Source: an uncultured Gammaproteobacteria bacterium
GTDB lineage: Bacteria; Pseudomonadota; Gammaproteobacteria; SZUA-229
Direction: 5' to 3'
Length of the DNA: 34,786 nucleotides
NCBI GenBank assembly: GCA_913065105.1
Contig: CAJXZZ010000026.1
Span: 1-34,786 of the forward strand
Shown here: positions 1 through 34,786 of the stretch, one piece after another
Numbering within the stretch: position 1 is the first letter of the stretch
Layout of the letters: every line of letters begins with the position of its first letter
The notes under the pieces: model-generated
Database searches by the model: none
Told to the model about the DNA's origin: nothing
Seen by the model: the letters and a program-made list of their open reading frames with translations, nothing else
Position numbers and translations under genes: made by a program

Positions 1-1336
1 TCCAGTGAACCTTGCCTTTACGAGTGATCGCCCAGGTAGCATCGCCATCATCAGCTGCTGAGTGCTGTACGTTTACATACAGAGTTTTGTCATCAGTTGG
101 GCTGAAGTAGATGCCAGTACCCTCGGCACCCGGATCAGTCAGTGAAGCAAACAAACGAACATCAATGGAAGCACCGAACTCATTTGTTTTTGTAGAAGCA
201 AACCAGATATCAGAAGGTTTGTTGTCTTCGATCATGATCAGGTCGCCGTTAGGTGCTTCGGCCAGATTGTCGACACTGTCGAAACCAGTCTGGTGGCCGT
301 CTTCGCCTGGTTTGCCGATTTCGACAGGCGCATTCAGGCCAGCTTTAGCGAAGTTAGCAACTTCCATCGTTTCGAGGTCAACAGATATAACACGGCCTTC
401 GTAGTATTCTTTACCGTGTTCATCACGTGGGCCTTCAGTGATAGCGACGTAAAGTTTGCCACCGATGATCTCAAGGTCTTCAGGACGCTGGTAGCTTGTG
501 CCGCCTGCCTCTGTACCAGCACGGCGAGCATTAAATGCATCGATAGGACCTAACCACTCGCCCTGGCCAGTATTATCGCGACGTGAACTGCTTTCGATAC
601 TCATTACGTAAAGGTCACCATGGGACAGATCTCCGTAAGTGTGAGGAACGAATTTGTAAATGCCACCACCACAAGGGGTAACATCATCACAACCAACGGA
701 GCGACCGCGGTGTTCATCGACGATGTAGACGTTACCTTCGGTATCCAAATCGATACCCTCGTGAGCCAGGCGGCCAACGTATGGACGATCAATGATTTCT
801 GCAGCAGACATCATGTCATCGTTAAGCACGATTTCGAACAGGCGTCCGCCTTCAGTTTCCTCATCGAACAGTAACGTTCCCCATGGAGTCCATCTGATGC
901 CGTCCAGAGCTGTGTAACCACTTTCCAGGCCACCCTGTTGTGCGAGGATACGAGTCTCTCCAGTTTCCAGATCAACCACTGACACTGTGCCACCGATTAC
1001 ATCTACAACATCATCACCACGGTCCAGGCGTACTTCATGAGTGCGGTAAAGGTAGCGGCCTGCATCTGGACCAGTTTCATTGACGACGTTCATGTCGTGC
1101 CAGTCGTCACGTCCTTCTGGGTAGATGTTAAGAGCTGTCTCATCAGAAACGATAGTTTGTGTGTAGCCTTTAGGCAGCTTCCAGGGGGCAGTTGCATCCC
1201 AGTCAGCAGCATTTGCAGATTCTGTGAGTGGTTTAAAGTTAAAATTATTATTTCTGTGATCGCTATCAGCTTGTGCTATCACCGAGATGGTGAGGGCGGC
1301 TGTGATAGTAGAGGCCAGTAAGTAATTTTTTTTCAT
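1..1336 (-). CDS. PhoX-like (DUF839) secreted protein, 3' part missing
   Basis: The reading frame is open from an ATG at 1336 to the left edge without a stop, so at least 445 residues are visible and the C-terminus lies outside. The protein begins with a Sec-type signal peptide (MKKNYLLAS, hydrophobic core, probable cleavage after AQA near residue 22). The body has repeated strand-rich blocks such as HEGIDLDTEGNVYIVDE, QRPEDLEI and FSPTDDKTLYVNVQH. The last block matches the FSPDG-TLFVN-QH signature of the DUF839/PhoX beta-propeller family, whose best-known member is a Ca/Fe phosphatase. PhoX proteins are normally Tat-exported; here there is no twin-arginine motif, so phosphatase activity is not assured. 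No Pho box was recognised upstream. Family is fairly secure, substrate unknown. Confidence 0.8.
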   Translation of the reverse strand, partial: MKKNYLLASTITAALTISVIAQADSDHRNNNFNFKPLTESANAADWDATAPWKLPKGYTQTIVSDETALNIYPEGRDDWHDMNVVNETGPDAGRYLYRTHEVRLDRGDDVVDVIGGTVSVVDLETGETRILAQQGGLESGYTALDGIRWTPWGTLLFDEETEGGRLFEIVLNDDMMSAAEIIDRPYVGRLAHEGIDLDTEGNVYIVDEHRGRSVGCDDVTPCGGGIYKFVPHTYGDLSHGDLYVMSIESSSRRDNTGQGEWLGPIDAFNARRAGTEAGGTSYQRPEDLEIIGGKLYVAITEGPRDEHGKEYYEGRVISVDLETMEVANFAKAGLNAPVEIGKPGEDGHQTGFDSVDNLAEAPNGDLIMIEDNKPSDIWFASTKTNEFGASIDVRLFASLTDPGAEGTGIYFSPTDDKTLYVNVQHSAADDGDATWAITRKGKVHW

Positions 1337-1650
1337 TAAATTATTCCTAATAAGAATTCAAAAAACATATAACCAGAAAATATATTCAAAGTTATATCAG
1401 AACCCAGTTAGTTTCTGAGTGACTGTATTATTAATCGTAGTTATGAATTATTTATTAAGATGAAGTGACGATTTTGTAAAAATCGATGTTTAGAATAGTC
1501 GTCCTTCTATAAGGATGATTTTTTAAGCTGCTATAACGGTAACAAGTTATTGGTTAATACCCACTGACACGGGTGCAGATAAAAAATTATAAATAGTTAT
1601 GGTGACGGCCTACTGTCGTCACTTTAAATTTAAACTGTGCTGTCTGTTAA
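1337..1650. other. AT-rich intergenic region upstream of the PhoX-like gene
   Basis: No credible gene. It holds one copy of a repeated motif (1463-1496) and a hairpin at 1602-1622 with stem GTGACG/CGTCAC and a 9-base loop. The hairpin lies just past the end of the PilZ-like gene and could weakly terminate it, although no clear T-run follows in that direction. Confidence 0.5.
1463..1496 (+). repeat. Repeated upstream motif, copy A
   Basis: Begins AAGTGACGATTTTGTAAA and ends ATGTTTAGAAT. About 28 of 34 positions match copy B at 2116-2149. It lies about 130 bases upstream of the PhoX-like start, on the opposite strand. The core ACGATTTTGT is a near-palindrome of form ACRA-TT-TTGT. Possibly a regulator site; no known regulator was recognised. 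Confidence 0.5.
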
Positions 1651-2055
1651 TTAGTGGTTTAAAAAGCCGCATTTAATAATAATTTGTTTATCATGCGCAA
1701 AATTCTCGATTATTGTATCTATAGAGCGTTTATCTAAACACTCAGTATTTTGAAATTTAAAACCAATCTTTTTATGCGTCGAAGAAAAGTTTTCATCAAG
1801 CCAACGCATTTCTGCCTGTATAGTGGCTAGTGCTTCGTCATCTTTCTCGGGGGCCATGATAACCAGATCAAATAATCCTGATGGTGAAGGCTGACTTTTT
1901 GGGATAAGAGAAGAACCGCCACAGGTCGAAATGTCAGTTAATATACAGCCTGTATTGACTCTGCCAAACAGCCAGCTAGCCAATAGGCCAATGTTGCGTG
2001 ATTTATAATTTGTATTATCTGTGAAATCAGTAAAAACAGAAGCTGTACCCGCCAT
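1651..2055 (-). CDS. PilZ-like domain protein
   Basis: A 134-residue protein. The start at 2055 is preferred over the ATG at 2067 because GGAGAG lies four bases before it, while the upstream ATG overlaps that site and has no site of its own. The pattern fits a PilZ fold: an N-terminal Arg-containing stretch, then LTDISTCGGSSL (family core D-x-S-x-x-G), a hydrophobic FDLVIM strand, AEMRWLDE and a closing IGFKFQN strand. PilZ domains bind cyclic di-GMP through RxxxR and DxSxxG. Here an extra residue appears in the second motif (DISTCGG) and the first is unclear, so ligand binding is uncertain. It is divergent from the small gene at 2296. A GGDEF-EAL protein in the same window could supply the messenger. 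Confidence 0.6.
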   Translation of the reverse strand: MAGTASVFTDFTDNTNYKSRNIGLLASWLFGRVNTGCILTDISTCGGSSLIPKSQPSPSGLFDLVIMAPEKDDEALATIQAEMRWLDENFSSTHKKIGFKFQNTECLDKRSIDTIIENFAHDKQIIIKCGFLNH

Positions 2056-2115
2056 GATTCTCTCCAATAATTTGTCGATGATTCTGATGGATAATCACAC
2101 GGTTATATTTCAATC

Positions 2116-2149
2116 AAGTGACAATTTTGTTAAATGTTCATGTTTATAA
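2116..2149 (+). repeat. Repeated upstream motif, copy B
   Basis: Begins AAGTGACAATTTTGTTAAA and ends ATGTTTATAAT. The ACAA-TT-TTGT core is a perfect 10-base palindrome with a 2-base centre. It sits in the divergent region between the PilZ-like gene and the gene at 2296. Its end, TATAAT, would also serve as a -10 hexamer for plus-strand transcription. Confidence 0.55.
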
Positions 2150-2205
2150 TGAAATTATTTTCCATTAATAGATGTCGCTGGATGGTTATGATTTATTGGT
2201 AAATC

Positions 2206-2237
2206 TTAACAATTTTGTAACACTGCACTGTTAGCAT
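2206..2237 (+). repeat. Repeated upstream motif, copy C
   Basis: TTAACAATTTTGTAACA followed by CTGTTAGCAT; shares the ACAATTTTGT core and the following TGTTWR block with copies A and B at similar spacing. It lies about 60-90 bases upstream of the start at 2296. Confidence 0.45.
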
Positions 2238-2295
2238 GATGCTGTCTGTTGACTTGAATGTGACTATTTTTATATACACAGGTGGAGAGAATCTT

Positions 2296-2496
2296 ATGCA
2301 ATACTTTATTAAAGAATGGCCAGATAATACTGCATCGTTGATTGCCGAAGATGGATATACGTTAGATATTTTTCAAAATATTATTGATGCAATCGATGCG
2401 TGTAACTTTGAATGTATGGTGGAACCAGAATTTATTGAACGCCACTCTAATTATCTTGCTGCTTCACCGGTGGATTTTGAATCAAGTTTTGTTTAA
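2296..2496 (+). CDS. Small protein of unknown function
   Basis: A 66-residue acidic protein beginning MQYFIKEWPDN. The start at 2296 is preceded by GGAGAGAATCTT, a good ribosome site and nearly identical to that of the divergent PilZ-like gene (GGAGAGAATC), so the longer frame from 2236 is unlikely. No signal peptide or membrane segment. Contains Cys in NFECMVEPEF. I do not recognise the family. Two copies of the repeated motif lie upstream, suggesting co-regulation with its divergent neighbour. Confidence 0.6.
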   Translation: MQYFIKEWPDNTASLIAEDGYTLDIFQNIIDAIDACNFECMVEPEFIERHSNYLAASPVDFESSFV

Positions 2497-2617
2497 TTTG
2501 AAGAGGTATGGAGCAGGTGGCAGGTCATTTATTGGTTAAGGAAGAAAGAGCATGGATGCTTCATTCTTAATGGATTATTTATTGATAAACGCTAGCCATA
2601 CATTAACTAAGGATAAA

Positions 2618-2645
2618 TTGACAATAGTGTTAGATTGTGTATAAT
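2618..2645 (+). promoter_or_regulatory. Strong sigma-70 promoter for the cold-shock gene
   Basis: TTGACA at 2618-2623 and TATAAT at 2640-2645, both perfect consensus, with a 16-base spacer. Transcription should start near 2652. Confidence 0.8.
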
Positions 2646-2651
2646 TCGCGT

Positions 2652-2815
2652 AGCTTGAAAGTACTACTTATATTTATGCAACACCATTTCGATGTCACGT
2701 CTTTAGTCTCTCGTCCTGTTCTTCATATTTAATAGCATCACATTTCAGCCAACTAGCTTGAAGGTTTTTTATAACCGGGCTAATAATATTTAAATTTAAT
2801 TAATAGGAAATAACT
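2652..2815 (+). promoter_or_regulatory. Long 5' leader of the cold-shock gene
   Basis: About 164 bases of untranslated leader separate the predicted start site from the ATG. Its length is close to the well-known cspA leader of E. coli, an RNA thermosensor controlling stability and translation. The E. coli cold-box sequence was not found, so a similar role is inferred from length and context only. The stretch 2497-2617 before the promoter has no credible gene. Confidence 0.5.
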
Positions 2816-3022
2816 ATGTCTACTACAACCGGCACCGTAAAATGGTTCAACGAATCTAAAGGTTTTGGCTTTATCGAGCAAGAATCTGGTCCAGACGTTT
2901 TCGCTCATTTCAGCGCTATCGCTAGCTCAGGGTTCAAAACTCTAGCTGAAGGTCAGAAAGTTGAATTCACAGTTGCTCAAGGCCCTAAAGGTCCTCAAGC
3001 AGAAAACATCGTAGCTATCTAA
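2816..3022 (+). CDS. CspA-family cold-shock protein
   Basis: A 68-residue single cold-shock domain, the usual family length. The N-terminal [16 protein letters not shown] carries RNP1 (KGFGFI) and VFAHF is RNP2; their aromatic residues stack on single-stranded RNA or DNA. The family melts RNA secondary structure and acts as an RNA chaperone or antiterminator. The start follows AGGAAATAACT. It is a single-gene unit with its own promoter, long leader and terminator. Whether it is cold-induced or constitutive cannot be decided from the sequence. Confidence 0.95.
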
Positions 3023-3069
3023 TTTATAGATTGCTATACCCATGTCCTTTCGGGGCCGTGGGTTAAGAG

Positions 3070-3098
3070 GGCAAGACCACCAGGTCTTGCCTTTTTTT
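3070..3098 (+). terminator. Intrinsic terminator of the cold-shock gene
   Basis: Perfect 9-base stem GGCAAGACC/GGTCTTGCC with an ACCA loop, followed by seven T. Confidence 0.95.
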
Positions 3099-3173
3099 AT
3101 GAGCGATAGATAACGATTAAAGGCAACAAGCCCCTTATTCTGTCGCGTTCCTCAGTAAAGTGTAAAATACATC

Positions 3174-4028
3174 ATGAAATTTCCAAAACGCATCCAGCCG
3201 CTGATCGAAGACGGTCTGGTGGATGAAGTCATAAGCCAGCTGATGAGCGGCAAAGAGGCTACTGTTTATATAGTGCGATGTGGATCCGAGATACGTTGTG
3301 CCAAGGTATACAAGGAAGCGAACAAACGTAGTTTCAAAAAAGCAGTGCAGTACCAGGAAGGCCGCAAGGTGCGTAATAGCCGCCGTGCCCGTGCTATGGA
3401 AAAAGGCTCGAAATTTGGCCGTGATCAGCAGGAGGAGGCCTGGCAGAATGCCGAAGTGGATGCGCTCTATCGTCTGGACAATGCCGGTGTGCGAGTGCCC
3501 AAGCCCTATGGCTGCTTTGACGGTGTCCTGTTGATGGAACTGATCACTGATGACGAAGGTAATGTCGCGCCGCGTCTGAATGATGTCTCCATGACCAGAG
3601 AGCTGGCGCTGGCAGATCATGCCATCGTCATGAAGTATGTTATGCGCATGCTCTGTGCTGGGGTAGTGCACGGAGACCTGTCAGAATTTAACGTGCTGGT
3701 GGATGATTATGGTCCGGTAATAATCGACCTGCCTCAGGCGGTAGATGCGGCGGGCAATAATAATGCGCAGGCGATGCTGGCGCGTGATGTTAACAATATG
3801 ACTACTTACTACGGACAGTACGCGCCAGAATTACTCAACAGCCAATACGCCAAAGAAATCTGGGCATTGTATGAAGATGGCGCGTTACACCCAGAATTTG
3901 AACTAACGGGTCATTTTGAAGAAAGCGCAGAAGCTGCTGATGTGGATGTGGTGATGCAGGAAATTAAGGCGGCATTTGCTGAAGAACAAGAACGGCAAGA
4001 ACGGTTACGCGAAGCGCAAGGTTTGTAG
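3174..4028 (+). CDS. RIO-family serine/threonine protein kinase
   Basis: A 284-residue kinase of the bacterial RIO1-like type. The nucleotide-binding loop is SGKEATVY (about residues 25-32), and the lysine of CAKVYK binds ATP. A typical RIO insert rich in Arg/Lys follows. MELI marks the hinge. VHGDLSEFNVLV contains the catalytic Asp (about residue 168) and metal-binding Asn, and IIDLPQ provides the metal-binding Asp. RIO kinases function in ribosome maturation in archaea and eukaryotes; bacterial substrates are mostly unknown. The start ATG has no convincing ribosome site, but the conserved N-terminus begins there. It is followed by a convergent minus-strand cluster. Confidence 0.9.
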   Translation: MKFPKRIQPLIEDGLVDEVISQLMSGKEATVYIVRCGSEIRCAKVYKEANKRSFKKAVQYQEGRKVRNSRRARAMEKGSKFGRDQQEEAWQNAEVDALYRLDNAGVRVPKPYGCFDGVLLMELITDDEGNVAPRLNDVSMTRELALADHAIVMKYVMRMLCAGVVHGDLSEFNVLVDDYGPVIIDLPQAVDAAGNNNAQAMLARDVNNMTTYYGQYAPELLNSQYAKEIWALYEDGALHPEFELTGHFEESAEAADVDVVMQEIKAAFAEEQERQERLREAQGL

Positions 4029-4067
4029 CGTTAGCCATAACGTAATGCGGGACTATTTCTGTTTGAT

Positions 4068-4409
4068 TTAATAATGAACCGCTAACCAGATCGTTTCAGT
4101 ATCTGGATCAGTCCATTTTACCTTGTGTTTTTTATGCGCCGGTATATTTATAAAATCGCCCGCTTTTAAATTAAGCGATGACTCGTCTGCAAATAACAAA
4201 ATCGCTTCACCCTTTAAGACTATAAGCCATTCATTTTTATTCTGGTCATACCAGCCAGACTCTGGAGATTTATGACCTTTTGAGATTATGCGTTCTATCT
4301 GTACGTCATCGCTATCAATAAGCGTTTCAAATATTTCAGACTTAATGTTTTTCGGGATAACTTCGAATATATTATTCATATTATTAAGTTTGTGTGAAGC
4401 ATCCTTCAT
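4068..4409 (-). CDS. Cupin-domain protein
   Basis: A 113-residue single-domain beta-barrel protein. Cupin features are the ESGWYDQNKNEWLIVLKGEA stretch (motif 1 region), the glycine turn LKAGDFINIPAHKKHKV (motif 2) and a final IWLAVHY strand. Cupins bind a metal or small molecule; here the first motif lacks the usual paired histidines, so metal ligation is doubtful. An alternative ATG lies ten codons downstream. It starts eight bases after the stop of the TRIC-like gene, so they are probably co-transcribed. Substrate unknown. Confidence 0.75.
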   Translation of the reverse strand: MKDASHKLNNMNNIFEVIPKNIKSEIFETLIDSDDVQIERIISKGHKSPESGWYDQNKNEWLIVLKGEAILLFADESSLNLKAGDFINIPAHKKHKVKWTDPDTETIWLAVHY

Positions 4410-4417
4410 AGTACTGC

Positions 4418-5053
4418 TCAGGACTTGAAACGAAATCTTGGTAAGCTGATATTGAATTTAATCGCCAGCAGACGAGTAACAAAAATACACGTTCCCGCAA
4501 TGCCGGCAGCAATTGTGATCTCAATATTCAGGTATAACAGGGTGATAAATAGTAATGAACCGCCCCATGACACGGTCGCGTAAAGCGGGCTCTGGAACAC
4601 GACAGGCGGTTCGTTGCTTAGTACATCACGGAAAATACCGCCCATGGTACCGGTCATTACACCCATAAAGCTGGCCACTAGCCAGGGCGCCCCCACCATC
4701 AATGATACTAGTGTTCCGGCTATGCCAAAAGTTGCCAGACCAGCGGCATCGGCCACCAGAAAAAACCTGGGTGAGATCGCGGTGAAGCGCGCAGTAATAA
4801 AAATAACAATGGCACTGACAAGCGAAGCGATGAAGAATCCTTGATCACGTATCCAGAACACATCACGATCCAGCAACATATCTCGTAGCGAACCGCCGCC
4901 CAGTCCGGTCGCAATGGCAATGATAATCACACCGAACAGATCGAACTGTTTAAAGCCCGCCTTAAGTACCCCGGAAGCAGACGATACAATTACCGCGATC
5001 AATGTGATCCAGTACAGGTTAGTTAGCAGGGCGGGCGTCGGGTATACAATCAT
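4418..5053 (-). CDS. TRIC/UPF0126-family membrane channel
   Basis: A 211-residue membrane protein with about seven hydrophobic helices. The two glycine-rich repeats GLGGGSLRDMLL and GTMGGIFRDVL mark the internally duplicated UPF0126 family (YadS/YicG in E. coli), whose bacterial relatives are trimeric potassium-permeable channels. The frame extends to a TTG at 5086, but the ATG at 5053 (MIVYPTPALL) gives the usual family length of about 205-210 residues. It lies between a PQ-loop-like protein and a cupin on the same strand. Confidence 0.85.
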   Translation of the reverse strand: MIVYPTPALLTNLYWITLIAVIVSSASGVLKAGFKQFDLFGVIIIAIATGLGGGSLRDMLLDRDVFWIRDQGFFIASLVSAIVIFITARFTAISPRFFLVADAAGLATFGIAGTLVSLMVGAPWLVASFMGVMTGTMGGIFRDVLSNEPPVVFQSPLYATVSWGGSLLFITLLYLNIEITIAAGIAGTCIFVTRLLAIKFNISLPRFRFKS

Positions 5054-5104
5054 GATCGTGGCTCTTAAAAAATGAATCGGTGGCAAAATAATAACGCTAA
5101 TGTT

Positions 5105-5686
5105 TTAAATTGTCAGTTCCCGTCTCCTGTACGTTACCATCAGGATAAATAGCAGGCATGCGACTGCTGTAGTTGCAGGGAACAAAATGGTTGTTAGCGA
5201 ATAATGTTCCAACGCCATAATGGAGATGAAGTTACGTGTTGCCATAAGTGCAAAAAAGGTCAGCTGTTCTTCAAAGGGGTAAGAATATGCCTTTCTGAAT
5301 GTTGGACCAAACCCGATCACATCGACTATTGTTAATATTACCACCGCCCATAACGGATCGGATGTCAGATACCATAAAGGCAATGAAGTCATCGCTACTA
5401 TAAAAAACAACCAATCTGTTCTAGTGATAGTGCGATCTGATTTTTGTATATAGGCCAAAAACGCAACATACATAGTAATCACACCCGAAACACCTATCGG
5501 CCAGGCACCAGCACCAGCTTTATCAGAAAGTTGCGCTAGAAAAACGACAAATGTGGTAGAGCCCCAAATAACCCAGGAAAAAACATGTGGTTTTGTTTTG
5601 GCCTGCATGATTGAACGTATATACGGTAAAAACGCTATAAATGTCAGAGCAATAGCTGTAACACTGAGAAGCTCTTTATAGATCAT
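5105..5686 (-). CDS. PQ-loop-like multi-helix membrane protein
   Basis: About 193 residues with six to seven hydrophobic segments. The N-terminal LPYIRSIMQAKTKPHVFSW resembles the helix-loop of PQ-loop/SemiSWEET proteins (Pro in helix 1, a short basic loop, then a SW/W-rich helix). Many relatives are uncharacterised. The track frame begins at a GTG (5695); the ATG at 5686 (MIYKELL) is preferred, although neither has a clear ribosome site. It is in the same direction as the TRIC-like gene about 50 bases downstream. Transported substrate, if any, is unknown. Confidence 0.6.
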   Translation of the reverse strand: MIYKELLSVTAIALTFIAFLPYIRSIMQAKTKPHVFSWVIWGSTTFVVFLAQLSDKAGAGAWPIGVSGVITMYVAFLAYIQKSDRTITRTDWLFFIVAMTSLPLWYLTSDPLWAVVILTIVDVIGFGPTFRKAYSYPFEEQLTFFALMATRNFISIMALEHYSLTTILFPATTAVACLLFILMVTYRRRELTI

Positions 5687-5786
5687 GGCTGGCACGTATT
5701 GGTCGTTTGTATTCGATACATCTATAATTCAAAAAAATGGACGACAGGATTATTTTCAATCCAGTCGCCCACTTTTACTTTACCTG

Positions 5787-6419
5787 TTACATGCCTGGAA
5801 ACGGTAAAGGTTTATGCATGGTAATAGTGCAATTTGATCCACCGGTTAGTGAAGGATTTGTCGAACCGTTAAAAAAGTCCTGAACATTAAACACGCCATT
5901 AAAGCAGATTGAGCCCACCATACCTTTCATTGGGCCCTTTATGCCATTTAAGCCGCCACAGCCTAAGATACGAACAGGCAAATTGCCTTCATCATTTTCC
6001 ATGGTGCCGTACATCATTGGCATTCTTCCTGACAAGGGTAAATTAACGTCTGACACAAGCACAGAGCCATCATTTAATGTGATATTGCAGGTGCCTGGAT
6101 TACAGGTGAAATCAACGATGCCATCGGGGTCATTCAAGGGATCGGTCATTTGTATTTGAGCATTCGTTAATGTGGCTACCTGTAATCCCGGCACTTTATT
6201 ATCAAGAATCTCACCAGAACTCGTCGTGATAGTGGCATAACCTGGGCCTCCAACAGTAAAAGAACCCGGTCCAGTTGGCTGGCCGACGATATCAAATTTA
6301 ATCAGTAACTCAAAAGGCTCATTCTGCTGACCACCAACGCCCTTTGCGCTAGCTAGGGTAGAAGCGCAGATAAGCGCGAGAGCAACAAACGATTTATTAA
6401 TAATAGTATTTTGTAACAT
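5787..6419 (-). CDS. Secreted protein of unknown function
   Basis: About 210 residues. The ATG at 6419 is chosen because AGGAGA sits eight bases upstream and it begins a clean signal peptide (MLQNTIINKSFVALALICAS, cleavage after ASA). The mature protein is Gly/Asn/Pro-rich with several cysteines (CNPGTCNITL, ILGCGGLNG, GSICFNG, GSNCTITM) that could form disulfides in the periplasm. No domain recognised. Predicted beta-rich. It is transcribed alone, divergent from the GGDEF-EAL gene. Confidence 0.65.
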   Translation of the reverse strand: MLQNTIINKSFVALALICASTLASAKGVGGQQNEPFELLIKFDIVGQPTGPGSFTVGGPGYATITTSSGEILDNKVPGLQVATLTNAQIQMTDPLNDPDGIVDFTCNPGTCNITLNDGSVLVSDVNLPLSGRMPMMYGTMENDEGNLPVRILGCGGLNGIKGPMKGMVGSICFNGVFNVQDFFNGSTNPSLTGGSNCTITMHKPLPFPGM

Positions 6420-6802
6420 TTTAAATCTCCTGTAATTAAACAATAAATGGTTAAATTTCACGTACCTCATTTACGCGAGGTCATAACATAATACCGTTCA
6501 GCCTGGTTATGCAAGGTTTAAATTTAAGCTCAGTCCAAGAATTCTTTTCGTCTTGCCAGGGGTACCTTTATTGGTACTCGTTGAAGCGCAGAAATAATTA
6601 TTAATAGCTATGGAAATTGACTTGATGAGAAAGCCGTCTATTCTTTATATATATATTAAAAAAACAGTGATTGACCAGTAAATTACAGTTAAGCGTAATG
6701 CTGTTGATGACGACCTGTTGTTAGCAACCTGGAAGCTAGACTCAGCCTGCCAAATGTCACGCCAAATATGTTATTAATGATCTAGTGGCAGAAAAAAACT
6801 TT
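6420..6802. promoter_or_regulatory. Divergent intergenic region with candidate promoters
   Basis: No gene seen. Two plus-strand promoter candidates face the GGDEF-EAL gene: TTGACT (6617-6622) with TATTCT at 16-base spacing, and TTGACC (6671-6676) with CGTAAT at 17-base spacing. A hairpin GGGTACC/GGTACTC with a 6-base loop lies at 6560-6579. No cyclic di-GMP riboswitch was recognised. Confidence 0.35.
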
Positions 6803-8521
6803 ATGTCTGATAAGAATATTCACAATGATGATACTCAGTTTTATTCTGAGCTTCTGAGGGCTTATTTTGATAGCGCCAATGATGCTATCTTTGTGCTGTG
6901 TGATGAAATGAAACTTATCACATGCAATAAAATGACCCAGAATTGGCTAGGCCACACCGAAGACGAACTGACACTACATAATAAGCGCATCCCTATTACC
7001 GAGTTACTGGGCATTCCAGATGCAGTGGTTTTGTTCAAGCGTTCATTCGAGCAGGCGCTGAGTAATCAGGACGTTTTTTTTGAAGCACGGATAAAACCGC
7101 GCAGTGGCAAGGAAAGGTGGATCGAGCTGAGCATGAAGCGGGTGGATATCGATAATGGTGACATGGTCATTGCAATTGCCAGGGACATAACACAACGCAA
7201 AAAAAATATAGCCGCCATCGAATATAAAACGAACTATGATCAGCTGACTAATTTACCCAATAAAAATTACCTGGCTAAATTAATTCTCACAGAAAAAGAA
7301 ACACCGCATGACGAGATAGAATCTTTAACTTTGTTAAGTATTGATATTGACAGATTCAAAGAGATAAACGAAAGCCTGGGACATGATGTTGGCGATATTG
7401 TTTTACAGGTGATAGCACAACGTCTGAACAGGATCGTTGATTATGATTCTAACGAGTTACTGGCAAGACTTGAAGGAGATGAATTTGCGCTTATATTTCC
7501 TAATGCTAAAGCTGATAGAGCGAATGATGTTGCAGTCAAAATAAAAAGCATAATATCGGAACCATTGACCATAGGTTCAAGCACTATAAGTATAGATTGC
7601 AGCATCGGCATCGCAAATTTTCCTGAGCATACAAGAATTAAGCGAAAGTTAATCCAGTATGCAGAAACAGCTATGTATGCGGCAAAAGCGAACAAGCAAG
7701 GCACTGGCACTTACAATTCAGAAACACATAAAGTAACAACTGCAAGACTGCAACTGGTTACTGATCTGCGCGAAGCAATTACGAATAATAAAATAAGCCC
7801 ATACTATCAGCCGATAATAAATATAAATAATCCAGATGAGGTCCGTCTCGAAACGCTTGCTCGATGGCATCATAAATCGAGGGGTTTTGTTTCGCCCGAA
7901 ATATTTATACGGTTAGCTGAAGAAATCGGCATGATCAATACGCTTACATCTAATATTCTTGCCAGCGCTATAAAAGAATGTTCCGAGTTGCTTAAGCGAG
8001 GAACGATAAAAAAACTATCGATAAATATATCAGCCTATTGCATGACTAACCCTGGCCTTACTGATGAGATTAAACATCTGCTTATTCAGCACGCCGTACC
8101 GACAGAGCAGATCATTTTTGAAATAACAGAAACGGCCATGATGTCCAATCTGAAAACAACTGAAAAAATAATCAATGATCTCCATCAGTCAGGAATTATT
8201 TTCGCCATTGATGACTTTGGTACTGGTTATTCATCGCTCGTCAAACTAAAACAATTACCTTTGTCCGAACTAAAGATTGATAAATCGTTTGTCCAGGAGA
8301 TGGCCGAAAATGAAAATGATGCAGCGATTGCGAAAGCATCAATTGAGATGGCTCATGCCCTAGGTCTCGAAGTTGTCGCTGAAGGTATAGAAAGCAAGGC
8401 AAGCTGGGATTTGTTGCATAGTATGGGTTGTGACTATGCTCAGGGATACTGGATGGCTAAACCGATGCCTCTTGCTGAATTAATAGACTGGCTGGATGCA
8501 GACAAAATTTTTAATCGATAG
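6803..8521 (+). CDS. PAS-GGDEF-EAL cyclic di-GMP protein
   Basis: About 572 residues, no membrane segments. A PAS domain (about residues 10-130) ends in the usual DITQRKK linker. The GGDEF domain (about 140-305) has the active-site motif EGDEF at residues 224-228 instead of GGDEF, and its inhibitory-site position reads DxxE rather than RxxD. The EAL domain (about 325-560) retains its catalytic set: ETL at about 350, the Asn of SINIS, EITETA, DDFGTGYSSL at about 470, the Lys of LKIDKSF, the Glu of AEGIES and the Gln of YAQGYW. It is therefore probably an active phosphodiesterase; cyclase activity is uncertain. The ATG at 6803 is preferred over a GTG at 6785; neither has a strong ribosome site. 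Confidence 0.92.
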   Translation: MSDKNIHNDDTQFYSELLRAYFDSANDAIFVLCDEMKLITCNKMTQNWLGHTEDELTLHNKRIPITELLGIPDAVVLFKRSFEQALSNQDVFFEARIKPRSGKERWIELSMKRVDIDNGDMVIAIARDITQRKKNIAAIEYKTNYDQLTNLPNKNYLAKLILTEKETPHDEIESLTLLSIDIDRFKEINESLGHDVGDIVLQVIAQRLNRIVDYDSNELLARLEGDEFALIFPNAKADRANDVAVKIKSIISEPLTIGSSTISIDCSIGIANFPEHTRIKRKLIQYAETAMYAAKANKQGTGTYNSETHKVTTARLQLVTDLREAITNNKISPYYQPIININNPDEVRLETLARWHHKSRGFVSPEIFIRLAEEIGMINTLTSNILASAIKECSELLKRGTIKKLSINISAYCMTNPGLTDEIKHLLIQHAVPTEQIIFEITETAMMSNLKTTEKIINDLHQSGIIFAIDDFGTGYSSLVKLKQLPLSELKIDKSFVQEMAENENDAAIAKASIEMAHALGLEVVAEGIESKASWDLLHSMGCDYAQGYWMAKPMPLAELIDWLDADKIFNR

Positions 8522-8553
8522 AAGGATATCGCTCTATTTAATCGTCTTTATTC

Positions 8554-8934
8554 TTAAGAGGTAGAAGCAGGCATTCTAGCAAGCCATGTATTTGCTTCAT
8601 CAAGGTTTTGAAATACCTGGACCTGCCAGGACGACTGACTGAAAAAAGCAACAAATCTATCAGTCAGATCACTATTCGATTTGATAACGATAGCGTTTTT
8701 AATACGGGGGTTGGATTTTTCAGCTGCTCGATGCTGATGGGCAATTAAAGCCACTTCATCGTTATCCATTTTGATGGTTTCTACATCAAGAAAATCAACT
8801 AATTTATACTTCAAGGTGTCGAATCGGGGGTCACCGTAGATAGCTGTACTGCTCTCAACAATTTCTTTACCGGAGACAATGCCGCTATATTTCCAATAAA
8901 CTCCCTTAGTTTCCCACTCCAGTATGTGCGCCAT
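8554..8934 (-). CDS. SpoIIAA-like (STAS-like) protein
   Basis: About 126 residues, soluble. It has the SpoIIAA-like pattern: a leading strand HILEWETKGVYWKYSGIVSG, a central LKYKLVDFLDVE and a C-terminal VQVFQNLDEANTWL helix. These proteins have a CRAL-TRIO/STAS-like fold and mostly unknown roles in proteobacteria. The ATG at 8934 is chosen; the frame extends to a TTG at 8946. It converges on the GGDEF-EAL gene with only 32 bases between stops. Confidence 0.65.
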   Translation of the reverse strand: MAHILEWETKGVYWKYSGIVSGKEIVESSTAIYGDPRFDTLKYKLVDFLDVETIKMDNDEVALIAHQHRAAEKSNPRIKNAIVIKSNSDLTDRFVAFFSQSSWQVQVFQNLDEANTWLARMPASTS

Positions 8935-9090
8935 GTTTTTTAACAACTATAAATAAAGGTACCAGGTCGTATTTTAAAATAATTACCCTAATAAGAACAG
9001 GGGTTAGTTAATTTCTTTTGAGTTCACGACCTTTATCATCCAACAGCTGGTGGGCTCCCAGGCGCAAACCATTTCGATATAACAAAATCT

Positions 9091-9504
9091 CTACTCCATA
9101 CTGACTTTCACGTGTCCATTGATGGCCTTATGCAAATCAACCTTCAGCTTGTTTGCTGACCAGCCATGCACTTTGTCGTGAGCTTCTATGTAAACAGTGC
9201 TGACGTTCTCCGGGATTGTCACGTTGCTAAGACTGCGGGTAAAAGGTTGTTCGTCAACATGGGGATGGTAGAGCACGCGGTCACCCAGAACATTAGCCTC
9301 GCTATCGACTACTCGCCAGTTGTCTGCGTAGTGGTCCCATCCTGTGTCTGCATGATTTAGCGTTACGCTCACGGACCAACTATGGTCGCCACTACTGCGA
9401 AAATCGGCGGCAATGATTTTTACATCACCGGCATATACCGTGTTTAGTGATGTCAGGCTTAAGAGACTTATCACAAAAATGTACGTTATATTTAGTTTAT
9501 GCAT
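9091..9504 (-). CDS. Small secreted protein of unknown function
   Basis: 137 residues. A signal peptide (MHKLNITYIFVISLLSL, cleavage after VYA near residue 25) precedes a mature domain of about 110 residues, rich in His, Trp and Asp (HSWSVSVTLNHADTGWDHY, LYHPHVDEQPFTRSL). It looks like an all-beta sandwich. His-rich clusters could bind metal, but that is a guess. AAGG lies about 12 bases before the ATG. It is about 57 bases downstream of the DoxX-like membrane gene on the same strand. Confidence 0.65.
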   Translation of the reverse strand: MHKLNITYIFVISLLSLTSLNTVYAGDVKIIAADFRSSGDHSWSVSVTLNHADTGWDHYADNWRVVDSEANVLGDRVLYHPHVDEQPFTRSLSNVTIPENVSTVYIEAHDKVHGWSANKLKVDLHKAINGHVKVSME

Positions 9505-9561
9505 AGCAATACCTTGTGCTCAGAACGTTATCGGGAGACCTGAAATTGAATGGTTGGATAA

Positions 9562-9966
9562 TCAATTGAGGCTCCACATCTTATCTTGATCGCGCAAGTT
9601 GAATAATGCGAAACAGGCGGCCAACATAGGCCAGGCCGCAAAAAATAATAAGTTTGGCCCGTCGAAGGGTGCCAGGTACTGCTTGAACGAAGCCAGAGTA
9701 GACACAGCGTGTAATGCTAATACCGCACCATAGGTGTATTGCTTTTTGTAGCCAGCAACGAACAGTAACAATATGAACATTTCAATGGCACCAATCACAT
9801 ACATTATGTTGACCTCTAGACCGGCAATGTAATAAAACGATGCGTAAACCTTAGAAGCATGTCCAGGATTAATAAATTTATCGATCGTCCACATGAACAT
9901 GACCAGGAAGATAGTCAAACGAATAAATAGCAGTGATAACTGAAGTTTTTTATCTTGTTCTGACAT
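9562..9966 (-). CDS. Four-helix DoxX-like membrane protein
   Basis: 134 residues with four hydrophobic helices (about residues 10-30, 50-70, 77-95 and 105-122) in the spacing typical of DoxX/DoxD-like proteins, including the conserved-looking FINPGHA after helix 1 and a Glu in helix 2 (GAIEMFI). AGGAGA eight bases before the ATG supports the start. DoxX-like proteins are associated with quinone or thiosulfate redox chemistry in some lineages; nothing here fixes the function. It is likely co-transcribed with the secreted protein that follows. Confidence 0.7.
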   Translation of the reverse strand: MSEQDKKLQLSLLFIRLTIFLVMFMWTIDKFINPGHASKVYASFYYIAGLEVNIMYVIGAIEMFILLLFVAGYKKQYTYGAVLALHAVSTLASFKQYLAPFDGPNLLFFAAWPMLAACFALFNLRDQDKMWSLN

Positions 9967-10029
9967 TGTTTTTCTCCTTGTGTGGGTGCATAAGCGCAGT
10001 TAAATGGGTGGACATCTTTTTTACGCTTC

Positions 10030-10160
10030 TATTTCGGTTGTTGCAAGTCCGTGCACCACAGACTGAGTTTATCGACAAGGTAACTTATGATGGCACAAAA
10101 CCGAATGCGTATCTTGAGTCATTCAAGATCGGTCTTAAAGGTAAGGACGTTGTGAAGTAG
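10030..10160 (+). pseudogene. Possible remnant of a nitrate ABC transporter binding protein (NrtA-like C-terminus)
   Basis: A short in-frame stretch reads VTYDGTKPNAYLESFKIG and ends LKGKDVVK before a TAG at 10158. From memory, NrtA/NasF-type nitrate-binding proteins end with a comparable pattern (D-G-x-x-F-D-P-x-x-P-x-x-Y-L-x-S-F-x-I). No start or upstream body of such a gene exists here; the stretch is preceded by the DoxX-like gene on the other strand. nrtABC commonly precedes nirB, so a deleted transporter operon is a reasonable reading. Another coding-looking tail follows at 10160-10246. Confidence 0.3.
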
Positions 10161-10265
10161 CAGGTAACCTGGTGGCTGCGGATACCGCTGAACAGGACGA
10201 AGAATCGTCGCCGGTTTTGAGTGTTGTTAAGTCGGAGGCCGCATGAAATAGATACTAATATATAA

Positions 10266-10304
10266 CCATCATTGCGAGCGCAGCGCTGTGGCCTGCAATG
10301 ACGG
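10266..10304. repeat. Palindromic intergenic element
   Basis: CCATCATTGC at 10266-10275 pairs with GCAATGACGG at 10295-10304 with one mismatch, enclosing GAGCGCAGCGCTGTGGCCT. The text resembles the CGTCATTGCGAGCG dispersed palindromes found between genes in several proteobacteria. Only one copy is seen in this window. Confidence 0.4.
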
Positions 10305-10388
10305 GTTAAGATTTTCTCCGAGAGTAGTGTTACCAGGGACGGTTTTATTCGGATTGTGGCGCTCACGCTCAGTCCACCTTGTTGTCGC

Positions 10389-10405
10389 TGCACATAGCCG
10401 GTGCA
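10389..10405. promoter_or_regulatory. NtrC enhancer site 1
   Basis: TGCACATAGCCGGTGCA fits the NtrC consensus GCAC-N7-GTGC exactly, with matching outer T/A. Its centre is about 127 bases upstream of the predicted sigma-54 start. Confidence 0.75.
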
Positions 10406-10419
10406 GTGACGTAATTTCC

Positions 10420-10436
10420 CGCACTTGTTTGGTGCA
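10420..10436. promoter_or_regulatory. NtrC enhancer site 2
   Basis: CGCACTTGTTTGGTGCA fits GCAC-N7-GTGC including the preferred TGGTGCA arm. Its centre is 31 bases (about three helical turns) from site 1, almost the same spacing as the two strong NtrC sites at E. coli glnA, and about 96 bases from the predicted start. Confidence 0.8.
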
Positions 10437-10497
10437 ATAGTCGGCTTTTGTAAGCACTAAACCATCATTAAACCTTTGTTCTTGCGTATTAAAAACA

Positions 10498-10513
10498 TGG
10501 CATGAATCTTGTT
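10498..10513 (+). promoter_or_regulatory. Sigma-54 promoter of the nirB operon
   Basis: TGGCATGAATCTTGTT matches the -24/-12 consensus TGGCAC-N5-TTGCW apart from CAC to CAT and GC to GT. Expected start near 10524, leaving about 36 bases of leader before nirB. Confidence 0.7.
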
Positions 10514-10560
10514 AGTACATTAGCAAGTATTTATATTCAGCTAGGCGCAACGAGGCAACA

Positions 10561-13014
10561 ATGAAACAAAAACTGGTATTAATAGGCAATGGTATGGCAG
10601 GTGTTCGTGCTCTTGAGGAACTGTTCAAGCACAACACGTCAGATGAGAAGGGAAGTGATCAGTATGACATTACAGTCATCGGTGCAGAGCCGCATCCTAA
10701 TTATAATCGCATCATGTTGTCACCTGTTCTGGCGGGTGAGCAAACCATCAACGATATTATCCTGAATAGCCTGGAGTGGTATGAAGAAAATAATATCACC
10801 CTGGTTACCGGTGATGCGGCTGCAGAAATTTCACGTGTAAAAAAATCGGTGATTACCGAAAGTGGTAAAGAATTCCCCTACGACCGTTTATTGATTGCTA
10901 CAGGTTCAAATCCATTCATTATCCCAATTCCCGGTGCTGATAAAGAAGGCGTTTTAGGTTTCCGTGATATCTACGATGTCGACACCATGGTACAGGCTGC
11001 AAGAGATTATAAAAAAGCCGTGGTTATCGGCGGTGGTCTATTAGGTCTTGAAGCGGCAAACGGACTGATGAAGCAGGGCATGGATGTGACTGTGGTGCAT
11101 CTGCTTGATTCATTGATGGAGCGTCAATTAGATAAACCGGCTTCTGCTTTATTGAAGGCTTCACTTGAGCAGCGCGGTATGAAGTTCCTCATGGAGGCAT
11201 CAACGGCAGAAATTGCGGGTGACAAACGAGTAAGTTCGGTGAAGTTTACTGATGGTTCTGAACTTGAAGCCGACCTTGTTGTTATGGCTGTTGGTATTCG
11301 ACCTAATTTCGAACTGGCAAAAAAAGCCGGTATTCATTGCGAACGCGGCATCGTGGTCAGCGACACCATGCAAACGTTTGATCCAGTGATTTATTCAGTG
11401 GGTGAGTGTGTGCAGCATCGTAATCAATGTTATGGCCTGGTTGCGCCTCTGTTCGAACAGGCAAAAGTTGCGGCCAACCATCTGGCACATGTGGGCAGTA
11501 CACGTTACATCGGCTCGATGACTTCAACAAAATTAAAAGTAACCGGCATCGATCTTTTTTCTGCTGGTGAATTTAATGAAGAAGAAGGCGATGAAGTTTT
11601 ACAGATACAGGATGTTGCCAGTGGCATGTATAAAAAACTGGTGCTGAAAGACAATGTTATAAAAGGCGCAGTCATGTTTGGCGATACCATGGACGGCACC
11701 TGGTACTTCAGCTTGATGCGTGACGCAGCGAACATTGCGGATTTCCGTAAAACAATATTATTTGGCCAGCATGATCTGGGTGATGCCGGTCATGGTGATG
11801 CGTCTGCTGTAATGTCGTTACCTGATGCTGCTGAGATCTGTGGTTGTAACGGTGTTTCTAAAGGCGACATCGTGCAGGCAATCAGTAAAAATGGACTCTT
11901 TACTTTAGATGAAGTGCGCGCACATACCAAAGCATCTTCTTCCTGTGGGTCATGTACGGGTCTTGTTGAATCTATTCTTGCGTCGACAGTCGGCGAGGGT
12001 TATGACGCAACACCAAGTAAGAAAGCCGTGTGTGCCTGTACTGATCATGGCCATGATGATGTCATCAATGCGATTAAAGATCATGAATTAAAAACCATGC
12101 CTGCGGTTCGCGAATTCCTCGAATGGAAAACACCGGATGGTTGTGCATCCTGTCGTCCAGCCCTGAACTACTATCTGATGGCGCGCTGGCCTGAAGAATA
12201 TCAGGATGACGCGCAATCACGATTCATCAACGAACGTGCGCATGGCAACATTCAAAAAGACGGTACTTATTCTGTGGTGCCGCGTATGTTTGGCGGTCTG
12301 GTTAAACCGAACGAGTTACGTGCCATCGCTGACGTCTGTGACAAATTTGATGTACCGGAAATGAAAGTGACCGGCGGACAGCGTATCGATATGTTCGGTA
12401 TCAAAAAAGAAGACTTGCCGGCAATGTGGAAAGATTTATCGGATGCCGGTTTTGTTTCCGGCCATGCCTACGGTAAAGCCATGCGTACGGTTAAGACCTG
12501 CGCCGGTGACACCTGGTGTCGTTTTGGTACGCAGAATTCCACCGGTCTTGGCGTGAAACTCGAGGAGTTGACCTGGGGTTCATATATGCAACATAAATTC
12601 AAACTCGCAGTATCTGGTTGCCCGCGTAACTGCGCCGAAGCCACCATTAAAGATTTTGGTGTGGTCTGTGTTGATTCAGGTTACGAATTACACATCGGCG
12701 GTAACGGTGGCATCAAAGTCCGTGTTACCGACCTGTTATGTAAGGTAGAAACCGAAGAAGAAGTGTTAGAATACTGCGCTGCTTTTACTCAAAAATATCG
12801 TGAAGAAGCGCATTACCTTGAGCGCACAGCACCCTGGGTTGAGCGTGTAGGCCTGACAAGTATTAAAGAAGTAATTTTGAATAATGAAGAAGAGCGTAAA
12901 GCATTAGCCGAACGTTTCAAGATCAGTCAGAAAATTGCACAGGTCGATCCGTGGAAGGCGCGTGCTGAAGGTGAAGCTTCGCATGAGTTCACGCAGTTAA
13001 AAATTGCTGGTTAA
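10561..13014 (+). CDS. nirB: Assimilatory nitrite reductase NAD(P)H, large subunit
   Basis: 817 residues, close to family length. Reduces nitrite to ammonium with NAD(P)H in the cytoplasm. Domains in order: FAD-binding Rossmann fold with IGNGMAG (residues 8-14), NAD(P)-binding fold with VVIGGGLLGLE (about 154), a BFD-like [2Fe-2S] region with CGC (427/429) and CGSC (462/465), a second CAC (491/493) and CASC (528/531) set, then the sulfite/nitrite reductase domains. Siroheme/[4Fe-4S] ligands are Cys 647 and 653 (CxxxxxC) and Cys 687 and 691 (CPRNC). It is first in an operon with nirD, nasA and a DmsBC-like fusion, under two NtrC sites and a sigma-54 promoter. Expression is thus expected under nitrogen limitation. 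Confidence 0.97.
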   Translation: MKQKLVLIGNGMAGVRALEELFKHNTSDEKGSDQYDITVIGAEPHPNYNRIMLSPVLAGEQTINDIILNSLEWYEENNITLVTGDAAAEISRVKKSVITESGKEFPYDRLLIATGSNPFIIPIPGADKEGVLGFRDIYDVDTMVQAARDYKKAVVIGGGLLGLEAANGLMKQGMDVTVVHLLDSLMERQLDKPASALLKASLEQRGMKFLMEASTAEIAGDKRVSSVKFTDGSELEADLVVMAVGIRPNFELAKKAGIHCERGIVVSDTMQTFDPVIYSVGECVQHRNQCYGLVAPLFEQAKVAANHLAHVGSTRYIGSMTSTKLKVTGIDLFSAGEFNEEEGDEVLQIQDVASGMYKKLVLKDNVIKGAVMFGDTMDGTWYFSLMRDAANIADFRKTILFGQHDLGDAGHGDASAVMSLPDAAEICGCNGVSKGDIVQAISKNGLFTLDEVRAHTKASSSCGSCTGLVESILASTVGEGYDATPSKKAVCACTDHGHDDVINAIKDHELKTMPAVREFLEWKTPDGCASCRPALNYYLMARWPEEYQDDAQSRFINERAHGNIQKDGTYSVVPRMFGGLVKPNELRAIADVCDKFDVPEMKVTGGQRIDMFGIKKEDLPAMWKDLSDAGFVSGHAYGKAMRTVKTCAGDTWCRFGTQNSTGLGVKLEELTWGSYMQHKFKLAVSGCPRNCAEATIKDFGVVCVDSGYELHIGGNGGIKVRVTDLLCKVETEEEVLEYCAAFTQKYREEAHYLERTAPWVERVGLTSIKEVILNNEEERKALAERFKISQKIAQVDPWKARAEGEASHEFTQLKIAG

Positions 13015-13059
13015 ACCATGAATTCGAATGCATTAAAAAATATAGTTGGAGAAGAAAAA

Positions 13060-13386
13060 ATGAGTAACTGGACAGAAGTAGTAGCACTGGAAGATATTCC
13101 ACGATTAGGTTCACGAGTGATTGCCACTGACACCATGAATATCGCGGTATTTCGTACTGCAAGTGATGAAGTATTTGCCATGAGAGATGAGTGTCCCCAT
13201 AAAAAAGGACCGCTATCTCAAGGTATCGTGCATGGTAATACAGTTACCTGCCCATTACATAACTGGAAGATTGATCTGGCCAGTGGTGAAGCCCTGGGGC
13301 CAGATGAAGGCTGTACCAATGTATTCCCAACTAAAGTAGAGAATGGCATGGTGTATATCAGTCTTGCTGTGGCCGCGGCTGCTTAA
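13060..13386 (+). CDS. nirD: Nitrite reductase small subunit, Rieske type
   Basis: 108 residues from the ATG at 13060, preceded by GGAGAAG; the frame opens at 13018, just after nirB, but that start lacks a ribosome site. One Rieske domain with intact [2Fe-2S] ligands: Cys45 and His47 (CPH), Cys64 and His67 (CPLH). The E. coli NirD lacks these ligands, so this belongs to the cluster-retaining type. It pairs with NirB in nitrite reduction to ammonium. A terminator-like hairpin follows before nasA. Confidence 0.93.
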   Translation: MSNWTEVVALEDIPRLGSRVIATDTMNIAVFRTASDEVFAMRDECPHKKGPLSQGIVHGNTVTCPLHNWKIDLASGEALGPDEGCTNVFPTKVENGMVYISLAVAAAA

Positions 13387-13423
13387 CCAGCCATTAAATA
13401 AACAGTAACCATAGAAGTGTTGC

Positions 13424-13453
13424 AGACGCATAAATTTTTATTTGTGTCTTTTT
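13424..13453 (+). terminator. Terminator-like hairpin between nirD and nasA
   Basis: AGACGCATAAA pairs imperfectly with ATTTGTGTCT (one G-U pair, one bulge), followed by TTTTTG. It lies inside the operon, so it may reduce rather than stop read-through to nasA, or act as an attenuator. It is a weak stem; alternatively it is simply an mRNA processing or stability element. Confidence 0.35.
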
Positions 13454-13499
13454 GTCACTAAATAGTTTTTTCGCGCTCTCCGTGGTGAGATAAATAAAT

Positions 13500-15704
13500 A
13501 TGTTATTCGGACGTAAACAAAAAAATCCAATTAAGATTGTCGACAAGGGTGTGGTCGAATGGAAATATGCCACCTGTGGTTATTGTTCGACGGGTTGTGC
13601 TATCGAAGTTGGGCTGAACCAGGAAGGTAAACCGGTTTCATCACGTGGTGTTGCTGATGCGGATGTCAACCGCGGCAAGTTATGTCTGAAAGGTATTTAT
13701 GAACACGAGTTATTTGACTCTGCTGGGCGAGGTACAGTGCCTAAGAAACGTGATCAGTGGCATCAGGACTGGCAGCCTACAGATTGGGATACTGCGCTGG
13801 ATACGACTCACGATGAAATTCGACGCATCCAGGAAAAGTACGGCCGTGATTCATTCGCTATCATTTCCACAGGTCAGATGCTGACCGAAGAGTTTTATAC
13901 CCTGGGTAAATTGACTCGTGGTCTGATCGGCACTAACAACTATGATGGTAATACCACCCTGTGTATGGCTTCTGCTGTATCAGGATATAAACGTTCATTC
14001 GGTTCTGATGGCCCACCGGGCTGTTACGAAGATTTCGAACATACCGATTGCCTGATTGCATGGGGCTCTAATCTTCCTGAGCAACACCCCATCATTTACT
14101 GGCGCATGAAAGATGCACAGGAAAAACGCAAATTTCCGTTGATCGTTGTCGATCCCCGCGTGACCATGTTGGCGCAATTCGCAGACATCCATCTGCCCAT
14201 CACGCCCGGCACTGATGTGGTTTTGCAAAATGCGCTGATGCACGTCATCTTCGATGAGAATCTTGAAGACGCTGCGTACATCGAAGCCAATACTAATGAC
14301 GTAGAGGCGTTGCGCGAAGAAGTTGCTAAATACGATCCGACGACAGCTGCGAAAATATGTGGTATCGATGAAGATACGATCCGTAGTGTGGCGCGTTTAT
14401 ATGCTAATGCCGGTGCAGCCATGTCGATCTGGACCATGGGCATTAATCAATCAACACACGGCTCCGATGGTGTTGTTGGTATTAATAATCTCGCCTTGAT
14501 CACCGGCAACATTGGCAAACCCGGTGGCACATCACTGTCTATAACAGGGCAGTGTAATGCGATGGGTACAAGAGAATGGTCTTCCTGTTCTGGTCTGCCT
14601 AACTATCGTGCGCTGGAAAATGCGCAAGACCGAAAAGACATTGCCGAATTCTGGAATATCGATGAAGAGTTTCTGCCGAAAAAACGCGGCATGTTTCAAA
14701 CCGATATCTACCATGCCATCGAAACAGGACAGATCAAAGGTCTGTGGTTGATTGCCACCAATCCGTTAAGCTCATTACCCAATTCAGAACGTGTTCGTCG
14801 TGCCATGCAAAAACTCGAATTCTGTGCCGTGCAAGACTGTTATGAAGATACCGAAAGTGCGCAGTATGCACATGTGTACCTGCCTGCTGGCACCTGGGCC
14901 GAAAAAGAAGGTGTGATGACCAATACCGAGCGCCGCGTTAATTTAGTTAAACCGATCGTGAAACCACCGGGGGAAGCTAAACCGGACTTATGGGTTTTCA
15001 ATGAGATGGCTAAGCGTTTCAATAAAGGCGGAAAAGTTACTTTCCCCGAAAAAGCAGCTGATATATTTATGGAGATGGCCAGTATTTCAAAAGGTCGGCT
15101 GGCAGATATCTCTGGCATGAGTCATGATCTGATCGAAAAAAATCGCGGCGTACAATGGCCCTACACTGACAAGCAGCTTGATAATAATGAGACGCCTCCA
15201 CAAGGTGGCAAACGGCTTTACACAGAAGCAACAACGTTTCGTTATGCAGACGGCAAAGCAAAGCTCATACCCCTGCCATTTATAGATAACAACGAAGTGC
15301 CAGACGAAAAATTTCCGATCTGGCTTAACACCGGCCGTCTGGTCGAGCATTGGCACGGGCGCAGTAAAACCGGAAAGATTGGTAACAATAATAAATATAG
15401 TCCGATACCCTTCATCGAAATTAATCCTGACCTCGCGGCTGAGTTAGATATTCAACGCGGCGAGTATGTGCGCCTGGTCTCTCGTCGTTCCGATGCAGTG
15501 GTCATGGCAACACCGACTCAGCGCGTACCTAAAAATATGATATTTCTGCCGTTTCATTTTCACGACTGTGCTAATCGTTTAACGCTTGGTTTACTTGATC
15601 CTCATTCTCGTCAGCCTGCTTACAAACAATCGGCCGTACGCATTGAAAAACTGGATGACCAGCAAGCGGCGGCGAAACTAAGCATGGAAATGCGCGCATT
15701 CTAA
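13500..15704 (+). CDS. nasA: Nas-type molybdenum nitrate reductase catalytic subunit
   Basis: 734 residues of the molybdopterin oxidoreductase family; reduces nitrate to nitrite. The N-terminal [4Fe-4S] ligands are Cys26, 29, 33 and 62. LCMASAVSGYK, with the probable Mo-ligating Cys155, is the Nas/NarB-type signature. The C-terminal molydopterin-dinucleotide-binding domain spans about 610-725. There is no twin-arginine signal, so it is cytoplasmic. Many NasA proteins are 850-900 residues with a C-terminal [2Fe-2S] BFD domain; that extension is absent. Its place is apparently taken by the separate DmsBC-like electron-transfer protein four bases downstream. mobB nearby supplies its cofactor. 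Nitrate is the most likely substrate from the operon, though other oxyanions cannot be excluded. Confidence 0.9.
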   Translation: MLFGRKQKNPIKIVDKGVVEWKYATCGYCSTGCAIEVGLNQEGKPVSSRGVADADVNRGKLCLKGIYEHELFDSAGRGTVPKKRDQWHQDWQPTDWDTALDTTHDEIRRIQEKYGRDSFAIISTGQMLTEEFYTLGKLTRGLIGTNNYDGNTTLCMASAVSGYKRSFGSDGPPGCYEDFEHTDCLIAWGSNLPEQHPIIYWRMKDAQEKRKFPLIVVDPRVTMLAQFADIHLPITPGTDVVLQNALMHVIFDENLEDAAYIEANTNDVEALREEVAKYDPTTAAKICGIDEDTIRSVARLYANAGAAMSIWTMGINQSTHGSDGVVGINNLALITGNIGKPGGTSLSITGQCNAMGTREWSSCSGLPNYRALENAQDRKDIAEFWNIDEEFLPKKRGMFQTDIYHAIETGQIKGLWLIATNPLSSLPNSERVRRAMQKLEFCAVQDCYEDTESAQYAHVYLPAGTWAEKEGVMTNTERRVNLVKPIVKPPGEAKPDLWVFNEMAKRFNKGGKVTFPEKAADIFMEMASISKGRLADISGMSHDLIEKNRGVQWPYTDKQLDNNETPPQGGKRLYTEATTFRYADGKAKLIPLPFIDNNEVPDEKFPIWLNTGRLVEHWHGRSKTGKIGNNNKYSPIPFIEINPDLAAELDIQRGEYVRLVSRRSDAVVMATPTQRVPKNMIFLPFHFHDCANRLTLGLLDPHSRQPAYKQSAVRIEKLDDQQAAAKLSMEMRAF

Positions 15705-15719
15705 AGGTTGATAATTATT

Positions 15720-17603
15720 GTGTTTGAAAAAAGAGAAAATGAACCCGATTACGCATTGTTGAACGATGCTAGTTGCCAAACGCTTAATCGTTATGGTGAC
15801 CCTATCGATACCGTGCAAGTAGAAGATGCAAGACGCGATCAATCGTTAAATATAAATGATGATGCCGGTATTGGTGAAAACCCTAATCGTTACAAACAAC
15901 ATGGTTTTTATTTTACTGCGGATAACTGTATCGCCTGTCATGCATGTGAAGCCGCATGCAGTGAAAAGAACGATAATCCTGCGCATATTTCTTTTCGTTC
16001 TGTAGGATTTGTAGAAGGTGGTACCTACCCTGCGTACCAACGTCTTAATATTTCTATGGCATGTAATCACTGCGATGATCCGGTGTGTTTGAAGGGTTGC
16101 CCGACGCGTGCTTATACCAAGTACGCGGAGTACGGTGCTGTGTTGCAAGATCCGGACATCTGTTTTGGCTGTGGTTACTGTACGTGGGTGTGTCCCTATA
16201 ATGCGCCGCAACTTGATCCGGTAAAAGGTCAGGTAAGTAAATGCAATATGTGTGTAGACCGACTCGAAGTTGGATTGAAGCCCGCTTGTGTTTCAGCCTG
16301 TCTAGGTAATGCACTGGACTTTGGCGTGATTGAAAATGTTCCTGAAAACCGTACTCAGGCCAAGACGGAGATTCCTGGTTTTCCGCGAACAGATATTACC
16401 CATCCTAACATTCGTTTTCAGCAGACGCGTACCACGCAACGTGACATGAATCGTGTTGACCAGAGCCCGGTTAAATATCACCGCGAAGAGAGTTCTGAAA
16501 ATTTCAAACCAGTAGCGGATGTGAAGCAGGGTGTTAAACGCGAGTGGAACTGGACTAAGTTATTAGGTTCGCACGAAAATGCACATATTGCTTTTACCCT
16601 GAGTGCACAGACTGTGATGGCAGCTTTTTTGATATTGCTTTCCGGTTATGTGTTTGAGCCTGTTAAGAGTTTTCAATCGAGCAGTGCTATGTTGCCTGGT
16701 CTGTTGGTCATGTTTGTGCTGATGAGTTTTGGCTTGTTCAAGCTGAACATGCACCTGGGAAAACCGCATCACTTTTATCGTGGTTTCTATAATCTTAGGC
16801 ATTCACCGGTCAGTCGTGAGATTGCAGGTGTTTCTGCATTTTATACCGGCCTGTTGGGATACGGTTTTTTTGCGCTGTTTGAAAATAACTACGCACAACT
16901 ATTGCAGATGCTATTTGCAGCTATCGGGGTTCTGGGTGCTGTATTCGGTGGTTATTACATGTACAAGTTATACCGTATTGAAGCTCGCCCATTCTGGAAT
17001 CATTGGCATACCGCTGCAAGTTTCTGTGCGACGGGATTGACGCTAGGTCCATTATTATTAGCCGCTGTCGCATTAGTATTTTCCAGCATGACTGTTGATC
17101 TCAGCGAAGTTTTGTTGAGCATGATTAGTATCGGTTTAGTGTTTGAGCTGACAGGACTGACTGCGCATGCCAGAAGTCTAAAGTCGGTCAGCAGTGAAGG
17201 CGCAGCATCGTTTTATCTACAGACCACTCGATATGGTAACGCATACTGGTTGCGCAATGGTTTGCTGCTACTAGCGTTGCTGTTAGCTGGTTATATGTTG
17301 TTTAGTAGTAAACACACGCTATTTTTATATAGCTTGTTAACCGTTATCACGCTCGGCAGTAATGTCATCGGTCGCGCGTTATTTTATGTTGTCGTTATTC
17401 CCACCACGATGCCAGGTGCATTTTTCTGGAAAAATGATGGTTTCGTCGAACATGCTAGAGAAATAGGTCTGGCCGACATGCCGCAGATGGGTGTGGCATA
17501 TGAAACACATCATGCTTTTAATGTTGGTGAGCTAATCGCAGCAATTAAAACGACAACGATGAAACAAAAATTTTCACAGTTCCGCAGTATTTTTACTGGT
17601 TAA
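15720..17603 (+). CDS. DmsB-DmsC fusion: four-cluster ferredoxin plus membrane anchor
   Basis: About 627 residues. Residues 60-195 hold four [4Fe-4S] motifs as in DmsB: CIACHACEAAC (from C70), CNHCDDPVCLKGC, CFGCGYCTWVC and CNMC...PACVSAC. After a linker, residues 285-600 contain eight hydrophobic helices as in DmsC, the quinol-oxidising anchor, including HLGKPHHFYRG. Normally these are two subunits. The frame opens at a TTG (15708), but AAAGG twelve bases before GTG 15720 favours that start. It overlaps the nasA operon closely (15 bases), so it very likely passes quinol electrons to NasA. As NasA has no export signal, the ferredoxin half should face the cytoplasm. No characterised example of this Nas pairing is known to me. 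Confidence 0.85.
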   Translation: MFEKRENEPDYALLNDASCQTLNRYGDPIDTVQVEDARRDQSLNINDDAGIGENPNRYKQHGFYFTADNCIACHACEAACSEKNDNPAHISFRSVGFVEGGTYPAYQRLNISMACNHCDDPVCLKGCPTRAYTKYAEYGAVLQDPDICFGCGYCTWVCPYNAPQLDPVKGQVSKCNMCVDRLEVGLKPACVSACLGNALDFGVIENVPENRTQAKTEIPGFPRTDITHPNIRFQQTRTTQRDMNRVDQSPVKYHREESSENFKPVADVKQGVKREWNWTKLLGSHENAHIAFTLSAQTVMAAFLILLSGYVFEPVKSFQSSSAMLPGLLVMFVLMSFGLFKLNMHLGKPHHFYRGFYNLRHSPVSREIAGVSAFYTGLLGYGFFALFENNYAQLLQMLFAAIGVLGAVFGGYYMYKLYRIEARPFWNHWHTAASFCATGLTLGPLLLAAVALVFSSMTVDLSEVLLSMISIGLVFELTGLTAHARSLKSVSSEGAASFYLQTTRYGNAYWLRNGLLLLALLLAGYMLFSSKHTLFLYSLLTVITLGSNVIGRALFYVVVIPTTMPGAFFWKNDGFVEHAREIGLADMPQMGVAYETHHAFNVGELIAAIKTTTMKQKFSQFRSIFTG

Positions 17604-17813
17604 GTTAAAAATATTGTAGTGAACTGGGTCTGACAGATATATTTGAACGCGGTTTTTATAGGGTGATCTGTGACTCACAAAAGCGATGTTCATGCAGGGT
17701 TTTGCTATTTTACGCTCACATTAGAGCATGAGATACTAGGGTTGTTTTTTTAGCTGGCCGCTATGTTTACTTGCACTGGCTGCGACCGGGTTATTTAGGA
17801 AAGGTGATATTTC

Positions 17814-18380
17814 ATGGAAAAGTTTAAAGATAAAAAAATGCCGTTCGCAAAACCTGTTCTGGGTTTAGCGGCTTATTCGGGCACAGGAAAAACTACCCTA
17901 TTGGTTAAGCTTTTACCGTTAATGAAATTACAGGGTTTGCGTGTTGCTATGGTTAAACATACTCATCACGACTTTGATATTGATAAACCGGGTAAAGATA
18001 GCTTTGAATTAAGAAAGGCCGGTGCAGATCAAGTTTTGCTTGCTTCAGATAAGCGATATGCCTTATTGACGGAATATGAGAAACCGTATGAGGCAGATAT
18101 AAATACATTGATTGAAAAACTCGATCTGGAAAATCTCGATCTGGTCATGGTTGAGGGTTTCAGGCATCTACCATTCCCCAAGATAGAGCTGCACCGACCT
18201 GTTATGGCAAAGCCATTACTTTTTAAAGAAGATAAATCCATAATAGCGGTTGCTTCTGATGGAGATATAGAAACAGGAGAATTGCCATTGCTTAATTTAA
18301 ATGCGCCTGAAGAAATTGCGGGTTTTATCAATCGTTGGTTGGACAATCAGACCGGCCACGGTATAGAGCAGTGTGCCTGA
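17814..18380 (+). CDS. mobB: Molybdopterin-guanine dinucleotide biosynthesis adaptor MobB
   Basis: 188 residues. P-loop GTPase with Walker A AYSGTGKTTL (about residues 21-30), the conserved KHTHHDFDIDKPGKDS block that follows it in MobB, and VMVEGFRHLP (the E-G-[FY] Walker B region). It assists MobA in attaching GMP to molybdopterin, the cofactor form used by NasA-type enzymes. AAAGGTGATATTTC precedes the ATG. It is 210 bases from the nitrate reductase operon in the same direction and may be partly co-transcribed. That gap holds no gene or clear terminator. Confidence 0.93.
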   Translation: MEKFKDKKMPFAKPVLGLAAYSGTGKTTLLVKLLPLMKLQGLRVAMVKHTHHDFDIDKPGKDSFELRKAGADQVLLASDKRYALLTEYEKPYEADINTLIEKLDLENLDLVMVEGFRHLPFPKIELHRPVMAKPLLFKEDKSIIAVASDGDIETGELPLLNLNAPEEIAGFINRWLDNQTGHGIEQCA

Positions 18381-18617
18381 GATACAGACATCAAGGGTAT
18401 CTCGTCTATCCGTTCTTGTGGTCCAGTCTCATATTCATTGAGATATTCTGTTAATCAGAGAAATGTCTTAGTCTTTTAATAGCCTGTGGCGAAAAAAGGA
18501 AACCATAGCGAGTTTTCTGACAGACGGCCTATATAAGTATATTCTAATATGGTATGATTTAACATCTATGGGTTGCTGCATCTTATTTACCCGTTAATTT
18601 TAAATGTGAGCAAACAA

Positions 18618-20153
18618 ATGAGCCAGAAAAACATACAGATTGATAGCGTAGCTAGCGATGCAGATGCGGACACAGAAAATAGCGAATCTAAATTACTGAA
18701 ATTTGATGAAGGTAATTCTGTCGGTACCGGTAAAGATATAAATACTAAAATTACTGCACTGGATACTGATCTTGAGCATCTACGTGCTGAACTGGTAACA
18801 ATAAATAAGAGTGTTGAAGAAGGGCTAGATCGCTTAGGTGATACCGATACTGACCTGACAGCAAAAGTGTCAGAAACCTATAAACGTCTGGGTGAGATCG
18901 ATAACGCTTACAAATCGCTTTTGAAAATATCCTCACGCATCGATACTGATATACATAAATTAAATGGTGACGTTAGTGAAGTCGCCCAGCAGTCAGCTTC
19001 AGGTATCAAGACTCTAGAGCAGTCAACCATTGCACAGTCACATGAGTTTACCCAAAAAAATCAGCAGGTAGCAGCAAGAGTAAATCAGCTGATCGAGACT
19101 TCAAAGCTTACCAATGAACTATTAAATCAGAATATCCAATCGGCTACAGAGAGCATGTTGCAGATTGAAAAAAGTGTAGTTTCTGAAATTAAAACGCTCT
19201 CAAGTACAACAAAAGAAAAAACGGATTCACTAGAAAGTTCTGTTGATGGCAATAAAGCGAAGATTCTTAAATTGCAATCAGTTGATGAGGCTATCATCCG
19301 GCGTGCGACCACACTGGAAATTTCATCTGCAGAATTGACGGTTTCAAGCCAGCATATGGGCGCCAATATCGTACAGCTGCAGAAAAGTTCAGAGATGTTA
19401 ATGAGTGGCGTTAGTGAGCTGAAACAACGTACCGGTGAACTTGAGGCTTTAACGGGTAATCATGGTTTTCTTATTAACGGTTTGCAAAAGGCGACATCTG
19501 ATATTGCGGATAAACTTGCCGCGCTTTCGGGTCGTGAACGAAATCACTTTAATATCGTTACCGGAGCTTTCTTATTTTTACTGATTCTTACGGCTGTTCT
19601 TTATTTTGCACAACAGGATCAGTTTGGACTGAATGAGGCGCGTTATGCTGAGCATAATGAAATAACAGATGTCCAGCTTGCCAGTCTGCAACAGCAGCAA
19701 GTAAGTTCTAACGTGGCGACAAATAATTCATTGACTGAATTGAAAAATGAGATCAACAGCGTACAGGATCAGGTGCAGAGTGTTGATGGCCGTCTGAGTC
19801 AAACATCGCCCTTTAGCCAGATCGGTGATGACAATGTTATGCATAGCGAACAGTGGATTGCTGCTCTGCCCAAAGAGCATTTTGCTGTGCAGCTCGCCTA
19901 TGTTGATAATAAAAATACTTTGTTTGAAATTGCTCAACGCTATAATTATTACCTGAAAGATTCACTGTCATATTTTTCAGTTAATGATGATGTGTCGACG
20001 AAAAGTGGTACAGTGAAATACGTATTGTTGTCTGGCAGTTATGCTACTCAGCAACAGGCAATGGCAGCGATACAGGACATGCCGGCATATATTGATATGC
20101 AGCGACCACAGATAAGAAAATTAGCGGGTATACAAAACTATATTGCTAAATAA
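18618..20153 (+). CDS. Coiled-coil membrane protein with C-terminal SPOR domain (DamX-like)
   Basis: About 511 residues. Residues 1-310 are acidic, Ser/Thr-rich and strongly heptad-like (long predicted coiled coil, no Cys). A single membrane helix follows (FNIVTGAFLFLLILTAVLYF, about 312-331). After a second short coiled coil, residues 420-511 form a SPOR-like domain with FAVQLAYVD, VLLSGSYATQQQA and QIRKLAGIQ. SPOR domains bind denuded peptidoglycan at the division septum. Topology implies a cytoplasmic coiled coil and periplasmic SPOR domain, as in DamX but with a much longer cytoplasmic part. The frame starts at a TTG (18573); the ATG at 18618 is preferred. A promoter candidate CTGACA (18518) with TATTCT lies upstream. 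Confidence 0.75.
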   Translation: MSQKNIQIDSVASDADADTENSESKLLKFDEGNSVGTGKDINTKITALDTDLEHLRAELVTINKSVEEGLDRLGDTDTDLTAKVSETYKRLGEIDNAYKSLLKISSRIDTDIHKLNGDVSEVAQQSASGIKTLEQSTIAQSHEFTQKNQQVAARVNQLIETSKLTNELLNQNIQSATESMLQIEKSVVSEIKTLSSTTKEKTDSLESSVDGNKAKILKLQSVDEAIIRRATTLEISSAELTVSSQHMGANIVQLQKSSEMLMSGVSELKQRTGELEALTGNHGFLINGLQKATSDIADKLAALSGRERNHFNIVTGAFLFLLILTAVLYFAQQDQFGLNEARYAEHNEITDVQLASLQQQQVSSNVATNNSLTELKNEINSVQDQVQSVDGRLSQTSPFSQIGDDNVMHSEQWIAALPKEHFAVQLAYVDNKNTLFEIAQRYNYYLKDSLSYFSVNDDVSTKSGTVKYVLLSGSYATQQQAMAAIQDMPAYIDMQRPQIRKLAGIQNYIAK

Positions 20154-20218
20154 ATGGTTAGACAGTCAACGATAATAATACGACTTGTCTGGCGTCGAAA
20201 ATAAAAAAGGAAGTTATA

Positions 20219-20422
20219 ATGCTAATTATTGACCAACTAGAAAGCAATAAGTCGCATCCGATCGTTTTAAGGCAGGGTGCAAAGGCAAGGATCAAACATA
20301 CTGGCCAGGTCGTTGAGTTGAAGTCGGTAAGTGAACACGGTATATCGGTGGTATCTTTTCGTACCGGTGGCGACTATTTTATGTCCAATAAATGTTTGGA
20401 ACCCGTGCCTAGCTATCACTAG
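20219..20422 (+). CDS. Small conserved-looking protein, paralogue of the one at 28330
   Basis: 67 residues. The region RQGAKARIKHTGQVVELK, with SVSEHGISVVSF and RTGGDYFM, aligns closely with the protein at 28330 (shared G-x-x-A-[RK]-I-x-x-TGQ-[IV]-VE-[LV]-K-x-VS-x-HG-[IF]-SVV-x-F-x-TGGDY). It looks like a small SH3-like beta barrel, but no family is recognised. GGAAG precedes the ATG. It follows the SPOR protein by 65 bases in the same direction, possibly one operon. Its stop overlaps the stop of convergent tusA. Confidence 0.75.
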   Translation: MLIIDQLESNKSHPIVLRQGAKARIKHTGQVVELKSVSEHGISVVSFRTGGDYFMSNKCLEPVPSYH

Positions 20423-20643
20423 CCCACCTGGATAGTAATTACAACCTCGTCGTTTTTCTCGTGTGACTCTTTAACGATGTGACCATTAATCCGGCACCAT
20501 GCAGGAATGTCGCTAAGCGCACCGGGGTCGGTGCAGGTTACTTCCAGTGTATCGCCAGCCTGTAGCTCTGCAATTTTATCTTGTGTTTTAATGACCGGCA
20601 TTGGGCATAAGCTTCTGCGGGCATCCAGTGTGAAATGACTCAT
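20419..20643 (-). CDS. TusA/SirA-family sulfur carrier
   Basis: 74 residues from the ATG at 20643; the longer frame from 20727 overlaps the upstream gene and lies before the conserved domain. The family signature LCPMPV gives the sulfur-carrying Cys13, followed by the ELQAGDTLEVTCTDPGA strand-turn typical of TusA. TusA carries persulfide sulfur from a cysteine desulfurase to acceptors, classically in 2-thiouridine formation. It starts 13 bases after the stop of the PP-loop thiolase-like gene, strongly suggesting a donor/acceptor pair. It could also serve sulfur oxidation, as some TusA proteins do. Confidence 0.9.
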   Translation of the reverse strand: MSHFTLDARRSLCPMPVIKTQDKIAELQAGDTLEVTCTDPGALSDIPAWCRINGHIVKESHEKNDEVVITIQVG

Positions 20644-20656
20644 CGTGCGTGGCAGC

Positions 20657-21700
20657 CTATATATACCATTCTTGTTTAATATCTGATGCAGGCAGAGGCG
20701 GTATATCAACCAGCTGTTCCTCACCATCTTTGCGTGTGAGTTTTACCGTGACACTGTCTGCGTCACGTCCCTGGCTAAAGCGAGCGGCGATGCGCGCTGC
20801 AAATCGAAACTCTTCATCGCTTACTTCGCCATCGACCAGGGTGAGAGGGCCATTGTGGCTTTTGATCTCTATAGTTGAAAATTGTTTTTTATAACCTTTT
20901 AGAAATTTATTTTCACCATCTTCACGACTGACGATTAACTTGTAATGTGGTTGTGGACGTAGATGTCTGCCAACTTTTAATAACATGATGTCATCGAGTT
21001 CGTAATCCTTTTTGTTTCTCGCCTGCCATAGGTCAACCAGTTTGTCGGAGTAGTTTTTGTCGGTGAGAAAACAGCAGCCTCCCGCTGGCGTTGCGTAGTC
21101 AATAAAGCCATATTTAGCGGCCAAGGCCATCTGCGGTTTCCGATTACGACCACTGAAATCCTCTAATTGCTCACGATTTACCCAACCTTCGCGTTCAGGC
21201 AGCGTGGCAGCAAGGTTTTTTGCGCAGAGAGGCCTAAGCAGTCGGTCATCTGCGCCTGATTCACGTACTACGACGGGAAGTAAATCCTTGCGCTGAGACA
21301 TGGGTCGTTGCCCCATGACTTCGCCAGTAATAATAAAGTCAAAACCATTTGCATCCATCCATTGTTTTGCTTTACCGACCATAAATATTTTACAGTCCAG
21401 GCACGGGTTCATATTAGCGCCGTAACCATGTTTGGGGTTGATTAAGACATCTTTGTATTCATCGATTATATCGATGATGTGCAGTTTAATGCCGAGCTGT
21501 TCCGCGCTCCATAGTGCGTTATTGCGTTTAGGTTTGGCCTTGTCTTTTTTGCGGATGGCATGGGTGTGGCCTTCTACACAGAAACCAGTGTAAAAGTTGA
21601 TGCCTTCAACGTGTATACCCTGATCGATCATCATCTTGGCAGCGAGTAGTGAATCAAGGCCGCCTGAAATAAGGGCGACGGCTTTTCGTTGTTGGGACAT
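20657..21700 (-). CDS. PP-loop tRNA-thiolase-like enzyme (MnmA/ThiI-related)
   Basis: 347 residues. The N-terminal ATP pyrophosphatase fold has the PP-loop SGGLDSLLA (about residues 12-20). Two cysteine pairs follow, NPCLDCK (about 99-102) and GGCCF (about 208), which could carry persulfide or a cluster. The last third (KVGRHLRPQPHYKLIVSRE onward) resembles the NFACT-R-type domain seen in this MnmA/TRMU-like family. These proteins are predicted to thiolate a tRNA uridine; the exact position is not established. It is directly upstream of the tusA-like gene, the likely sulfur donor. It lacks the THUMP domain of true ThiI. Confidence 0.8.
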   Translation of the reverse strand: MSQQRKAVALISGGLDSLLAAKMMIDQGIHVEGINFYTGFCVEGHTHAIRKKDKAKPKRNNALWSAEQLGIKLHIIDIIDEYKDVLINPKHGYGANMNPCLDCKIFMVGKAKQWMDANGFDFIITGEVMGQRPMSQRKDLLPVVVRESGADDRLLRPLCAKNLAATLPEREGWVNREQLEDFSGRNRKPQMALAAKYGFIDYATPAGGCCFLTDKNYSDKLVDLWQARNKKDYELDDIMLLKVGRHLRPQPHYKLIVSREDGENKFLKGYKKQFSTIEIKSHNGPLTLVDGEVSDEEFRFAARIAARFSQGRDADSVTVKLTRKDGEEQLVDIPPLPASDIKQEWYI

Positions 21701-21860
21701 GGTGAAACCGGAGGTGGTTACAAAAAATGCATTATACCAAAGTAGAACAAGCGTATAGGGAATTAATTGTCTGAGAATTGAAGGTCGATAAGATATCTAT
21801 ATAACGACAATGAGTAGGGTTAAAGAAAAGCGCTGAGGTATTAAACGGGCGAGTTGTTGA

Positions 21861-22046
21861 TTACTGCACTGAGGAGATCATCAGTAAAACAAAAGCGATT
21901 AAAACAAGCGCTAACAGGGCTATTGTACCCCAGTGTTTCTCCTCGGCATTTTTGCTTTTTTCCATGGTGGCTTTTATGCCAGGAAACACCCAGATAAGTA
22001 TCAAAAGGCCGATAGCGCCAGCCAGTAATTGTTGCCAAAATACCAT
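21861..22046 (-). CDS. Small two-helix membrane protein
   Basis: 61 residues with two hydrophobic helices (about 6-24 and 40-58) joined by a charged loop (TMEKSKNAEEKHWG). The start ATG has CAGG about 13 bases upstream. No family recognised. It lies 17 bases downstream of the cupin gene on the same strand, so the pair is likely one unit. Confidence 0.55.
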   Translation of the reverse strand: MVFWQQLLAGAIGLLILIWVFPGIKATMEKSKNAEEKHWGTIALLALVLIAFVLLMISSVQ

Positions 22047-22063
22047 AGTAATAACCTGATTAT

Positions 22064-22339
22064 TTATTCAAAGATATAGTGTTTTTCGATAGGCTCAATT
22101 ATTTTCCACACGCATTTCATTCCCTGTGGAAAAAAAACCATATCACCTTCCTGAATGGTTACCGGTTCTTCATTCTCAGGCGTGATGATAGCCTTACCCT
22201 CAACGATATAGCAGGTCTCTTTTTTATCGTAAGTCCAGTCAAACTCGGAAACTTCTTTTGTCCATACAGGCCAGTCATCGACGTAGAGCACATCAAGTTT
22301 TGCCGGTGTAACATGATGTTCGATGGTGATAGAGCTCAT
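22064..22339 (-). CDS. Cupin protein (DUF861/EutQ-like type)
   Basis: 91 residues, single cupin. The pattern WPVWTKEVSEFDWTYDKKE, CYIVEGKAIITPE and EGDMVFFPQGMKCVWKI matches the short Cupin_3 (DUF861) group related to ureidoglycine aminohydrolase and EutQ. The enzymatic role in stand-alone members is mostly unknown. Divergent from the thioredoxin gene. Confidence 0.85.
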   Translation of the reverse strand: MSSITIEHHVTPAKLDVLYVDDWPVWTKEVSEFDWTYDKKETCYIVEGKAIITPENEEPVTIQEGDMVFFPQGMKCVWKIIEPIEKHYIFE

Positions 22340-22440
22340 AGTTAATCTCAGTAGTATTTAATATCTGGTTATTATAACGTGAATCGAATAGGACATTGTA
22401 TAATGTGCATATTGTGAAATTGCCAGTAAGTGGAAGCCAG

Positions 22441-22785
22441 ATGAACGAAGCGTTGATATTTGATGTTGATTTAGAACAGTTTGAAATAGAAGTTATACAG
22501 GCCTCTCATGAAAGGCCCATTCTGGTCGATCTGTGGGCAGACTGGTGCTCTCCCTGCCTGGTCATCGCACCGCTGTTGAAACGACTGGTAGATGAATATG
22601 AAGGCCAAATTTTATTGGCGAAAGTCGAGGTTGATGAAGGCGAGAACATGAAGCTGGCGGGGCGTTATAAGGTAAGGGGTTTTCCTACGATACTGTTAAT
22701 TAATAAAGGTGAAGAGGTGGCAAGGTTTAGCGGTGCAAAACCACTGTCATTTTTGCGAAATTTTGTTGATGAACATCTAAGCTGA
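22441..22785 (+). CDS. Thioredoxin-family protein, CSPC active site
   Basis: 114 residues from ATG 22441 (GGAAGCCAG before it); the longer frame starts at a TTG. The active site is WADWCSPC (Cys36 and Cys39), with Ser replacing the Gly of classical WCGPC. The cis-proline loop is RGFPT. No signal peptide, so cytoplasmic. Disulfide reductase role likely; the CSPC centre may alter its redox potential. A TATAAT lies at 22399-22404 without a good -35. It converges with the transglutaminase gene. Confidence 0.92.
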   Translation: MNEALIFDVDLEQFEIEVIQASHERPILVDLWADWCSPCLVIAPLLKRLVDEYEGQILLAKVEVDEGENMKLAGRYKVRGFPTILLINKGEEVARFSGAKPLSFLRNFVDEHLS

Positions 22786-22815
22786 TTTTAACTAAGATAT
22801 ACATCATAAAAAGTT

Positions 22816-24792
22816 TTAAACGCGGAGTTTGAAGGCTTTTATTTTTTTTATAAATTGATTTGCAAGATTTGAGCTATGCTGATTGCCATAATGCAGATTA
22901 CGATATGCTTTAAATATAAAAGTGATCTCGCCTTTGTTTGAAGGTGTGAGAGTCAGTTCGTTAAATATCCTTTCTTCAAAGTCTCTGGGGCCTTCATTTA
23001 ATCTTCGCTGTATATCATAGGCCTCTAGCTTGTGGCAGAACAGGTTGTAGTAATGTTGAGTTTTGTCTTTTTCAGTAGAATGCTGTTTTAATAAAAACCA
23101 CGCGACGATCAGACTGGTTATCGTTAGGAATAGAACCAGTAACAGGATGATATCTGAAGCAGAAGGGTTTTTTATGCCGAGGAAATTTAATAAATCTTTT
23201 TGTTTGTTCTGGTTAAAGCCAATCACCCATTGATTCCATTTGTTCTGAAAACTATCATATAAAAAAGCAGCGTTTTTAATAAAATTATTATTTGATACGA
23301 GTAATAATGGTAATCTATTTTGTTCGAGGCCTGCATTCAAAATGCCCTGTTCGACACGGTCAGGTGAGACTGCGGCCGTTGGATCGATGCGCTGCCAGTG
23401 ATCCGTAAGCCAAACTTCTGCCCATGCGTGTGCGTCCGACTGGCGCACGATCATATAATTATCAAGCGGGTTCATTTTTCCGCCCTGGTAACCGATGATG
23501 ACGCGAGAAGGTATTCCTGCAGCACGCATTAGATACACGAAAGCACTGGCGTAGTGTTCACAGAAGCCACGTTTACTGTTAAACAGAAAATCGTCCATCG
23601 CGTTGTCACCGAGCAGGTCCGGGTTTAAGGTATAGATAAAATTATTGCGATTGAAATGTGAAAGCACATTGTTGACATAGTGTTGAGCATTGTAATCTGA
23701 TACGCGCAAGATATCTTCAGCCAGCTTCAAAGTTTGTGGATTGAGAGCGGTTGGCAAAAGACGATTTTTATAACTCTCCTGGTCAGATAGTGTGCTGTTG
23801 ATAGCGTTTGTCTGTGAAGTGACGCTGTAGTTGATAACGTTATTTACTTTGCTGTTTGTCAGCAACATGGCTTCCCGGTTAAAGCGATATTGCTGGCTGT
23901 AAGTAAATGGGTATTCAAGGCTGAGCAGCCAGCTCAGGTTCGTTGGTTCCAGGGTTATGTCATATTGAAAGTTTTTCGTGGTGTCGTCGCTATATATAAT
24001 ATTGGGCCGCATTTTATTTGGTGCGTCGTTACGAGACCATGTTTTTCCATCATACAAAGACAATACGGCGCCACGCCAGTATCGATTCCTATGTTCCGGA
24101 ATATCGCTTTTGAATTTGGCGCGAAATGCGATCGCAGATGAGCTGATCAAACGATTAATGCTTCCAGGTGACATCTCTTCGCTTAAGCCTGTCTGGCTAC
24201 TGAAAGCATCGTCAGGCAGTCCCCATAAAGGGCCGGGTATTCGTGGGAACAATACGAACAGCACGAGCATGAGCGGTATCGCGTACAAAATAAATCGCGA
24301 GGCCATCTTCAGTCGACCAGTTAATGTCATCGATCTGAGTTTGTCGCTTAAGGCTATCAATGTAGAAAATAAAAAAACTAAAACTAAAAAGACATACAGG
24401 ATTAACCAGATAGTCTGCGAATAAAAGAAATTGCTGGCGATGATAAAAAATGAACTGTAGATGATGATGTAACAGTCACGATAATCTTTGATTTCAAATA
24501 ATTTTAAAATCGTCATCAATATAACTAGCGATATACCTGGTTGCTGACCAAAGATGTGGCCGTATGCATAAAGTACGATGGCTAATGAAATCGCTATGAT
24601 AAATATTCTGACTAACTTTCCCGGGTTTTTATGGTTGTTCTTTATGATGAAAATTTGCCATATGCTCAGTAGTGTTAACAGCAGGAGGATAGAGAGAGGC
24701 ATCCTGCTATAAACGGGCAAAGCGCTGAGATGAACACTGAGCAAGAGTGAAAACAATATGTTGTTATCAATTTTTCCAGCTACGATGTTCAT
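22816..24792 (-). CDS. TgpA-like membrane transglutaminase (DUF3488, transglutaminase, DUF4129)
   Basis: About 658 residues. The N-terminal part has six or so membrane helices (DUF3488). A periplasmic transglutaminase-like domain follows with catalytic Cys411 (GFCEHYASA), His455 (DAHAWAEVW) and Asp470 (IDPTAA). Then come one more helix (about 555-575) and a cytoplasmic tail. It matches TgpA of Pseudomonas, an essential periplasmic transglutaminase of unclear substrate. The frame reaches an ATG at 24849 inside the preceding gene; 24792 (MNIVAGK) better matches the usual N-terminus, but either is possible. Third gene of the MoxR-DUF58-TgpA unit. Confidence 0.88.
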   Translation of the reverse strand: MNIVAGKIDNNILFSLLLSVHLSALPVYSRMPLSILLLLTLLSIWQIFIIKNNHKNPGKLVRIFIIAISLAIVLYAYGHIFGQQPGISLVILMTILKLFEIKDYRDCYIIIYSSFFIIASNFFYSQTIWLILYVFLVLVFLFSTLIALSDKLRSMTLTGRLKMASRFILYAIPLMLVLFVLFPRIPGPLWGLPDDAFSSQTGLSEEMSPGSINRLISSSAIAFRAKFKSDIPEHRNRYWRGAVLSLYDGKTWSRNDAPNKMRPNIIYSDDTTKNFQYDITLEPTNLSWLLSLEYPFTYSQQYRFNREAMLLTNSKVNNVINYSVTSQTNAINSTLSDQESYKNRLLPTALNPQTLKLAEDILRVSDYNAQHYVNNVLSHFNRNNFIYTLNPDLLGDNAMDDFLFNSKRGFCEHYASAFVYLMRAAGIPSRVIIGYQGGKMNPLDNYMIVRQSDAHAWAEVWLTDHWQRIDPTAAVSPDRVEQGILNAGLEQNRLPLLLVSNNNFIKNAAFLYDSFQNKWNQWVIGFNQNKQKDLLNFLGIKNPSASDIILLLVLFLTITSLIVAWFLLKQHSTEKDKTQHYYNLFCHKLEAYDIQRRLNEGPRDFEERIFNELTLTPSNKGEITFIFKAYRNLHYGNQHSSNLANQFIKKIKAFKLRV

Positions 24793-24821
24793 CTCTAAAT
24801 AATTAAATGTCTGTGAGTAAT

Positions 24822-25778
24822 TTAATGCAGGGCTAATGCTGTCAGGCATCGATGGAAGTGTTTGTTGCCATTGTTAGGCTGAATCTCTTTCTCTGGAAGT
24901 TTTAATCCGTATTGTTGTTGATCTTTTTCTGCCTGCATAACCAGTGCTGCCATTATGGATAAACGGTGCTCACTATCACGCGCGTGGATGTCATCCCAGC
25001 TGATCCAGTGAGTCCCTGGTTTTGAGCCGATGAACTCTTTGCTAAATAATTCATTATTTTTTGCTGCGGCTTTCCATGATATGCGGCTGATATTGTCACC
25101 TTGTCGGTATTTTCTCAGCTGGCTGAAATTTTCCATGCCCTTTCCTGAAGAATCATTATCGCCATTTTCACTGTCTTCGAAAACATGCCGATCGACGTGT
25201 TTGTCGGGCGCAGGGTAAACCATGCATGACATAGACAGGTCTATCCATGTCCAGGTAACAAATAGTCCTGTTGGAAATTCACTGTAGAGACGAAATTTTC
25301 CAGCATCTAATAATCCGCGTTTTGTGCTCTGCACTTTAAACTTGATCAGCTGGTTGCTGTTAGCTGCACAGTCAACCATGTCATGGTCAATGCCATGCTG
25401 GCCTATGGCGAGTGAGCGTCTGTTTAAAAGCTGGTGGTTTACAAGCTGCACGTTGAAGATTGCGGGTTCACCTGAAAAGACGGGTGAAGTGACAAGCCGT
25501 TTTAACTCAAGACCGGCGATGTTACGCCAGGTAGACAATAGGGCAATATTGCCCAGGCCGACTAAAAGAAAAGTGAAAACGAACCCCAGGCTTTTTTCAT
25601 AATTGATCGAACCAATTAAAAGCGTCAGCAGTAATAATGAAAAAATTACACCCATTTTTGTCGGTACGATATATACGCGATCACGCGTTAAGGTAACGCT
25701 GCCGTTAAAAGGTCCGCTACGCTTCGAGATGAAAGAAAAAACCGGCTTACGTTTGAAGTCGGGTAGTTTTATTGTCAT
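24822..25778 (-). CDS. DUF58 protein
   Basis: About 318 residues. Two close membrane helices (about 45-90, FSLLLLTLLIGS and FTFLLVGLGNIALL) precede a beta-rich domain and the DUF58 signature YRQGDNISRISWKAAAK (about 225-240). The protein is von Willebrand-like and normally works with a MoxR ATPase, which lies directly upstream. The frame begins at a GTG (25811); ATG 25778 is preferred. The role is inferred from the conserved trio: complex assembly or activation at the membrane. Confidence 0.88.
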   Translation of the reverse strand: MTIKLPDFKRKPVFSFISKRSGPFNGSVTLTRDRVYIVPTKMGVIFSLLLLTLLIGSINYEKSLGFVFTFLLVGLGNIALLSTWRNIAGLELKRLVTSPVFSGEPAIFNVQLVNHQLLNRRSLAIGQHGIDHDMVDCAANSNQLIKFKVQSTKRGLLDAGKFRLYSEFPTGLFVTWTWIDLSMSCMVYPAPDKHVDRHVFEDSENGDNDSSGKGMENFSQLRKYRQGDNISRISWKAAAKNNELFSKEFIGSKPGTHWISWDDIHARDSEHRLSIMAALVMQAEKDQQQYGLKLPEKEIQPNNGNKHFHRCLTALALH

Positions 25779-25815
25779 AAAGGTATTCTTGAAAACTGGA
25801 CTTTTAAACACGGTG

Positions 25816-26766
25816 TTAAACGATATTGATGGATTCGATAATATAATCTGCGGCGGATGAGAGTTGTTTTGAAGCGACGTCTAAATGCACAGGCAGTCGA
25901 TGGTTGACCACTGCAGGCAGAATCGTTTGCACATGTTCAGGCAATACATGTTTTTGCCCGTCGATTAAGGCATATGCTTTAGCGGCGTTTAGTATGGCGA
26001 GTCCGCCACGTGGAGATAAGCCAAATTCAAAAGCAGATGATTGTCGGGTAAATTCGAGTATTGACTGAATATAATCCAGTATTGCTGGTGATGCATGCAG
26101 GGATGCCACAAGCTGCTGTGTCAGTAATAGTAGTTCTCTGTTGAGGACGGGCTTGAGGCTTTTTATGATTGATCTGCGGTCATCGCCTTCGAGTAATTGC
26201 CGTTCTGCCGCCCTATCAGGATAGCCTAAATCTATGCGCATTAAAAAGCGGTCGAGCTGCGATTCGGGCAGGGGGTAGGTTCCAATTTGATGGACAGGAT
26301 TTTGCGTGGCGATGACAAAAAAAGGATCAGGCAATTCGCGAGTTTCTCCTTCTACCGTGACCTGGTGTTCCTCCATCGCTTCGAGCAGGGCGCTTTGTGT
26401 TTTCGGTGTGGCGCGGTTTATTTCATCGGCGAGTATAAAGTGTGAAAAGATTGGACCAGGGTGAAACTCGAATTGAGTTTGATCTCGATTAAATATTGAT
26501 ACGCCCAGTACATCGGCAGGCAATAAATCACTGGTGAATTGAATGCGGTGAAAATCGAGCCCCATCACCTGTGCCATAGTATGTGCAAGCGTTGTTTTTC
26601 CGACACCGGGTTGATCTTCAATAAGGCAGTGGCCTCTGGCGAGCAAACAGGTTAGTGCCAGTTTGATCTGATCATCCTTGCCCAGAATCACCTGGCCGAT
26701 ACGTGCAATGGACGCACTGAGTAGCTCAGTGGTCGTTTCAAGTTGGTGTATATTCGTATTATCCAT
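25816..26766 (-). CDS. MoxR-family AAA+ ATPase
   Basis: 316 residues. Walker A DQPGVGKTTLA (about 51-61), Walker B FILADEINRA (about 110-119), sensor 1 IATQNP, and arginine-rich QLDRFLMRID. MoxR proteins are chaperone-like ATPases that activate partner complexes. It is first in the minus-strand unit with DUF58 and TgpA genes (38 and about 30 base gaps). No clear ribosome site or promoter was seen. Confidence 0.95.
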   Translation of the reverse strand: MDNTNIHQLETTTELLSASIARIGQVILGKDDQIKLALTCLLARGHCLIEDQPGVGKTTLAHTMAQVMGLDFHRIQFTSDLLPADVLGVSIFNRDQTQFEFHPGPIFSHFILADEINRATPKTQSALLEAMEEHQVTVEGETRELPDPFFVIATQNPVHQIGTYPLPESQLDRFLMRIDLGYPDRAAERQLLEGDDRRSIIKSLKPVLNRELLLLTQQLVASLHASPAILDYIQSILEFTRQSSAFEFGLSPRGGLAILNAAKAYALIDGQKHVLPEHVQTILPAVVNHRLPVHLDVASKQLSSAADYIIESINIV

Positions 26767-26937
26767 GAAAGGTACAGCTTTTAGTTATGTCGTACCTATA
26801 TGTTAGTCAAAGTTGACAAAGAGTTGTTAGCTAAGTCTATTAATAAGACATAAAGTTTTGATTCATGTCATTGAAGTGTGTCCTGCACTGGCATAGAATA
26901 AAATAGTTCTAAAATAATCCTGATGATGGAGTAAATG

Positions 26938-27387
26938 ATGAAAACGATCTTAAGAATATTAATGGCAGTAAGTTTACTGCTTGCTGCAACGAGCAGTTAT
27001 GCTTTCTTTGGTAACAATGATAATTGGGGTGGTGGTAACAACAACTGGAACCCTTATGATGAGTGGGATCCACGTTACTGGATGGAAGAAATGGAAAACG
27101 AATTTGATAGTAATGATAACTATGGCCCTGGTTACGGTGGTTACGGCCCTGGTTATGGATATGGCCCAGGTCCGGGTTATGGTCCAGGCCCTGGTTATGG
27201 TCCAGGCCCTGGTTATGGTTCGGGTCCTAGTTATGGTCCTGGCCCAGGTTATGGCCCGGGTCCTAGTTATGGCCCAGGTCCAGGTTATGGTCCGCCACCA
27301 GGATATTACGGTCCTAACTATGGTCCAGCTCCTTATGGCGCGCCACAGCAGCAACAACAGCAGATGGCGCCTCCTGTTCAACGCTAG
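26938..27387 (+). CDS. Secreted Gly/Pro/Tyr repeat protein, sulfur-globule-like
   Basis: 149 residues. GGAG lies six bases before ATG 26938 (another ATG immediately precedes). Signal peptide MKTILRILMAVSLLLAATSS, cleaved near SYA. The mature protein opens with FFGNNDNWGGGNNNW and DPRYWMEEMENEFD, followed by eight six-residue units of GPGPGY type and a Gln/Pro tail. Composition (Gly, Pro, Tyr, Asn, Trp) resembles the envelope proteins of periplasmic sulfur globules, but this is a compositional match and other structural roles are possible. Ends at a shared terminator with greB. Confidence 0.75.
   Translation: MKTILRILMAVSLLLAATSSYAFFGNNDNWGGGNNNWNPYDEWDPRYWMEEMENEFDSNDNYGPGYGGYGPGYGYGPGPGYGPGPGYGPGPGYGSGPSYGPGPGYGPGPSYGPGPGYGPPPGYYGPNYGPAPYGAPQQQQQQMAPPVQR
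27163..27306 (+). repeat. Eight tandem 18-base units
   Basis: Eight consecutive in-frame 18-base units encode GPGPGY or close variants (GSGPSY, GPGPSY, GPPPGY). Units two and three (27181-27216) are identical in DNA, suggesting recent duplication or slippage. Copy number is likely to vary. Confidence 0.9.
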
Positions 27388-27406
27388 TAGGTCTGGTGTG
27401 ACAAAT

Positions 27407-27436
27407 AAAAAAGCCCTCGATTTCGGGGGCTTTTTT
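27407..27436. terminator. Bidirectional terminator between the repeat protein and greB
   Basis: AAAAAAGCCC pairs with GGGCTTTTTT around a short CGATTTCG core. T-runs occur in both directions, so it can serve both convergent genes. Confidence 0.9.
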
Positions 27437-27465
27437 ATTGAAATAATAAAATAATGTTTGAGGAG

Positions 27466-27987
27466 TTAGTCGGTGCCGACTTTGTATGATATTTCATTAA
27501 TAATGTACATGCTTTTTTGTAGACCGTCTTTCGTCTCGACGGCAATTTTTATCTCATCATCGAGTGACTTGCCAAGTAATGCCTTACCCATCGGTGAGTC
27601 CATACTGATCCAGCCCAGTTTGGCATCAAACTCATCAGGGCCAACAACACGATACGTTTTCTCATTACCATTATCATCTTCGATAGTTACCCAGGCGCCA
27701 AAATAAATTTTGTTTGTGTCTGTCGGTGTTCGATCAACGATGACCATGTCGTCGAGTCTCTTGCGTAAAAAGCGCACGCGAGCATCAATTTCTCTGAGTT
27801 CTTTTTTACGGTAGATGTATTCTGCATTTTCAGAGCGATCGCCTTCAGCAGCTGCAGCCGACAGGATGCGAGTCACCTCAGGACGTTTTTTTTTCCACAG
27901 ATAATCATGTTCATCTGTCAGGCGTTTATGGCCTTCAGCTGTGATATATTTTGAACCCACGGGTTGGGGCGGTCGGTATCTTCCCAT
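27466..27987 (-). CDS. greB: Transcription elongation factor GreB
   Basis: 173 residues. The N-terminal coiled coil includes YITAEGHKRLTDEHDYLW, KKKRPEVTRILSAAAAEGD, RSENAEYIYRKK and LREIDARVRFL; the YLW and KRPEV features mark GreB rather than GreA. The tip acidic residues (EGDRSENAE) stimulate RNA polymerase cleavage of backtracked RNA. A C-terminal FKBP-like domain ends near residue 160. Its start is only 29 bases from the divergent small gene at 28017. Confidence 0.95.
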   Translation of the reverse strand: MGRYRPPQPVGSKYITAEGHKRLTDEHDYLWKKKRPEVTRILSAAAAEGDRSENAEYIYRKKELREIDARVRFLRKRLDDMVIVDRTPTDTNKIYFGAWVTIEDDNGNEKTYRVVGPDEFDAKLGWISMDSPMGKALLGKSLDDEIKIAVETKDGLQKSMYIINEISYKVGTD

Positions 27988-28016
27988 CGTTTGTGTTTTA
28001 TGTGATTTTGGTTATT

Positions 28017-28220
28017 ATGAGTGTAGATTTAGATTGTAACGAATTTCCAGACTGGGTGTGCTGGATTGCACAAGATTCAGATGGTGTTTGGTGGGGTTAT
28101 CAGGTAGAACCTAACCTGTCTTGTCGAAGTTGGTATGAAAATGAAGTAGGAGACAGTGTCCGTTTGGGGCATGGGGTACTGAATTCGGACTGGGAATCGA
28201 CTTTAAAACGCGTTAAATGA
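28017..28220 (+). CDS. Small Trp-rich protein of unknown function
   Basis: 67 residues from ATG 28017 (MSVDLDCNEFPDW). The preceding frame segment from 27951 overlaps greB and is less likely. Compact and Trp-rich: DWVCWIAQDSDGVWWGYQV, then SWYENEVGD. No signal or membrane segment. A homologue-like feel, but I do not recognise a family. Its promoter must overlap the greB start region. Confidence 0.65.
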   Translation: MSVDLDCNEFPDWVCWIAQDSDGVWWGYQVEPNLSCRSWYENEVGDSVRLGHGVLNSDWESTLKRVK

Positions 28221-28329
28221 TAAAAAATCATGAACTTACAAGATTTATATAAAATATTTATCAGAAGTGTGCTATAAATGCATCTGAGAATAAGAAAAAT
28301 GATAATAATAATAAAAAGAGGGCGAAAAA

Positions 28330-28509
28330 ATGGAAACTAAATATATACAAAAGGGATCTCAGGCTAAAATTGCTAGCACAGGCCAAATTGTTGAAGTAAA
28401 ACGCGTCAGCAACCATGGTTTTTCTGTCGTTCGTTTTCACACCGGCGGTGATTATATGATTTTGAATGATCGTCTGGAAACGGTTGAACGAGAAGAAGTG
28501 CAGCATTAG
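28330..28509 (+). CDS. Small protein, paralogue of the one at 20219
   Basis: 59 residues, beginning METKYIQKGSQAKI. GAGGGCGAAAAA before the ATG is a good ribosome site. The core STGQIVEVKRVSNHGFSVV and TGGDYMI aligns with the 67-residue protein at 20219 over about 45 residues with roughly half identical. Function unknown; likely a small beta-barrel. It ends before two hairpins. Confidence 0.8.
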   Translation: METKYIQKGSQAKIASTGQIVEVKRVSNHGFSVVRFHTGGDYMILNDRLETVEREEVQH

Positions 28510-28533
28510 TGTTGGCGATAGCTTGATTTTATA

Positions 28534-28553
28534 CTAACTCGGTCTCGAGTTAG
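28534..28553. other. Perfect hairpin after the small gene
   Basis: CTAACTCG and CGAGTTAG form a perfect 8-base stem with a GTCT loop. No T-run follows, so it is not itself a terminator. Confidence 0.6.
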
Positions 28554-28557
28554 CAGG

Positions 28558-28594
28558 AGGCGATTGAAGTATAAAAAACTTCAATCGCCTTTTT
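28558..28594 (+). terminator. Intrinsic terminator of the small gene at 28330
   Basis: AGGCGATTGAAGT pairs perfectly (13 bases) with ACTTCAATCGCCT across a 7-base loop, then TTTT. It ends transcription of the small gene. Confidence 0.9.
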
Positions 28595-28681
28595 CTTGAC
28601 TTAGGCATTAGAAAGGCGTCGACTATGTCTAGCGCACTTATCACAGTGTGTTGATATCAACTCACTAGAGAGGTGTCAGCG

Positions 28682-28903
28682 ATGTCAAAAAAAGACAGCG
28701 TGGCTAATGTTGAGGCAATCGAACGTCGTAAGCACTGGCGCGATCGTCGGACAGGAGACGATCGACGAAATTTGGAGCGCTTGCGTCTGGTTAGTTACGA
28801 CTGCAGAAGCGGACAACCGCGTCGTGCTGCAGATGTGGGCGGTGAGCTTGCTGACGGTGACATCTGGTGGCATAAAGATGACAGCAAAAAAAAGAATCTA
28901 TAG
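28682..28903 (+). CDS. Small Arg-rich protein of unknown function
   Basis: 73 residues from ATG 28682, with AGAGG about 12 bases upstream. The N-terminal half is very basic (ERRKHWRDRRTGDDRRNLER); the C-terminal half holds YDCRSGQPRRAADVGGEL and DIWWHKDD. Not recognised; the basic stretch could bind nucleic acid. A single gene between a terminator and the convergent DUF4136 lipoprotein. Confidence 0.6.
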   Translation: MSKKDSVANVEAIERRKHWRDRRTGDDRRNLERLRLVSYDCRSGQPRRAADVGGELADGDIWWHKDDSKKKNL

Positions 28904-28972
28904 TGAAATATTTTATTCACCAGTTATTTGTTTTCTTCTGGCTTAATATGTTTATAGACTTAAAGCAGAGTC

Positions 28973-29512
28973 TTATTTGTTATAAGGTTTAAATATCTCG
29001 CTAACCGCATAATCAATTCGGGTTCGAATATTCTCTATGGTCTGTTGTGGCTGCACATCCGCCTCGGCATAACCTAACCAGACTGCGTAACCTGTTTTTG
29101 CATCAGTAAGTGCGATTACCAGGGCTGCTTTAGGGATATTCGTCAGTACTTTTTTATCACTGTCTGGGTTATCTTTAAGCTCCAGTATTGTGGTGTCGAT
29201 GCCAGCAGCAAACGCGACCAACAGGTCAGGCTGGTCTTGCACCTGATTGATGTTGCGTGCACGTAACTCCCGATTGATCACAAATCTGACCTCTTCATCC
29301 ATGTCGAGTGTTGGTTGCTCCCATTGGCCGACAGGATCAAAAACGATTTGGGCGCTTCCTGCCCAGGCATATGTTTTATAAGCATTGTAATTAACATCGG
29401 GATTCGCGTGTGTTTCAATCTCGATATCACTGGTTAAGGTTGCACATGAAGTTGTAATAATAGCCGTTGTTAAGAGAGCAAGAGCAAAGAAAAGTTTTGA
29501 TGGTGTGTTCAT
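28973..29512 (-). CDS. DUF4136 lipoprotein
   Basis: About 179 residues from ATG 29512 (AGGAACATTT before it). The signal peptide ends in a lipobox TTSC (Cys near residue 23), so it is a lipoprotein. The rest fits DUF4136: NYNAYKTYAWAG near the N-terminus, a central EVRFVINRELRARNI helix, and TRIDYAVSEIFKPY at the end. It follows the RND permease gene, overlapping its end by translation distance (13 bases), so it is probably in the same operon. It may be an accessory to the efflux system; function unproven. Confidence 0.85.
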   Translation of the reverse strand: MNTPSKLFFALALLTTAIITTSCATLTSDIEIETHANPDVNYNAYKTYAWAGSAQIVFDPVGQWEQPTLDMDEEVRFVINRELRARNINQVQDQPDLLVAFAAGIDTTILELKDNPDSDKKVLTNIPKAALVIALTDAKTGYAVWLGYAEADVQPQQTIENIRTRIDYAVSEIFKPYNK

Positions 29513-29525
29513 AAATGTTCCTGGT

Positions 29526-32500
29526 TTAAGCATCTGCTTTGATATTAAAGAATATGGCATAAAGTACGGGTACGACGATAAGTGTTAGTGCTGAAGCGAA
29601 TCCTAAACCAAACATTATAACAACTGCCATATCCAAAAAGAATACATCGCTTAATAATGGCGCCATGCCCAGTATTGTGGTGCTGGCTGCCATCATCACG
29701 GGCCGCATTCTGGACACTGAAGAATCGAGTATCGCGGTGTAGCGTTCTTTACCGGTCTCAATCTGCATATCGATCTCTTCGATCAATACGATTGCATTTT
29801 TGATCAGTAAGCCGACCAGGCTTAACGATCCGAGTAGTCCCATAAAACCAAAGGCCACATTCATCGTTAATAAACCGGCAGTAATGCCGATGATGGCTAA
29901 TGGTACGGTCAACCAGATAATCAATGGCTGGCGGACTTTTCCAAACAGCAATATCACGATCACTATCATGGTTAGGAAACCGGCAGGTAACGAAGAATTG
30001 ATGGCGTTGTTAGCATCCTTGGAGTCTTCGTATTCGCCGCCCCATTCGAGGAAATAACCCGGTGGTAATTCCATGGCATCGATTTTTGGTTTTACGCGAT
30101 TTAACAATACCGTAGCCAGGCCCTGGGCAGGGTCACAGGAAGGTATTATGGTATAGATGCGATTGCGTTTTCTTATCTTGGCATCGGCCCATTCTGTTTT
30201 GAAATCGGAGACCACCTGGCCGATAGGCACCGTTTCCTGGAGTATCTTACTGTGCACAGGGATATCACGGATGGTGCTAACATCTTTGCGTTCTGCATAC
30301 GGCGGCAACATGATGATAGGCAATAATCGGATGCCGTCTTTGAACAGTCCCACCTGCTGGCCATCGAACGACGTTAACAGGGCCTTGCTGACGTTTTCCC
30401 GGGTAATACCCAGCGGACGTGCGGCCTTTTCATTATATATGGGGCGTATTACTTTGACAGGCTGGCGCCAGTCATCACGGATATTGATAGCGCCGCCGTC
30501 ATCCGCCAGGATCTGCTGTACCTGCTGTGAGAGTTTTCTTAGCACCACCGGGTTAGGGCCGCTGAGCCGTGCTTCAATTTTTGCATCACGCCCTGGACCG
30601 ATACGCAGTGCTTTAGTCTTCGGTTCAGAGTTTGGAAAATTAATCGCCGTATAATCCAGCAGTAGTTTTTCTATGCGTGGGATATCGTCCAGGGTTTTTG
30701 TGGTGACGATTATCTGGCCATATGCACTGGTGGGAGATTCCGGGGTATAGACCAGGGTGAACCGTGTTGCACCGCCACCGACAAATGCGGCCGTATCAAC
30801 CACACCTTCAAGGCTGTGTAGATATTCATCGATCTCAAGGATGTCGTCGCGTGTCTTGCGTATGTCATCGCCTTCGATGTTCCACATATCAAAGAAAAAC
30901 ATCGGCGTGTTTGAGTTCGGAAAAAAACTGTGTTTTACGTAACCGAAACCAAAGATAGCAGCAGCAAATAAGGCGACGACGATACTGATAGTCACCCAGC
31001 GAAAGCGGATGGCCGTGCTTAAAAAGCTGCGGTATTTTGTAAACATGAGACCGCCGTAAGGATCGGCCTGGGGTTTTCCATCGCTGCTCTGAGGGTCAGG
31101 TTTAAGAAATTGCACGCATAATAATGGCGTCATGGTGACGGCGGTAAACCAGGACAGTAACAGTGAGATTAAGATGACCCAGAATAAAGAATTGGCAAAT
31201 TCACCCGTTGCGTCTTCAGAAAGTCCGATGGCAGCAAAGGCGACGATACCGACAATAGTACCGCCCAGTAAGGCCCACATCGTAGAGCCGACGACTTCAC
31301 GGGCTGCTTTTGTGCCGTCCTCACCGCGTTTGATCCTGATCAGCATGCCTTCGGCGACAACGATAGCGTTATCGACCAGCATACCCAGTGCGATGATCAA
31401 CGCACCTAAGGAGATACGCTGCAGATCGATGGCGTAGAAGCTCATTAGCCAGACAGTGGCAGAGACAGTAATCAACAGCACAGCACCGATGATTAACCCC
31501 GTGCGCAAACCCATGAAAAACAGCAGGACCACGATGACGATGACTAGTGCTGCAACGACATTAACGATGAATCCACTGACGGATTCATCAACGATGACTG
31601 GCTGGTTATAGATAGCATCAAGCTGCATGCCGACTGGCGTAACTGATTGTAGCTCCTGCAGGCGTTTATCCAGACGTTCACCAACGGCAACAACGTTTTC
31701 ACCTGGCAGCATAGATATGCCGATGGTCAAAGCCGGTTTTCCGTTAAAATAATTGTATTTGGCAGGAACTTCTTCGTAGGCACGGCGCACCGTGGCGATA
31801 TCCTTGATACGGACTAAAGTATCGTTTTTTCCTCTGAACAGCAGATCACCGATCTCCTGAACAGACAGCAGTTGGCCGGTAGGGTTTATGCGGATGTATT
31901 CATCGCCAACACGAACATTGCCTGAGTCAGAGACCAGGTTTTGAGATTGTAAAACGCTGTGAAACTGTGCGGGAGTAATGCCGAGGTTCGCCATATTGGC
32001 ACGCGAGACATCGAGATAAGCAACTTCTTTCTGGTCGCCATCGATGGTGATTTTTCGAACCCCTGGGACGAGCAATAACTGTTCTTTTAAAATGTCCGCG
32101 TAATCTTTTAACTCGCGGTAAGTGTAATCCTCGCCGGTCAGTGCATAAAACAGGCCGAATACATCACCAAAATCATCAAATACCACGGAAGTTTGCGCGC
32201 CGGGTGGCAATAGGGACTGTGCATCCGTTACTTTTCGGCGCAGTTCATCCCATATATTGGGGAAGTCCTGTTTTTTGTACTTGTCTTTTATCTTGACTGT
32301 GACTTCAGAAAAACCGCTTTGTGATATGGATTCGACACGTTTCAGCTGCTGCAGCTGCTGTACTGCGTCTTCGATATGATAAGTGACTTCACGTTCGACT
32401 TCCTGTGGAGTCGCACCGGGATAGAATGTATATATCTTGGCTTCTTTAATCGTAAACTCAGGGTCTTCCAGTCGACTAATATCCTGCAGCGCAGTAATAC

Positions 32501-32573
32501 CGCCACCGAGAAACAAAATAATGAGAAGCCAGGTAGTGACTTTTTTAGTGACTGAATACTCAGCAATATTCAT
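29526..32573 (-). CDS. RND-family efflux permease
   Basis: 1,015 residues with the standard twelve-helix RND layout: a first helix after MNIAEYSVTKKV, a large periplasmic loop, helices about 340-475, a second loop, and a closing helix block about 855-1010. The proton-relay motif in helix 4 reads LGMLVDNAIVVAEG, so it has one Asp of the usual Asp-Asp pair. It belongs to the hydrophobe/amphiphile efflux group, similar in pattern to the TriC-like permeases. Its adaptor is the upstream lipoprotein. No outer-membrane partner gene is present in the window. Confidence 0.93.
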   Translation of the reverse strand: MNIAEYSVTKKVTTWLLIILFLGGGITALQDISRLEDPEFTIKEAKIYTFYPGATPQEVEREVTYHIEDAVQQLQQLKRVESISQSGFSEVTVKIKDKYKKQDFPNIWDELRRKVTDAQSLLPPGAQTSVVFDDFGDVFGLFYALTGEDYTYRELKDYADILKEQLLLVPGVRKITIDGDQKEVAYLDVSRANMANLGITPAQFHSVLQSQNLVSDSGNVRVGDEYIRINPTGQLLSVQEIGDLLFRGKNDTLVRIKDIATVRRAYEEVPAKYNYFNGKPALTIGISMLPGENVVAVGERLDKRLQELQSVTPVGMQLDAIYNQPVIVDESVSGFIVNVVAALVIVIVVLLFFMGLRTGLIIGAVLLITVSATVWLMSFYAIDLQRISLGALIIALGMLVDNAIVVAEGMLIRIKRGEDGTKAAREVVGSTMWALLGGTIVGIVAFAAIGLSEDATGEFANSLFWVILISLLLSWFTAVTMTPLLCVQFLKPDPQSSDGKPQADPYGGLMFTKYRSFLSTAIRFRWVTISIVVALFAAAIFGFGYVKHSFFPNSNTPMFFFDMWNIEGDDIRKTRDDILEIDEYLHSLEGVVDTAAFVGGGATRFTLVYTPESPTSAYGQIIVTTKTLDDIPRIEKLLLDYTAINFPNSEPKTKALRIGPGRDAKIEARLSGPNPVVLRKLSQQVQQILADDGGAINIRDDWRQPVKVIRPIYNEKAARPLGITRENVSKALLTSFDGQQVGLFKDGIRLLPIIMLPPYAERKDVSTIRDIPVHSKILQETVPIGQVVSDFKTEWADAKIRKRNRIYTIIPSCDPAQGLATVLLNRVKPKIDAMELPPGYFLEWGGEYEDSKDANNAINSSLPAGFLTMIVIVILLFGKVRQPLIIWLTVPLAIIGITAGLLTMNVAFGFMGLLGSLSLVGLLIKNAIVLIEEIDMQIETGKERYTAILDSSVSRMRPVMMAASTTILGMAPLLSDVFFLDMAVVIMFGLGFASALTLIVVPVLYAIFFNIKADA

Positions 32574-32603
32574 TTAAGTAATCCTTGTAACGTGAGGTGC
32601 GGT

Positions 32604-33686
32604 TTATTTTGCTTGCTCGCCAGTTTCCAGTAAGGTGACTTTCATGTCGTTACGCAGAAATGGTGCGCCTGCAACAACAACGCGGTCCCCTGGTTTCAGA
32701 CCATCTACATGCATGGCATCGCCGACCATTGTTCCTGGTGTTACCGATTGAGATTTTACCGTCATTGTCTTTTCGTCAACCACCCAGACAGTGGCCTGTC
32801 TTTCGTTGTTCGAAATGACTGCGGATATGGGTACTGTGACTGTGGAATCAGATTTTGACTCATCAGGGAACAGTGAAGCTAAGACAGTAGCAGTCATGCC
32901 CGGAAGAACATTGTAACCTTCGGGGTTGTCCATCTTTAAAGTGACCTTGAACGTCTTGGTGTTTGGATCGGCTTTGGTTGTTGATTCGATGAAACTGAGC
33001 GGGAATTCCTGACCTGAGATATTATTGAATACCGCGAGCAGGCTTCGGGTTTTCCCGCGGTTTGTTTTAACGATGATCATCAGGTTTTCAGGCACGTCGA
33101 TTTTTATCTTCAGAACAGACACGTCTTCCAGTGAAAAGACTGGTTGTGAAAGTATGACCTCTTCAAATTTCTCTACATGGCGTTTAGCAATAATGCCATC
33201 AAAGTTTGCTTTTAGTTTTGTATACAGCATGTCCTGCTCAGCTTCATTCAGGTTAGCCTTAGCAGTATGATATTTTGCGCGGATTTCATCATGGTCAACC
33301 CGGGAGATAGCGCCTTTACCTACCAGTTCTTTGGCGCGATCAAAGTTGGCTTTTGCCGTGTCGTAACTTGCTTTTCGGTCTTTCAGGCGGATAATGAAAT
33401 CAATCGGATCAAGCTCAGCGAGTACCTGTCCCTTTTTTACCTCATCGCCTTCCTTGACGAGGATCTTTTGAACTTTTCCGCTGACCCGAAATGATATGTC
33501 AGCCTTTTGAATGGCATCCACCACGGCAGGAAATGTTCGTATATCGCCAGTTGAGCCATCACCGATGACGATGGTTTTTACCGGGCGTGAACTGGCAACA
33601 TATTCTTGTACTGGTTCTTCACAGCCGCTGAGAAAAAAAGATGCAGCCAGGATGAACGTGACTAATGATTGTTTTCTAATATCCAT
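32604..33686 (-). CDS. RND efflux periplasmic adaptor lipoprotein
   Basis: 360 residues of the HlyD/AcrA-like family. Signal peptide with lipobox LSGC (Cys about residue 22). Order: biotinyl-lipoyl half-motif (SFRVSGKVQKILVKEGDEVKKGQVL), alpha-helical hairpin (about 105-155), second lipoyl half (ANFDGIIAKRHVEKFEEV), beta-barrel and membrane-proximal domains. It couples the permease to an outer-membrane channel. AGGGCGACACC precedes the ATG. It starts 42 bases after the nhaA stop and is 30 bases before the RND gene. Confidence 0.93.
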   Translation of the reverse strand: MDIRKQSLVTFILAASFFLSGCEEPVQEYVASSRPVKTIVIGDGSTGDIRTFPAVVDAIQKADISFRVSGKVQKILVKEGDEVKKGQVLAELDPIDFIIRLKDRKASYDTAKANFDRAKELVGKGAISRVDHDEIRAKYHTAKANLNEAEQDMLYTKLKANFDGIIAKRHVEKFEEVILSQPVFSLEDVSVLKIKIDVPENLMIIVKTNRGKTRSLLAVFNNISGQEFPLSFIESTTKADPNTKTFKVTLKMDNPEGYNVLPGMTATVLASLFPDESKSDSTVTVPISAVISNNERQATVWVVDEKTMTVKSQSVTPGTMVGDAMHVDGLKPGDRVVVAGAPFLRNDMKVTLLETGEQAK

Positions 33687-33728
33687 GGTGTCGCCCTAAT
33701 ATATGAAAAATTGTCGTGTGATAATTTA

Positions 33729-34786
33729 TTAAGTAGTGCCTTCGTTATCGTATGCGGCAAAACGTAATACCAGATACCCTGCTATGCCAGCTGCAAATGA
33801 AGCCAGCAGTACAGCAAGTTTGTCGGCCTGTTGATAAAGTTCACCATCGGCGAAGGCCAAAGAGTCTACAAATAAACTCATGGTAAACCCTATACCGGTT
33901 AAAATAGAAACGCCGTATAGCTGTAACCAGGAACTTTTATCTGGCATTTTTGCTAGTCCCAGCTTAATCGCTACCCAGGTGAAACCAAATACACCGATCT
34001 GTTTGCCAAATAATAAACCGGCCATTATTCCTAATGGCACGCCTGTTGTCATCTGATCTAAAGAAACATTACGTAAATCCACGCCAGCGTTTACAAACGC
34101 AAACAAAGGCAAGATAAAAAAAGCGACCCAATAATGCAGGTCTTGTTCCATCTCTTTTGCCATTGAGTAATCCTCGGGTTTGTCTTTGCATTTACAATTG
34201 AGAGGAATAGTGAAAGCCAATGCAACGCCGGCCAGAGTGGCATGCACGCCCGATTTTAAAACACTGACCCATAATATAGTGCCGACGATGAGATAAGCGG
34301 CTTTTTTGTTAACGCCTAAACGGTTCATTATTATTAACGTTGCAAGTGATAAGGCTGCAATTACTATAGAGAGGGTAGAAAGCTCAACAGTATAAAATAA
34401 TGCAATGATGATGATGGCGCCAAGGTCATCGATGATGGCCAGGGCCATTAAAAATACTTTCAATGATAGTGGTACGCGTTTGCCAAGCATGGCGAGTACG
34501 CCTAAAGCAAAAGCGATATCAGTGGCGGTTGGTATTGCCCAACCCTTCATAGCCGCAGGATCGCCGTGATTAATTAAGATATAAAAGCCCGCAGGTACAA
34601 TCATGCCGCCGAGTGCCGCGATACCGGGGAGCGCGATCTGACTTGGCGTCGATAATTGACCTTCTAAAAATTCACGTTTAACTTCCAGGCCGATTAATAA
34701 AAAGAAGATGGCCATCAGGCCATCGTTGATCCACAGCAGTAATGGTTTGGCTATGTGTAGATCAGAAAAACGTACTTCGACGGGTG
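33729..34786 (-). CDS. nhaA: Na+/H+ antiporter NhaA, 5' end missing
   Basis: The frame is open to the right edge; the true start lies outside, and the ATG at 34715 is internal (upstream codons encode [19 protein letters not shown], the family's expected sequence before it). About 352 residues are visible of a family of about 390. Motifs: [21 protein letters not shown] with the transport-associated Asp, and [15 protein letters not shown] with the paired Asp that bind Na+/H+. It exchanges external protons for internal sodium in the cytoplasmic membrane, consistent with a saline or alkaline setting. It is transcribed just before the efflux genes and may be co-transcribed with them. Confidence 0.95.

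What the first reader, a model, noticed from the sequence alone, without database searches (positions are those of the whole stretch)
13500..17603. Nas-type nitrate reductase joined to a DmsB-DmsC fusion rather than its usual redox partner
NasA lacks the C-terminal extension seen in many relatives and has no Tat signal. It is immediately followed by one polypeptide combining a four-cluster DmsB ferredoxin with an eight-helix DmsC quinol anchor. This suggests a cytoplasmic, quinol-driven assimilatory nitrate reductase, a different energy route from flavoprotein or ferredoxin-fed NasA. The presence of both parts is seen; their coupling is inferred from position. I know of no characterised example.
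Basis: partly seen in the sequence, partly recalled or inferred. Interest (0 to 1): 0.72.

Follow-up and report, generated by a model that had tools for sequence, protein, structure and literature searches.

The report
Membrane-tethered, quinol-fed cytoplasmic nitrate reductase
A nitrate reductase gene sits next to, and is inherited together with, a gene for a membrane anchor that probably feeds it electrons straight from the respiratory chain instead of from NADH, which would be a cheaper way for sulfur- and methane-oxidising bacteria to start using nitrate as a nitrogen source.

Summary
A 734-aa Tat-less, extension-less molybdenum nitrate reductase (13500-15704) is followed by one polypeptide (start likelier GTG 15720 than TTG 15708) joining a four-cluster DmsB ferredoxin to an eight-helix DmsC anchor. 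Of 369 genomes spread over the class, 60 have the fusion, 62 this NasA type, 59 both; 58 of 61 fusion places adjoin nasA. Six genomes deviate: four by contig ends, one with unlinked genes, one with NasA and no fusion found. Of 398 phylum genomes the same six have both.

The anchor keeps the quinol-site His and Glu of DmsC, but its charge pattern is opposite to that of six DmsC proteins with Tat-exported partners and matches a SoeC-like protein, so the ferredoxin side should face the cytoplasm. Best reading: an inward-facing quinol:nitrate oxidoreductase handing nitrite to NirBD. This NasA is a clade of its own beside classical BFD-bearing NasA. Activity, quinol dependence and assimilatory role are inferred; the NasA-DmsB interface could not be modelled. 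Eight paper searches showed no description. New variant of a known kind.

The parts
10561..13014 (+). nirB, large subunit of NAD(P)H nitrite reductase
   Evidence: TIGR02374 951.5 bits against a cut-off of 578
13018..13386 (+). nirD, Rieske-type small subunit of nitrite reductase
   Evidence: TIGR02378 99.5 bits against a cut-off of 74.7
13500..15704 (+). nasA-like catalytic subunit, 734 aa; FS0 cysteines C26, C29, C33, C62 and Mo-ligand Cys C155 in a CMASAV motif; no Tat signal, no BFD domain
   Evidence: Pfam; invariant columns; residues; tree. That these Cys bind the cluster and Mo is by family knowledge
15720..17603 (+). DmsB-DmsC fusion, 627 aa from the likely GTG start (the longest ORF starts at TTG 15708)
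15888..16424 (+). DmsB-type ferredoxin domain (residues about 57-235 of 627), 16 cysteines for four [4Fe-4S] clusters
   Evidence: TIGR02951 158 bits (below its cut-off of 214); 16 Cys invariant
16566..17432 (+). DmsC anchor domain (residues about 283-571), eight membrane helices
   Evidence: PF04976 72 bits against 22.3; model with pLDDT about 90 over most helices; PsrC 2vpw_C Z 17.4 and ActC 8k9e_C Z 22.2, but cytochrome bd chains reach Z 16.7-19.4 too
16752..16754 (+). His345 of the fusion, equivalent of E. coli DmsC His65 (quinol site)
   Evidence: codon CAC; His in all 16 rows of the alignment; role of DmsC His65 in PMC8076601 passages
16818..16820 (+). Glu367 of the fusion, equivalent of E. 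coli DmsC Glu87 (quinol site)
   Evidence: codon GAG; Glu in all 16 rows; role of DmsC Glu87 in PMC8076601 passages
17814..18380 (+). mobB, molybdopterin guanine dinucleotide synthesis adaptor
   Evidence: TIGR00176 147.9 bits against a cut-off of 76.2; a mobB-like ORF is in 6 of the 80 named loci

Best explanation
The two genes encode one membrane-tethered, inward-facing quinol:nitrate oxidoreductase. Quinol is oxidised in the DmsC domain of the fusion, near the cytoplasmic face. Electrons run through the four clusters of the fused DmsB domain to the FeS cluster and the Mo-bisMGD centre of NasA, where nitrate becomes nitrite in the cytoplasm. NirBD, encoded just upstream, then reduces nitrite to ammonium with NADH. 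So only the second step costs NADH. Shown by sequence: the parts, their cofactor ligands, the absence of a twin-arginine signal, the inverted charge pattern, the conserved partnership. Inferred: complex formation, direction, substrate, quinone type, assimilatory role. If quinol protons are released on the cytoplasmic side the reaction conserves no energy, unlike NarGHI; this too is inferred.
For: Partnership: 73 of 80 named loci have this nasA upstream on the same strand and the other 7 have at most 206 nt of upstream sequence. Among 398 phylum genomes 6 (G000 included) have the fusion and the same 6 have this NasA, adjacent in 6 of 6. Among 369 class genomes 60 have the fusion, 62 the NasA, 59 both, and 58 of 61 fusion places adjoin nasA. 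Gap in similarity: in the phylum sample the next NasA homologues fall to 36-40% identity, and none of the 61 genomes with only those has the fusion. Orientation: K+R mean 6.9 in loops on the DmsB side against 0.6 on the other, same direction in 47 of 47 rows; six of six DmsC from operons with twin-arginine DmsA have the opposite bias, while the SoeC-like protein of the same genome, whose partner lacks a twin arginine, agrees with the fusion. Quinol site: His345 and Glu367 in all 16 rows; Ser362 invariant in both alignments; their equivalents His65, Ser82 and Glu87 are in the DmsC site (PMC8076601 passages). Nitrate: the Mo-ligand Cys is in CMASAV, as in the genome's own NapA-like protein; nirB- or nirD-like ORFs are in 46 of the 80 named loci, and in 34 of the 41 that are 12 kb or longer; a transporter over the TIGR00886 cut-off is in the genome. 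The genome, 99.7% complete, has no NarG over cut-off, no BFD-type NasA among its NasA matches, and one Tat-bearing NapA-like protein.
Against: No biochemical test. The NasA+DmsB model was unusable (mean pLDDT 51.4), and the DmsB part of the fusion model is poor too. One genome (G706, 93% complete) has the NasA with a convergent gene directly downstream and no fusion in the assembly; in G051 the two genes are on different contigs. Distance co-variation of NasA and fusion beyond NirB is modest (partial r 0.40) and smaller than that of NasA with NirB (0.57), so it does not single out the pair. The NasA scores best, below cut-off, against formate dehydrogenase TIGR01591. Ser62 of the DmsC site is not kept (Leu342). 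The fold match is not specific to quinol-oxidising NrfD-like anchors, as cytochrome bd chains score about as high as PsrC. A few 36-40% NasA homologues have short open frames too (G206:C43 705 aa, G305 724, G598 750), so short NasA without the fusion may exist; I did not examine them.
Confidence: 0.77

Rival explanations
1. Same complex, but its main role is respiratory or redox-balancing: a cytoplasmic, non-electrogenic nitrate respiration or ammonification with NirBD, not nitrogen assimilation.
For: Quinol as donor is typical of respiration; many carriers are sulfur oxidisers or symbionts (titles); some genomes keep a BFD-type NasA as well, in Methylobacter even in the same cluster.
Against: Carriers include Methylomonas, Cycloclasticus and Azohydromonas, which I recall as aerobes; the window's genome has a NapA-like protein that could serve respiration and no other cytoplasmic nitrate reductase that I could find.
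Confidence: 0.25
2. NasA is fed by NADH through NirB/NirD, as proposed for Paracoccus NasC with NasB/NasG, and the fusion is an independent or accessory protein.
For: nirBD lie directly upstream; in Paracoccus the nitrite reductase subunits are thought to serve both steps (PMC3475470 passage).
Against: This NasA lacks the BFD domain, whose motif ends the Paracoccus plasmid protein. The fusion co-occurs with this NasA in 59 of 60 class genomes, and with none of 61 phylum genomes that have only the 36-40% homologues. In the 15.9 kb Azohydromonas locus no nirB- or nirD-like ORF was found beside the pair.
Confidence: 0.1
3. The catalytic subunit is not a nitrate reductase but another enzyme of the family, for example a formate dehydrogenase that reduces quinone.
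For: Best NCBIfam hit is TIGR01591 Fdh-alpha, 537.6 bits, below its cut-off of 666. Its nearest tree neighbour is a Tat-bearing group of unknown function.
Against: It groups with NasA- and NapA-type rows and not with five FDH rows (two annotated as formate dehydrogenase, three labelled so by me; 100/100 split); it carries CMASAV, as the NapA-like protein does; nirB- or nirD-like ORFs are in 34 of 41 long loci.
Confidence: 0.06
4. The fusion serves another molybdoenzyme, such as the genome's SoeA-like protein, as well as or instead of NasA.
For: The same genome encodes SoeA-like, SoeB-like and SoeC-like proteins.
Against: The SoeA-like gene has its own B and C genes next to it; 58 of 61 class fusion places adjoin nasA.
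Confidence: 0.04

Closest known systems
DmsABC / YnfFGH (DMSO-type complex iron-sulfur molybdoenzymes)
   Same: Same kinds of subunit: bis-MGD catalytic subunit with FS0, four-cluster ferredoxin (38.8% identity to YnfG over the DmsB part), eight-helix anchor (26.8% to YnfH over 213 residues), His and Glu of the quinol site.
   Different: B and C are one polypeptide, no twin arginine, inverted charge pattern and so probably cytoplasmic, NasA/NapA-type catalytic subunit instead of DmsA.
SoeABC, cytoplasmic sulfite:quinone oxidoreductase
   Same: Inward-facing, no Tat signal, same charge pattern of the anchor in the SoeC-like protein of this genome; in the passages seen, the one NrfD-like complex that a review describes as inverted (PMC8076601).
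   Different: Oxidises sulfite and reduces quinone; separate B and C subunits; the SoeA-like protein matches NasA only over residues 19-271 at 26%; the anchor matches SoeC more weakly than YnfH.
Classical NasA/NasC assimilatory nitrate reductase (with BFD domain, fed by NADH through a flavoprotein or NirBD)
   Same: Cytoplasmic nitrate reductase type, about 32-40% identity, next to nirBD.
   Different: Has a C-terminal BFD domain (Pfam for two; motif by eye in 14 rows); separate clade; no DmsBC anchor beside it in the loci where I looked.
NarB and Bacillus-type NasC
   Same: Short, no BFD domain (Bacillus NasC 729 aa, PMC3475470 passage; NarB recalled).
   Different: Fed by ferredoxin or other soluble donors (recalled); no DmsBC partner known to me. 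No such row was in my tree.
NarGHI respiratory nitrate reductase
   Same: Quinol-fed, active site in the cytoplasm.
   Different: Dihaem NarI with its quinone site on the periplasmic side (PMC6303296 passage), large NarG; here a DmsC-type anchor with its site expected on the cytoplasmic side.

Membership tests
DmsABC-type complex iron-sulfur molybdoenzyme | B subunit with four [4Fe-4S] motifs | tested here: met
   16 Cys invariant in 12 rows; but TIGR02951 158.2 bits is under its cut-off of 214.1
DmsABC-type complex iron-sulfur molybdoenzyme | Eight-helix DmsC/NrfD-like anchor with quinol-site His and Glu | tested here: met
   PF04976 over cut-off, eight helices, His345/Glu367, PsrC and ActC folds
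DmsABC-type complex iron-sulfur molybdoenzyme | Tat-exported DmsA-family catalytic subunit, periplasmic complex | tested here: not met
   No twin arginine; DmsA-family model TIGR02166 134 bits against 778; charge pattern opposite to six DmsC
DmsABC-type complex iron-sulfur molybdoenzyme | B and C as separate subunits | tested here: not met
   One ORF; 81 plus-strand loci also give one uninterrupted frame over both domains
Classical NasA/NasC assimilatory nitrate reductase | Curated model NF047855 (NasC) or NF041323 (haloarchaeal NasA) over cut-off | tested here: not met
   486 against 1100 bits; 462 against 1000
Classical NasA/NasC assimilatory nitrate reductase | Falls inside the clade of BFD-bearing NasA | tested here: not met
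   Separate clades, 100/99 and 100/100; no NarB or Bacillus NasC row included, deep branches long
Classical NasA/NasC assimilatory nitrate reductase | Gene linkage to nirBD | tested here: met
   nirB and nirD directly upstream; nirB- or nirD-like ORF in 34 of 41 named loci of 12 kb or more
Nitrate reductase by activity | Reduces nitrate to nitrite | not testable with these tools
   Needs enzyme assay
SoeABC | Inward-facing anchor | tested here: met
   15 against 1 K+R in the SoeC-like protein of this genome, 10 against 2 in the fusion; prediction, not a topology experiment
SoeABC | SoeA-family catalytic subunit | tested here: not met
   Only a partial 26% match between NasA and the SoeA-like protein; the label SoeA-like is mine, from size, Pfam domains and lack of a twin arginine
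NarGHI | NarG-family catalytic subunit | tested here: not met
   TIGR01580 42.7 bits against 1084
Formate dehydrogenase (TIGR01591) | Over curated cut-off | tested here: not met
   537.6 against 666.25 bits

The most novel reading that the evidence does not exclude
A separate and widespread class of nitrate reductase has gone unnamed: an inward-facing quinol:nitrate oxidoreductase in which a NapA/NasA-like subunit is docked to a one-piece DmsB-DmsC with the anchor turned round in the membrane. It would let organisms for which NADH is costly (sulfur oxidisers, methanotrophs, animal symbionts) pay for the first step of nitrate assimilation with respiratory-chain electrons. In the boldest form, the NrfD-like anchor releases the quinol protons outside, so that this step also conserves energy.
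Probability: 0.55. Interest if true: 0.76.

Novelty: new variant of a known kind. Interest (0 to 1): 0.64.

Why it matters
Textbook nitrate assimilation is paid for with NADH, NADPH or ferredoxin. A quinol-fed route changes the energy budget of nitrogen assimilation in sulfur-oxidising bacteria, methanotrophs and tubeworm or bivalve symbionts, where low-potential electrons are scarce (reverse electron transport; established knowledge, not tested here). It is common in the sample drawn (60 of 369 class genomes), and records titled Methylomonas methanica, Azohydromonas lata and Sulfuricella sp. carry it, so it can be tested by gene deletion in cultures. It would also be a second inverted NrfD-like anchor beside SoeC.

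Tried and rejected
Structure of the NasA-DmsB interface: one chain read through the nasA stop (990 aa) gave mean pLDDT 51.4 and pTM 0.50; discarded, no conclusion drawn. The fusion model is good only in the DmsC part, so only that part is used.

Co-variation of NasA and fusion distances: r 0.77, partial r 0.40 given NirB over 27 loci, above 2000 permutations (maximum 0.27), but NasA with NirB is stronger (0.57); not used as evidence for the pair.

Formate dehydrogenase identity: considered because of the TIGR01591 top hit, rejected on tree and motif. Plasmid and viral collections: no plasmid place covers 80% of the fusion, no viral contig matches its patterns.

Rows dropped before counts: I call 'window-type' only NasA matches of 62% identity or more. 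In one search four of the 33 matching genomes (G006, G016, G034, G044) match only over a DmsB-like stretch or weakly and are not counted as fusions. One search lists 64 genomes; G048 and G598 (38%) were left out, leaving 62. First looks scored only 2 or 3 candidates a genome. The samples and 81/82 share genomes, G000 among them, and some named loci are the same contigs as unnamed ones by length, so these counts must not be added.

Literature: ten searches, of which eight bear on the pairing; one search was on SoeABC and on the DmsC quinol site. None of the listings, and none of the passages that I opened, described nasA with DmsBC. The library holds open-licence papers only. I saw passages, not whole texts, of PMC4013037, PMC5728499, PMC3475470, PMC10609526, PMC10100899, PMC7767063, PMC6303296, PMC8076601, PMC13059093 and PMC6397845. 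In PMC8076601, a review of NrfD-like complexes, 'fused' and 'fusion' do not occur and 'nitrate' occurs once, in a reference title.


Full report
What is there. The window carries nirB (10561-13014), nirD (13018-13386), a nasA-like gene (13500-15704), a DmsB-DmsC fusion gene (longest ORF 15708-17603) and mobB (17814-18380), all on the + strand. The nasA product has the FeS, molybdopterin and dinucleotide-binding domains and ends 24 residues after the last one; no BFD domain is reported and there is no twin arginine. The fusion reads DmsB then DmsC. Homologues align from about the residue at GTG 15720, so the protein is probably 627 aa. The 16 cluster cysteines are invariant in 12 diverse rows.

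Is the pairing real? (a) Of 80 named loci found with a fusion alignment, 73 have this nasA upstream on the same strand; the other seven have 0 to 206 nt of upstream sequence. (b) Among 58 relatives, 29 genomes have the fusion and 31 have this NasA type; 28 have both. The three with NasA only have the contig cut inside nasA, and the one with the fusion only (G024) is 57% complete. (c) Among 398 genomes spread over the phylum, six, G000 included, have the fusion and the same six have this NasA at 67% identity or more, adjacent each time; 61 other genomes pass E 1e-130 with NasA homologues of 36-40% identity and none has the fusion. (d) Among 369 genomes spread over the class, 60 have the fusion, 62 the NasA, 59 both; 58 of 61 fusion places adjoin nasA. 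Six genomes deviate. G607 has both genes at contig ends; G608, G496 and G690 are cut by contig ends. G051 has the two genes on different contigs. G706 has the NasA and no detectable fusion. A hypergeometric figure (1e-63) ignores kinship and should not be read as a probability, but the carriers span many families.

What kind of NasA is it? A tree of 44 rows places the window type in a clade of its own (100/100), next to a Tat-bearing group with a CMAAAV motif (96/97), and apart from the clade of NasA with a BFD domain (100/99) and from five FDH rows. The program warns that the join with the Tat group unites long branches, and no NarB or Bacillus NasC row was available, so the deeper order is unsure. 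Fourteen NasA-like rows of 32-40% identity end in the BFD motif, read by eye; Pfam confirms it for the two that I scanned. In the phylum and class lists a few such homologues have open frames near 700-750 aa (G206, G305, G598), so short NasA without a fusion may exist; I did not look into them. In two Methylobacter loci both kinds stand side by side: NasA with DmsB-DmsC, then a nirB-N-terminus-like flavoprotein, then NasA with the BFD motif (Pfam for one). That is a natural contrast of two electron routes.

Which way does it face? Loops on the DmsB side hold on average 6.9 Lys+Arg, those on the other side 0.6, in the same direction in 47 of 47 rows. By the positive-inside rule the DmsB domain is cytoplasmic, as expected for a protein with no export signal. 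The control is informative: six of six DmsC/YnfH proteins whose DmsA partner has a twin arginine show the opposite bias, while the SoeC-like protein of this same genome, whose partner has none, shows the bias of the fusion (a single SoeC-like row). SoeC is described as inverted in a review of NrfD-like subunits (PMC8076601 passages). By sequence the anchor domain is closer to YnfH (E 1e-13) than to the SoeC-like protein (E 7e-4), so inversion may have arisen twice; this is inference.

Does it bind quinol? His345 and Glu367 are present in all 16 rows and correspond to His65 and Glu87 of E. coli DmsC, whose replacement affects quinol oxidation or binding (PMC8076601 passages; PMC13059093 passage). 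Ser362 corresponds to Ser82 of the site and is invariant; Ser62 is replaced by Leu. The anchor model matches PsrC with bound menaquinone (2vpw_C, Z 17.4, 246 residues, 3.5 A) and ActC (Z 22.2), but cytochrome bd chains score Z 16.7-19.4, so the fold alone does not settle function. The review places the site next to the FeS subunit, hence here on the cytoplasmic side.

How it most likely works. Quinol is oxidised at the cytoplasmic side, electrons pass through the fused ferredoxin to NasA, nitrate becomes nitrite, and NirBD takes it to ammonium with NADH. The redox drop from ubiquinol (about +0.1 V, recalled) to nitrate (433 mV, PMC10100899 passage) suffices. In lithotrophs and methanotrophs NADH is made at a cost, so this saves one NADH per nitrate. 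By my reading of titles, of 80 loci 18 are from methanotroph taxa, 15 from Thiotrichaceae and kin, 5 Sedimenticola, 5 tubeworm or bivalve symbionts, 4 Cycloclasticus, 2 Sulfuricella and 1 Azohydromonas; the other 30 have broad or other names, and all 80 were chosen as best matches to the fusion. In the window's genome the only other nitrate reductase I found is a Tat-bearing NapA-like protein, and a transporter over the TIGR00886 cut-off is present.

What stays open. Nitrate as substrate, quinol as donor, the physical complex, energy conservation and the assimilatory role are not shown. The interface model failed. Novelty rests on eight searches of an open-access library and on passages of a review of NrfD-like complexes that do not list this one; a subscription paper could exist.

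Noticed in passing
L081:4681-12896 and L104:4661-12930 (Methylobacter): Both kinds of nitrate reductase in one cluster: NasA with DmsB-DmsC fusion, then a flavoprotein like the N-terminus of NirB, then NasA with the BFD motif.
   Followed up: partly
L040:1631-9063 and L101:1528-8806: BFD-type nasA stands between nirD and the window-type nasA with its fusion, so both may be in one operon.
   Followed up: partly
L098:3676-4755, L082:3793-4770, L096:3730-4662: A PhzF-like gene (PF02567) lies between a nirB-like gene and nasA in Methylomonas, Cycloclasticus and another Methylococcaceae; role unknown.
   Followed up: no
L129:3840-6317 and L131:4036-6513: Tat-bearing NapA-like molybdoenzyme with a CMAAAV motif, nearest tree neighbour of the window-type NasA; in L129 the next gene has weak matches to multihaem cytochrome families. 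Function unknown.
   Followed up: partly
L039:5901-7721 and L137:7163-9373 (G051): Fusion (beside a mobB-like ORF) and nasA (beside nirBD) lie on different contigs; this nasA branches at the base of the clade. Could be the older unlinked state or a split.
   Followed up: partly
L175:3-1796 (G706): Window-type NasA with a convergent gene downstream and no fusion found in a 93% complete assembly: what feeds it?
   Followed up: partly
L059:5732-7001, L094:5610-7001, L102:6219-7001: Stretches of about 0.8 to 1.4 kb lie between nasA and the fusion, so the pair survives insertions; contents not identified.
   Followed up: no
G000:C9, locus L047:7538-12232: SoeABC-like operon in the window's own genome (971, 243 and 325 aa).
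   Followed up: yes
9562-9966 (-): Small predicted protein upstream of nirB, no Pfam family at E 0.001.
   Followed up: no
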